NCBI GenBank assembly: GCA_008802785.1
Contig: VUYT01000007.1
Coordinates: forward strand, 248,001-312,000
Length of the DNA stretch: 64,000 bases
Direction: 5' to 3'
From: Symmetrospora coprosmae
Taxonomy: Eukaryota; Basidiomycota; Cystobasidiomycetes; Symmetrosporaceae
The notes under the pieces were generated by a model, which made no database searches, was not told the DNA's origin, and saw only the letters and a list, made by a program, of their open reading frames with translations. Every line of letters starts with the position of its first letter. Within the stretch, counting starts at the first letter, position 1. This document shows, piece by piece, positions 1 to 64,000 of this stretch. Made by a program: the position numbers and the translations under genes.

Positions 1-3000
1 CGAGGATGTGGCTGAAGACATTGAGATCCAGCTTGCCGCTGTATTGGAGGAAGGATCTGCGGAGCCCGATGCGCAAGTCAGCCTACTGCCATGCCTGCAT
101 GGTTACAGCTGCCCTGGCAGACATACCTGACGACGGTGTTAGCCGACGAGAGCACATCGACACTGAGCTGCCGGCTGATCTTCGGCTGTGTGAGAAGGTG
201 GTACAGCGGCTCGGCGAGGGATCTGCCGTTTTCTGGGTTCCTGACATTGCCGTCGTTCCTCCTGCTGGCTTGTGTCCAAGGGAATTCGGCATGAAACCGT
301 TCAGCCGTGAAAGCGGTCGCCAAAAGGCCATTCTGCGCTAGGCGGTTCAGGAAAGTGTCGGCATCGACTCGACTCGTGAGAGTATGCAGGTGCAGGAGAC
401 TCTCGGCTGTAAGGCGATTCTGCTGGGCTGTATCGAAAAGCGGCTTCCCATGCTCGAAGTGCATTGCGGGAGTGCCGAAGGCCGGGTTGAAAGGGTAGAG
501 GGCGAGGCTGCCAAGGCCGACGCACTCTTAGTCATCTGTGCTGCAGGAATCTACACTTCCAAAATCAGGCCGTAAACTCACAGCATCTTGTCGAGCAGAG
601 CTCGCCTCAAATCCCAGCACTCGCGAAGCTGATAGCCGTACGCATGCAATCGATCACCGAGCCATGCCAGATGATTAGCGAAGGGCAGGTGCAGAGCGAG
701 GAGGCGAGCTCGAGTTGCGTATTGGTCGAGGAAGCCGCTCGACATGTGCAGGTTCGCGCAATTGGCATCTTTGCAAGCCTTCGTGAGGGCGTGAACGAGG
801 CACGGTGGTCGCAGGCTAGGCAGCTGATTGATCTGACCAAAGTAAGCCTGCAGCCGATCGAAGAGCCTAATCGCGAAGAAGGCGGAGATCTGCTGCGGAA
901 GGGCACCCGTGGCGGCAATGCTGCCTCCCTCTGCCGGAACCGCGGCCGATGGAAGCTTGCTGAAGATGGGCGAGGCTGACCGCACGAGCCACCTGGACTC
1001 ATCTTGCTGACCATCGACGAGAACGGGCTCGCAGCCAAGCAGCTTGAGCAGATCGTCCGAGACTTGGTTGCTGCGGCAGATGGGCTCGAGCAGCGATGCG
1101 TACCTTGAAAATGGAGACGAATGTCAATCACGCTGTCCCAGCAGGACTGACATTGCGGGAGCTTACGTGAGGGTGGCTTGCGCGAGTGACTCAAGGGCTT
1201 CCGGGTCGAGGGCGCTGACATCGATGGCATTCTGGAGAGCAAAGTCCAGGACGAACAATTGCTCGGATGTTGACGTAGACTCGAGCTCGCGAACGACCTC
1301 CTTGTAGGGGAGGGCAGGATCGGCGACCCGGCGATAAGTGGCAAGAAGGGGATTTTCCGACTTGGCTTCGCCTGAGACGTATCTCAATGCAGCCTTCAGG
1401 CCGGAAAGGAGTGTACGCTCGTTCCTGAAAGCGTCCACGTTGGTGCCAAGGGGGCAACTGCCGAGTAGATGGCTCATGAGGATCTCGTCGGCTCGAGAGT
1501 GCAAGTCAGCCTTGCGTAGAGCTGCAACTGCTGTCAGGTGCGAGCCAGTAGCGAGGTGGAGCTCTGCGCATCGCTCATGCTGCCCAAGCCTCTCGAGTAC
1601 GCTCAGGGAGGCCGTGTCGAAGCCATATTCATCCATGAATTCAAGCTCGTCTGCTCGGCAGCGGGTCGTCAGCGCAAGCCAGAAGCTGCCTGCGAGCAGC
1701 AGGCACTCACGGTCCTCGCTCTCGAAGAGTTCTCTCGCGTCCGCCAGCTTATCTTCCTTCAACAGGCTAGCTCGGACTTCGAACAAGACGAGCTCGGCCT
1801 CCCTCTCTTCCAGGACTTGCTTCTGTACCGGAGCTTCTGGCTCCGTCTGCACTGCTGTGGAAAGCCAAGCTAGCTCCGGCGGCGGATGACCTTTGAGCAG
1901 GCGCAGCGCATCCACATATCGCTTATCCTTGCGGTACAGGCGAGCAGCCGTGGTGAGCTCGCCAGCTTCCTCGTAGCATTCTGCTGCCCTGCCGCGATTG
2001 GCAGCCTGCACGTATGCTAGAGCAGCTTCGGTGAGCAGCTTCTTCTTGTTCGCGCGTGTCGCGCCCGCTGCGGCAGCAGAGAGGAGCTCTCCTGCTCTAT
2101 CGAACTCGGCAATGAGCTGCTTGCTGGGCTTGTTGGCCTTGAGGGACTCTCGAGCCGTGGCTCGCTGCTCGTATGCAAGCGCGATGGCCGCTTCGTGTAC
2201 CATTCCAGCTCGTCCGTAGCAGCTGATCGCGGACTAGTTAGCTGAACTTTCTGATTCTTCTGAGCGACGCTTTGAGCGAGGACAGGAACTCACTTCGCAG
2301 CCTGCTTGTACAGCTTGCGATCGAAGCTGCGGGTTGCATGTACGAGGGTTGTCAGCTTCAGTATATGGAGCTTACATGGAACGGCAGGAGCCACCCACAG
2401 AGTCTTTGCAGTCTCTGACCACTGCTTGGGCGTTGACGAGACTGCCATCTCGGGGAGCGGGTCGCCAGGCCTACAGAGACTGACGAGATTCCTCTTGTGC
2501 AGAAAGGTCTTGATCGGATCGACCCGCGGCGACGTGTCGAAGATCCACAAGCGATTTCTGGCTCGTGTGCATGCCACGTAGAGGCATCGAAGCTCATTGA
2601 GGATGACGCTATGCTTGGTGAGGTCGAATGTGGGCACGCTGAGGCTCGAGTCATTGAGCAGTGCCAGGATGACTCTCCACTTCGCTTCGCTAGCTGGCGA
2701 GTCCCTGAAATAGTTGTAGAGGAGGACATCCGAGAACTCCAAGCCCTTACTCTCGTAGATGGTGAGGATGAGACCAAAGTCGTCTCCCAGCTTGCCTCGC
2801 AGCTCAGTCCTTGCCTTCTCATCGCGTACAATAATGCACTGCTCTGCTCCAAACTCCATAGTCGTGTCGCCTGCACCAAAGAGGAAGGACTCGACCTGCA
2901 GCTCGTTCGCCTCGAACCCGTCAAAGACGAGGGGCAGCGTGCCATCGGTGATGCCGACCTCGCGTCCGAGCGAGTCGATCGAATTCGGGAAGAAGTGCGA

Positions 3001-6000
3001 GACCATGTCCACCAGACTGGCAGCTACGTTCGTGATGCCGCGGTGACTGCGGTAGTTGACGAGCAGGTTGAACATCTTGGGCTGGATAGGCGGACGGGCA
3101 CCGTTCTTGACAAGCGCTTCAGCCTGCTCGGCTTCGAAGAAGGCGGCGCTGAGGTCTTGGAAGCGGAAAGCGGATGCAGAGATGGTCTGGGCGGTGTCGC
3201 CTGCCCAGAAGTGACCCATCGGATTGCTGACTAGCGAGCGCAGCAGCTGCGTGTCGATGAGCAGCTGGTCTTGAGCCTCGTCGACAAAGAGGGTCGACAG
3301 CTTCCAGCTGCTCCAGCCGTTCATGGCCTTCAAGATGGCGTGCGTCCGCTCCGCTGCATCCCAGTCTCCTCGTTGCGCTGATGCCCGAGATACAGTATGG
3401 GTTCGTCAGCAGAAGAGGAATGACAGGCAGTATACGGAAAAGACACGCACCCTTGCGCTTTCGATAAGCGACGAACAGGTCGTAGATCCGGTCTCGCACA
3501 TGAGCAAAGTTGGCTTTGCCGCGGTGAGACAGCTCCCTGTACTCTGTCCTGGTGAGATGTCCGTTCTTGCTCTGCAGCGTCTCGATGCCGCCTTGAATGA
3601 CCCCAACGAACTCGGCGTAGCACAGAAGGGCGTCCAGGTTCTTCGTGAGCTTCTCGTCAAAATGCTGCCAGTAGTGCTGGACGAAGGTGTCGGCGTCGAC
3701 AAAGTGGACCCAGGCGGACCTGTCGATCGCTGTCCCGGGCACAACGTCCCTGTCGTCCGAGTCGAGCAGAAAGGCCTGCGTCTCGTTCGTGATCTCGTCT
3801 GCCTCTGCTGCATCTGCGGCCGTCTCGCCTGATTCGTCCCTAGCGTCCGGTCCTTTCTTCTGCTTCGCGCCGAATGCCATCATCTTGCGTGCCCGTTTGC
3901 GGTCCTCCTCCATCGCGCTAGCGGCAAGGCGCTCGATGCCGAGGTCTGCCTCAAGCAAGCTGCAGAGGTGGTCGAAAGAGAGGAAGAGCGGGAAGTGCGA
4001 GTCCTCCAGCTCGGACCATTTGCTTGGCAGAGCCTTTCGCACGTCTTCCTCGTCTGTCAAGTCGATAGCATCATTACGCCCCTTCTCGGCCAGTCGTTCC
4101 AGCTCGCCGGCAGAGAGGCTGGACGCGTTGAGCGTTTGTCGCAGGCGGAGGTAGTAGTCGCGGATTTTGGTGGCGAGCACGGAGGACTTGGTAGAGTACG
4201 CAAGATTCAGCCTGATGTCTGCCACTCTCGCATCCCGAGAGCACGCAGCATACCTTGGTTACAAAGAGCTGTCGGGCGCGGACTGGCTCATTCTTCAGGC
4301 TCTCCTCCAGCCCGAGCAGCTTGAAGAGCGCACAGCTCGTCTTGCCTGTGCCTGACCTCCCGATGACAAAGGCCGAGCTGTCGTAGTTGTAGACATCCTG
4401 TTCGGCTTCGGAGAGGATGAAGAGGTGGGTGGCATCCTCGATGCGGGCGATGGCGGCGTTGAGCAGGCTTCGAGACCAGGGAGTCCACTTCTGCAGGGCG
4501 AGCATGTCGTGCAGCTCGATGCACTCGGCTTCGGTCAAGTCGGTGATGGCGTTCTTGGGGGTGCGGGAGACGGCCAGCGAGGTGGCCCCCTCAGCCAGCC
4601 GAGGGAATTGCAATGGATCGATGACGTCGCTGACCTTCTCGCCGACCGTCTTGCGTACGGCGCTCCTGCTCGAGATGCTGGCCGACGAAGAAGGGAGACG
4701 TTGTCAGACAGCTGCTCGAGCGCAACAAGCATGCAAAGGCAGACGCACCGTTTCCTATACTCAGCAGACCTATTTTATGTCTGTCCTCGCGACACGGCAG
4801 ACCAGAGACGAGCGTCAATCTGCGCGTGCGTGTTGATCCCCCAGATCTTGAGGATCTGTGTCTGGATCTGTGTGGCCGCGTCTGTGTACAGGTCAATCTG
4901 GTAGATGATGCGGAGATCCCGGCTGCATTTGGCCTCGTAGACGGGATTGTCGTATCTGCCGAGCTGCTTCATGTTGCTGCTGCTGAAGTGGCCGTGGGAG
5001 AGCGCCTTGATCTTGCGCGCGACCATCTCCTCCGTGTCGCGGTCGAGCTGTCGCAGCTGCGAGCACGCCTTGCTCGAGAAGTAGACCTGCCAGCGGCCGA
5101 GATCAGGCGCACTGCACTCGAACAGCCTGGCAGCCTTGAGCGGTCGGAGCGATGGGTGAGTGACGATGACCGATGGACTGTCTGTGGCGGAGTCCGTAGC
5201 TGCCGTGACCATGGAGAGCCCGCTATTGCCGGAGACGATTGCAGGTCTCCCGTCGCTGTCGGAGGGTGCAACGACCGTGTTGATAGGTGGCCGTGCCCCA
5301 TTGCTGGTGCGCTTGGCTGGACTGACGGGCTGCATAGTCGACTTGCTCTCTTGCGCAACGTTCGCTGTCGTCCAGGATTGGACAACTGATGAGCGCACAT
5401 CTTTCTCTCGCAAGGCTGCAACGAAGATCTGTCGTGGCCAAGATCGAATCATCAGCCCGTTTGTCCCGCGTCCCAATTAAGGCAAGCGAAAATTGCCCGT
5501 GACCTGTAGCGCCTGCTCATGTCGCCTGTACAGCTCCTGCTCGGCCTTGCGGATAGCAGTCGCACTCCCCAACTCCTCGAAGCCGGCATACTTCAACATC
5601 TGCTCGTCTCGCTCCTTCTGAGCCTGCTGAGCAGCCAACTGTCCGGCTCCTGACGAAGCAGCTGCTCCCTTCTGTGGCTCTTGTTGCTGCTGTTGCTGCT
5701 TCCTCATTTGCTTCTGCTTGCTCTGCTTCACCCGGACTCGAAGTCCCAAGCCAGCCATGTCGTCTGCATCACCATCTTCCGCTGGAGGGTCGCCGTTCGT
5801 GGCATCATCGGGCACCGAGGATGCTGGAGTTGATGATTCACCTGCAGCGAGTCTCAACGACGAGCGCTCCATTGCTGCCTTGACGGAGCCGTCCGAGTCG
5901 AGCAGTGTGGCAGCCTCGGTGACCTGCCTTAAGGAGACGCAGAGTCCAGGTCGTAGAGTGAATGTAAGATAGTGCTTGAGTCTCTTCAGAATGTCCTGCA

Positions 6001-6739
6001 TCAACAGCGGGATCTCCACGGGCAGATCTAGCGGGGCAGAATCGTCTCCGTCAATGCTGCTTGCGACAGCTGCTGAGCTGGAGTGTCCAGCCTCTCCCTT
6101 CCTGCCATCTGTGTAATCTTGGTGACGGAGCTCCTCGGGCGACCATCTCTGGAAAGATGGAAGTGCGCACACGCTGTCGAAGAGACGTCCTTCGCCTCTA
6201 ACGCCGTAGAATTGCTTCATGTGCAGACGCGTCTCGATCTCGGTGTCTTCCCACATCTCGAGGCTGCCATCTTGCCTGTAAGGGGCGTTCAGGGTGCCTG
6301 TCTTGCGAGGTATCGCAGGTCTCTTGGGCGTAATGGTGACTATGCCGTACTTGCTGGAGCTGGCGCCTTCCTGGGGTTGTGCCTGCGAGCAGGGAATCGA
6401 CAGGTATATCGGTCAGCCGGGCACATCTCTGACGCAGGCTCCAAGAGCAGCACACACCTTTGAGTTGGCATCGCAGAGCAAGCGCCAGAGCAGCGACGCT
6501 TTGGGGTCACTGCTGGTGGAGGGCGCCAACGAGCAGGACGAAGAGGCCAGCCAGAGCTCGAGGACGTGCAGACGGGCTAGCGCGGGAAGCTTGTCGAGCG
6601 CGATGGCCAGCAGATCTGTTGATGGTGTGGTCTCGGTGCTGAAGGTGCGCTTGAGGTCCGTTCGCACACTGTCGAGCTGCTGCTGGACCGCAGCTGCCGC
6701 GCTGACGGGCGCCATCTTTTCAGGTACGGACGAGGCCAC
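1..6739 (-). CDS. UvrD/Rep-type superfamily-1 helicase, TRANK1-like with TPR-type C-terminus (3' partial)
   Basis: A very large protein (about 2,000 codons inside the window) that continues past the left edge. My exon model is 6739-6458, 6382-5504, 5428-4749, 4677-4254, 4186-3451, 3377-2399, 2326-2294, 2222-1167, 1103-582, 507-127 and 56-1; phases agree at every junction. The Walker A motif GRSGTGKT is near 4330-4350, the Walker B/DEAQ-type motif VDEAQD near 3270, and the later SF1 motifs YRSHRG, TIYESKGLEF and YVACTRARNRLWIF lie between 3060 and 2550. Downstream is helical TPR-like sequence (for example QAANCYGRAGM). This order matches the fungal and animal TRANK1-like family of UvrD-fold proteins, whose biochemical role is poorly defined. 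The start is the first ATG; one 24 nt downstream is possible. Anomaly: exon 3 carries an in-frame TAA at 4775-4777 just before a segment (EYRKR) that looks conserved in relatives, so this part may be misassembled, differently spliced, or truly interrupted. Confidence 0.85.
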
Positions 6740-7372
6740 TGGCCGTCGCTGAGGGGAGGGAGACGTCTAACTATTGCAGTGTGTCTTGATGCTGTGTATC
6801 GGTGCTGCTTGTGCTGCTAATACTGCTCTACTCTCCGTGCGTGCTGGGCTGCACGCCCTTGCGGCAGTATATGCGCGTGCCCTTCGTTCACGGCAGGTGC
6901 GAGAGACAGACGCGTTCGAGGTAGAGCCAGATGCAGAGTGCGACCTGATGCGCGTATGCGGGAGTCGCAGAGCAGAGAGGCACAGATGTTAGAGCCACTG
7001 CGCATCGCCCCGTCGGCTCAGCAGACGTCAACTCCAAGGTCTAGACGTTCAAGGGGGCAACACCCGCTCCGTCCGCACGCAGATGAGCGGGCAAAGGCGT
7101 CGTGCCCGGACGGATGGAGCGGAGCGGAGCGGAATACTGTAGCAACGGCAGCGGGAGGTGGACGGAGATGTCCGATAGACACGCGCACGCGAGATTGCTG
7201 GCTGCACGAACGCACGGACTAAGTGCTGCTCTTCATTGAGGATGTCGTGCGGAGAACGAGAGCGAGAGGCAGATCGCGGTTGCGCATGCACGAGATCCCG
7301 ATTGCGGTACAGGTGGATGGGCCTCTTTCTCACCTCTGCACTTCGTCAACAGCAGCACTGTTAGTAGCAGCC
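6740..7372. other. Divergent intergenic region
   Basis: About 630 bp between the start codons of the helicase gene and the dehydrogenase-like gene, so it should hold both promoters. I see no credible coding exon: the short open frames here lack splice-consistent extensions and any recognisable domain. No clear TATA box or large repeat is visible. Confidence 0.6.
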
Positions 7373-8658
7373 ATGTCCACACTCGCCAAAAAGCTCAACA
7401 CTGGCCTCAACCTCTCGTCCAAGCTCGCAGTCGTTGCTGGCGGCTCTCAGGGCATTGGAGCCGGAATCGCCGTCCGACTCGCTGAGGTAAGCTCGAGGTA
7501 CCATGGATGTGGATAAGATACGCTCTAGCTGCATACTAACGGTCTCTGTCCTCGCATTGCTGACATCCGCAATGACCGCTCGTCATGCACCCTCGCCTTC
7601 CAGGCAGGCTCCAGCGTCATCGTCGTGGGCCGGAGCGAGTCCCGGATGACAAACGTCATCAACGAGTGCAAGCGCGTCTCTCCGAATGGGCCGTCTGGCA
7701 AGGTGCGCTTCGCTACGCCTGACGAGCCTTTCTATTGGATGTTGGGTCTCATCCAGCTATCCTTTTGCCAGATCTTCGACTTCATCTCCGCCGATCTAGG
7801 GTGGGTGCTGGTGCTGCTGGTGCCGAGCAAGGTGACCCTCGTCTACGTCCATCCTGACGCGCACAACTACGTCTCTCGTTATATCACACCAGCGCCGCGG
7901 CAGGCATCAAGGAAGCCATCTCCGAGATCAAGGCCAAGTCCAACAACAGCGTCAACTACCTTTTCACAACGCAGGGCGGCCCGCCGAACGGCTCGTACAC
8001 CCTGAATGCAGATGGAGTCGAGTCTGGCTTCGCCGTCCAAGTAATGGGCCGCTTTGCAATGAATCAGCAGCTCGCGGAAGCAGGAGTCTTGAAGGAGGCC
8101 TCAGTCAGCGTTGCCGCGCCGGGAGGCTCACAAACGGAGTATGACGTCGACGACATCGAGGTGCGCTCGGTTCGAGGTCGGAATGCAGTCTCGGTTCTGT
8201 TGGCCTTGGCCAAGAATCAGGGTCTGGTCACGGATGCCGCGACCAAGGTGTGTCCATCCAGGCGTCAGCGGTGCCAGCCGGGGCATCTAGGTGCTGACAG
8301 CATCTTCGGATGTCAACCGCAGGCCCTGCAATCACGATACCCCAGCATTGCCTTCTTCCATGTCTTTCCAGGCATCGTGACGACGAACGGCGCCGCCAAC
8401 CAGGGTTTCCCCTTCCCGCTACCACAGCTCTTCGCGCTCGCCTCGCCGGTCATCTCGCGGACCGTGGGCAATTCGCCCCAATCGTACGCCGACATCCCCG
8501 TCCTCCTTGCAGCCAACACGGGCGCAGAGAAGCAGGAGATCGTCAAGCGCGAGGGCAACTTCCTCGGACAGACGCTCAAACGCATACAGCCGGCACCCTG
8601 GACGGAGGACAAGGCGAACCAGGATAAAATCTACGAGAAGCTGAGGAGCTACTACTAG
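7373..8658 (+). CDS. Short-chain dehydrogenase/reductase-like protein, atypical active site
   Basis: Five exons (7373-7486, 7604-7702, 7772-7800, 7893-8247, 8323-8658) give about 310 residues, the usual SDR length. The N-terminus carries the Rossmann glycine motif GGSQGIGAG at residues ~23-31 after a hydrophobic beta strand, followed by VIVVGRS, the second strand with an Arg that usually favours NADP(H). The region that normally holds NNAG reads TTQGGPPNG, and no canonical YxxxK catalytic pair can be found anywhere in the model, so catalytic competence is doubtful. The sequence FHVFPGIVTT matches the post-catalytic PG motif of SDRs. The substrate is not predictable. The last intron (8248-8322) is a multiple of three and free of stops, so its retention would add 25 residues. 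The gene shares its upstream region with the divergent helicase gene. Confidence 0.82.
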
Positions 8659-8920
8659 CGAGGAGAAGGCGCTTCCAGGTTGTATGCACTACTACGAGTA
8701 GATCAACTACTGGTCAACTGATCTGATTGCACTGCGAGATACTGCGGGGTGGCGTGTACTGTCTGCTGAAGTGGTTGTACATTGGTTCATCGATGCCTTC
8801 CGGTGCGTGCTATGGTTGACCTTGTTGTCACTGCGTAAGGACTGACAGCTGTGGGCGAAGCCAATTGGCATGTAGAAGTGGCCGCCGCTGCCACCATCTT
8901 TGGCCAACGGCAATCGCGAT

Positions 8921-10544
8921 TCAGTAATAACGGTTCCTGCCAAATCTGTTGCCTCCAAAACGTCCACCGCCGCCACCGTACCCTCCGTACCTGGGTCGCG
9001 GCACAAGCATCCCCGCTGTCGATCCTGGGCTGTACTGCTCCATTGCGGCATAGTACGCTGCCTCTGGATTCAGGCTGCGACAGAGATGGGGACAATTGCA
9101 CGGATTAGCGGCAGAACGAGCGCAGGTTGTAAAGAGCCATAGACTGACCCCTGTCGCACGCCGTGGTAGTACGAGCTGGTGTCGCGTTCAGGCGAGATGC
9201 CCAGCTGCTGTCCGAGATTGAGGTACCCTTCGTCCTTCCTGACTGCGCCTGCTCCTCCACCAGCAGCGACCGCCATTGGTCCCGACTTGGGCCAGTCCGC
9301 TCGGCAGTAGATGCAGGTCACGGGCTGTCCTTGCGCGACCTTTGCACGCGCGGCTGTCTGGAAGCACTCGCGGTGGACGACATTGCCGCAGGACAGCTCA
9401 CAATAGACAAAGTTGTTCGACTGGTCGCGCTCCTCGTAGATGTCCTCGAAGCACACAGGGCAGGTGTCGTCCTCCTTGACTGGGCGTCGCTTACCAGCAA
9501 GCGTAGCAGGCAGGGCTGAAGTGGAAGTCGATGCAGAGCCACCCGGCTGAGAGGCGGCAAGAAAAGCCTGCGTCACAAGGTCGTTTTGCACCGCCTCGTT
9601 GGCAGCAGCCGGTGCATTACCAAAGACTTCGTCAAGCTCGGATGTGAGAAGCGCTTTCTGGTAGACTGGAGTAGGAACGTTAGAGTGTTGTGTCAGGCGA
9701 GTCCGTACCCTCGGTCTTGTTGGTGACGGGACTAACTGTTCGGCGAGTGCGCAGGGACGCAGAGGACCTTGAGCATGCAAAAGAGGATGTGCTTGCATGT
9801 GTTGCCCTTCGAGGCGTCCGGGCACGAGCAGGAAGGGACGTGTCCGATTCGGACGGTGTAGACGCTGTGGACAGGCCGAGTGCTCAGTCAATCGCTTTCG
9901 AAGACTACACGATCCCCTACCCACTTTCCAGTACTGCCAAGCACGCCGAACTGCTCCAGAAGCGCGTTGGTGGGGTCGGGCTTCTCGCGGTTGATGAGGT
10001 AGAAGCGCTGCGCTTTGACTCGCTCCAGACGCTCGAGAATGTTCTTCGGGCACGAATTGCGAGCGCGGCCCTGACGCTTCTCTCCAGGGATACCGGGCAC
10101 CTGTACCCAGGCCGGATTCGAGTAGGTGCGCGCCTCGACGGGAAGAGCGGCCGCCACCGGCTCCGCCTTCGCGCGCTTTCGGGAGGAAGCGGCAGAAGAT
10201 GACGGTCCTGGCGCACACTCTCCGGCGATCTGCTGCGCTCCATGAATGAGACCCGCAGCGTACGCCTCGTCGTCCTCGTCTGCGTAGTCCAGCTCTGCGT
10301 ACTCGCGCTTCGCGGAGGTCGCCTTGCGCTTCAGGGGCGAGCCAATTGGATCAAACTTCGCGGTGTATGGTTTGTACTCGTCGGGCTGAAAGAGTGCTGC
10401 GTGATCTTCCTCGTTCTTAACCCTGGTCGCTCGGGTCCGGCTTCCAGGTGCGCCTCCGCGCGCGACCCGCTCGACCTCAACGTATGGCAATCCGTCGACC
10501 CCGAGGTCCAGCTCGCGCTTGACGGTCGCTTTGCGCTTTGTCAT
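8921..10544 (-). CDS. SWIM- and RING-finger protein, putative E3 ubiquitin ligase
   Basis: Exons 10544-9925, 9864-9737, 9665-9149 and 9074-8921 give 472 residues. The N-terminal ~200 residues are basic and charged (nuclear-type Lys/Arg stretches such as SRKRAKAE). The SWIM zinc motif CxCx8CxH (CSCPDASKGNTCKH) is split from the upstream part by the first intron. A RING domain starts with CPVCFEDIYEE and ends with CIYCRADW, with the His/Cys pair in VVHRECFQ. The C-terminal exon encodes a Gly/Arg/Tyr-rich tail (RYGGYGGGGGRFGG). A SWIM followed by RING is the architecture of ZSWIM2/MEX-like ubiquitin ligases, so protein ubiquitylation is likely; the target is unknown. The start at 10544 was chosen because MTKRKATVKREL looks like a natural N-terminus, but the same frame is open to an ATG at 10700. 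Confidence 0.85.
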
Positions 10545-10839
10545 TGTGCGTCGTGGTCGTATGGTACCACGGTGCGTGCTGTGTCGCGCTTGCGAACGGC
10601 GCAGAAGGCCGTCGTCGGGAGGAAAGGGGGTCGTCTCCGCCGCGATGTCAGGAACTGTAGTGGCGATGGACCTGGAGTGCACCTCTGTCAAGGAGTACAA
10701 TACGTAGCTGTGGGTGTCAAGGCTGATGCCATTATGAGACGAAGTGAAGCCTCGCCAGTCTGAGTCGTCTTCTATACCCTACTTCCTTCACAACGTCTAG
10801 CTAGATCTTTTGCCATACACCGTTGCAGAAAAGCCGCAT

Positions 10840-13378
10840 TCACAAAGCCTTGACACCTTCGCTCGTCTCCCTCGAATTTGTACCCGTTCTGTACTCTGAC
10901 GAGCTGCCCAGCTTGTACCACAGGAAGAGTGTGATGCCAACGGACGCGATGAGCATGGCGAATAGGGTCCAGTTGGCCATCAAGTACCGTGGGCCGTCCG
11001 AGGACGGGAAAAGATCTAGGCAAAAATCAAAGACATCAGTCTAGATCTTGTGCAATGATTCAACTCATGTCTGACTTACATGGCGTCGTGAAGCCAGAGC
11101 AATTGGCGATTGCAATAACTCCGCCTGTGGCGATAGCTGTCGAAGTCGCTCCAGTGACAGTTGCCGTTCGATACTGAGTAACGGAGAAAGAATCAACCAC
11201 TCTGAAGCACTATGCTAGCAGTCTGTCACTGTTGCGGCCGTGACTCACTGCAAGGAAAGGAATGACCGCGGCATTCGTGCAGGAGATCAGGAAGACGCCG
11301 ACGAGTCTGCCGATCCAATTCTGCACGGCCGCAAGGAGGAGGTAGCCTATGCTAACAAATATGAGGCCTGCAATGATATGCTATGAGAAGGTAACTTCCT
11401 CAGCAGTTGCAGTGTGCCGATGGCGGAGCCCTAAAAAACTGGACCTACACGGGGGCGCTCGCGATGATAGTCAGACGACCATGCATTTACGATGATGATG
11501 ATGAGTCCAAAGATTTGAGGCGGCACAGTCATGAGCTGCGATCTGTAGCCTGTAAAGCCAAGGTTCCGAACGACTTGAGAGATGGGAAATGGCCAGGTCA
11601 GCCGGCGACGAAGCCTGCAAGGCCGCAAGAGGAGCGTGCAACGGACTAGTCGGTAAAAAGAATCCTGTTGCGTTGAGAGAGTGCGTCATCTGTTGTATTA
11701 GATTCCAGTGGGTGTCAGCTCGTGTCTGGCGAAGGCGTCCGCGATTGCCGGGGACGAGCGACCAAGAAGAGACGAACAGCGAGGTATTGTGCAGCGAAGG
11801 CCCAGAACTGCCATGCGAAGACAGTTGCCTTAAGATCGTTCCAGTCGAAGTGCTTATCGGTGCCCTTGGGTGCGTACGGGCCCATGCGGTGCGACGCGAA
11901 CTCCCGCTCTTCTTCGGTCAGAAATTTTGCGGTCTCAGGGTAATCTAGAGAAGGTGTGAACGCTTGTCAGTATACAAATCACCTCGCGTGAAGGTTTCAT
12001 GACCGCACCGGGCAGGCCGAACCAAACGTAGACGCCGACCAGGACAGCGGGGATGCCTTCGAGGATGAATAGCGTGCGTCGAGGAAGGAATCAAGCAGGA
12101 GTCAGCATTAAGAGTCTGACTACCGATCATAGCTCTGATCATACTCATCATTGCCATCCAGAGAGACCGGCGATGCCGCTACGTAGTATGGCAAGCCAAT
12201 GTCAGTCGATACCCTCGTCACTGGTAAAGATTGCCCGGGACGCACTGCATGAACGACACTCCCGTCGCAATAAGACCACCGAATGCTCCACTAATCTGTA
12301 GTCGGCGTCACTTCAAAATCCGCCTTGTATATTCTTTGCAGCACCGCGACTCACCGCCACAGAGGCAGAAAAGATGGCCATGCGCTTGCCGCGCTCAGAA
12401 GGTGTGTACCAGAAGCAGAGGTATCCGATGATCCCGGGAAAGAAGCCTATACGATTGGGCGTCAGCCGAATCATTCACGGTTTCTGCCAAGGCGATACGC
12501 ACCAGCTTCCATGATCCCCAAGAAAACACGGCATACCATGAGGCCAGCGAAGGAGGAGCAGGCGGCCGTGCAGATCGTTACGATCCCCCAGCTGACCATG
12601 ATGCGAGAAATCCACCTTGGAGGGGTGAAGTACTTCATCAAGAGATTCGACGGCTACGGGAAGTAGACATCAGTACTGCGTCGCGACCCTGGCGTTTGGA
12701 ATGAACCTGACGAATTCGAAGAGGACACTGTCAAAATACCGAGGTCAGGTCAGAAGCCGTTCTTCGCTTGCGATGCGGATAGAACAGCTTACTAGGGCAC
12801 GAAGAAGATGGCAACGACAAGGCTGTGAGAGGTATGACACATCAGCCTGGGATACGGGCAGGGTCGAGTGCAATGTACCTCACTTGTACCGATCGCCCGT
12901 CAAGTCTAGGTCACGTATGATATTGTCCGGCTCGTCCAAGTTGCTGTGAATCAGTGTGTCAATGGTAAGCTTTCCTTTCCTGGGATGTGGGAGGGACTCA
13001 CAGAACTCGGGCGTTTCCCCTGCGAGTGGCAAAGATTCACTCAGCTCGAGCTGGGCAGAAGCAGAGCAGGTCGGAGCATACAGATTCGTCCGGTCCAAGT
13101 GATTCAGAACGTAGGCGAGGCAGATGAGGGGCATGATGCGCAGATCCTGCTTCCTCAGGATGCTCCGTCTGCGAAAACGTACGCGAGATGAGTCGCGTCT
13201 CAGATTCCGCGGGAACGCGTGGCCCCGCAGGAAAGGGAGGATCCTCAGAAGGGCATGCTCACTCCATCGCTTTCGCAGCGTCGCTTTCGTCGTGGTAGCC
13301 ACCAGCTGGTGCTGCCATTGCGGAAATGTCCTCATCGCCTTTCTTGCTGTCCCTGTCGTCAAAGTCAGAGCCGGCCAT
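10840..13378 (-). CDS. MFS permease of the anion:cation symporter (allantoate/nicotinate-type) family
   Basis: Seventeen small exons give 478 residues with every phase consistent: 13378-13263, 13168-13082, 13019-13002, 12943-12884, 12822-12793, 12727-12712, 12653-12503, 12446-12355, 12295-12246, 12178-12149, 12073-12009, 11944-11778, 11689-11647, 11573-11451, 11367-11249, 11173-11080, 11015-10840. Family signatures visible after splicing are LDRTNLGNARVL in TM1, YVLFEFPSNLLMKYF in TM2, RVFLGIMEAGFFPG around TM4 and GWQWLFILEGIP at TM6. These are hallmarks of the DAL5/TNA1 group, plasma-membrane proton symporters for organic anions such as allantoate, nicotinate or related carboxylates; the exact substrate is not readable. 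Two exons are only 16 and 18 nt. The intron 12148-12074 has AT-AC ends, required to keep the GWQWLFILEG block in frame. N-terminus 38 residues, acidic and cytosolic. Confidence 0.9.
12074..12148 (-). other. AT-AC spliceosomal intron
   Basis: Read on the minus strand, the intron begins ATGAGTATG and ends CGACGCAC. Removing it joins TGG CAA TG to G CTA TTC, giving the conserved TM6 block GWQWLFILEG. No GT-AG pair keeps this block: the nearest GT places two stop codons in the exon. The 75-nt length and an internal CTGAC branch-like site resemble the neighbouring U2-type introns, so this is best read as a U2-type AT-AC intron, not the U12 class (no ATATCC donor). Confidence 0.75.
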
Positions 13379-13823
13379 AGTGCCTGTTCTAAGTACCGTA
13401 ATCCGCTTGATGTGTGCAGAAGAAGCTGGAGAAGCGCGCTTTGATGGGAAGCTCCAGAGATTGATAGTAGACGAGGAGATGCGTATGAATGCTGGGGGGT
13501 AGAGATTCAGAAGCAGAGAAGGAAGACGCGGACTGTGGGAGCGCGAGCAGTACGATAGATTATAGGTACCGGTAGCGGTTAGCGTACACACCGGGCTTAT
13601 CGTACAGCAAGATGCATAAAACCTGTGTCGCGGCGCTGCGGTGTCCTTTCCTTATCGTGTCTTGTCTGTGCCTGACTAGCACTCCCAGGCCAAGTTGATC
13701 GGATGGGCGGACGATCCGGGGACTCGCCCGCTGACCCTCCAGCTGCGGCAAGGACGCGTTTTTCCGGACCGCTACGGGCGCTTGCGACAGTTACGCGTGT
13801 CGCCCGGCTGTGCTAGTAACGCT
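13379..13823. other. Intergenic region
   Basis: About 445 bp between the permease start and the 3' end of the JmjC gene; it should contain the permease promoter and the JmjC 3' UTR. Nothing else is recognisable. Confidence 0.55.
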
Positions 13824-15672
13824 CTACATATCATCGAGCTCGTCTCCGATGTCAAAGCCAAATGAGAAAGTTTCGGCCGGCGGGGCGACTTCCGACCCAT
13901 CTTCCGAGTCCCGCACCTGTGTGAGGGTTGTCCAGAGCGTCCCTTCCTTCTTGCCATCGTTTCCAGGCCTGTCCTTGTCCTGCTCCATCTCCAAGCGCGC
14001 CAGGCCTTTGAGGCCCTCCATGAGTATGTCGGGGTACTCGCGCTTGAGCGCCTCGCAAAAACGGGCATAGACAAGGCCGCCGCCCGTCTCGTCCTCCTCC
14101 TCGCCCTGGTACTCCCCCTCCTGCTGCTCGACACTGCTCGGCGCAACGCCGTCCGCACAAGCCAGCTTAAAGCCGGATACCTGGTCCGCGCGGTGCTTGA
14201 GAAAGTGCAGGACCGCAGCGAGGTTGGATGGCGACACGAAGTTCTGCGTGACGGCCAGAGACGACTCGAGGTTTACGACGAGGTGCCACCAGCCCTGTGG
14301 GACGTAGAACGTCTCGCCCGTCTCGCACACGCCTTCGAGCATCTTGCCACGCAAGCTCGGGTCTTTGCCCCGAGAACCATAAGTCGCTTTCGCCGTGCTG
14401 TAATAGTTCATGAGCCACTCTATATAGTGCCAGAGAAGTCATCAGCGCCAATCTTCGGGGTGCAGCAGGAAGCGAGACGCACCAGCAAGCGACAAAGGGG
14501 CTTCAACCTCAGACTGGTCCTCGCTAACCATGATACCCGGAGGCACAATGTCCTTGGGGAAGAGAATCCACATCTTCCTGCCTGTGACTACGGCGTTCCA
14601 AGCTGAGGTTGCATTCGGGTCGCAATGGAAGGTGGAGCCTGACCGTTCGGGTCCGGCAATCTGCGGAGGGCTCTTGTCAGCCCTGGTTTCTCTGAAGGGA
14701 GACTGTCTTGCCACTCACCAGCCAGCGGTAGTTTGGCCTCTCATCACCAAGCACCTTGAACAGATCATCGCGGAAAAGGGCAGGGACCTGGAAGTCCGCG
14801 CCGAGTCCGTGCCCTTCTTCTCCATCCCGCCCGGCTGTCTTCTCGACGAAATCGGCATCGAAGATGTAGAGGGGAGACTCGTCATAGGGACAGGCGTCGT
14901 GATAGGCTGCATAGTCCCGCATGCGCGTTAGGACGGCTTCGGCCCGGAACTCTGTCTCCGGGAACCGCTCCGCTATCGACGGCAGGGTCCAACGCTGGTT
15001 GTGTGATGCGAGAGCCGCCCAATCGTCCATCGCATGCGTGAGGATCATGGGCATGTCGCCCAGATCCTGTGCATGAAGCGTGCGCGCATCTTTCCGAGCG
15101 ATGTTATTGGCGAATGAGGAGGATGAGGCGATAGCGTTGGCGTCGTACTTGGCGGCTAAGTACGGCAGATAGAGAACGTCGGAGTAGACGTCTCGGATGC
15201 GTATGCTGTCCGTGGGTATGCTTGACGCATCGTCGCCATCTGCCGGCTTCGGCGTAGGCTTCAGGAACTGGTGGACGTAGGTGCTCCTCCAGGACCCTTG
15301 CCATGCTCCCAGCTTTCCCCGGGCCCGCTTGATGTACTCTAGCTTCCAGTTCCCCTCTGTGCGCGTGAAAGCGTAGAAGGCAGGCGAGACGGCCTGAATG
15401 CGGACCAGGTCGCGCGGCGGGAGCTCGCTGAAGATGGTCGAGAGGAGCTCGTCGGACAGGACCGCCAGGCGGCCTAGACCTGGATGGCGGGCGTTGCGAG
15501 GGACATCCTTGAAGAGCAGATTGCCGAGTGGCTCGCATGGAGGAGGTGGTGGGACTGCCTTGGCAGCAACTGCGTCACGGGCAGACAGCCGGACCCGCTT
15601 AGCCACAGGAGAGGCCACAGCATCCGCCTCGTCGCGCTTGGAGCTGGCGACTCCGTTGCCGTATCCGTGCAT
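13824..15672 (-). CDS. F-box / JmjC-domain oxygenase, JMJD6-like
   Basis: Exons 15672-14719, 14660-14483 and 14419-13824 encode 575 residues. An F-box-like segment (LSDELLSTIFSELPPRDLVR) sits at residues ~105-155. The cupin/JmjC core follows: iron ligands His and Asp are in FHCDPNATSAW, the third ligand His in PQGWWHLVVN, and a 2-oxoglutarate-binding Lys candidate in GRKMWILFPKD. This Fe(II)/2-oxoglutarate architecture is that of the JMJD6/JMJD4-like group of lysyl hydroxylases and possible arginine demethylases, with the F-box suggesting recruitment to an SCF ubiquitin ligase. The C-terminal tail is acidic (GEYQGEEEDETGGG) and ends in a short acidic peptide. It is transcribed away from the mitochondrial ribosomal protein gene with only 170 bp between start codons, so they likely share a bidirectional promoter. 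Confidence 0.88.
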
Positions 15673-15842
15673 CTCTGTGCGAGCTTCTCCCTTGCTGGGA
15701 CTGCGTACTGTGCGCAGGACTCGTCGTCGAGTCCGTTCTATGGTGGAAGCTGAAGCCGTTCTCTCGAAAAAGTTAGAGACGGGTGGCAAGACGGGGCAGA
15801 GCTTCGTCCAGCTCCAAGCAGACAACGACACCGACCAACAGT

Positions 15843-16994
15843 ATGAACGTCGCAGCGAGCACATCCCGCGCGGCCATCGCTGCTGTAGCGTCAATGGCGT
15901 CCACGTCCTCCGCCTGTGCCGTGTCTGCTGCAGCCGCCGCCAGGTGCAGCCCTCGATGCCAGCAGCGGCTCCTCTCTACATCGACAGCGGCCTTCGCAAA
16001 GACCAAGAAGGACAAGGGAGCTGCTCCTCCTCCAGGACCAAAGAATACACCGCCGGGGACGAATGCAAAGCCCCCTGCAGCACACCGCCCGAAGCGCTAT
16101 GCGACGCGGTACGGCGTCCCGCCCTTGCACCCTACCCTCCTCGCGACAGGCGCCGACAAGCTGAGCCGCGCGGCGACGGAGAAGGCACAGTCGCCGGACT
16201 ACAAGAAGGTGTGGACGCTAGAGGACCAGATCGTGGGCGGGACAACGTCAAAGGCGCGGGAGAAGGCCCGCCTCGAGCTCGAGCAGCTCCGCAAGGACCA
16301 GCCGAAGCGACACCCGCTCTGGGCCTTCTTTGCGGAAAAGACGCAGAAGGAGATGGACGAGGAGGCGAAAGCAGGCGGACCGTCATCCTCAGCTGGACAG
16401 CACTCGCTGGCAGTGTCGTTGCAGAAGCCCGATGCTCTCGCTGGTAACAGCGGTGAGCTTGCATCCCTTAGACCGATGCAGTGAGCCGAGAGAACCATCG
16501 CTGAAAGTATCACGTACTCAGGTCGGTCCTGGCACGCTGAGGAGCTCCGGAGAAAGTCGTTTGACGACCTACACACGCTGTGGTACGTTCTCGTCGTCGA
16601 GCGCAACCGCCTTGCAACGCAGAAGGAAGAGGCCCGGCGACAAGGCGTCGACTGGAGGTCGTACACGTATCTTCAGGAGCAGATGCACAGGGTGCGTCCA
16701 CTGCTTACAGCGAAAAGCGACGGGCTCTGTTTCTGATTGCTGCTGTACTCCCACATGCAGACCCGCAAGTCCATGGCGCGCATCAAGTATGTCCTGAACG
16801 AGCGAAGAAGGGCCATTGTCGAGGCGCAAAAGGACATCAAGATCGCTCGCGCAGCAGAAGAGAAGCAAAGCGATGCAGAGACCCAAGACGGCCCGGCGAA
16901 GAGCGAGATCCAGCACTCGTCCGAGCCCGCTTCGGCCGCGCCACTCATCCAGCCGGAAGCGCCAGCAGCGAGCGAAGCTCGGCCTACTCTATGA
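15843..16994 (+). CDS. MRPL4: Mitochondrial large-subunit ribosomal protein uL29m (MRPL47/yeast MRPL4)
   Basis: Three exons (15843-16452, 16522-16691, 16761-16994) encode 337 residues. The N-terminus is rich in Ala, Ser and Arg without acidic residues ([20 protein letters not shown]), a typical mitochondrial targeting sequence, followed by a Pro/Lys-rich linker. The family block [18 protein letters not shown] followed by [12 protein letters not shown] starts exactly at exon 2 and is diagnostic for MRP-L47/uL29m, which sits at the polypeptide exit tunnel of the mitoribosome. The C-terminal ~50 residues are low-complexity Glu/Ala/Pro sequence without family support. Longer than the yeast protein mainly because of these linkers. 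Confidence 0.92.
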
Positions 16995-17158
16995 TAGCCT
17001 TCAGCAGAGCTGTGCAAGCATACACTTCGACCTCGCTGCGCTGCGTCAGGTTGTACGAATTGTTGTTCCCCAGATTGGCGATCTAATCCCGCCTTTTTAC
17101 TCTATGTACGAATGAAAGTGCGCTCTACTGCGTCCAGGAATGAGCTCTATGCCTCTCG

Positions 17159-19508
17159 TCATGGCTTCTCGACCTCGGCGGCCTCGTTCCAGTGCATGGC
17201 CCGCTCGACCGCCCTGTTCCAGCCCTTGTACCGCTTCTCTCGCTCCTCTGGCCCGGTTGTTGGCGTGAAGGTCTCTGATCCTGAAGTATTGACCTTGGAC
17301 AGCGTCTCGGGTTTCGACAGGTCCCAGCCGAATAGCCCGAGCGCGGCGCCTGCCAGCAGCGCAGACCCCAGAGCGGTCGATCTGCAGGGAGGCAGATGCA
17401 AGGATCAGCTGACAGCGCCTAGGCAAGCGAAACTTTGCGCAGCAGAATCGCACGCACTCTCGCATCTGTGGCCGCACAATGTCTTCGCCAATAATGTCGC
17501 TCTGCATGCGAGTGGAACAGCCATCACTAAAGTGCACGCATCCGTGCGGAATAAGGCGACACGCATGCGTGCGCTTTGGCACCTACCTGTAACTGCATGC
17601 ACACGTCCGAGTTGGTCATGCCGCCGTCGACGGTGAGGCTCTTGAGCTCGCACTTTGCGTCCTTCTGCATTGAATCAAGGATGGCCTTCGTCTGGAAGCA
17701 CGTCGCCTCGAGCGTGGCGCGGCAGATGTGCGCGCGTGTGGTGTACTGCGTCACGCCGATGATGGTCCCTGTGGCGCTGTCATCCCAGTACGGCGCAAAA
17801 AGCCCGCTGAAGCCCGTCACAAAGAAGACATTGCCCGTATCGCTCACGCTGGCCGCGAGCTCGCCAATCTCGTGTGTGTCCTTGATGAGGCCCAGCTGGT
17901 CCCGCAGCCACTTGACCGAGCTACCTGCGACGGCAATGCTTCCCTCGAGCGCGTATTGCGCCGTGCCGTTGGAGCCGAGCTTGTAGGCGGGCTGGGGACA
18001 GACGAGTTAGCAATCTGCTTCCTGCAGCTACCTTTGCAGTCTTGGGAGCTGCAAATTACGGTAGTGAGAAGACCGTGCTGAGACAGGACGTATTCGGATC
18101 CAGTATGCAAGAGATGGAAGCAGCCGGTACCGTAGGTGGCCTTGCCGCTTCCTTTCTCCAGCGCCTTGTTCCCGACGAGTGCAGCCTCTGTTCGAGCAAC
18201 GTACGCGTCTGTCAGCTAAAACTCCTATGTGCCACCTCGAATGGTCTAGACTCACGCTGGTCACCGACCATACCGGCGATGGGCAGGCCATCCAGTCCGT
18301 TCCCGCAGCTGACTTTCCCGTAGACTTCCGAGTTGCTGACGATCTTGGGCAGGCATTCGCGGTCGAGGTCACCAAAGAACATGAGGAGCTCATCGTCCCA
18401 TTCGAGTGTCGCAATATTCATGAGCATCGTCCGCGATGCGTTCGTCACATCCGTGTAGTGCAGGCCGCCCTTGAGGCCGCCGGTCAGGTTCCACAGCAGC
18501 CAGGTGTCGACCGTGCCGAAGAAGAGAGTCTTGTTATCATGCGCCTCTGCGACCTCTTTCACGTTGTCTCGGAGCCATTGCAGCTTTACGCCGGCGAAGT
18601 AGGTAGAGATGGGCAGGCCGGTCTGGAAACCGAGCGAGATAGGTAAGCATGGAGGTCGAGTGCATAGGCGAATGGTAGTGAGTGCATACCTTCTCCTTGA
18701 GCGCGTCCACCCCTTTCGAGTCTTTCTTTGCGAGCTTCTTCACGGTCTGCGTGTTTCGCGTGTCGGGCCAGACGATGATGTTGTGGAGGGGCTTGCCGGT
18801 CTTCTTGTCCCAGACGACGGTGGATTCTCTATCGACAGAAGGGCAGTGCATCAGCTGACGGCGCACGGGAGGCATAGAGAGACGCGCGCTCCCGCACGCA
18901 CCGTTGGTTCGTGATTCCCATTCCGACAATGTCCTTCTTCGAGTACGTGCCGCCGGCCTCGAGCTCTTCCACGGCCTTGTTCATGCACTCGAGACAGGCA
19001 TTGAGGAGGTCGGTCGGTTCCTCCTCCATCCATCCCCGGTGCGGGTAGATCTGCTTGAACTCCTTCTGGTGCGAGGCGACGACCTGGAGATGGAGGCAGA
19101 CATGCAAGGCGAGTCGTCGGACAGGCGGGCAGGCATACGTGTGGGGCGGAGCGCAGTAAGCGTGAGCGGGTCAGAGGGTGGGAGCAGTGCAGATGATTCG
19201 GTGGGACAAGAGCCATATCAGCTCCGGTCCGAGTCTTGAAGAAGAGCTCCGAGCTACCTGAAACGCACATTCGCCTGCTCGTCAAAGATGTAGAACCGCC
19301 CGGAGGTGGTGCCACAGTCGAGGGAGCTGCGGACGAGGTTGGTTGTAGGCTGATCTTAGCCATTGCTGCTATTGTCTGTGTACTTGTTCCTGGAGGCAGC
19401 GTAACGCCGCGCCCTTTTTCTCCTCTTGCGAGAGAAGGGGCAGAGCAACGACGCGCCATGGGCCAGCCAGCACTGCAATGTGCACACTCACGCGATAAGC
19501 TCTGGCAT
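17159..19508 (-). CDS. GUT1: Glycerol kinase
   Basis: Nine exons (19508-19492, 19326-19269, 19083-18902, 18828-18690, 18622-18256, 18187-18060, 17991-17587, 17501-17458, 17381-17159) encode 520 residues, the usual size for the FGGY carbohydrate kinase family. After a 17-nt first exon (MPELIA) comes the phosphate-1 loop [18 protein letters not shown]. The glycerol kinase blocks [27 protein letters not shown], and the FGGY signature-2 region [16 protein letters not shown] followed by [11 protein letters not shown] are all present. It converts glycerol plus ATP to glycerol-3-phosphate in the cytosol, feeding glycolysis and lipid synthesis. The first two introns (165 and 185 nt) are longer than others in the window. 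Upstream are GCT and CCT microsatellites. No damage is seen. Confidence 0.95.
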
Positions 19509-20007
19509 CTTGGACTGTGTTTATTGCAGGCGTGGTTGGTGAGCAAGCTTGAGAGGGAGGATCGGCTGCTGCTGCTGCTGCTGCTGCAAGCAAGCTCGGC
19601 TGGGGTGGGGTCCTCCTCCTCCTCCTCCATTCGGCAAGCGGGATTGTGCCTTTGCGGGGTCGGAGATTCCCCCGGGCCGAACGGAGGGAAGGGGGTGACG
19701 TCGATCCCGGAAGGCAGGACAGGCACAGGCGCAGGCACAGGCACAGAGAGACATCCTTCTGACAGGCTCATGATACCAGGCACAGCGCCCGACACGTAAG
19801 GATGAACTGACACTCAATGTAGGGGTCGATGGTTAAAGGACGCGCTGTTACCCGCGCCAGGCCTTTCTGGCACTCGAAATGACCGAAGAACGCGCCCGAA
19901 ATGGCACATGTAAGACGGCATGACACGAGCCCAAGTGACGTGCATGTATACAGAGCATACTTTGCAAGGCCAACCGTGTACACAGCATGTCCTCGCACTG
20001 CATCCCC
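19509..20007. other. Intergenic region with GCT and TCC microsatellites
   Basis: About 500 bp: 5' flank of the glycerol kinase gene and 3' flank of POB3. It holds a (GCT)7 tract at 19565-19587, a (TCC)n tract near 19612-19629 and a CAGGCA-type repeat near 19727-19747. No gene is supported. Confidence 0.6.
19565..19587 (+). repeat. (GCT)n microsatellite
   Basis: Seven and a half uninterrupted GCT units, 57-80 bp upstream of the glycerol kinase start codon and probably in its 5' leader or promoter. Confidence 0.9.
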
Positions 20008-22175
20008 TCAATCAGCAGCCTTCTTCTGCTTCTTCTTGGCTGGCCCCTCCGCATCCCCTCCGCTGGTCTTGCTCTTTTTGGGCTCCGCCTTCTTCTTCTC
20101 CGGACTGTCCTCTTCCATCGCGTCGTCATCGTCGTCGTCATCACTATCTCCGCCCGCGTCCGAATCGTCCGAGTCTGAAGAGTCGGAGCTTCCGGCGTTC
20201 TGCAGATATAACAAAGTCCCAGTCTGTCAGGCCGCCTGCTCCCACTCGTCAGTCATACCAGATTTGCGCACGCACCTCGTCAAATTCTTCTGCAACGTCA
20301 TCTTCATCGTCCGAGTCTGGCGCTTTGAAATCCTCGTCCACCTCCGAGTCTTCGTCCTCGTCGTCCCCTCCGCCACGCTTGGGCGCATCATCATCATCGC
20401 TATCCTCGTCCATCATGGCAGCGACGAGCTCAGAGTTGACAGCATTGAGGTTCTCCTCGATGATGTTCTTGACGCGCAGCTTCTTGTCGCGCTTCAGGAA
20501 CTCCTCGATCGCACCCTGCTCCTCCTTCGACACGGCCGAGAAGGTGTGCTCCTGCTTGCCCGCCTTCATCTGCACAATGAGGTCGAACGTCCGCGCAGAC
20601 GATGTGAGCGCACCAGAGACGCGCTCGAAGCGCACCTCGTTGATGTCGGCGTACGGAAGGAAGAGCGGCGCTTTGCTGATGAAGAGGAAGGATTTGTCAA
20701 GGAGGAAGATGTATCCTTCGGTCGCGCCAAAGTTGGCCTTGACGGCAGAGTGGCCGGCGTGGCTGCGGACGACGCAAGCGCGCAACAGTCATCTGGTCAG
20801 AAGACAGCAAGCCTGAAATGAGAAGCTGTGGACCCACCTCTGGAAGGAGCCAGGCGACGTGACCTTCTTCCCGCTGAAGACCTTGAAGATAGTCGAGACG
20901 ACCTCGTACGCAGGGTCCTCGTACTTCTTGTCGAGCTTGCCATCGTACTTTTGCTTGAGCTCCTCCTCGTCCATTTGGATCTCGGCGTCCATCTCTTCCT
21001 CCTTTGTGAACTGCATGATGAGGTAGGGGTAGCGTGTCTGACCCTGGCGGATGGGCGGCTCAAGGTTGACGACAAACTGGACATGTATGTCGTCCACCTT
21101 GGGCAGGAGGAACAGCTTGACGATCGAAGAGTAGAGAATCTTGTAGTCGTACGTCTTGCCGCGGAGGCGGAGGAAGTCTGGGAACATGTCAATGTCGAAT
21201 CGTCCTCTGCGAGTCGGAGTCGAGGAGAGCGAGGTTAGCTGCTGTACCTGTATGCCGGTCAGGTACGTGCGCACTCAGTACGCACCGTGGCGTTGTGCAC
21301 AGGACATCCGGGAAAGCGACAAGGGTGTCGCCCGTGTGCTGCCCAACATCCGTCTTGTCCTTGATGCTTTCGAAGAAGTTCTCGGCTGCAGCCTGGTCCT
21401 CTCCCTCCGCCTCGGAGCCAGTCGTCGCATCGTCGTCATCCTCTTCACCCTCGCCATCCTCGTGCCCCTCCATCGTTACATCCCCGTCCTCGCCCTCCTT
21501 CTTGACACCCTTGCCTTTGCCCTTCTGCTTTACTCCAGTGCCATCCGCCTCTGCAGCCTCCTTTTTGGCCGCCTTCTGCCGTCGCTTCGCAGCTCCGACG
21601 GTTCCAGGGATGTAGAAGCGGATCTCGACGCACTCGTCCGGCGCAGTCCTGCGGAGCTTGCGGGACTCCTTGTCCTGCGCCTCAGAGAGGCGTTCCACCT
21701 CCTTGATCATTGCCTCGTCACGGAACTCGAGGGCGACTTCCTGCTTGTTGATGGACGTGTTGTGGACGTTGCGCAGAGGGACAGTGAATGCATGCTTGCC
21801 CTGCACGAGGAAGGCGAGGTCATTGCCGCGGACCTCGGAGGTGCCCCAGTTCCAGCCGCGCACGCTCGTCTCCACGTCCTCGAGCGTGATGTTGTAGTAG
21901 TTGTTGGCCGTATTCTTGAGGCGCTCGTGGTCCTCGCGCGGGAAGCCCTCGAAGGTGATGCGCCGGCGCTCGCCCTTGAGGCCGATCCGCAGCTGGAACC
22001 CACGTCCCACGCGCAACCACTGCATCCACTTCATGTCTCCCGCGGCCACGGTCGTAGCCACGCCCTGCATGTCCCCCTTCCACCCGAGTCCCGTCGAGGC
22101 CATTCGGAGCTTGCCAGGCTCGAGGCTGTTCTCGAGGTGGATCCCCAGGAATTCGGTCACGGTCTGCGTAGCCAT
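20008..22175 (-). CDS. POB3: FACT histone-chaperone subunit POB3 (SSRP1 homologue)
   Basis: Four exons (22175-21286, 21206-20838, 20762-20276, 20199-20008) encode 645 residues. The N-terminal Pob3/SSRP1 domain covers ~1-190, including GWNWGTSEVRGNDLAF and NVHNTSINKQEVALEF. An acidic, lysine-bearing insertion at ~195-275 is followed by FPDVLCTTPRGRFDIDMFPD, the start of the tandem PH (structure-specific recognition) domain, and by a Rtt106-like PH module (KANFGATEGYIFLLDKSF). The C-terminus is strongly acidic then basic, and no HMG box is present, as in other fungal Pob3 proteins where Nhp6 supplies that activity. It partners Spt16 to disassemble and rebuild nucleosomes during transcription and replication. 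All four introns or exon junctions fit family alignment blocks. Confidence 0.95.
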
Positions 22176-22567
22176 GGTAGCGAGCGTCGATGTATAAGTG
22201 TGCTACGCTCCGCCGCGATGCGGTCTTTCAACGGTGAGGTGGTGGTGGTTGAAGGTGCAGAGCAGGAGAAGCAGAGCAGCGAGGATGCAGAGGGAGACGC
22301 AGACGCGTCGGGGCTGGGGGCCAGCCTGCTCAGCACAGGTAGCACGCCTGGATGCGACGGCAAGCGCAGAAGGGATGAGACAGCTCGAGAACATATGAGA
22401 GATCGCGTACAGCGTCTGTACCGTGTCTGCGCCTGTGCCGGTTCTAGGTCGGGCTTCAGGATGAAGCCGGCCTGACCTCCTCTGAACGCGTTTCTACACG
22501 AGTCTTGGAGCCCGCTCGAGCTAACACAACAACAGCACCAAAGAAGCTCTGAAGAACGAGATGATCC
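22176..22567. other. Intergenic region
   Basis: About 390 bp between the POB3 start and the YPI1 stop codon, presumably the POB3 promoter and the YPI1 3' UTR. Nothing further is recognisable. Confidence 0.55.
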
Positions 22568-23294
22568 CTATGGGACGGTTCCTCCGGGCTCGTCCTGCTC
22601 TTCCTGCCCCTGTCCCTGTGTTATCGTCATCGTCGAGCTGCCACTCGCCTTCGCCTTGCTCTTCCCGTTGCCCTTGTTCTTCTTTGCGCCGTACGAAGGC
22701 TGATGCTCGTAGGCATTCGGCGGTATACGCAAGGTTGAAGCGTGTGTGCAGCCTTCTCCGTGCTCGTGGTTGTGCTTCTGCTTCCGCCGCCGCCGCCGCA
22801 GTGCAGTCCCGCTGTTCTCGTCCATCCCGCCGGTGCCCTCTGGCGCTTCATTGTCCGACTCGCTATCGTCGTCACTGCCATCGCTACCGTCGCTGCTGCT
22901 GCTGCTCGATTCAGCGAACGGATCTTCAAAGTTCTTGGGCTTTGCCTTGTGAAAGATGCAGCAGACTGGAGATGGTGGCGGCGGCAAGAGGCGCGGAGAG
23001 GGGACGCAAAGCGGTGGGAATAGAGACATTCACTCAGCAGCAGGAAGGCGGATGACCGAGGCAGACACTACGCATCCACACACTCTTGCTCTTCTTGCGG
23101 TTCAGGAACTCATTGTCTACCGTCTCGTCGGTCCAGGTGACGCGCTGGCGAGGTTCGGCGTGCGCACCACGCAGCTTCAGGACGCCAACGACATTGCCTC
23201 CCGTGGATGAGCCTTCGCCTCTGTCGTCTCCGTCAGCATCGTCCTGCTCTGCGGTAATGGTCTGGCTGCCCGTGCTGTCGTCCATCATGATCAT
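22568..23294 (-). CDS. YPI1: Type-1 protein phosphatase regulator (inhibitor-3 family)
   Basis: Two exons (23294-23084, 22965-22568) encode 202 residues. The conserved inhibitor-3/PPP1R11 core is clear: VLKLRG, the PP1-docking RVTW motif, DETVDNEFLNRKKSK, then across the intron ICCIFHKAKPKNFEDPF followed by a Ser-rich segment. These proteins bind and restrain PP1 (Glc7) in the nucleus. The C-terminal half, with a polybasic RRRRRKQKHNHEH stretch and Gly/Gln-rich tail, is less conserved. The first ATG at 23294 is followed by two more in-frame ATGs within four codons, so the exact start is uncertain by a few residues. Divergent from the MFS transporter gene, 788 bp away. Confidence 0.92.
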
Positions 23295-24082
23295 CGAGAA
23301 ATGTCAGCCTGCCTGTCGCCCGCTGCAGCCGGCACGCCCGGGCCCATCCATCAGCCAGACACTGGACACCTCGCACCTCCTGTCCGGATCGCCTCTGGTC
23401 GCCGTCCTCAGCTGCGTATAGCGCGGTGGGGCGGGACGCCGTCCTGACATTGTGGAAGCGTCGGATCGTCTGATGGGGAACGGGTGTTGAAGGGGACGAA
23501 GCCTTCAGAGCCTTGCTCGACTGCGCGGAAGTCGGCCGTGCGCGCTCACTGATGAGGTCCGCAGAAAGACGTCGACAACATCGAGAGCATTGCAGGGCAT
23601 GGTAGACAAAGCGCAGTCGCTCTTAGCATCCTCACATTGCAAGTGTCGGTGCGGGGAATCCCACACACACCCTCCCACGCGCTCGAGGAGCCGGTCGACG
23701 GTTTTCGCCTCGCTGAGAAGATTGACGACTGTCTTGACATTCACGCTCTCGACTGAACTGAACTGACACCGACGGTCAGACCCGTTCAAACCTTCTCCGA
23801 CCTTCTCCGACACCGGCGTTGCGGGCAGGCTCCGACGGAACAGGTGCCCTTCACGACCAACATGGGGTCGGCGTGCGAGACTTCTTGTTGCCGTCAAGAG
23901 TGCAAGGTCTGTGCCATCTTCCGACCCCTTCTCTGTGCTGCGCGCTTTGATCCTTCCGCACTTCCTCGGCGAGCTTACTCGTGCGAGTGCTGTCCGGCCT
24001 TCGCGACTGGCCTGTCCGTCTTCTCTCTGCCTCCTCTTCTCCCCGTCAATCTTGTCCACGCCCATCTCCTCCAGCGAGAGCC
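23295..24082. other. Divergent intergenic region
   Basis: About 790 bp between the YPI1 and MFS transporter start codons. It has a short direct duplication of CCTTCTCCGA near 23793-23812 and pyrimidine-rich stretches close to the MFS start. Open frames on both strands here lack domain or splice support, so I treat it as a bidirectional promoter region. Confidence 0.55.
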
Positions 24083-26405
24083 ATGTCGCGACCACCGGCG
24101 GTCGCGAGCCCGGAAATCGAGAAGACTGACACCTTCGGCACCGACGATAAGTCCAACGCGAACTCGACAACAACTCACACCGTTCCCTCTGGCGCAGTCG
24201 TCGAGTCCGAACATGGCCACCTCTACAATGGTGTCAGCAAGATCCCCATGGTGCGTGCCGATCCGGCGAACGCCGCAGAGGCGTCTGCCTGATGCTGTGT
24301 TTCCGCTCGTCCGCGTCTCCATCTCGCAGTGGAAAACCTACCTCCTCGTCTTTGGCCTCACCCTCATGACCTCCAACAACTCTGGCGCCATCCAGTCGAT
24401 GAACACATGTGTCGGCTTCAGTGCGTCCCAGTCTGCTGGCTGCATGCCTAATCTGACGCACCTGACGCGCTCCGCCTCGCCCCGCCCGCAGTCGCTGTGC
24501 AAATGAACTTCGAGCCTCAAGCCATCCAGTGGATTGTGTCTGCCTACACTCTGAGCTCCGGCTGTCTCCTCCTCCTCTTCATCCCCATCTGCACCCGCTG
24601 TGGCTACCGCGAGGTCTTCAACTTTGCCACCATCGTCTTCACAGCCGGCTCCATCATCTGCTCTGCAGCCCGGACACCGACGGTCTTCATCGCAGGACGC
24701 GTCGTCCAGGGTGTCGGAGCCTGCAGCGGTATCCCCGCTGGTCTCGGCGTCCTCGCCAACGTCCTCCCCGTCATCGAAGGCAGCTCGTTCCGAGGCCTGG
24801 CTTTCGGAGTGTATGCGGCTGGTGCTCCTCTTGGATCGGCGATGGGAACAGTCTTTGGTGTGCGTACAAACGAACCCGGCTCCTCTTGGTGGCTTGTCGT
24901 CGATCCTGACAGGTGCTTTCACTTTCTCCGTTCCACAGGGTCTGCCCACTGGACTCTCGGCCATCGGCTGGCGCGGTACCTTCGTCGTCTACGCATGCCT
25001 CGGTACACTTGCCTTCCTCACGACCGTCACGACCATGCCGCCTAATACCCGCCAGCGTGTCCCCGGCGGCCCAGACTGGATCGGCTGCATCCTCGTCACT
25101 CTCGGACTCACGCTCTTCCTCATCGCGCTCAGCCAGGGTCCCGTCGATGGCTGGAGGGCAGGCTACGTCGTCGCTTTCCTGGTCGTCGGCCTTCTGCTCC
25201 TTCCCGTCTTCATCGCCTATGAGATGTGGCTCGAGCGCAAGAAGTGGACTCCCATGCTCCGCATCTCGAACTTCAGGCGCTGCAAGTTTGGCCTCATCAA
25301 CCTCTTTGGTTTCTTCGGATTCATGAGCTACGCGTGCGTGGACGCTGTTCTGGCAATGACGCGGCGTGCCCGATTTTCCGTGTCCTGGGCCCGAGTTGAC
25401 TTCCTCCCCGGTCTTCTTCATTGTCAGAATCTGGGACTATCTGGCGGGCATCTACTACCTCAACGTGCATGGTCTTGACGCAGTCCAGGTCATGCTGCGC
25501 TACCTGCCGCAGACCATCGGTGAGTGCTAGCTTGCCCCACCTCAGGGTGCCTCGCAGCCGAGATGAGGGATCCGTTACTGACAGAGCTGGCAGTACAGGC
25601 GGCTTCATCGGAGGAATCGCTGCGAACTGGCTCCTCAGGAAGGTATCTACGCAATACGTCTTCTGCGCTGGGTGTCTCTTTGCCGCGCTCGGTGCCACCA
25701 TCTTCGCCGTGACCGACATCAACAAGAGCTACTGGACGTCAGCAGAGTTCTTTGGTTTCTTCCTATCGAGTGAGTCTGTTTCGTAAGCTGCTTGCCACGC
25801 TGATCGGACATTTTTGACTAACGGCGGCCGCCTTCCACAGTCTGTGGCGCCTGCTTTGTCGTAAGTCCGGCTTGCACCAATTGCGTGCCCTGCCTTCACG
25901 ACTCTCTGATGCACTCGTCCCCATGTTCTGCAGTACGCCTCGTCAATCCTCTACAACATCTCGGTGGTCGTCCCCAGCGAGGTCGCCGCCGCTGGCGGTC
26001 TCTACCAGGTTATGACCTCTCTCGCACCAGCCATCGGAAACGTCTTTGCAACGATCCTCATCACGAATCAGATGAACAAGGGTCTGCCTACGGATCGAGA
26101 GAACACAGCCGAGGCGTACCGACGTATGTCTGCTCGGCTTCGGTCATGCACAAACGGCGTGTCGCTGATACTGATGCTCTTTCCATCTTCCAGACGGCTT
26201 TTGGTTTGCAGCGGGTGCAGGATACTTTGCACTTATCGGAGGCATCGTAGGGCTGCGTCGAATTGGCATTCTCGGCACCAGCGGCGAGAGCGCCCGTGTC
26301 GAGGATCTTGTGGCGCATCACCAGGAGGACAAGGTCATCGATGGGGCTGGAAAGGAAAAGGTTGTCGACGCAGAGGCTGTCAACAAGCCTGCTGCCTCGG
26401 CCTAG
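24083..26405 (+). CDS. MFS transporter of the DHA2-like multidrug family
   Basis: Nine exons (24083-24250, 24330-24408, 24492-24857, 24913-25333, 25428-25519, 25599-25769, 25841-25860, 25934-26123, 26194-26405) give 572 residues with many hydrophobic helices, compatible with 12-14 TM segments. The N-terminus is hydrophilic and cytosolic. Motif-A-like sequence is weak, but IAGRVVQGVGACSGIP matches the motif B/C region (conserved R in TM4 then GxxxGP-like turn) of drug:proton antiporters and siderophore-like permeases, and AIGWRGTFVVYACLG is the usual TM6 block. The C-terminal tail is charged. Export of a toxic or secondary metabolite is the most likely role, but substrate cannot be read. Exon 7 is only 20 nt (encoding ICGACFV with flanking bases). 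Confidence 0.88.
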
Positions 26406-26882
26406 ATGGCTCGAATTGAGTCGTTCTCGTTTGGTCTGTTCTCACGCATTCACGCAACCACCCTCATGCGCCTCTCTTTCACGACTTCTTCAGTAGTATT
26501 GGCTTGGTCTCTGGGTGTGCTTCTTCTCTAGACGATACTACTGTGGTAGCAACGCATTCCTGCCTTGCTCTTCTCTGCATGGCTGCTGTGCCTGTCTTTG
26601 AGCTCGATGCTGATCCTCCCGTGCCTGGGCCTGTCGGTGCCTGTGCCTGATCGCCGTCAGGAACGCGTCATCGCATCGGGCTCGGCGGGATTTCGCCTGG
26701 ACGCGCCGCAGATCCTCGATGTACGGTGCCATAGCAGCCACATCGGAAGGGTCTACGATGGTCGAAATACTCTCTACGGCGTCGATGCAGACAAGCGTCC
26801 GTAAAACTCTTCATGCCGCTCCTCGGTCTCCCTATATAATTTCTCCCTGCCGGAGCGTCCCCTCTTGTTTCTGCTCCCCTGA
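26406..26882. other. Intergenic region with TATA-like element
   Basis: About 480 bp between the MFS stop codon and the start of the internally repeated gene. Apart from the TATATAA element listed separately and pyrimidine-rich sequence next to the start codon, I see nothing. Confidence 0.55.
26833..26839 (+). promoter_or_regulatory. TATA-like box
   Basis: TATATAA lies 44 nt upstream of the ATG at 26883 and is followed by a pyrimidine-rich stretch, a fungal core-promoter arrangement more common in strongly induced genes. Position-based inference only. Confidence 0.5.
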
Positions 26883-28033
26883 ATGAGATCCTGCCGTACA
26901 GCGTCCACACTCGCAAAGCAGATTACTCGCTTCTACACACCCACCCGAACATTTCACAACACTCCTAGGATGTCAGGACCCCAGGACACCGTTATTGGCC
27001 AGGCCCACAACAGCGGAAACGGACAGCGCTCCGGAGCTGCGCCCGACAATACTCCCGGTACGCAAGATTAACAGAGTACGCGCACACGCCTGTTGAATGC
27101 TGACATCCCTCATTCACCGGAAATTAGGCTCGACCATCCCTACCGGACCAAGCGCCAACCAGGACGCCACCCGAAACCAGTTCGTAGTTTCACCGACACG
27201 ATACGTAGGCCAGGCCATCCTAACTTCTCCACCTGTCACTCCGCGCTCTACAGGAAGCAATTCATCAGCCGACTCGGTCAGGATGACCAGATCCAGGATG
27301 GCCTGACCAAGGGCGAGGCTAGCGACATCATCAGCGACGCAAAGGCTAGCGGAGCGACCAACAACTCCAACAGTGGCAGCAACGCCCCTCAGGGACCGCG
27401 AGCCACTGGTGCCGCTGCCGACAACACTCCTGGTGGGTCTGCATGTCCCCCTAAAATTGTAGCGCTGCGTCAGTCAGGTTAACGCTTCCCCCCACCCCCT
27501 GCCAGGCTCGACCATCCCGACGGGTCCGTCCGCCAACCAGGATGCCACAGTCAACCAGTGCGTTAGATTGTATAAGCCGTGTGAACGTCCAGGATGCTGT
27601 TGCTGACTAGGATGACTGTGATGCCGGACCCACAGGAAGCAGTTCATTAGGCGCCTCGGGCAGGACGACCAGATCAAGGACGGATTGACCAAGGGCGAGG
27701 CCAGCGACATTATCAGAGACGCAAAAGCCAGCGGAGCCACCAACAACAACGGCGGTAACGCATCTAGCGGATCGCGAGCTTCCGGTGCTGCACCCGAGTG
27801 AGTGGATGTTGTAATCACTGGCAGGACCGCGGGGTAGTAGCTGATCATTGACCATTCTCCATTCCAGCAACACGCCCGGCAGCCAGATCCCGACTGGACC
27901 CAGTGCTGGTCAGCCTGCTACTGGCAACCAGAAGGGTCTGCTGAACTCGCTCGGTGCCGCTGACCAGCTCAGCAAGGACGCTACCAAGGGTGACGCTTCC
28001 GAGCTCATTTCGAAGGTCCAGGGCGGCCAGTAA
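26883..28033 (+). CDS. Internally repeated small protein with DUF3072-like motif, possible mitochondrial presequence
   Basis: Six exons (26883-27057, 27128-27179, 27254-27432, 27506-27557, 27636-27797, 27868-28033) encode 261 hydrophilic residues. After a start region rich in Arg, Ser and Thr (MRSCRTASTLAKQITRFY), which looks like a mitochondrial presequence, a second ATG at MSGPQDT could give a cytosolic form. The body is a repeated cassette: DNTPGSTIPTGPSANQDAT, then KQFIxRLGQDDQI, then LTKGEASDII. Two full copies and a shorter third one are present, and the introns fall at the same places in each copy. The KQ..LG....LTKGEAS..I pattern resembles the bacterial DUF3072 motif, a weak similarity that I note without assigning function. 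The third copy ends DQLSKDATKGDASELISK. Pro, Gly, Asn and Ser richness suggests a disordered, possibly stress-related protein. Confidence 0.85.
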
Positions 28034-28403
28034 AGGAGAATGATGGGGCATGCGAACAAATAGAGCATATCGTCGTTCACATGTAGCATTCTAGTGTCGT
28101 CTTCAGGCCGTTCTAGCATCTCTGCAAGTTAAAAACGTCGTCGTTTTCGTTGCTGCTCCACTGGATGGAGTCGGCGGATCCAACAACAGCTGAGGTCAGG
28201 CAGAGGGTTGCATGCACACGGTGGTCTTGATCGCATTGCACTACCATCAACGCAACTGCACACCCTCGTTTGAGCATCTGTTGGCGGTGAAAGAGGTGAA
28301 AGAGGCTTCTTGTCGGGGGACAAGGCCGTGCACGCTCCCACCCGAGCCGTGCCTTGCCCTTGCCCTTGCCCTCCTCCCGGACAATCACAGGCAGTATACA
28401 GTA
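28034..28403. other. Intergenic region
   Basis: About 370 bp between the repeated-protein gene and the DGK1 gene in tandem. No feature beyond the expected 3' and 5' flanks is visible. Confidence 0.5.
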
Positions 28404-29725
28404 ATGGACGGAACGGCGACACCGCCGAGCACGCCAGGCGGCAGCTCATCTGCAACGGCTGCACGGAGACCGCAGACGCTCAAGAAGCGGCGGCCGTCCG
28501 AGGCAGCGACGACGACGACGTCGAGTCCGCAGGCGCAGCATGTCGCTCCAGCACCCGCCCCGGGCAAGCGCGAGGTCAGGGTGCTCAAGCGGACAGAGCG
28601 CAGGGAGAGCAGGCGTAAGCACTTCCTGAAGCGCCTCGTCAAGTACGAGATACCGAGGAAGCTGCTGCACTCGTCCATCGGTGCGTGGGTGCTGACGTGT
28701 GGGGGGAGGGCCTGGACGCGTTGCTCGTGCACCCGCGCAGACGGGCACAGAGCTGACACTAGACACACACCATCACCACCACACACAGGCATTGTCGGAC
28801 TGGGCCTCTACATCCACCATGTCGACGTCTACATCCTCGTCGTCTGGCTGTCACGCGCTCTCGTCGTCATCACCACCGTCGACGTGTTGCGCTTTGCCAG
28901 CCGCCGGTTTGAGCGCCTCTACGAGCGCGTCCTCGGCTTCATGATGCGCGAGAGCGAGAAAGTAGGTCTGCTACAGGACAGGTACCTGTGTCCCGCAGCC
29001 TGGACGCGTGCTGACTCCGCTCGAACTCTGCCCCTCTGGCAGACCACCTGGAACGGCACCATCTGGTACCTCGTCGGCGTCATCTTTGTTTTGTCAACGC
29101 TGCCACGAGGTGGGTCAGCCTTCACAAGGGAGGCCCAGACGTCTTCGCACTCGACTGACTGGATGTTCTTGCTTATCCAGACCTGGCAGTCATCTCCATC
29201 CTCCTGCTCTCGTGGTGCGACACCGCGGCATCCGTATTCGGGCGCAAGTTCGGGCGATACACGCCAAAGCTGCCCAGCCCGCCCTTCGCCACGGGCAAGT
29301 CGCTCGCAGGGACAGCCGCAGCCTTCTTCTTCGGCGGGCTGTCTGCGTACGTTTTCTACAATTTTGTCGCGAACGCCGGGTCCGAGAACGACCTCTCCTG
29401 GCTCGGTCCGCCCAGCGCCGCCGTCCACGCCCTCGGCGTCCCTGCGTGGGTCCGCCGGCTGCAGCCCAAAGCGCTCGCAGACGGGTTCGCATACGCTGGC
29501 CGCGCGACTGGCTTTCCGGACTACATCAAGGTCGGAAAAGGCGCGCTCATCTCGACGAAGCTCCCCCAGCCAAAGAGCACCCTACCCCTCTGGCAGGTCG
29601 AGCTCATCTGCGCAACGGCCGCGGCGCTGTCCGAAGGCGTCGACGTCTACGGCTTTGACGACAACGTGACGCTGCCCGTCATCGCGGGGCTGCTCATCTG
29701 GGCGGCCCTGTATGTGCTCGGATAG
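28404..29725 (+). CDS. DGK1: CTP-dependent diacylglycerol kinase (DGK1-like)
   Basis: Four exons (28404-28680, 28789-28961, 29043-29109, 29181-29725) encode 353 residues. The N-terminal ~75 residues are polar and low complexity. Then comes YEIPRKLLHSSIGIVGLGLY, the typical start of the Dgk1/dolichol-kinase-like fold with the invariant RK.LH.S.G block, followed by several membrane helices. LLSWCDTAASVFGRKFGRYTPKLPSP matches the CTP-transferase-type block SWCDTxAsxxGRxxG, followed by TGKSLAGTAAAFFFGG. The enzyme phosphorylates diacylglycerol with CTP to form phosphatidate at the ER/nuclear membrane, affecting membrane growth. The C-terminus ends in a last TM helix. No anomaly. Confidence 0.92.
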
Positions 29726-30138
29726 GCGCCCTCGTCTTGAGAAGGACAATGCGAACGGCCGGGTTGCCCTGGTCTGTCCACACACACCTTCATTGCGCTT
29801 CGCCAACACTAAATGCAGTCATCATAGAGCTCCCTTCTGTCGATATCCCTGGACGCGTGTGCGCGCGAGCCTTCCTGATACCTTCCGTGAGCGTACGCAT
29901 GCGTGTATTGTACCTGCAGAGCTATTCTCGCATCTAAAAACTTACGCTACAACGCGAGACATCTATACTCGCGCAAGAGCGGGCGTGTATGGCGTGTGCT
30001 ACTCTACATGACTGAAGGACTTGTCTGACTACCACCTCGTGACTACCACCTCGTAACGATTACGAAGAGCCGGAGGGCGTCTATACCTCCGGCCGTGTAT
30101 TCTATATTATGCTTACTGCCGTCGTCGGAATATCCCGC
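29726..30138. other. Convergent intergenic region
   Basis: About 410 bp between the stop codons of DGK1 (+) and the lipase gene (-), so both 3' UTRs. It includes a short direct repeat of GACTACCACCTCGT at 30026-30053 but no coding signal. Confidence 0.55.
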
Positions 30139-33100
30139 CTACATGAGGATTGTCTTCTCAACCTCTGGCGTGGGAATGGGCGCTCCATCGCTAACCTTCC
30201 GCTCGAGCTTCATGTCTCCATCCCTCGCCATCCTCGCGAGCGTCTGTTTCCCCGCCTGCGCCGCATCGGGTCTGCTGCTCAAGCTGCTCCAGAGGCGGAT
30301 ACCCAAGCCCGCAGTCTCCTTCTGCCCACTGTCATCGTCCGCACTCGACGAGTCCTGCCCGCGCACGGCCTCCCACGCGAGCTCCTCGTCATACATGCCC
30401 GCCACGGCGCTCAGGGGCGGGTTCTCCCCTTCATCCACGCGCAGCTCGCGCGACAGGTAACCCGCCTTCGCCGCGCGCGCACGATCCCGCATCTTGAGCT
30501 TGCGAAAGTGCAGCAGCTCGCGGCGGTACTTGGCGTCCCACTGCTTGCGCTTGCTCAGCCACGCGAGGATCGGCCCTTCCGGCGAGATGACGCCCACCTC
30601 GTCTCGCGGGAACGAGAGCGCCTGCAGCGCAGAGCGCGCTTCCATGGCCCGGATGTACCCGTCCGTCGTCACGCGCTCCCGGATCATCGAGTCCTCGAAC
30701 GCAGGCTCGACCCCAGTCACGCTGACGAACCGCGCGCGCGGGTAGAAGAGGTCCGACTCGTTCACGAGCTGCTTCTCCACGTGCTGGCTGGCCGTGCTAC
30801 CACCCGTGTCTGTTCGCGCGCGTGTGTTGGCATTCCCGGCGTTGCGAAGACCATCACTTGGAGCCGCGTCTACAGCCGTCTCGAATGCGCCGCGAAGCCG
30901 GCTTGAGACTCCCACGCTGCCGTCCGCGGCGCCTTCCTGCTGCTCGCGCTCCTCGTCACTCTCCGAGTCCTCGGTGAACTCGGAGTGCTGCTCGTTCTCC
31001 TGGTTGGCAGCGAGGGCGTCCTCGTCCGTCACGTACGAGTCCTCGGATCTGCCGCTGCGCAGACTGCCAATGACGGACTTGGTCCGCGCGCGAGTCTGGC
31101 GCTGCTCATACACGTCACTGGCGCGTGTGCTCTCGGCTGCTGTGCCAGAAACGCTGGTGTCCGCGGCTCGCCCCTCGGAAGTCCCGACCCGCGTGAGGTA
31201 GCCGCTGTCGTTCCCGTCGCGAGCTTTCTCGCCGCCTGCGTCCGTGCCGGGGCCATTGGACATGAACGAGCCCGCATCTGCGTGTCCACTGGGCGAATGC
31301 GGCGCATCGTCAGGGATAGCTGGCTGTAGCGAGTCTTGTGAGCTGATGTCGTTCCGCAGGGGAGAATTGGCGAACATGTCTTCGTTGCCGGGAAGGGGCG
31401 ACATAACCGGCGGCGAAGCGACGACTGGCCTGCGGTATCTCGGCGGAGAGCTGTGCTGCGGCGGGTGCTCTGCCTCCATATTGGTGGCGAAATCAAAGTG
31501 ATGCTGGTCCTTCTGCGCCTCGACAAGCTCCTGCTGTCCCTCGCGCTCCACGCGTGCTTGCGCAGCTGCAAGCGCCCAGAGCGAGAAATTGGCCGCGGAG
31601 CGGTACTGGAACTTGGCGGGAGAGCTGAACGACAGCGTCGTCGTTACGTGGCAGCAGTCGTCGTACATCTGCAGATGCACTTTAGTGGGCGGGTAAGCCG
31701 AGATCAAGCTCCGCTGCTGTGGGTAGCGTGCGAGTGTCGCTTCGGCAGGAGGGTATCGCTCAGGGTCGGCAGCCTTGTGTGCAATGTAGACAATCTCATC
31801 GGCAAGCAGTTCGACCGAGCCGCCCATCTGGAGGATCACTGCGTGTGAGCCGTCACTCTGGCTTTGCAGTGTCGCAGACGGGGCTCGCAGATTGCGCCGA
31901 CTCACAACAAGAAGCGGACACAGACCGCCGAGGCTTCCTTGATTTACCAAGCTGACGATGGGATTCGTGATCATGCTGTTGCTGCAGTAAAGCTGCACCT
32001 GCTCCTTGACTACGAGCTCTTTGCCCTTTTTGCGGACTACCATCGGGTCCCCGCGGATGGGCGGCCAAGAGACAGACGGGCGGTAGTGGAAGCCGTCTGG
32101 GCTGATATAATCTCCAGATGCGTCTCCCCTGATGAGCTTCAAAGTCAGCACGTCGGAAAAGGGCATGACGGGACCGCAGCTTCCGCTCACATGACGGATG
32201 GGAACGAGTGGGTGAGGTCAACCCAAGGCGACATGAGCACGCACCCAGCCGGCATTGGCAGACCAGCGTCGCGCAGGACCACAAGCAGGGAGAGAGCTAA
32301 TGCGCCACCGGACGAGTCGCCGTAGAGAACAATGTTGTGCGCATGTATCGCTTTGGGTGGGTCGTCCGTGCCATCGATCTTTGCCGAGTCGGGCGGGTCG
32401 ATGAGATACAGGTAGGCAGCGAGAGCGTCCTGTAGGCTGCAGGGAAACGGGTACTGTGGCGCAAGGCGGAAGGACGGGCTGAAGGCGCGCGCTCCGAGCT
32501 TGCGGGCGTGTCGCTGGACTTGGTAGCGGTGAGTGCCGTTCCCCGCGACTACAAGTGGGAGCAGACACAAGAGCAGCATGCGTGTCAGAGAGCTGTCGCG
32601 AAGGGATCTCTGCGAACACAAGTATCGCGCAAAGTCGGAACCCACAGAAGTGTGCGCCTCCGTGCAGGACAAGCATGATGCGCTCGGGCGTCTGTTCGGC
32701 CTGACCAGCCCGATGCATGGCTTCCCTCTTTTGTGCATCCCTGAGCATCTCGATCCACTCGCCAAAGAGCGGTCGTGCACGCAGAGTCCACCACTGCTTT
32801 CCGCCGACATCCTTGAAGCCAGGGTCGTCCCTTTTGAGGTGCTCTCGCAGCAGCTCTGCTGCGACCTCGAGGCAGTGCCTGGGCACCTCGACGACGCTCC
32901 TCTCGATCCAGGATGGCGTGGGCGTGTCTTTGCCTGTGAAGGACTGCAGAGCCTCGATTGTGAAGGTCCCTGCGAACTGGAGGAACTCGCGGACGAGGGC
33001 CAGCCCTTCGCCGTAAGCGAGCTCCTGCTTTGCGCGCTTCTTCTGACTGCGACTGCCACGGTACTTCATGTGGTCCCAGAAGGCCGTGAAGAAGGTCGGG

Positions 33101-33315
33101 GTGCTGTGGAGTGCGACGTTGACGCTGTTCAGGCTGTCGCCACCAGCCGAGGTCGGGGCGAGGACCAGTGCGCGCAGAACGTGCCACCCATCGAGCGCGG
33201 TGAGAACGACTGTGTAGAGCGCAATGTCAAAGTAGAAGCGTACTGCTGTGAGGAGTGCGTCGAGCAGGTCGACTCGATGGCGCGGCACATGGGTCCGAGT
33301 CGTCGAGGATGTCAT
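30139..33315 (-). CDS. Hormone-sensitive-lipase-type alpha/beta hydrolase with long C-terminal extension
   Basis: Three exons (33315-32646, 32548-32191, 32128-30139) encode 1,005 residues. A hydrophobic segment near residues 15-45 ([20 protein letters not shown]) looks like a membrane anchor. The HSL-family oxyanion hole HGGA is near residue 218 and the nucleophile elbow GDSSGG near 300. The acidic residue is probably in [17 protein letters not shown] and the catalytic His in DCCHVTT. This makes a complete lipase/esterase of the HSL (alpha/beta hydrolase-3) group acting on neutral lipids or esters at a membrane. Beyond the catalytic domain there are about 500 residues of polar, mostly disordered sequence with a short charged block near the C-terminus ([20 protein letters not shown]), unusual in length. 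The start chosen (33315) begins [10 protein letters not shown]; an ATG 63 nt upstream is in frame. Confidence 0.88.
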
Positions 33316-33647
33316 TGGGATGTCACGGCGGCATGTGCGGGCACAGAGAGCTCGAGGCAGAGAGTGAGAGGATGGCACGGAGAACTGCTGAACTGCAAGA
33401 GAGGAGGGAGAGAGAGAGAGAGAGGAAGAGGAAGAGGAAGGCTGGAAGTCAGTGCATCTTTTTGCTGGAGTGGTGGAGGAGAGGAGAGGAGAGGAGAGGA
33501 GAGCTCCACAGCAGTGACGGGCAGACGGAGATCACGTTCATCTTTGGGCTGATGGGCGACCCTTGGTATAGGAACAATAGCAGCAGCATAGCATCACCTG
33601 GCATACATACAGCACATCAGCACCCACTGTACACACACGCCGGCACC
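33316..33647. other. Divergent intergenic region with purine repeats
   Basis: About 330 bp between the lipase and cyclophilin-40 start codons, a likely bidirectional promoter. It contains GA-rich tracts at 33402-33442 and a (GGAGA)n tract at 33476-33503. Confidence 0.65.
33476..33503 (+). repeat. (GGAGA)n purine tract
   Basis: Five GGAGA-like units in a row in the divergent promoter region between the lipase and cyclophilin-40 genes. Confidence 0.8.
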
Positions 33648-35573
33648 ATGGCATCCATTGACGGCGTCGTCCCCGGAGGAGATGCGGAAGCAGCAGCGGC
33701 TCATGCCCAGGCACAGAACCAGCCAGAAGCTGACCCGTACGCGCCAAAGGAGGGAGCTCCAGCTCGACAGCGCGTGTGGTTCGACATTACCGTCGACAGC
33801 AATGCTATAGGGAGGATTGTGTTTGAGCTGTTCAACGTGGGTTGGGTCCGGACTCTGAGCAGCTGGCCTTCCGGAACAAGGCCATGCATCCTATCCATTC
33901 GGATACCAATACGACTGACGCGCCCTCCTTCCTCCACGCTCGCTCACTCTCGACAACAGGACGTAACGCCAAAGACGGCCGAGAACTTCAGAGCACTCTG
34001 CACCGGCGAAAAGGGAGAATGCAAGACAAAGCCCGGCGTCCCGCTCCACTACAGAGGATCCTCCTTCCACCGCGTCATCAAGGTGGGGTCCGCCTACACG
34101 GGAAAGGCCGGTCAGCAAGACAGTAGGATAGTGGCTAACTATGCATGCCCTCCGTCTGTCCTGCCTCCTCAGCGTTTCATGTGCCAGGGCGGCGACTTCA
34201 CAAATGACAACGGTACCGGCGGCGAAAGGTGTGTCCCAGCTCGGCTATGGACGTGCCCGGCTGCTCTGCTGCGGCATGCTGCGTGCGGGATATGAGAAGC
34301 GTACCCCGCACTTTGCAGACTGGAAGCTGGCCGCCCGCGACCGCTACGAGCAGTCATGATGCAAAAACTGATCTGGCCGCTATCTCCCCTGGTCGCAGCA
34401 TCTACGGGGAGAAGTTCGAGGACGAGAACTTCATCTACAAGCATGAGCGAAGCTTCCTCCTGTCCATGGCCAACGCAGGACCCGTACGTCCCAATCTGCG
34501 ACCTCCTGGCCCGGTCCGCAGCCCGCTGAGACACCTTTTCCTTGTAGGGCACGAACGGCTCGCAGTTCTTCATCACCACTACCCCCACTCCGCACCTGGA
34601 CGGCAAGTGAGTGCAATTCCCCCGTCCTAGTAAACCGGCATTATGACGGCTGAGCCTGTTACTCCCAGGCACGTCGTCTTCGGACGCGTCATTGCCGGCC
34701 GCTCCGTTGTCCGCATGATTGAGGACACGCCCACCAAGAGCGACACGCCGACTGAACGCATCTGCATTGTCGACTGTGGCGAGCTGGGCGCGGATGAGGT
34801 TGTCGAGAGCGGCAGGCAGAAGGATGAGTTTGGCGATGGGTTTGAGAGCCATCCCAGTGGTGCGTGCAGGCACGCGTTCGATGAAGCGTGTGGTCATCAT
34901 TGACTCACTCACAAATGTCTTCGGCAGACGACGATGCGGATGTGCACAACCCCATGGTAGCGCTCGAGGCCGCGACGCAGCTCAAGACGATCGGAACGTC
35001 CATCTTCAAGAAGGGAGACTGGCCCAATGCGCAGAAGAAGTGTAAGCTATTCTGTCCTCTGTTCTTGGATGACTACGCTGTTCAAATGTTCTGACTCACC
35101 TGTTCGGGCATGCGCTGGAACTCGCAGACATGAAGGCCATCAAGTACCTGAACGTGCACCCATACCTCCCGCCCGAGGCGCTCGACTTTGAGCTGCAGTG
35201 GATGACGCTGCGCCTGTCGATCCTGCTGAACTCTGCGCTCGTGGCGGTCAAGGAAGGGACGCCCTCCTCGTACCGGCTCGGCGTGGCGCAGGCGACAAAA
35301 GCGCTCGACATCCACTCTGACCCGGTCGAGGCGGGCACGGTGCACTCGATGACCAAGGTCCTCTCGCCGGAGGAGCGCGCAAAAGCCTACTTCCGCAGGG
35401 GTGTCTGCCGCGCAGGCCTCAAGGACTATGACGAGGCTGCAAAGGACCTCCGGGCGGCCCTCGACCTCGTCAAGGGCGACAGGGCCATCGAGGCGGAGCT
35501 GAAAAAGGTCGAAGAGGCGCGACAGAAGGAAAAGAAAAAGGCACAGCAGGCCTACTCGAAGATGTTTGCGTAG
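33648..35573 (+). CDS. CPR6: Cyclophilin-40 type peptidyl-prolyl isomerase with TPR domain
   Basis: Eight exons (33648-33836, 33960-34082, 34173-34228, 34399-34483, 34548-34606, 34669-34859, 34928-35041, 35128-35573) encode 420 residues. The cyclophilin domain covers ~40-230: [20 protein letters not shown], then [34 protein letters not shown] (catalytic Arg in FHRVI) and FFITT. The isomerase core lacks the usual active-site Trp in a position I can assign with certainty. A TPR region follows ([38 protein letters not shown]), the Hsp90-docking type, with a Lys-rich C-terminal helix ending YSKMFA. This is the Cyp40/CPR6 layout: Hsp90 co-chaperone in the cytosol. It lies 289 bp upstream of another cyclophilin gene on the same strand. 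Confidence 0.93.
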
Positions 35574-35700
35574 GGGGAGGGGAGTGACACCATACGGGAA
35601 CGTCCAGGGGCAGGGAAGGGAGCAGATGCATGAATACATACGGGCGTGCGCATCTACGCTAGACTTAGATCGCAGCATGTTCGAGTGCAATTCAGATACA

Positions 35701-35706
35701 AATAAA
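35701..35706 (+). terminator. Poly(A) signal-like AATAAA
   Basis: AATAAA 128 nt after the cyclophilin-40 stop codon, a plausible polyadenylation signal for that gene and 157 nt before the next start codon. Confidence 0.45.
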
Positions 35707-35862
35707 GCAGTCTCTCGAAACTTGGCCTGTCCTGCCTCCGTGACAGCCTGGTCAGGTCTTGAGCGCTGCCGGACCTCATCCGACGAAGCTCCGTCAAGCG
35801 CCGCTACTCGCGTAAGCTCGTACTTCTTGCCCGAACGCGCTTTCAGGCGTCACTCTGCAAGG

Positions 35863-37484
35863 ATGTCTGTCTTGCTCGAAACGAGCATCGGCGATCTGAT
35901 CTTTGACCTTGACGGTGCGTCGTCGCACTTCCTGATGTATTTCCGCAACGCGCTCGCTGACGGAAGACGGCTCCGGGCTTCTCGCTCGCGCTTGCAGTCG
36001 ATAGGTGTCCCTTGCTGTGCGAGAACTTCCTCAAGCTCTGCAAGATCTACTACTACAATCACTGCGCATTCTTCAATGTGCAAAAGGACTTTGTTGTGCA
36101 GGCGGGCGACCCTACCGACTCGGGCGAGGGCGGGTCCAGCGTCTGGTACCACATCCAGGAGCAGGAACGGCAGTCTCAGTCTCAGTCTCGGAGCGCGAGT
36201 AGCGGCAGCGTGAGCCGGCTATTCAAGCCGGAGCGCAATCCAAAGAACAAGCACGTCGAGCTGGGCACGCTGTCCATGGCGTGCTCGAGCGACGGCGGGG
36301 CGGGCTCAATCTTCTTTGTCACGCTCACGAGCAACGCGAGCTACCTCGACGGCAAACACGCCCCCTTTGGGCGGGTGGTCGAGGACGATTCGCTCGACAC
36401 GCTGCGCAAGTTCAACGACGAGGTCCTCACGGACGACAGCGGCAAGCCGCTGCGCGACGTGCGGATCAGGCACGTTGTCGTCCTCGACGACCCCTTCCCG
36501 GACCCGCCTGGCCTCGTGGTCCCGCCGAGCTCGCCCCTGCCCACGGCTGCGCAGCTCAAGAGTCTGCGCGTTGGCGAGGACGAAGAGCTCCCTGCGGAGG
36601 GCGACGCGGACGCGGCGGAACTCGACGCCGTCCGCCGCGCGAGGGAGGCGCGCGCGCAGGCGCTCACGCTCGAGATGGTCGGCGACCTGCCGTTTGCCGA
36701 CGTGAAGCCGCCGGAGAATGTCCTCTTTGTGTGCAAGCTCAACGCCGTCACGCGCAGCGAGGACCTCGAGCTCATCTTCAGCCGGTTCGGCGAGATCCTC
36801 AGCTGCGAGGTCATCCGCGACAAAAAGTCGGGCGACTCGCTCAACTTTGCCTTTGTCGAGTTTGACAAGAAGGAGGACGCAGAGCGCGCATACGCAAAGA
36901 TGGACAATGTCCTCATTGACGACAGGCGTATTCACGTCGACTTCTCGCAAAGTGCGTGCCTTTCATCGGTGCCAGACAATCCCTCGGATACACCGCATAT
37001 GCTAATGCTGCCCCGGGTCTCCTGTACCTGTGCAGGTGTCTCAAAACTGCACAATGACTGGATATACCAGCGTACAGGCGGGCGCCCTCCACCAAACAAG
37101 GGCGGCAGCGGCGGTCCCCAGCGTGGACCGCCCCGACAGGATCGCGACCGAGAGTTGTCGGAACCGTCCTCCCGCGCATCCTTCAGACCGCGCAACGGCA
37201 AGGGCAACGAAGAGATGATGTTTGATCTGGGCGATGTGAGCCGCGAGCGGGATTCTGCCAGGGATCGCCGGTCCGACGGCAAGGACGGTAAATGGGCAGA
37301 TCGCGATGCTGGACGACGCAGGGAGGACGTCGCTGGCAGTCGCCGGGATCGGAGTAGGAGCAGGAGTCGAGACCGCGGCGAGCAGAGCAGACGGCGGGAT
37401 CGCGGAGACCACCGGGCGCGAGAGCGGGACTCTGATAGGGATAGCCAGCGGCGGCGAGACTCGGATCGGGAGAGGCGTAGATAG
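35863..37484 (+). CDS. Cyclophilin-RRM protein (PPIL4/Cyp6-like)
   Basis: Three exons (35863-35914, 35998-36951, 37036-37484) encode 484 residues. The protein starts [17 protein letters not shown] and continues [20 protein letters not shown], the divergent cyclophilin domain of the PPIL4 group, with [16 protein letters not shown]. An Arg/Ser-bearing insert follows at ~100-120. The RRM spans ~285-365: RNP2-like [10 protein letters not shown] and RNP1-like LNFAFVEFD. The C-terminus is long, Arg/Asp/Ser-rich ([17 protein letters not shown]) as in spliceosome-associated factors. Members of this family work in the nucleus with the spliceosome or RNA polymerase II. The first intron uses a CTTGCAG acceptor that restores the CPLLCENF block; the nearer ATAG would break the frame. 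Confidence 0.93.
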
Positions 37485-37651
37485 CATCCCCTTGTCTCAT
37501 GACCGCAATACTCATCAATGCTCTAGCCTATCTACGGGTTGACGCAGAAGTGTGTCTGCTGTCTCACGGACAGGCGAGTGCGTAAGCAAGAATCCGTGCG
37601 CTACCTATGATACATTGAGCAAGCCTGCGTTGTAGCACTCAATGCCCGCGA

Positions 37652-39498
37652 TTACCACAAGCTCGTCCGCCGGACTTGCTCCTTGACCCCTCCACTCGCC
37701 GCCGTCCCTGCAGCCTGGCCCGCCGTTGACCTGCTCAACGCGCTCTTCCCGGCCGCTCCCACATTGGCCGGACTGCTCGGTCTACTCCCATGCCCCAAGC
37801 TCGCTGCTCCCGTGCCCGGACCCATGCCCGACTTTGGCGTTGACGCCGAGCTCTGGCGCTTCACGCTGTTGTTCCTGCTCGACCCCGGGCTGCGGCTGCT
37901 GCTCGATTTCAGCTTCTGCGCCGCGAGGACGAGGTCCTGGATCATTGCATTGTACGTCTCGTTCTGGCCCTGGAGCGTCTCTTTGCGCTCGAGCAGGCCC
38001 GCCAGGTGGTTGCTTGCCTGCACGGCGACGCGCTGCAGCTCGTCCCGCAGCGTATTGAGCTGCGGCAGGCTCTGCATCGACAGCTCGGCCTCCGTGTGCG
38101 CGGTGAGCGCTTTGCAGGCCTCCATGTCGATGGGCGGCAGAGGTGCAAGTTGCGTCCCGGCGCGCGAAGCTGGGCGCGCCGGCGCACCTGACTGGGACCG
38201 CCGAGATGGCGTTGCCGGCGAGGCGGAGCGCGAGATGGGCGAGACTGATGTCGAGGCACGCCCGTTCCCTGCTGCACTCGAGGACGACGGGTGCGTCGAT
38301 CGTGTCGGAGATGCAGCTGTCGTCCGTATTGACGGCAGAACTAGAGGAGCCATGGGCCTCGCTGGCGGGTCGGTGAACTGCGACGAGACCAGTACAAGGG
38401 TGTTAGGGTCTGAAATACTTGACATTGCGAAGACCCGGGAGGGTGGCCGCCCCCATCCCGTCGAACGAGGGCACCCACATCGTCTAGGTTGACGGGCAGG
38501 CCCAGCTCACGCATGGCCGCGAGACGCGTTGCGCTCCGCTTCCAGTCCCACGGCTTGTACTTCCACTCTTTTTCGACGAGCTCCTCGTACGCCTGCCGCA
38601 TCTTTGTGTCGCTCTTGGGGATGATGATGTCTTTTGCAGACATGCCGACCGTGTCTCGCTCGGACATGTCCATGGCGTTCGCCTTCGCGTTCGTCATCGG
38701 TGCCTGCGCCTGCGGGCCGCAGATATCTGGGTAGACCTGTGCAAAGTAGCCCGAGACGATCGAGGTGAGGACGTCGAGCGACGATGTCCCTGGCGGGGCG
38801 GAGGTCAGGGCGGCGGCTATGTTGGGCGGAGGCGGGAGGCCGCTCTGTATTGGAGGCGTCGGTGCGGGCGCCAGTGACGGTGGTTGCGGGGCGTCTGCCT
38901 CTGCCTCTGCCTCATCGCCAAAGCTAAAGTCGGCCTGATCTGCTTCATCGAACGCGCCAAAGTCGTCGTCGTCGTCATCCTCGTTCGTGCCTTCTCCTCC
39001 AGCGTTGCCCATGTCATCTCCAAAGTCTCCAAAGTCGTCCTCGAGCTGGTTTGACGATGATGGCCCCGCTATGGCGTCAGACGATGCGGTACCGAGCGGC
39101 GACTCTGCAAGCGGGCCATCCCAGATGTCGGCGGCTGCATCGTTGTTGTCCAAGCTATGGCGCGTTGAGCCTGATGCCACTGCCCGTCCAGGATGCGCCT
39201 CCTCCTGGTCCTGGTCCTGTTCCAGCTCCAGCTCCAGCTGCTCCTGCTCCTGCTCGAGCATGCTCAAGCTCAGCTTGCTCGTCGCCTCTACAAAGTTGTC
39301 ATTGCCATCGTTGTCGTCGTCGTCGTCCGCGTCCCATGCTGTCTCCTCGACGGTCCTGCTGCCCGTGTCCGATGGCTGCAATGGATTGACGCGCTGCTGC
39401 TGCTGCTGCTCCTGCTGCTGCTGCTCCTTCTCCTGCTCTGGGAACTGAGGCTTCTCCTGCCTCGACCACGGATCATCGTCAAAGTCGTCCATCATCAT
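37652..39498 (-). CDS. Acidic aftiphilin-like protein with FGxF motifs, trafficking adaptor candidate
   Basis: Two exons (39498-38479, 38377-37652) encode 581 residues. The N-terminal half is acidic with polyGln tracts (EQQQQEQQQQQR) and adaptor-binding type peptides DDFGDFGDDMG and DDDFGAFDEADQ, as in aftiphilin-like clathrin/AP-1 partners. A conserved-looking block near 300-345 (MRQAYEELVEKEWKYKPWDW and LAAMRELGLPVNLDD) is split by the single intron from a Ser/Pro/Ala-rich C-terminal half that contains a predicted coiled coil (LNTLRDELQRVAVQASNHLA). The FGDF/FGAF motifs and clathrin-box-like context suggest a role at the trans-Golgi network or endosomes; I am fairly sure of the gene but not of the function. 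Its start is 143 bp from the divergent NSP1 start. Confidence 0.75.
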
Positions 39499-39641
39499 CG
39501 TTGTCGTCGTCGTCGTCGTCGTCGTTGGATGGGATGAAGGCGACCCTTGTCCTCCTCTTCATCGTCCGTCCTGCCCCATTCCCCTCCTCTCCTCTGTCCC
39601 GACCGATACTGCATCCCAACAGCCATCACACCAGCTCAGAC

Positions 39642-42222
39642 ATGGGTGAGGGTCAACATGGTCTACGTGTGCCATTGTCATATACTCACACTCTCTGCTT
39701 CCTCCACAGCCTTCAGCTTCGGCGGCAGCTCAGGCGCAGGCGCAGGCGGGCAGAAGCCCGGAGGCGGCTTCAGCTTTGGAACGCCTCAACAGCCAGCTGC
39801 AGGTGGAACGCCAGGTGAGAGGGAGCCGAGCCGATGCTGAACCCGCCTGCGCTGCTGTAGCCTCTGCTGACGGCCATTCCCCTCTTCCCCAGCTCCCTCT
39901 GGCTTCTCGTTCGGAGCGCCAGCTCCCAGCGGTGGATTCGGCGCACCCTCCAGCGGTACAGCACCCGCATCCAAGCCCACTTTCTCGTTCGGGAACACCG
40001 CTGGAACGTCAACTCCCGCTGCAAAGCCGCCTGCCGCCGGCGGCGGTCTCTTCGGGGGCGGCGCCTTCGGAGGAGGAGGAGGATCAACCACCCCAGCCGC
40101 GTCGCCGGCCCCTGCTGCCGCTGCTGCTGCTGCTGCTGCTGCTGCTCCAAGCTTTGGCGGATTCGGGAATGCTGCAGCCAGCAAGCCTGCAATGCCTGCA
40201 TTCGGCGCGGGCGCGACCAACAGCGGCAGCGGCAGCGGGTTTGGCGGGTCGGGCGGACTGAACTTTGGCGCTGCTGCTGGAGGGACAAGCTCATCCTCAT
40301 CGTCTGGAACTGCACCACCAACCTTTTCCTTCGGCGGCGCACCCGCTCAAAGCAAGGAGCAGTCTGCCGCTCCTGCTCCTCCATCCTCAGGCGGCCTCTT
40401 TGGCAACTTGACCTCGAACGCCCCTGCAGGCTCAACGACACCTGCCGCCAAACCACCTCCAGCCACATTCTCGTTCGGCGCAAAGCCCGCTACTGCTGCT
40501 GCTACTACTGCTCCTGCACTCCCTGCCGCACCGCCATCAAGCGGAGGCTTCTCCTTCGGGGCAAAGCCAGCAGAGAGTGCCGCACCAGCACCAGCTGCTG
40601 CTGCTACGCCTGCCTCTGGAGGTTTCTCGTTCGGAAAGCCCGCGGAGACCAAGGCTGCTACACCTGCTGCCGCTCCGGCAGCACCTGCCTCGGGCGGCTT
40701 CTCATTTGGCGGCCTGAAGCCAGCCGAGAACAAGGACCAGGCAGCAACGACGGCAAAGCCAGAGTCCACCGCGAGCACGAATGCATTCGGGGGTTTCAAG
40801 CTCGGTGCTGCTGCCACACCTGCGGCTGCACCTGCCTCGGGCACAGCAGCAGCGGCAGCTCCGCCAGCTGCTGGAGGCTTCAGCTTTGGCGCAAAGCCTG
40901 CTAGCGACGCTAGCAAGCCCGCGACCAGTGAGTCAAGCCTCCTCTCAGGGCTGATCCTGTGCCTCCTCTGACAAGAAACGTCCCTGAATCCGGCCCATGT
41001 GGATTTAGCCCCTGCCCCAGCAGCTGGAGGATTCTCCTTTGGTAAGCCAGCTGCGACAAGCGGAGCGGCATCAGCACCGGCAGCGGCAGCAGCATCTAAT
41101 GAAGAAGGCCGCGCCGAGCAAGGCCCAGCCAAGAAGCCCACGTTCTCATTCGGAGGTAGCGCAGCAGCCTCTGGTGCTGCAGCTCCTCCATCCACGTCAA
41201 ACGCCGCCTCGACATCCGCCCCGCACAACACGCTTTCGGCCTCGGCCTCGACGACAAAGATTCCCGTCCCTGTGCCATCGCTGCTGAAAGGTCTGACTCT
41301 GGAGGACATCATCAACCGGTGGTCGTCGGACCTGGACGACCGCGTGCGCGACTTCACCAACCTCGCTGCCGAGATCAAGGCGTGGGACAGCGTGCTCATC
41401 CAGAACGGGGACGAGATCTCCAAGCTCTACACCGGGCTGCAGGCGCTCGAGCCGGTCGGCAACACGATCGACGAGAGCCTGAGCTACGTCGAGAGCCAGC
41501 AGAAGGAGATGGACGCCGTCCTGCAAGGGTACGAGGCGCAGCTCGACGAGATGCTCCAGGGCCGCAACAGCAACAGCGCCCTTACTTTGCACGGACAGGG
41601 CCACGGCGCCTCGCTTTCGGGCTCGGGCTCGGCGACCAACGAGCGCGAGAAAGCGTACCAGCTCGCAGAGTCGCTCAACGACCAGCTGGACGACCTCTCG
41701 CGCTCCCTCACCTCGCTCATCAACGAGGTCAACTCCATCTCGTCGACCTCGGCCTCGTCGTCGAGCCTCAGCGACCCTTCGGCTGGGCAGGGCTCGTCCT
41801 CCCAGCAGCAGCAGCAGCAACAGGCGCAGGATCCCGTCGCGGCCATCTCGGCCATCCTCAATGCGCACCTCGGCAGCCTCTCCTGGATCGAAAAGACGAC
41901 AGAGTCGCTCACGGAGCAGGTGGGCGAGCTCGAGGGACGCGTCAAGCAGGCGTCAGGCGGGAGGTGGGCCGGCTTCGGCGGCGGGAGGAGCGAAGCCAGC
42001 CGCGAGGGAAGCCGAGCAGGGACGCCGAGCCGGAGCGGTGCGGGACAGCCTTTCGGCAGGACTTCTGCGTTCGGCACACCTCAGAGAGCGCTGCTCGGCG
42101 GAAGCACAGCGGGCAGCGGGACGCCGAGCAGGGGGACGCCAACGGCAGGCCTAGGCGCCGCGAGGCTAGGACAGAGCAACCTGGGCAGATCAGGCATCTT
42201 CGGGCTGGGCGCGAGACGGTAG
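39642..42222 (+). CDS. NSP1: Nucleoporin NSP1 (Nup62 homologue)
   Basis: Four exons (39642-39645, 39710-39814, 39893-40927, 41009-42222) encode 785 residues. The first coding exon is only 4 nt (ATG G). The N-terminal ~500 residues are FG-repeat sequence: many FSFG units (GGFSFG, TFSFGG, GGFSFGAKP) in Ala/Pro/Ser linkers, with a poly-Ala run from GCT repeats near 40110-40146. The C-terminal domain starts at PSLLKGLTLEDIINRWSSDL, the conserved NSP1/Nup62 coiled-coil block, followed by EIKAWDSVLIQNGDEISKLY and further heptads to ~690. The tail is Gly/Ser/Arg-rich. It forms the central channel subcomplex with Nup57 and Nup49 and binds transport receptors via FG repeats. It converges with an importin gene. 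Confidence 0.95.
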
Positions 42223-42423
42223 ATGAACTGTACACGAGTATCCGTCGCAATGTGCGAGAGCAAGCGAGCAATTTCATCGTAGTTGCTGCCTTGTGCCCGA
42301 GTACTATACCCGGGCCATCTCGCTTCGGGATCGGAAGCGAAAGAACCGCGCTGCGATCCATCTATCTACAACATCAAGATGACTTAGAGAGCAAGAGGCG
42401 CGCAACGTCGTTTTGGACACCGA

Positions 42424-45400
42424 CTAAGGGTACGGCTTGGAGACGATCTTCTCTCCTCCATCGTTTGCTTTAGCGATGATGCTCTCGAAAGGGGCCGGGT
42501 TGAGCTGCAAGTCTTGGACAAGCCGCGTGAAGAGCTTGTACGTATCGAGCTTGTCCAGAGGCGTCTCGAACAGCTGCTCAGAGCCAAAGATGCCTTCTTC
42601 GTCCTCGAAATCGTCATCGTCCTCGTCCGAGTCACCGTCGAGCAGGTCCTCGATGTCGACACCGTTCCTCTTCGCGCTCTTGCTGCTCGGCCCTTCATCC
42701 TCGTCTTCATCGTCGTCGACCTCCGCCTCGTCTTCACCATCGCTCGGGATGTCTTCGTCATCCTCGTCATCCTCATCGTCATCCTCCCTTCCGAACTCGT
42801 CCTCTGCGGCCTTGCGCGCATCAAGGGCGGCCGGCAAGCCTTCGAAGAGCGTCAGGGCGGCCTGCAACAGCCTCTCGTCGGGTCTTGCGCGCATCAGGCC
42901 AATGATGGCGAGAATGCCAATCTTCCTGTCGTGCACGCGTGTGAAGTTCGGCAGCTCCTTGAACCATGCGGCGAGGAATGCGTCGCCAACGGAGACGCCA
43001 ACGCGCGGGTCGTAGTAGATGGCCGTGACGACGAGCTCGACGGCGTTGGCATACAGCTCCTTGGTGACGATCGGCTCCTCGGCCGAGTCTTTGCGATTCA
43101 CGACCGATATGGCGACCGAGACGTAGCGCTCCAGGCGGGCATCCCCCACACGCTGGCACAGGAGCGTCTGTCCGGCGAGCTTGCACGCGCTCACGCGATC
43201 GTTGGCGCCGAGGTGCTCACTGCTCATGCTGAGCTCAAAGATCTCGAGCAGCATCGACTTGTGCTCCTCGGTAATCTCCCCGCCATAGCTGACGTAGTTG
43301 TCAAATACGTTGTTGAGCTCCTCGATAAAGTCGATCCCGCTGCCTTTGACGAGTCCATAGAGCTGCTCGAAGAAGCGCCACATGTCGTTCGAGATGGAGC
43401 GCTGGAAGTAGGTGATGCTGTGCGCGAGCTCGAAAAGCTCATCGTAGAGCTCCACGAGCTCGTGCTGCAGCGAGATGGAGAGGACGGGCAGCAGGATGGT
43501 CTCGAGCTGCGCGACAATGGGCGGGGCCGTGGAGACTGAGCGAAGGAGCGTCTCTAGCGTCTGTAGAATGTTCATGGCCACAAGCGTCTTTTCATCCGAC
43601 TCTGATACGCCTTCGGTCGCCTGGTCCGGGTCACGGTTCGACATCTCGACAATCTCGTTGATTAGGCGGAGGTACGAGTCGCGCATCTGCGAGCTGATGT
43701 CGGTCGCAAAAGGCAGGAGCTCGTCCGGGAAGGTGGTCACGAGTGCCCGAGTAGGTTTGCTGAGTGCATCGATGTCCGTCTCTTCGGAGAGCTTGAGCAA
43801 CTCTTGCATGAGCCGGCCAACATTGGGGCCGAGACCTTCCCGGACTGCGAAACGGACGCACGGCCCCGGTGTCAACAGCAAAAACGCGTGCGGCCATGGC
43901 TTGCAGGCCAACCCTCACCCTCGTTGTATCTGACGAGTTCTGGCAGGGCCAGCGCGGCCTGCACCCGCACCGGCAGAGCCTCGTCCGTCACGCAGACCAT
44001 GACCATGTTGAACATCTCGGTCAACCGCTTGCTGTCTGGCCACTCCATATCTGCCTCCTCGAACTTCTCCACCATGTCGAGGGCGCGCACGCGAAGGTGT
44101 CCGACCTTTGAGCTGAACTCCGGGAAGACATATGAGATGAAGAAGTCCTGCATCATGTTCCCAATGCCCTTAGTCTTGACGACGAGAGGCGCCAGGCACG
44201 ATAGCATGCGCAGGGCGCCGTCTTTTTCCCGCGCAGAACGCTCGGCCGGGTACGCCGCAACGATCTGGTTGACATTGTTGAGGAGCGGCATGAGTGTGAC
44301 GGATTTGCGCAGCTTGGCGAGGACCTGGAGGAAGCTGATGGCCGCCGTGATAGGCGAGGAGAACCAGTCCTCGACAAAGTCGCCGAAATGGGCGCGGCAG
44401 TACTCGACGGGGTCCTCGTCGAACTGCTCGACCTCCTCGTCCGTCAGGCACATGCACGGGAAGACAAAGCGCGAGATGAGGAGATCGAGGTGCGGCTGAA
44501 GAAGCTGCCACATCTTTTTCGGCTTGACGCAGTCCTCCAGGAATTCGAGAACGAACCGGCAACAGCGCCGCGACATCCAGATATGGCCCCCGACGTAACC
44601 CTCGATGCAGCGCAGGTACGACTTGAAAATTTCGGGCGCGAAGTGCGACTCAAAGTTCTGGGCGAAGGGCTTGAGGTGTGTTCGGGAGGAGGGAAGGTGC
44701 GCGGGGCTGCCGTAGGTGTTGTATAGGCGGTTGAGCTGCAGGTGCACGGATATTGCCGAGTCAGCTTTTCCTGCTGCAGCACTCGCATAAACTGTGTGGG
44801 TGTGATGGCTCAAGTGCAAGCTCACCACATGATGCGCCCACTTCTTTGCTTTCCACCATGACCACTTCTCTCGCTCATCCTTGTCCTGCGGTTGCGCTTC
44901 CTCCGGGATGACTCTGCATACAATTTGGAGGAGGAATGTCCCCCACTGCACAATGCTCTGCTGCGAGGTCTGGTGCGGGCTGAGGTCGGCTACGATGGAG
45001 ATCTTGTATGCCTTCGCGATGAGGTGCAGCAGGTGGCCTGTGGGCTCAGGAGCGGCGCTCAGTGGTGTCGCCGCGAGGAGCTGTTGCCCGATGTTGACGA
45101 GGACGGGCATGACCTGCTCGGCAATCTGGTTTGGGATTTCGCGCTCGTGCCGGCGGTACCTGCGGAGGCGTGGAACCAACTGCGTCAGTCTGACTTGCGG
45201 CAGCACTCGTGATTCGACACATATTCGATGGCGGCGTGAACAGGCAAGTTCTGACCGCGCGCACCTGTAGATTTTCATGATTTCAACGAGTGTGAGCAGG
45301 CCTGCATCCATCTGGTTCTCGTGCCCGCTCTGGATGAGCTGCATGACAGTCTCGAGGAGGCCATTCCACTTCTCTGGAAAGTCCTCGCCCGTCATGGTAG

Positions 45401-45870
45401 CCAGGCACGTCTTGAGCTGGACCTTGACGTTTTGCTGCTGCACGCCGACGAGGACCTGGAGGATATTGCTTTTGAGTGCATGGCGGTCCCCCTCGCTGAT
45501 GAGCACGAGCTTGCTCGCTGCTTGCGGTGCGCTTGCACCATCCGAGGACGAGGACGACGGCTCGCTCCAATTGCGGGATATCCGGTTCTTGAGGTACACT
45601 GCCGCTGCCTGCCGGACCGGGCTCGAGGTCGCGGGCTCTGCGATGATGTGCAGGATGGCAGAGGGCATGCCGTCGAGCCGCTCGAGCTGTTGTGCACGTC
45701 CACGTTCAGCACCGCTGTCAGTCTGTCGGTCGCACACATCGACGTCGACGTCCTGCACGCGCGCGGGCATGGCGGCTCACCCGCTTCAGCTCGAGCTCGC
45801 TCGCCATGCGCGTGTTGGCATCTGGGCTGAACGAGGCATCAAAGCAGGCCACCAAGATTGACGGATCCAT
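42424..45870 (-). CDS. NMD5: Importin-7/8-type karyopherin (NMD5/SXM1 family)
   Basis: Five exons (45870-45781, 45686-45265, 45159-44826, 44735-43919, 43844-42424) encode 1,027 residues, typical of importin-7/8. The N-terminus MDPSILVACFDASFSPDANT begins the importin-beta N-terminal repeats; ATSSPVRQAAAVYLKNRI matches the conserved block of the Ran-binding region. ALPVRVQAALALPELV lies mid-protein in the HEAT repeats. The C-terminal ~150 residues carry a long acidic stretch (DDEDDEDDEDIPSDGEDE) and end in the family block QLNPAPFESIIAKANDG. It imports ribosomal proteins, TFIIS-like or kinase cargo through the nuclear pore in yeast. The gene is convergent with NSP1, whose FG repeats such receptors bind. 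No damage seen. Confidence 0.94.
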
Positions 45871-46273
45871 GGCTGCTGCCTTTATCTCCTTTCTCTCGCA
45901 ATGTACCAATGGTGCGCTGATGAAAGAGCCCCATCAACACCAACGCACGCACGCCTTTCTCTGAATTTTGGACGGCGGCAAGGGCAGAGGACGCGCCCGA
46001 ATCCCGTGATCCGTCTCCGCTGTGTCAAAGCGTCGGAGCATCAAGAGCATCGAGCATAGCTGCTGCAGAGCGTCTCCTTATGTCGAGTGCATCGCTGTAC
46101 TTACAAAGGTGTGTAGAATTGCAGCGGCAAGAAAGATAAAGCGGGCTACAAGGGAGTGTGAACGGCACATATGGATAGATTAAATCGAGTCGGCCCCCAT
46201 GGGTAGTCATTGGAGAAGCGTGAAGGAGTAGTCTATAGAGGGAGTCGAGGAAAGTGAAGAAGTTCATTGCACC
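45871..46273. other. Tandem intergenic region
   Basis: About 400 bp between the stop of the secreted-protein gene and the importin start codon, both on the minus strand; it should hold the importin promoter and the secreted-protein 3' UTR. No other signal seen. Confidence 0.55.
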
Positions 46274-47616
46274 CTAAGCTGAGGGCTCGGCTGGCGGCAG
46301 GATCGACTTGATAAGCTCGAGCGACTCGCGGTCAACCTCAAACCAGTAATGCTGGAACGACTTGAAGTTGGGATCGGCAAGGATGCCGTCAATGATCGCG
46401 TGGCCGTCTGCAATGTTGACTTTGTACGAGTCCGAGAGCGCCAGCTGCTGCTTGGGGTTCCACTCGGGATCCAAGATCTGAGACCCCGCCGGCAAGTGGT
46501 GTCAGCGAAAAGCTGTCGATGCATTGCAAAGACACGCAACCCACCCATTTGGCGCGGGATGCAATCTCATAGTCGCCAAGGTGCGCAAGGGTCGCCTGGC
46601 CGTACTTGAGGGCGCGAGTGACGGCCCTCTTGACGAACGACGCGTGCATCGCATCGTGCACCTCCTGCCCTTCAAAGACGAAATTGCCTCCGCCGAGGAC
46701 GTACTCGATACCCTGGGTGCTGTTGAGCAAGGCTCGACTCTTCAGCGGCGCCTGAACGTACTCGCGAGGAGTCAGGGCCGCGTTCTTCCAGAGCGTGTCG
46801 CGTCGCGAGAAGCCGTGGTCCGATGGATCGAAGGGCTGAAGACAGTTGCCGTTGTTGTCAAAGCTGGCACAGCAGGACTTGACGGAAGCGCAGCAGTAGC
46901 CTCGCTCCTTTGGATGTCCCTTGTTGGCAGAGTAGGCGGCCGGGCAGCAGCTGCGTTATGGGTGAGGATGGCGCTGCAAGCATTAGCGATACAGATACGC
47001 TTTTGGTGTGAGACACAGATCGCCTCGATGCCACTCACCCGACAGGGGTGCCAACCAGACTTCCTCGGCAACAGTTGTCGTCAACGCTATCGCGGGCGGG
47101 GATGCATGTCAGCCGGATCAGGCACGGGGCGGAATGAGAGTTGCAGCTCACGGGTTGTATGAGGTCTTCCTTGTGGTGCGTCGACCGAGGCTGCCCCAAT
47201 TGACATTCTCGCAGCACTGGCTGGCAGATAGGGCCCGGCTTGCACAGTACCCAGGCTTGTCGGGAGTGACTGGCGATGCTTGCGGGGGTTGCGGAACAGG
47301 ATTGGGGTTTGGGTTGGGATTCGTGTTGGGATGCGTGTGGGTGAAGGTCCGGGCACGAAGACGGGCCGCGATATCCTTCGAATTTGCCTGGGTGTGCGTT
47401 GGAGGCGGAAGGAGGAAGGTAAGCCGCGCGGGTGGCCGGGATATATGTCAGTGACTTTTTCTTCATGCCGCCGTCAACTTATTCCACGCGCTACGGCAGG
47501 CGATACCGTCCGTTAGCTACGCGGCTGGCACTCACCTGGTGAAGTGAACCGGCGCATACGATGGCGGTGAAGGCGTTTGCCGCGAGGAGCAGCTGCGAGA
47601 ACAGGTTGAGTTTCAT
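46274..47616 (-). CDS. Secreted cysteine-rich protein of unknown function
   Basis: Five exons (47616-47536, 47387-47152, 47086-47039, 46950-46545, 46477-46274) encode 324 residues. A signal peptide is clear: MKLNLFSQLLLAANAFTAIV with a CAG cleavage region. It is followed by a basic segment (KDIAARLRARTFTH) and a low-complexity Asn-Pro linker (NTNPNPNPNPVPQPP). A cysteine-rich middle (YCASRALSASQCCENVNW, DDNCCRGS, GCCPAAY, GYCCASVKSCCASF) has about a dozen Cys, several as CC pairs. The last ~190 residues form a helical, Cys-poor domain (REYVQAPLKSRALLNSTQG to the end). I do not recognise a family. Fungal secreted Cys-rich proteins are often effectors or wall-associated factors; that is inference from the secretion signal and Cys pattern only. 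An internal intron removes an in-frame TAA, confirming the CC exon junction. Confidence 0.82.
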
Positions 47617-48170
47617 GTCCTGTGGGCGGTGGGCGGTGGGTTCAAAGATGGTGGGCGTGCGTGAGCTATCTGCGCAAGCGTGGAATCAGGAAGGCTGACT
47701 CGAAAACAAAAAAAATCGATGATGATGAAGCGGAGACGAGAGGAGGAGACTGATGAGATGAAGCGCCTTTCTGGAGTATCACATCGCCGTTGGCCCGACT
47801 GCAGACGGTCGCCTTTCGATTTTCCGTACTGGTCCACGTCAAGCGAGGGCGCTCGCGGTGGTGCCCTTGCGCTCGGATGCATATGCTAGCTGGGGTGCCT
47901 TCCTGGTTCCTGGCGACGTCAATCATGGGTGCCACAGCCCCGGTGAGTGCCGTGTAGCTTGGCCCAACCTCACCGGGCGGATGGCAGTCCCGCTGCGACA
48001 GCGATAATATCGATGGCGGACGCGCGCGCCTTGACAGCTGTGCCTGTACCTGAATCCTCTTTAGGCTAAAAAGTCGTCATCATGTCATCCGCACCGTGGG
48101 AACAATTCGTCAGCCCCGGCGGCCCCAATCGGACCGGACCTCATCCGCGTCCGGAAGCAAAAAAGTGGTA

Positions 48171-48224
48171 CGGTACCAAGTGTCCCACCTACCACAGCGC
48201 ATGCAGCTGTGACACTTGGTACCG
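48171..48224. repeat. 14-bp inverted repeat with 26-nt spacer
   Basis: The left arm CGGTACCAAGTGTC (48171-48184) is the perfect reverse complement of the right arm at 48211-48224. A second nested pair, GTGGTA (48165-48170) with TACCAC (48189-48194), overlaps the left arm. It could be a dimeric regulator site, a hairpin or the remains of an element. Confidence 0.85.
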
Positions 48225-48383
48225 GGATCGATATCGTGTGTAGCGCTAGCACCTCGAGCACAGCCTGGTCATCGGTGACCCGCTCAAGACCGCAGAGAGT
48301 CCAATTCGGTGGGCCGGTGGGTCGGTGGGGACGGGAGGACAGTCGACTCGCGCTAGCTAGTACGCGTTGGCGATGCTGGATTT

Positions 48384-48396
48384 CCCCCCCCCCCCC
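48384..48396 (+). repeat. Homopolymer C run
   Basis: Thirteen consecutive C residues in a non-coding region; homopolymers of this length are error-prone in sequencing. Confidence 0.85.
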
Positions 48397-48682
48397 TCTA
48401 CTGCTGTGCAGGAACTGGAGGCAGCAGTCTGAGAGTCCCAGTCGCTCGGTTAGGTACGGCCCGCACGACTGGCTCAATAGAGGGAGATGGAAGCGGAGGG
48501 AGTCCGATGCAGATGAGCCTGGAGACGACGACGAAAAGTGGCATGGGATCACCAGTTGCCTTGGCCCGTGCAGTTGTGCCCACGGGTGCGTGCGTGCGTT
48601 CGGTACAGGAGAGCGCGTCATAGCCCGTCCTGTCAAGTGCATATGCTACATGTATATGGGGATGAGAGTCGGGCTCTTCCAC

Positions 48683-51519
48683 CTACTTGAGCAGACTCCT
48701 GAGTTCGTCACTGATTGCAATGTCTGGCACCCTGGCCTCTGCGTCCACCTCGTCGTTCACCAGCTTGACGAGCGGGTCATCGTCCTTAGCCTTGGCCAAG
48801 TCCGCAGCGGTCGAGCCAGCCGTCTTGCGCTGCCTAAGTCTCCCTGCAGTGCTCCCAGCCGCCTCCCTCTCCGCCTTGCGCTTGTCAGTCGCTTCGACCA
48901 GGCTCTTGAAGCCAAGGTAGAGCACCTCTGCCTGACTCAATATAGGCTGCGGCTCGAGGGTGCCGGCGAGCTCGTTGATGTACTTGAGGACCTCGTCAAA
49001 CTCGGAGAGGTAGCGGATAATGACGGTGCGGTTGAGCTCGAGGATGCTGAGCGCGACAAAGAGGTGGAAATGTGCGCTGGGCGCGGACCAGAGGTTCTCC
49101 CACACGCTCAGGACATCCTCGAACGCAAACTCGCGCTTGAAGGCTATCAGGATCCACCGGAAGCAGAAAAAGAGATTCAGACTGTCCGTCTTTTCCAGGT
49201 GCCGGTACAGCTGCGGGTCCATGAGAATGATGAGCTCTTGTAGCTGTGTGAGCTGATTCTTCATGCCCGTTTGATCGCGGTAGAAGTTAGGTTTCTAGCA
49301 GGGTGGAGCCACTCACGCGCGTTAGCTGACGAAGCCAAGCTTGTGCTGAGCTGCAGCTACTCACCATGCGCGACTCCATCAGATGCGTGAAACACCAGAA
49401 GACCAGCGTCTCGTCCCCCTCGAGCACGACATACAATGGCGCGCACAGGTCCGATTGCCCCTGCACGTAGCCCAGCTCTTCCTCGTAGTAGTCATACGTG
49501 AGGAGGATCTCGACGAGCTTGTGCGTGTGGTAATTGCCGGGCGCCTGTCCTCCGGCATAGTCGCCCCGAACGGCTGTGTTGATGGTGCTCGCGGCCATCT
49601 GGGCGTTGTAGAGCTCTGTCAGGTTACGGTCGCCCGAAATGGGCGCCGATGCGTTAGACGAGAACATAGTCTGGTTTCTGTCTGTGCGCAGGCAGTCAAT
49701 CTGGATACGGTGGTGCTCCTCGACAAACTTTTCCGTCGACGTCACGTCCTTGCGGCCGAACCAGCGTCCCTTGAGCTGCTCGTACTCGTCCTTCTTGGAC
49801 ATGTAGATATCCGCGCGCTCGGACGCCGTCGAGTCCCAGGGATAGACGTCGAGGAGGAACGGCCACGCCTCGCGCCGGGCGCCCTCGACGAGCCCGCGCT
49901 GAAAGATGCGGCGCTTGGCCTCTTCCCCCGAGAGCATGAGCTTGCCCGTGGCTGGGTCAAACCATGCCTTCCACTCGCTCTCAATGATGGGCTGGACGCC
50001 CTGCACGCGCGTGCTGCGCGGGCGCGGGATCCGGTACGTCGTCGCGAGCACCTCGAACGGCCCGCCGACCAGCTCGTCCGCCTCGACATCTTCCGCCAAC
50101 CCGCCCCCTTCGAACTTCATCTCGGCTCGCCGTGCCCGCTCCCCTTCCTCGGCGACGGTCCGCGCCCAGCGGGCCAGGTACACGCGCGCCGCATCGTACC
50201 CCGCCACCCCGGCGTTCTCGGCCCACTTGCTGTACTCGGGCGAGTTGGCGTTCGCCAGACTGGCAATGGGCGGAGGGAGGTGTTTCAAGATCGGCTTGCT
50301 GAGCGGATGGGAGAGGATCGGGTGAGCAATGTTGTGTGCCGTTGACCGGGCGCGGTGGGTGAGGCGGGAGAAGGACGAGAGGACATTGAATGTGAGATTG
50401 TCGAGCGTGGGCAAGGCTTCCGCGTTGGCCGTTGTCGCGTGGGGCGACAGGGATTGGTGAAGTACGCTCGTCCGCGCCGATGGATCGCTGCTGCCCGAGG
50501 TGGACGAGCGCGTTCGGTGCTGCAAGAGGGCGTTCGCTCCGCCGGTGGCCAGCAGCTCATCCTCGTACAGCGGGACCGAGTGCGCCTCGAGGTCCGTCTG
50601 TGACGGGTTGATGAGGTAGAGGGAGGGCTGTAGCGTCGACTTTACGACGTTGCTGTACCGCTTGAGGGCCAGAATGAGGTCTTCTCCGCCCCACGAGGAC
50701 GGCAGCTTGGTCGACGGCGTCGTCGAACTGGAAGGTGATTTGAGCGCTGCACTCCTCCTGTCCATCATGAGCATGGTCGAAGGTGACTCGTCATCGTGGA
50801 AGAACAGAGGCAGCCCCGGCAGGTTGCGGAGCTGGCCGACGTCGCTGTGGTTTGCCTGGAGGTAGGCTTCCGAGATGTGCACCTGCATGCTGCCATACCA
50901 GTTGGCGAGAGTGGGCGGGTGGACGAGGACAGAGTAGATGGCTGTCAAGGGCACGCTCCAGGTGTGCGTCTTGTACGAGGCTGCCCCGCTGGATGCTGCG
51001 ACTGTGGCGACGGCGTCCAGGGATTCTAAGAACAGAAGAGCGTCTGAGCCTGTTGCCGCTGGCACTCAGCTGGAGAGAGAGAACGGTAAGCCCACCATCC
51101 ATCATGTGCAGGCTCCCTGTTGCCTCTTCTATCTCTACACGAATGTAGCGCTCCTTGTCCTCATCTCGCAGCAGGCCCTCCGGGATCCACGAGAGGAGGA
51201 AGTCCCGCTTTCCGCGCTTGACAAGGGTGATCCAGCCAGGCACATTGTCTCTGCTGTAGGACGACGGGTGAATGTACACCTTGGACTTTGCATACACCAG
51301 CTGGGGCGATGTCGACATGGTCGATGCGGGTGCGGATGCGGACGTGGAGGCTTCGGCGGATGGCGACCGCTCCGCAGCGAGATTCACTTTGACGAGGTCA
51401 GTATCGGATCCTGAGCTGGTGGTGGTGATCCCCTCGTGGTCGTGGTCGTGGTCGCGGACCGCATTGCGCGTGCCCTTATCGTCGTTGTCGTTGCCGTTAC
51501 CCGCTCGTCCACCGGGCAT
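48683..51519 (-). CDS. GYP7: Rab GTPase-activating protein of the GYP7/TBC1D15 family
   Basis: Three exons (51519-51096, 51025-49365, 49294-48683) encode 898 residues. The N-terminal part contains LVYAKSKVYIHPS and the DUF3548-like domain (GWITLVKRGKRDFLLSWIPE; HTWSVPLTAIYSVLVHPPTL). The TBC domain follows: arginine finger in IQIDCLRTDRNQ, glutamine finger in YVQGQSDL, then ETLVFWCFTHLMESRM. The last intron is placed so that the next exon starts KPNFYRDQTGMKNQ, completing the TBC core; the C-terminal region (HLEKTDSLNLFFCFRWIL, FAFEDVLSVWENLWS) matches GYP7. It accelerates GTP hydrolysis by Ypt7-type Rabs and so tunes vacuole fusion. The start was placed after the upstream microsatellite-encoded MDGW repeats. 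Confidence 0.92.
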
Positions 51520-52047
51520 CCTTGCCCGGTCAGCGCGTCTAAAGCAGAAAAGACTGCTCGCTACGGGGCTCGTGGAGGCAGACGGTGACAGGTATATCCC
51601 TTGTGATGCTGCTGCTGCTGCTGAGTATGCGCTGCTATCCTGATGCAATGGGCAACGGTACTCGTACAGAGGAGACGACTGACGCGCGTGTGGACAGCAG
51701 TGAGTGGTCCCCCTCCCTTTGCCACCATCCAGCAGCGAGCTGGACAGCGACGAGGATATAGACGCTCCTTTGTCGCGCGGACACACACATCCATCACATC
51801 CATCCATCCATCCATCCATCCATCCATCCATCCATCCATCCATCCGTCGTTTGGATCCACGTTGACTGTGCTAATCGCACACCGCGTCACACCACGTTCA
51901 ACGCAGCTTGACGTGTCCCTTGTTGGGCGCAGACCAGACTCGAGGTTCCTCAAGAGGAGGAGGAGGAGGTCCATCCACACTCTTTTGACACTCGCATCCA
52001 TCTGTACAACACGCATCTGGTGATACAAGGGCTGCACGGAGGAGGGT
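51520..52047. other. Divergent intergenic region with CATC microsatellite
   Basis: About 530 bp between GYP7 and the membrane protein gene. It contains a (CATC)n tract at 51798-51844. The open frames running through the tract are low complexity and not credible. Confidence 0.55.
51798..51844 (+). repeat. (CATC)n microsatellite
   Basis: About 12 uninterrupted CATC units. On the minus strand it reads (ATGG/GATG)n and provides many in-frame ATG codons upstream of GYP7, which may perturb start selection if transcribed. Confidence 0.9.
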
Positions 52048-54192
52048 ATGCTCATCAAGGGCGAGGGACGGGCGAGTGCTGCGGATGCAGATGCGGATGC
52101 CGTTCATGGACAGACAACAGCGACACAGATGCACGCGGGGAGCACAAGGCGCCGTGCACTGCGAGCTGCAACTGCGACGCAGCATCATCAACGCAAGGAG
52201 GCACTGCATGCGCCTGACGCGCCTGCGTTGACAGCCCCACCGTCCACATCCACTGCAACACCGAGCAAAGGCGGCGACAGACTCCGATATAGGAGGTTCG
52301 ATGGTCCACCACCATTGAGCCTCGACAAGCGACAATCAGGAGGAGCTGGTGTAGGGAATGTCGCAGAGGGATGTGAGTAGTTGTCCTCAAGCCTCGTCGA
52401 CGTCGGGCCGCCCTCGCAGTCAACAGGCTGTCACGTTTCTCCCTGCGTACGAGTACAGTACTCACGCACGCGCCGCTCTTCTCTCTCCCCACCCCTCTCA
52501 CTCCGCCTGCCAGACCCAGAATGCAACACACGAGGGAATGAGGTGCTCAGCTGCTTTCCAGAAGGTGACACGGAGCTCGTTCAGGATGAGTGGAGCAAGT
52601 TCATCTGGTGAGTAGACCGTCTTTCACCCCAACGCGACAGCGCCCCCCGTCCAGATCTGACGGGGTCCCCTCGTGTTGCATTGCATGCGCAGGAACACAA
52701 ACCAGCCTACGTGGATAGGAGCGGGATCCGTAGACATCTACCTGTACAGCGCAGACTCGGAGGAGCAGGTCCAGTCGTGGATGAACATCGACACGGCACG
52801 CGGGTCAATCGGGATTGAGTGGGTTGCGCGACCTTGGCACCGGGGCCCGGTTCTCCTGGTCGGACGTATGGTATGGCAGCGCACTCGAGGCAAGGCTGAC
52901 TGACCGGTCACCGCATGCACAGCCCGAACGAGCTCTGGCTGCCCACGCAGACATCCTGGACCGAAGGGCAGAATATGACGCACGCGTTCTACTTTATCGT
53001 CGCCGCCCACGGGACGCGCATCACAGGCGGCGAGCCGCACCAGCCGACGTTCCAGATGATCCAGACGGCCGCGCCCACGACGCTCTCGAGCGTGCTCGCG
53101 GCCGCGTCGTCGGCCTCGGAGCGCAGCGTGAGCCTCGCCGCCGAGTCCGCGTCGCTCGCAGCCTACATCTCGAGCCTGTCTGCAGCGGGAATCACGACGC
53201 TCGACCCGGGCAACGCGGCCGCTTTATCCTCGCTTGCCGCCGCGTCCTCGTCGCTCGCGTCCGTCTTCGCAACCAATTCTGCTTTGCGCTCGGGCGCTGG
53301 GAGCGGGACGGCCACTGCGGGCCCGCGGAACGTCCAGGGCGGGGCTGGCGCGGGCGACTCGGTCCCCCGCTGGGCCATCGCCGTCATTGCCGTCCTCGGC
53401 TTCCTCGCCCTCCTCGCGGCCCTCGTTGGCGCGTGGTTCATCGTCCGCGCGCTCCAGCGCAGGAGGCAGGAGCAGTATGCACGAGCGGCGGGCGAGAGCA
53501 TCGCGCCTTCCTCGCCTGATCTGGGCGATGGCGGTGGTGCAGGTGCAGGTGCCGGAGCCGGGGCAGGCGTAGGTGTAAGCGAGAAGGGCGCTGCTTGTGT
53601 TGGAGCGGCAGAGGGTGCGGTTGCGGGTGCGGGTACGGGTGCCGGAGCCATGGCTGGACTGGGTCTCGCTGCTGCAGCGACAGGGCGGCGGCGCTCGCGG
53701 GACCCTGACGACCTCGAAAAATCGTATGCTGAGGACCACGACGACCAGTACGCGCGCCGCCCGTCCTCGGACCTCGGCGGCCCCCCGTCCCGGCGCGCGC
53801 TGCTCAACAAGGACAGTTCGCGCTCGCTCGCCAGCGCAAGCTCGTTCAACCCGGGCGACGCGGCGCTCATCAGCAACGCGTTCCGAACCGCGCTCCGGAA
53901 GCCCGAGTTCCCGCACCACGAGGAGAGCGGGTCGAGCGGCGAGGCGCTGAAAAGCCAGTCTGCGAGTCTGGGCGGGCAGCCCGCGCCCGGGACGACGACG
54001 CCCATGCTGGCGTCTGGCGCGCAGGTGGACCCTTTCAGTGCGGAGAGAGGGTACGGCGACCGCGAGTCGGACGAGGAGGACGCTGAGAAGGAGGCCAATG
54101 AGCTCATGATGAAGGCCGAGCTTGCGAGCGAAGGAACGAGCGTGAGGAGCAGCAACGTTCACCGTAAAAAGCCGACCATCACCAGCGATTGA
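52048..54192 (+). CDS. Single-pass membrane protein, unknown function (N-terminus uncertain)
   Basis: A model of exons 52048-52372, 52514-52607, 52693-52803 and 52923-54192 keeps frame and gives 599 residues. The middle ([59 protein letters not shown]) looks like an extracellular beta-rich domain. It is followed by a Ser/Ala-rich segment and one strong TM helix, [20 protein letters not shown], with the stop-transfer sequence [11 protein letters not shown]. The ~230-residue C-terminal tail is low-complexity Gly/Ala ([12 protein letters not shown]) then charged and Ser-rich. This layout resembles fungal single-pass plasma-membrane proteins with an ectodomain. The first exon lacks a signal peptide, so a further 5' exon or a different start is likely. 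The third intron needs a weak GTCAAT donor but no better one keeps the frame. Confidence 0.65.
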
Positions 54193-54651
54193 GCTCGCAA
54201 GAAAGACGCATCGGCACTTCGACACCCGTGCGCTCCCATCCATCTCACCATGTATCCATATCCTTGACATCGTTCCCGTTTCCGTTTCCCGATGTGGCTT
54301 GGCCCCGCTCCTCTTCTCCTTTTTCTTCAGCTCTTCTCCTGCCCGGAGCCAGAGAGGTATGTCTCCGCTCAGTAGTAGTCATTCGCACGCATGTCGTTAG
54401 CTGTCCGAGTCGTGTTCCTCCTCTGTCTCTCACTCCAGGGTACCCTTAATGATGGAGGCGCGATGGACACTAGGCCTGCCAGCTAGCACATTCCCTGCGT
54501 TGTCATCTCTCTCGCCTTTGGGTTGTACGCATATTTTGTTGCTGCTGCTGCTCAATTCCACGGCATTGGTCTGCTTCTGTACAACGCGGGACAACGCCAA
54601 AAGCACAAGGATTGGCCCCGCATGACCAGCTGCAAGCATCAGCTGCTTTAC
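54193..54651. other. Convergent intergenic region
   Basis: About 460 bp between the stop codons of the membrane protein gene and the mitochondrial protein gene; both 3' UTRs. Nothing else recognised. Confidence 0.55.
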
Positions 54652-55954
54652 CTAAGTCTGCTCGTCCTTGTCCATTGCCTTTTGGTCGTCCTCTGCGCTC
54701 TTCTGCTCCTTGCTCTCGGTGAGTGCCTCTCCCGCGCGCTTGCCCGTCGTCTCTGGGGTGCTGTAGTCCTTGTGCGCGCCCGGGCTGCCGTCGTCGCTAT
54801 CGGCCGAGGCCTGGCGGATGGCCTTGTTGACGGCCTTCATGTCGCGGGCGCCCTCGCCACCGGCCTGCTGGTTGAGCTGCTGCGACATGCGGGCTAAAGA
54901 GGGGTCCGGGTCGGGTCACCGCGTCAGTCATTGAGTGTGCGGATAACAGGTTGTCAGCGATAAGCAGGAGGCTGGCTCGGGCCACCGGGTGAAAGTGGGG
55001 CAAAAGTCCGTCACGCACCAGCTGCGTTGAACTTGCCAGAGTCGCCCTTGAGGCCGCCCTTGGCGTCGTGGTTGGACGCAGACTCTGCGGGCTCTGGGCT
55101 CGCCTGCTTCTTTACGACGTCGTCGTTGTGCTCGACCTCTGCGCGGAGGCCGTGGTCGCCCTGTCCGTGGGGCTTGCCCTCGCCTGCCTTGTCGCCGACG
55201 TTGTCTGCGGGGCGCGCAGTCGTCATTGCGTCAGCTCGGATTCGACCCCTCCGAGGAAGCCTGCCTTTGTACGGGCGAGACGAGCTCGGGACGAGTTATT
55301 GGCAAGGCACGCACCTGGCGTGTTCTCAGAGATGGGCTGGTGCGCCTCGGTCTCGGCGGGGAGGCGGAGGTGGGGCTTGAACTTCTCCTTTGGCGCGGGG
55401 AGGTGGTGCGTGTCCTTGTTGACGGCAGGCGGCGAGGTCACTGCGGGATCATTGGCAGGGGAGGCGATCAGCTGCTTCAACGGCGCCCGGCGATCCCCAT
55501 CCCCCAGCCTGTCTGGGCCCGGCAAAGGAGCAGGGGCGAGCACCCACTGTAGAAGAGGAGAGGGGCAAAGACCAGCAGAGATCCAATCTGTAGATGGATG
55601 CAGCAGTGCAAAGCCGGAGCCAGAGCCAGAGCCGCACGGGGCAGATCAGCCATCCCATTTCATCCCGTCCGGTTCAGCCAGCCAGGAGCAGCCAATCTCG
55701 GTGCACCACAACCACGACCACGGCCACGGCCACGGCCCACTCACGGCCCAGGGGACGTCGCTCCCTCCCGTCTTTGGCGTCATGTGCTCTGCAGCGTCCT
55801 TGACCTTCTCCGTGGCCTGCTTTACCGTCTGGGATGCTCCCTCTGCGGCCTGCTTTACGCTCTCGGTCGTCGACGAGGCGGCCCGTCGCTGGACGGCGGG
55901 TGCCCTCAGAGCGGGGCGGGCTGCAGCTCGGATAGCGGCGGTGGTTCTGAGCAT
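54652..55954 (-). CDS. Predicted mitochondrial single-pass protein with hydrophilic C-terminus
   Basis: Five exons (55954-55745, 55587-55548, 55440-55315, 55204-55019, 54893-54652) encode 267 residues. The N-terminus MLRTTAAIRAAARPALRAPA is a strong mitochondrial presequence (Arg, Ala, no acidic residues), followed by repeated amphipathic segments SVKQAAEGASQTVKQATEKV. A short hydrophobic helix, encoded partly by a 40-nt exon, is IGSLLVFAPLLFYM. The remaining ~170 residues are very hydrophilic, Gly/Asp/Lys-rich (NAAGAARMSQQLNQQAGGEG), resembling LEA- or KGG-like stress proteins. No known family is assigned; a small inner-membrane protein with an intermembrane or matrix tail is the working picture. 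A (GT)n tract lies directly upstream of the start. Confidence 0.78.
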
Positions 55955-56259
55955 GTTTGTGCGTGTGTATGTGTGTGTGTGTGTGTATATATCTATGCTG
56001 CGTCTCTGTTGCCGGAGTGAGAGAAGGAGAGAGCGTGAGAGGACTGGGGAGAGCCGGAGGAGAGGGACGGGACAGGACAGGAGGAGCATCAGAGGGAGGA
56101 AGGAGGACGAGGGAGGGTCCACCTTGCACCCAATTCATCCAACACCATCTACACACAGCACATAGCACAGTTGAGCAATCAATCCCACGGCGTCGCAACT
56201 GTGTGAACAGTAGTGCGCACCTCCCACCAGCCGCAAGAGTCCGAGCTCCAGCAGCCACG
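55955..56259. other. Divergent intergenic region with (GT)n
   Basis: About 305 bp between the mitochondrial protein and SLU7 start codons. The first 35 bp hold the GT-rich tract listed separately. Confidence 0.6.
55961..55986 (+). repeat. GT-rich dinucleotide tract
   Basis: A run of mostly GT dinucleotides ending in TATATAT. In the gene orientation (minus) it is a (CA)n leader starting within 10 nt of the start codon at 55954. Confidence 0.8.
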
Positions 56260-58016
56260 ATGGCGTCCGCAACCTCGGGCAAGATGAGCAAGGAGGACTT
56301 CCGCAAGGCAAAGGTAAGGGACGGGATGGCTGCACATCATTAACCAGCGTGGAGCGCTCCTCTGAACACTGTCCGTGCCGTCTCCCACCCCGCGCAGGAA
56401 CTCGATGCCGCCCGCAAAGCCGGAACAGCAATGCCAGAGGTCGACGCGGCCACTGGAAAGTCCATCAATCCACATATACCAGGTGCGCCAATACTCCTAT
56501 TTGTTTGCGTTCGCGTCTCGTATGTCGGCTCCTGCTCACTCTGTGCTGCGGATCCCTCTGCCACCCCTCCTCAGAATTCATGGCAAAGGCACCCTGGTAC
56601 ATGTCGACCGGTGGCGGGCCATCCCTCAGCCACCACAAGGGGCCAGACTACAATGCAAACCCAGACAAGCTCCAAGGCCGGTACGAGAAGAGGGTCTCTG
56701 CCCCAGTGACAAAGTTCCGCAAAGGGGCATGCCCAAACTGCGGGGCCATGCACCGCGAGCAGGACTGCCTCGAGCGCCCGCGCAAGCACAAGGCAAAATA
56801 CACGGGCAAGAACTTTGCCAACGACGAGGAGACGGTCGCGCGCCGCAAGGACGACTGGGACAGCAAGCGCGACCGCTGGGACGGGTACGACAACACGGCC
56901 TACAAGCAGGTCATCGAGGAGCACCAGGCGCTCGAGGAGGCCCGGCGTAGGATCCGCGAGGAGGAGATTGACAAGACGACAGACATGAAGCAGGTCGAAA
57001 AGGTTGCAAAAGCGGGAAAGGGCAAAAAGAAGGGCAAGAAGGACGAGGACGACTTTGGGTCGTCGGACGAGAGCGACGACGGCGACGAGGCGCGCTACGC
57101 CGAAGGGGCAGACGCCGTCGGGCAGAAGGTCGACACAAAGACGCGAATCACCGTCCGCAACCTGCGCATCCGTGAAGATACGGCAAAGTACCTCTTGAAT
57201 CTGGACACCGAATCGGCCTACTACGACCCAAAGACGCGCTCCATGCGCGAGAATCCAAACCCAGAGCTCAACCCAGAGGACCTGGCTTTCGGCGGAGAGA
57301 ACTTTACGCGGTCGTCAGGCGACACGAAGGACCTGCAGCGCATGCAGCTCTTTGCGTGGCAGTCTGAGCAGCGCGGGAACGACGTGCACACCAACTCGAA
57401 TCCGACCCAGACGGCGCTCATCTACAAGGAGTTCCTCGAGAAGAAGGAGGCGCTCAAGGACACGAGCAAGACGAGCATCCTCGACAAGTACGGCGGCGAG
57501 GAGCACCTCACGCGCGTGCCTCAGGAGCTGCTCTCGGGCCAGACGGAGGACTATGTCGAGTACAGCCGCGCGGGCAAGCTCATCAAGGGGCAGGAGCGCG
57601 CAAAAGCGCGCAGCAAGTACGACGAGGACGTCTACCCGGGCAACCACAAGTCCATCTGGGGATCGTGGTTCAACCTCTCGACCCTGCAGTGGGGCTACGC
57701 CTGCTGCCACTCGTACATCAAGCAGGCGTACTGCGCGGGGCAGGCGGGCATCGACGCAGAGAAGGAGGCAGCTGCCAATGCCGGCAAGTACATTCCCCCG
57801 CCCACGACGTCGACAAAGTCGCTCGCAGACAGGCATGCCGAAAAGTCGGTCGAGGAGCGCGAGAGGGAGAAGAAGGAGTACGACGACAAGGTCAAGAGCA
57901 AGCGCAAGGCCGACGGCGAGGTCACGGACGAGGTCATGGAGGACTACCGGAAGAAGCGGGCCCGCGAGGAGGATCCGCTACTGTCTCTTGGGGCTGACGA
58001 GCTGCTGCCGCTGTAG
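56260..58016 (+). CDS. SLU7: Pre-mRNA splicing factor SLU7
   Basis: Three exons (56260-56313, 56398-56482, 56575-58016) encode 526 residues. The diagnostic zinc knuckle CPNCGAMHREQDCLERPRKH sits at residues ~95-115, after PWYMSTGGGPSLSHHK. The rest carries SLU7 blocks: KDDWDSKRDRWDGYD, TRITVRNLRIREDTAKYL, SAYYDPKTRSMRENPNP, and near the C-terminus SIWGSWFNLSTLQWGYACCH. The protein acts at the second step of splicing, helping 3' splice-site choice. There is an acidic/Lys stretch around 215-235 (GKKKGKKDEDD). This gene is of interest here because the window contains non-canonical and micro-exon splicing. The first two exons are short (54 and 85 nt). Well supported. Confidence 0.95.
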
Positions 58017-58397
58017 TATGAATGTCATCAGTTTCCTCGAGGCGCATGCCATGTTGTCGTAATCATCGAGCGAGTTCTGTCAATATCGTCCTGTCGAGCA
58101 CTTCCAAGCAAAGGCTGACTGGCCATTGGGCAGACGCACGCAGAGCCCTTGCTCGCATCCTGGCGATCTCATCTTCGTCCCATCGCGAGCGTCGCTCCGT
58201 CTCGGCGAGCCAGGCTCTCAATTCGTTACTTGGCCCGTCCACCGAAGCTCTCGAGGGCTCGACTATATAATACGCGTCATCGCATCTTTTGCCACCGCAC
58301 CGCTCCCGGATCAGATCCGCGTTGACGCCGTCGTTCAGGTTGTCTTCGCTCCAGCAGCACATTGCGACCTCCGAGCGCTATCGAACAGCATCACGAT
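58017..58397. other. Tandem intergenic region
   Basis: About 380 bp between SLU7 and the PPPDE gene on the same strand; contains SLU7 3' UTR and the next promoter. A TATATAA at 58263-58269 is 129 nt upstream of the next start codon. Confidence 0.55.
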
Positions 58398-60834
58398 ATG
58401 CCGGAATCCGTCGAACTGTACCTGTATGACCTGTCCAACGGAATGGCCGGTGAGGCGGGCGAGAGTCTGGGCATACTGTGCCTGAGACCGTGACGGCAGC
58501 TTACGTACATATCTTTCTTCCCCCTGCTCAGCATCCATGTCCGTCGCCATGCTTGGCGAGTTGCACTGACTCGTTCCAAAATGCGCTGTCTCAACTAATC
58601 TCAAGCTCCCCACCGTCTTCCTCTTTCTACCAGGCAAGTACTTTGAGGCAATCTGGTGAGCCGCGCTTCTCCTTCCCCTCCTTACGCAGGCCAAGTCCTG
58701 ACGTGCTGTTCAATCGACGGCTTCAGGCACTCGTCCATCGTCGTCTTTGGCGAGGAGATCTTCTTCGGCCAGGGCATCCAGCGCACCCGGCCTGGAGGTT
58801 CTCATCATGGCCAACCACTCAAGCGGGTCAAGCTCGGAACAACTCAGATCGACCGAGAGACGTTTCATGAGTATCTCGCGTCGCTGCAGGAGGTGTACAC
58901 GGCGGACAAGTACCACCTCCTAACGAACAACTGCAACAAGTGAGCCGGCATGCACGATATTGACAGCCCGGGAGTAAGCGATGCCGGTACTGACGTGCTT
59001 CTCCCATGCACATGTGCGCAGCTTCACGCAAGATGTATACAGCTTTCTGGTCGGCGGGACCAGCTACCCGCAGGAGGTGATAGACCTTCCCAAAGAGTTC
59101 CTCAGCACGCCCTTTGGCCGCTCGCTGCAGCCCATGATCAACGACATGTTCCAACGGGGGCACACCTCAACCTCGAGCGGACTGCCGGTCCAGCCGCCGC
59201 CTCAGCTTGCACAGCAGTTCGCGAGCGACCCCGCCCTGTCCGGTGCCCTGCAGCAGGTCGCACAGGCCGCGACGCGCTCCCAAACGCAGCCGCAGACGTC
59301 CCTCCCCGCGCCGAACAATCCCGTCAGCTCGCAGCTCACGGTAGCTAGCAACATGGCTTCTTTCCGTAGCCTTCTCAGCGCGAACACATGTGAGCCGCAC
59401 CATTGCGGGAGAGACGAAGTGAAGGCGAAATGCTGATGGGTACCGATATTCTCAATGGGCTAGGCGTTGCCGTCATGTTTACGGGTGACTGGTGCGGGCC
59501 GTGCAAGGCCATCAAGCCGGTATTTCAGGACCTGGCTCGCCGCTCTCCCTCCGATCCGCCTGTCGAGTTCGTGCTTGTCGACACGACAGCAGGGAGAGAG
59601 ATTGCGCAGCACTACTCGATCTCGGCCGTCCCGACGTTCAAGTTCTTTCTCAGAGGGCAGCAGCTGCACGAGATCAAGGGCGGGGATGCTGGCGAGCTCC
59701 GGACGCAGATCGGCATCCTCGCCATGAGCGGTTATCCGGGTGGGTGGGCGATGCGCTCCCGCAAGAGCCATAGGCACACGCACACCGTCACTGATTCGGT
59801 GTCCCTCGCTAGCACACGCGCATGCAAAGCTGCAGCTCCCAAAGCTGCGCGCCTTGTCGACCGCCCCGATATTGTTCGAGCAGAAGCCAAACTTCGAGGC
59901 TGCACTCGCCAAGCTCGAAACTTTCTCTGCAGGCTCGACTTCTGCGCTCAAGCCTGTATCGGGCACCGCGCCATCTGCCTTGTCACCAGCGCAGACGAGT
60001 CAAGTCCTGTCGACCGTGCACAGCCTCGTCTCCTCCTCCCTCGCGCCCGCCCAATTCTTCCCTCTCCTCGACATCCTCAAGTATCTGATACTCGACCCGA
60101 AGATCGCGACGCTGGCTGCCGAGACGCCCGTAGCATCTGACGGGCAGTCTTTGCTGCCTTTCCTGCTTGCCCGGCTCTCGCGTCCGGAACAGAGCCAAGA
60201 GCAGGAGTCGGAGCCTGAGCCTGAGCAGGGTGGGCTGCCCAAGCCGACGCTCATCACGCTGCTCCGCCTGCTCTGCAATGCCCTGTCGTCGCCCATCCTC
60301 GCAGACTCGCTGCTAAAGAACGCCGGGGTCCGGGCGGACGTCACGCAGATTGTGGTCAAGGCGCTCCTGGCCTCGGATAACGGCGTGCGGACGTGTGCGG
60401 GCAGCCTTGCGTTCTCAGTCGCGGGATGGCAGCGCAAACAGCGGAGGGACTGGGTCGATGTTGATGAGCATCCAGATGGCGACCACGAGGAATTCGAGGT
60501 CGAGCTATGCACGGCCGTCCTGGAAGCCTTGGACCGCGAGACGGATGCGGCAGTCGGTGAGCTTCTCGCAATTTCGAAAGGAACGTCGAGCTGTACCAGG
60601 AGTGGCGGCTGATGTCCATGTTCGTGCCGTCCGCGCATTGCAGCGCACCGACTCGTCGCCTCGCTCGGCAGCTTGCTGTACCTCTCCCCCCACTTCGACA
60701 ACGCTCTGGGTCCGCTCGTCGAGGCACTTGAAGCCAAGCGCATCCTGCAGTCCAAGAAGGATGTGCTCAAGGGCAACGCGGACGCTCTGGCACTCGCAGC
60801 CGAAGTAGTCCGACTGGTCGAGTCCACAGCATAG
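58398..60834 (+). CDS. PPPDE-thioredoxin-PUL domain protein (deSUMOylating/deubiquitylating peptidase-like)
   Basis: Eight exons (58398-58449, 58532-58555, 58634-58655, 58727-58939, 59022-59389, 59464-59739, 59813-60556, 60644-60834) encode 629 residues. The PPPDE domain (~1-150) starts VELYLYDLSNGMA; catalytic His is in HSSIVVFG, catalytic Cys in LTNNCNNFTQDVYSFL. A linker rich in Gln/Pro follows, then a thioredoxin domain with VAVMFTGDWCGPCK (CxxC) and cis-Pro-type AVPTFKFF. The C-terminal ~300 residues are helical and match a PUL/armadillo-type domain (Cdc48/p97-binding in PLAA/Lub1). Such three-part proteins are known in fungi; they likely act on SUMO or ubiquitin conjugates with redox and Cdc48 links, but I infer this. 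The intron 58556-58633 uses a GC donor (GCGAGT); exons 2 and 3 are 24 and 22 nt. Confidence 0.87.
58556..58633 (+). other. GC-AG intron
   Basis: Donor G|GCGAGT and acceptor TACCAG join CTT G to GC AAG, giving MLGKYFEAIW within the PPPDE domain in frame. The nearest GT donor (two bases later in register) shifts the frame into a stop codon. GC-AG introns are a known minor U2 class. Confidence 0.75.
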
Positions 60835-61078
60835 ACGGGCGAACTAGACTTTGTAGCACGCGCATCGACGCGCATCGTCAAGCATACAGCCTATATTGCA
60901 TAGATAGGTAGCACAACACACGAAGCTCGGCAGGCTGAAGACACACAAGCCTCGTGCCTGGAAAAAGACTGATGCACTAACCGGACAGGATGCTCAGAAG
61001 ATGGGGATGCTGCGATGGCAGAGAACAGGCTTTCAGCCTTATAAGAAGGCGTGCCTCCAGTGCAGATGCCGACACTCA

Positions 61079-62563
61079 CTAGTCGTCGATGCGCTCGCGT
61101 GCGTTCTGCGCGATGCACTCTGCTATCCACGTGAGCGAGCGGATCTCCTGCTCCTTGAGCTTGAAGTAGGCGTAAAAGACTGCAAACTGGAACTGCATGA
61201 GGAAAGCGAGCTTGTTGAGCCTGACCTCCTCCTTGAAGAACTGGTCCTCCATGTCCTGCGCTGCGCCGTTGCCGCCGCTGCCGTCGTCGTTGTTGCCTGA
61301 GGCGTTGTTGGAGGAGGACGAGCCGGCTGCCTCGAAGAACTGGCGGTACTCGCCGACCATCTCGACAGCGGAGCGGACCTGCTCAAACTCGTCCGCGCGG
61401 GACAAGGCGGCGTTCCCTTCCGGGTAGAGTCTGCCGATAGCCGGGAACAAGCGTGCGCGCTGCTCTTTCGACAGGCCCGTCCCGAGCGAGTTTACGCTGA
61501 TGTTGATTGTGCGGCGGTCGGCCTCGAACGAGAGGATGGAGGCCATGACCTCTGACGTGGGCGAGCCGAGCGACTGGCAAAAGGCGTAAAAGTCCTCGAG
61601 GTAGGCCTTGTAGAGCGAGTTGCGGATAATCTCAATGTGCAGCTCGTCCAGGTCGTTGGCCGAGATGCACTGCTGAAAGTAGGGTGCCAGAGGTGTCTCG
61701 ACGAGGACGCTGTTGTAGAGCTCCTCGACGTTTGTGGCGACGCAGAGAGCGGCCATGGTATCGAATGTGCCCTGGTGGGGTAGCAGACGCTCGCTCGTCA
61801 GGGGCGGAGGGGTCCGGATCGATTAATGGAGGATGCTCAAGGGGGAACTCACCAAGGGGTGGCAGCGCTCAAGCAGCTCGTGCGTGTCGCGCTCGTGTAG
61901 CGTCCCCGTGATGAGGAGAATGACCTGGAGGATGATGCGGGCAACTTGTGCATCAGCTCTGACCTCGCAAGACTCGGGGTAAGAATGCGAGGACCAGCGG
62001 ACCAGCGGCTCGGCCGCAGCTCAGCTCACATTGTCAATCATGTACGCGTAGGTAATGTAGTCGAGAAACTTTGCGAGGTCACCGCCGGCATTGCTCTTGA
62101 TGTAGTTGAACTCGTCGACGAGGCGCAGTGTAGCCTTCTCTGCGATGGTCGACGTAGAGATTGGGGGCGGCTCGTTGGCGAGGAAGTTGCCATAGTCGGT
62201 CTGGCTGAGCTGGAGCTTGAAGTCTGCGGGTGTGATAGCCATCCATCAGCTGCTGCGCTTGCAGCATTCCATCCATCCATCGTCCTTCCCTCACCGTCGA
62301 GCGTCTCGCACTGCGTCAGGTTCGTGTACTGCCCCTGGCTGAGCAGGCCGGCCTTGTAGCCTCTGCGGAGTGGGTCACTCAGTTGGTCAGTCAGTCGCAG
62401 AGCATCGCATCATATCATATCATGCGCTCGCTCGCTGTCGTCGTTGCCCGTTGATGGCGGGTCGCACGGCCTGAGCCACGCTCGCTCGCTGCCCCCGTCC
62501 ACGCACGCACCGGATGACGCCCTCGAGGTATCCCGCAGAGGCGTTGAAGAAGAGGGCCTCCAT
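61079..62563 (-). CDS. VMA6: V-type proton ATPase subunit d
   Basis: Five exons (62563-62511, 62362-62295, 62223-62030, 61924-61853, 61771-61079) encode 359 residues, close to the usual ~350. The start [20 protein letters not shown] matches the V-ATPase d (AC39) N-terminus, followed by [18 protein letters not shown] and [36 protein letters not shown] precedes the conserved LLERCHPLG, and the C-terminal half contains [20 protein letters not shown]. Subunit d couples the central stalk to the membrane Vo ring in the vacuolar proton pump. An Asn/Gly/Ser insert ([19 protein letters not shown]) at ~275-295 is absent from most relatives and likely disordered. Divergent from SEH1 with 247 bp between starts. 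Confidence 0.95.
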
Positions 62564-62810
62564 GGTGGTGATGCTCCGAAGAGTGATGTGATGGCAACGA
62601 TATGCTGCTCTATATGTTGCGCGTGGTTAGATGAAGCGGAGCCAACCCTTGCCCTTGCCCTTGCCCTTTGGGTGTGCCCAGTGCCACCGGATAGAGAGTC
62701 GCGGGCATCCATCCACCACTCACCTCTTGCTCTTCTCCCAACACCACGCACCATATCAACTATACAACACCACGCAGACCTCAGTCGTCACAGGTACACG
62801 CACGCTGACC

Positions 62811-64000
62811 ATGGCCAACCATCGCGGCCCCACCTCCGGCTCTGTCGCACTCTCCACCTCGCACGCGGACCTCATCACATCCCTGTCCTTCTCCCTCTCG
62901 TCTCCCTCCCTCCTCGCTTCCACCTCGCTCGACGGCTGGATACGCATACACGCGCGCACAACGACGACGGCAACGGGCACGGCAACACCGAGCGCCGCAC
63001 CTGGTCCGAGCGGGGGCAGCAGCAGGCGCACCAACAGGACAAAGAGTCAAAGGCATCATCTGACATCAGGTGCCAACACGGCTGTGACTGCACGCGTAGG
63101 GAGCAGACAGAGACCCGGTCATGCTGCTGGCGCGTACACGGACGAGTCCATGACCGGAGACGAGGACGAAGGCGCCGACGAAGCCGGCGGAGAGGACGAC
63201 GGCGCGGAGGAAGAGCGAGACGAGTGGGTCGAGGTCGGATCAGTCAAAGCCAACGAGGGTCCCGTGTGGAGAGCAGCATGGGCGCCGAGAGAGTACGGGA
63301 CGACGCTCCTCGTATCCATAGCGGGGAGCGTGGTGAATGTCTGGGGTGAGTCGAGAGACGCCATCGAGAATCGCACACACAGAACGGCTGACCGTTCCAC
63401 ATCACTGTTCTCACAGAAACGCAAATACAGCAGGGCGGGAGCAGCAAAATCACAATTACTCCCCGAGCGACACTGGTAGAAGCGCGGGGCAGCCTGCGCG
63501 ACGTGGCTTTTGCACCATCAGAGTTCGGCATGAAACTCGTGAGCACACGCGAGAGCTGGCCATCAAGACAAAAGACGCAAGACCGTGTGCTGATGCCTCC
63601 TGCTACACTCGCCAGGCATCCATCGCTGCAGACTCGCATCTCCGCGTCTACGAGTGCCTCGATCCTTCGCCCGCGGGTCTCGCCTCGTGGTCGCTCCTCG
63701 AAGACATTGACCTCCTCGCTCTGCCGGATGGATACTATTCCTCGGCGGCCGCAAATCACCCGCAAAGCACGCATCACCACCAGGCGCAGACGCAGCTCAT
63801 CAAAGGCTTCGACGACTCCAGCCGCGCACTGGGCGCAGCCGGCGGCAGCTCGGGCTCCCTCGGCGCGCAATCTGGTTCGTCCAACTCGGACGGCAACACC
63901 GCGGGCCGCCCGAACGGCGCCGTGGGCCGGATAGAGAGCACGGGCGCGTGGGCGCTCGCGTACTGCCAGGAGGCGTGGTGGGGAGAGGTCGCGGCCGTGT
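62811..64000 (+). CDS. SEH1: Nucleoporin SEH1 (WD40; 3' partial)
   Basis: Exons 62811-63345, 63417-63538 and 63616-64000 give about 347 residues before the window ends. The N-terminal WD40 repeat is visible as HADLITSLSFSLSSPSLLAS then SLDGWIRIH, with a Ser/Thr- and Asp/Glu-rich insert between blade strands (~50-140), longer than in yeast. PVWRAAWAPREYGTTLLVSI is the second repeat. The stretch DSHLRVYECLDPSPAGLASW is the strong SEH1-family match (xDxxLRIYE..D...L..W). SEH1 is a subunit of the Nup84/Nup107 complex of nuclear pores and of the SEA/GATOR2 complex acting in TORC1 control. Later blades lie beyond 64000. The low-complexity Gly/Ser region near the right edge is another insert. Confidence 0.9.

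Follow-up and report, generated by a model that had tools for sequence, protein, structure and literature searches.

Symmetrospora coprosmae has a genome of 20.05 Mb in 77 contigs. The window, which is the whole 64-kb stretch of this genome that was analysed, has a G+C content of 60.5% and carries an intact gene for an MFS permease (DAL5/ACS-like) on the minus strand. Upstream of the permease gene lies a neighbour (14677-15894 plus 13824-14411, minus strand) that encodes an F-box-like protein (PF12937, PF00646), with a C-terminal part that is JmjC/cupin-like (PF02373, just under the cut-off). This neighbour is possibly one gene in several exons. In the downstream neighbour (9070-10700, minus strand), PF13639 (RING-like) matches weakly, under the cut-off, and a Cys-His-rich stretch resembles, by eye, a SWIM zinc finger. 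The features of the permease gene that concern its tenth intron are as follows (a slash marks a splice point here and below).

10840..13378, minus strand: MFS permease gene (DAL5/ACS-like), intact, 17 exons, 483 aa (exon join and translation, PF07690)
12149..12178, minus strand: exon 10, ending ...GGA TGG CAA TG (sequence)
12074..12148, minus strand: intron 10, AT-AC, 75 nt (exon join, junction listing and spliced alignments)
12143..12148, minus strand: 5' splice site ATGAGT, U2-like except for A at +1 (comparison with sibling introns)
12139..12144, minus strand: GTATGA, a GT donor decoy 4 nt inside intron 10 (sequence)
12101..12105, minus strand: candidate branch site CTGAC, with the A at 12102 (motif comparison with sibling introns)
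12074..12077, minus strand: 3' splice site GCAC (sequence; ACN at the same place in homologue P0076)
12009..12073, minus strand: exon 11, starting G CTA TTC ATC CTC GAA GGC, which reads (W)LFILEG (sequence)

The predicted permease matches PF07690 (E=4.5e-38), and the presence of the MFS_1 domain together with full-length family homologues places it in the allantoate/DAL5-type (ACS) group of the MFS. Its best 20 homologues are 62-71% identical to it, and named homologues come from Kwoniella, Rhodotorula, Sporobolomyces, Dioszegia, Pseudohyphozyma, Cryptococcus, Exophiala and Rhodosporidiobolus. These names fit a host among the basidiomycetes, and a tree of 27 rows gave no closer placement. Eight NCBIfam matches all fall under their cut-offs, and a PDB sequence search returned two weak MFS matches. 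The term "allantoate-type" used in the initial annotation is sound as a family-level name but not as a statement of substrate, since the names of the homologues vary and include phthalate, tartrate and pantothenate transporters.

Joining and translating the exons shows that all 16 introns of the gene fit one 483-aa frame. Fifteen of these introns are GT-AG and intron 10 is the exception. It reads ATGAGTATGATC...CGACGCAC on the minus strand from 12148 to 12074, and with its flanking exons the arrangement is CAATG/ATGAGT...GACGCAC/GCTATTC. The coordinates, the ATGAGT start, the CGCAC end and the length of 75 nt proved exact when the sequence was read again. It had also been said that all sixteen other splice junctions agree with this intron; the agreement is real in that the single frame fits them all, but the number is wrong as there are 15 other introns. 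A 301-nt query spanning intron 10 finds one place in the genome.

The choice of junction was examined by listing every in-frame, stop-free intron of at least 40 nt within 12178..12009, with exon 9 and the end of exon 11 fixed, and by scoring the resulting peptides against a profile of 120 homologues. Among the 748 listed splices the AT-AC junction scores highest (115.2), and the runner-up (102.4) replaces Trp217. The position of Trp217 is occupied by Trp in 115 of the 120 aligned homologues, and by Tyr in 3, while the remaining 2 (P0076 among them) have a gap there. The listing contains a single stop-free GT-AG option (12167..12057, score -14.4), which deletes the conserved GLSGWQWLFILE block, and a single stop-free GC-AG option (12176..12057, score -40.8), which likewise deletes the conserved block. 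A spliced aligner that permits GT-AG, GC-AG and AT-AC introns picked 12148..12074 with 3/3 proteins, and the same interval was picked with 2/2 proteins when any termini were allowed at equal cost. The equal-cost run slid sibling introns by 1-4 nt in 5/14 and 5/15 cases and added one spurious intron, so this run supports the junction but, taken alone, leaves the exact base unsettled. When only GT-AG and GC-AG introns were permitted, even with the end of exon 9 left free, the score fell by 80-88 and the block was broken with 4/4 proteins. The GT-AG alternatives were rejected because they lose the family block in both the listing and the spliced alignments, which bears out the earlier claim that AT-AC splicing keeps GWQWLFILEG in frame while GT-AG choices bring in a stop codon or delete this block. 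As far as the letters and the family profile can tell, AT-AC splicing is the sole reading found that preserves this block.

The interior signals of intron 10 resemble those of its siblings. The donor ATGAGT agrees with GTGAGT at 5/6 bases, and its +3 to +6 bases (GAGT) tie with three sibling introns for the top score in the gene. The A of CTGAC lies 28 nt upstream of the intron end and no AG occurs from there to the acceptor. A CTRAY motif is found in 10/15 sibling introns at 7-25 nt, making the spacing in intron 10 slightly long; the other 5/15 siblings have no CTRAY motif and the branch-site assignment is thus soft. By sequence and frame, intron 10 begins with AT, ends with AC and has a U2-like donor and a U2-like candidate branch site, the set of features of a U2-type AT-AC intron.

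The AT-AC termini are also what would be seen in a U12-type intron excised by the minor spliceosome. The U12 5' splice site consensus is RTATCCTTT and the U12 branch consensus is TTCCTTAAC, located about 8-20 nt upstream of the intron end. Intron 10 contains TTCCTCGAC, which shares 7/9 letters with the branch consensus, but this motif is just 5 nt from the intron end and is replaced by TTYTTYTGYCAR in P0076; the donor has 3/9 letters of its consensus. Neither the donor nor the branch site is thus of U12 type, and the comparison with siblings and with the U12 consensus agrees with the view that the donor and CTGAC are U2-like. Genome-wide there is one match to an exact pattern of U12 donor plus branch site, against 0 for the reversed control. 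The genome was searched with Rfam for the snRNA genes, and U6 and two U2 genes were found whereas U11, U12, U4atac and U6atac gave no match (0/4 families); these searches lacked a working control, as the control genomes matched none of the four families and gave no match for U2 or U6 either. The two U2 snRNA genes lie on opposite strands about 2.6 kb apart (G000:C75:425984-426152, plus strand, and 428760-428946, minus strand). One fungus that bears on the minor spliceosome is Cutaneotrichosporon oleaginosum, which we take to be a basidiomycete. Minor snRNA genes have been detected in this fungus, according to a passage of PMC7072748, whereas PMC10639083, a survey of >3000 genomes, reports that Basidiomycota showed no minor introns that were convincing. 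A U12-type intron was rejected on account of the 3/9 donor and a branch-like motif that lies too close to the intron end and is not conserved in the relative, and we consider it extremely unlikely.

A close relative provides a second view of the acceptor. P0076 is a 278-aa protein from a JGI contig of 1734 nt and is 91% identical to the permease; in a tree of 27 rows (our protein and 26 of the 275 collected homologues) the two proteins join at 100/100. From LFILEG onward the two proteins are of equal length and share 242/266 residues, which means that introns 11-16 are absent from P0076. Upstream of this part, P0076 starts MLTPEQFFCQCT and then continues with LFILEG. The last 35 nt of our intron 10 begin ATGCTGACTCC. 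This encodes MLTP and matches P0076 in both frame and distance, indicating that P0076 reads through a retained intron 10. The distance from ATGCTGAC to the exon is the same 35 nt in P0076, and the reading is ...Cys-Thr(ACN)/Leu-Phe. At least 9/36 nt near the acceptor differ between P0076 and our intron 10, but the final codon remains ACN, i.e. AC/N. An AG end at that place would read as Arg or Ser.

The nature of P0076 is clarified by P0274 (ENA, longest contig 6166 nt), in which two exon stretches (28 and 44 residues) are letter-identical to P0076. Between these stretches P0274 has a 72-nt read-through insert at intron 14 that begins Val-Ser and ends Gln. Since P0274 keeps this insert and P0076 lacks it, P0274 is genomic and P0076 a spliced product; the introns missing from the protein are apparently those removed from a transcript of a close relative. 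The upstream half of that transcript was sought as well, and none of the 74 matches listed is >80% identical to the permease. Searching with the central part of the protein (92 matches listed) returned P0076 and its genomic counterpart P0274 and no spliced junction of that species, and the protein homologue searches yielded no junction-spanning read or protein from S. coprosmae or from the species of P0076.

Each end of intron 10 is a single base away from GTGAGT and GCAG, as would be expected if the true ends were GT and AG and had been altered by sequencing or assembly error. This would need two independent errors placed exactly at both ends, and the ACN (not AGN) in P0076 argues against an error on the acceptor side, which is the side that P0076 covers. 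A double error was rejected on these two grounds and is very unlikely. The comparison among related species thus adds an ACN reading within a retained intron, and it suggests that the unusual AC end already existed before the two species diverged. A Gln codon in P0076 (CAG or CAA) ends 5 nt upstream of the AC end. Because this codon may be CAG, an AG acceptor is possible in the relative, which may use it in place of the AC end.

Retention of intron 10 in P0076 could also mean that the intron is not removed, with the gene becoming a pseudogene through a damaged splice site or yielding only broken GT-AG products. Retention places a TGA immediately after Gln216, and the GT decoy 4 nt inside the intron, if used, leaves TGA TGA in frame. 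In opposition to this, the rest of the reading frame is undamaged and its other 15 introns are GT-AG, and the downstream part is 91% identical and gapless between two species that share the AC reading. This reading has little probability.

Intron 10 is very probably a U2-type AT-AC intron, as the initial annotation proposed, and the proposal is supported by the junction fit, the spliced alignments, the U2-like signals and the ACN of P0076. We infer both that splicing takes place at the AT-AC junction and that the major spliceosome carries it out. The major spliceosome would recognise an otherwise normal donor (TG/ATGAGT) and the CTGAC branch site, and the usual contact between the first G and the last G of the intron would be swapped for one between a compatible A and C. 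Removal would join TG to G and so create Trp217 of GWQWLFILEG. Excision of intron 10 may be slower than that of its neighbours, because P0076, which bears on introns 10-16 and leaves introns 1-9 outside it, kept intron 10 alone. Selection might have kept the AT-AC intron as a slow, regulable intron that throttles permease production, although we regard this as unlikely; if so, unspliced transcripts would end right after Gln216, a possibility hinted at by the retention seen in the sister species.

Other members of the family appear to have introns close to this position. Read-through open reading frames suggest, as a text pattern, a GT-AG intron at TGG CT/N TTC in 8/275 homologues (P0192, P0195, P0203, P0206, P0211, P0237, P0242 and P0243) and a GT-AG intron at CTN/TTC (CTN/TTY) in 3/275 (P0095, P0182 and P0208), with P0187, P0210 and P0217 similar by eye. 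The deposited P0095 (Microbotryum intermedium BQ2448_3609) carries extra in-frame residues that separate WQWL from FILEG, apparently an intron that the annotation left unspliced. These deduced introns lie within a few bases of ours in the same family block of the permease, but they are deduced to be GT-AG and lie 3 or 4 nt downstream of ours, which is at TG/G. Intron 10 is one codon upstream of the CT/N site and in the same phase, and it may have slid or been newly gained relative to the introns of these relatives.

The background rate was approached through paralogues. Among 116 introns in 14 paralogous loci, 108 are GT-AG, 8 are GC-AG (unsafe, as they come from low-identity alignments) and 0 are AT-AC, as scored by an aligner that charged more for AT-AC than for GT-AG. 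The census used 14/30 loci, the other 16 being the window gene itself or overlapping the 14, and 11 further paralogue matches without a locus lie outside it. The sample is too small for 0/116 to say much about the frequency of AT-AC introns in the genome.

Intron 10 represents a well-defined case in which both ends have changed as a pair, from G and G to A and C. No minor snRNA gene was found in the genome, and the acceptor is apparently common to two species. Such an intron puts the rule of compatible first and last bases to a natural test, and it is a caution for gene prediction that is restricted to GT-AG. A paper of 1997 by Wu and Krainer reportedly deals, by its title, with U2-type AT-AC introns. 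Such introns are referred to as "AT-AC type II" in a passage of PMC7072748. Among the papers listed in the literature searches, there was no report of intron 10 itself. Of the other sources consulted in part, PMC8329584 treats U12-type introns, and PMC3091305 was set aside since "AT-AC" there forms part of polyketide domain strings.

The AT-AC type II introns and intron 10 have in common the AT and AC ends, a U2-like donor interior and the absence of U12 signals; they differ in that removal by the major spliceosome is, for intron 10, a deduction. In yeast introns, the relevant part of PMC8283771 states that the terminal G and G are exchangeable for A and C only. AT-AC introns make up 0.03% in the SnowyOwl fungal predictions, as given in an excerpt of PMC4084796. 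Ganoderma lingzhi is described, in the section consulted, as having 13 AT-AC introns (0.014%), one of which is confirmed by Sanger sequencing (PMC11590231). AT-AC introns are thus already known in a basidiomycete and are rare in both cases, but those of G. lingzhi are in other genes, and intron 10 is known from sequence, homology and an AC-reading relative. Since both the mechanism and the occurrence are known, intron 10 is one more, well-supported example.
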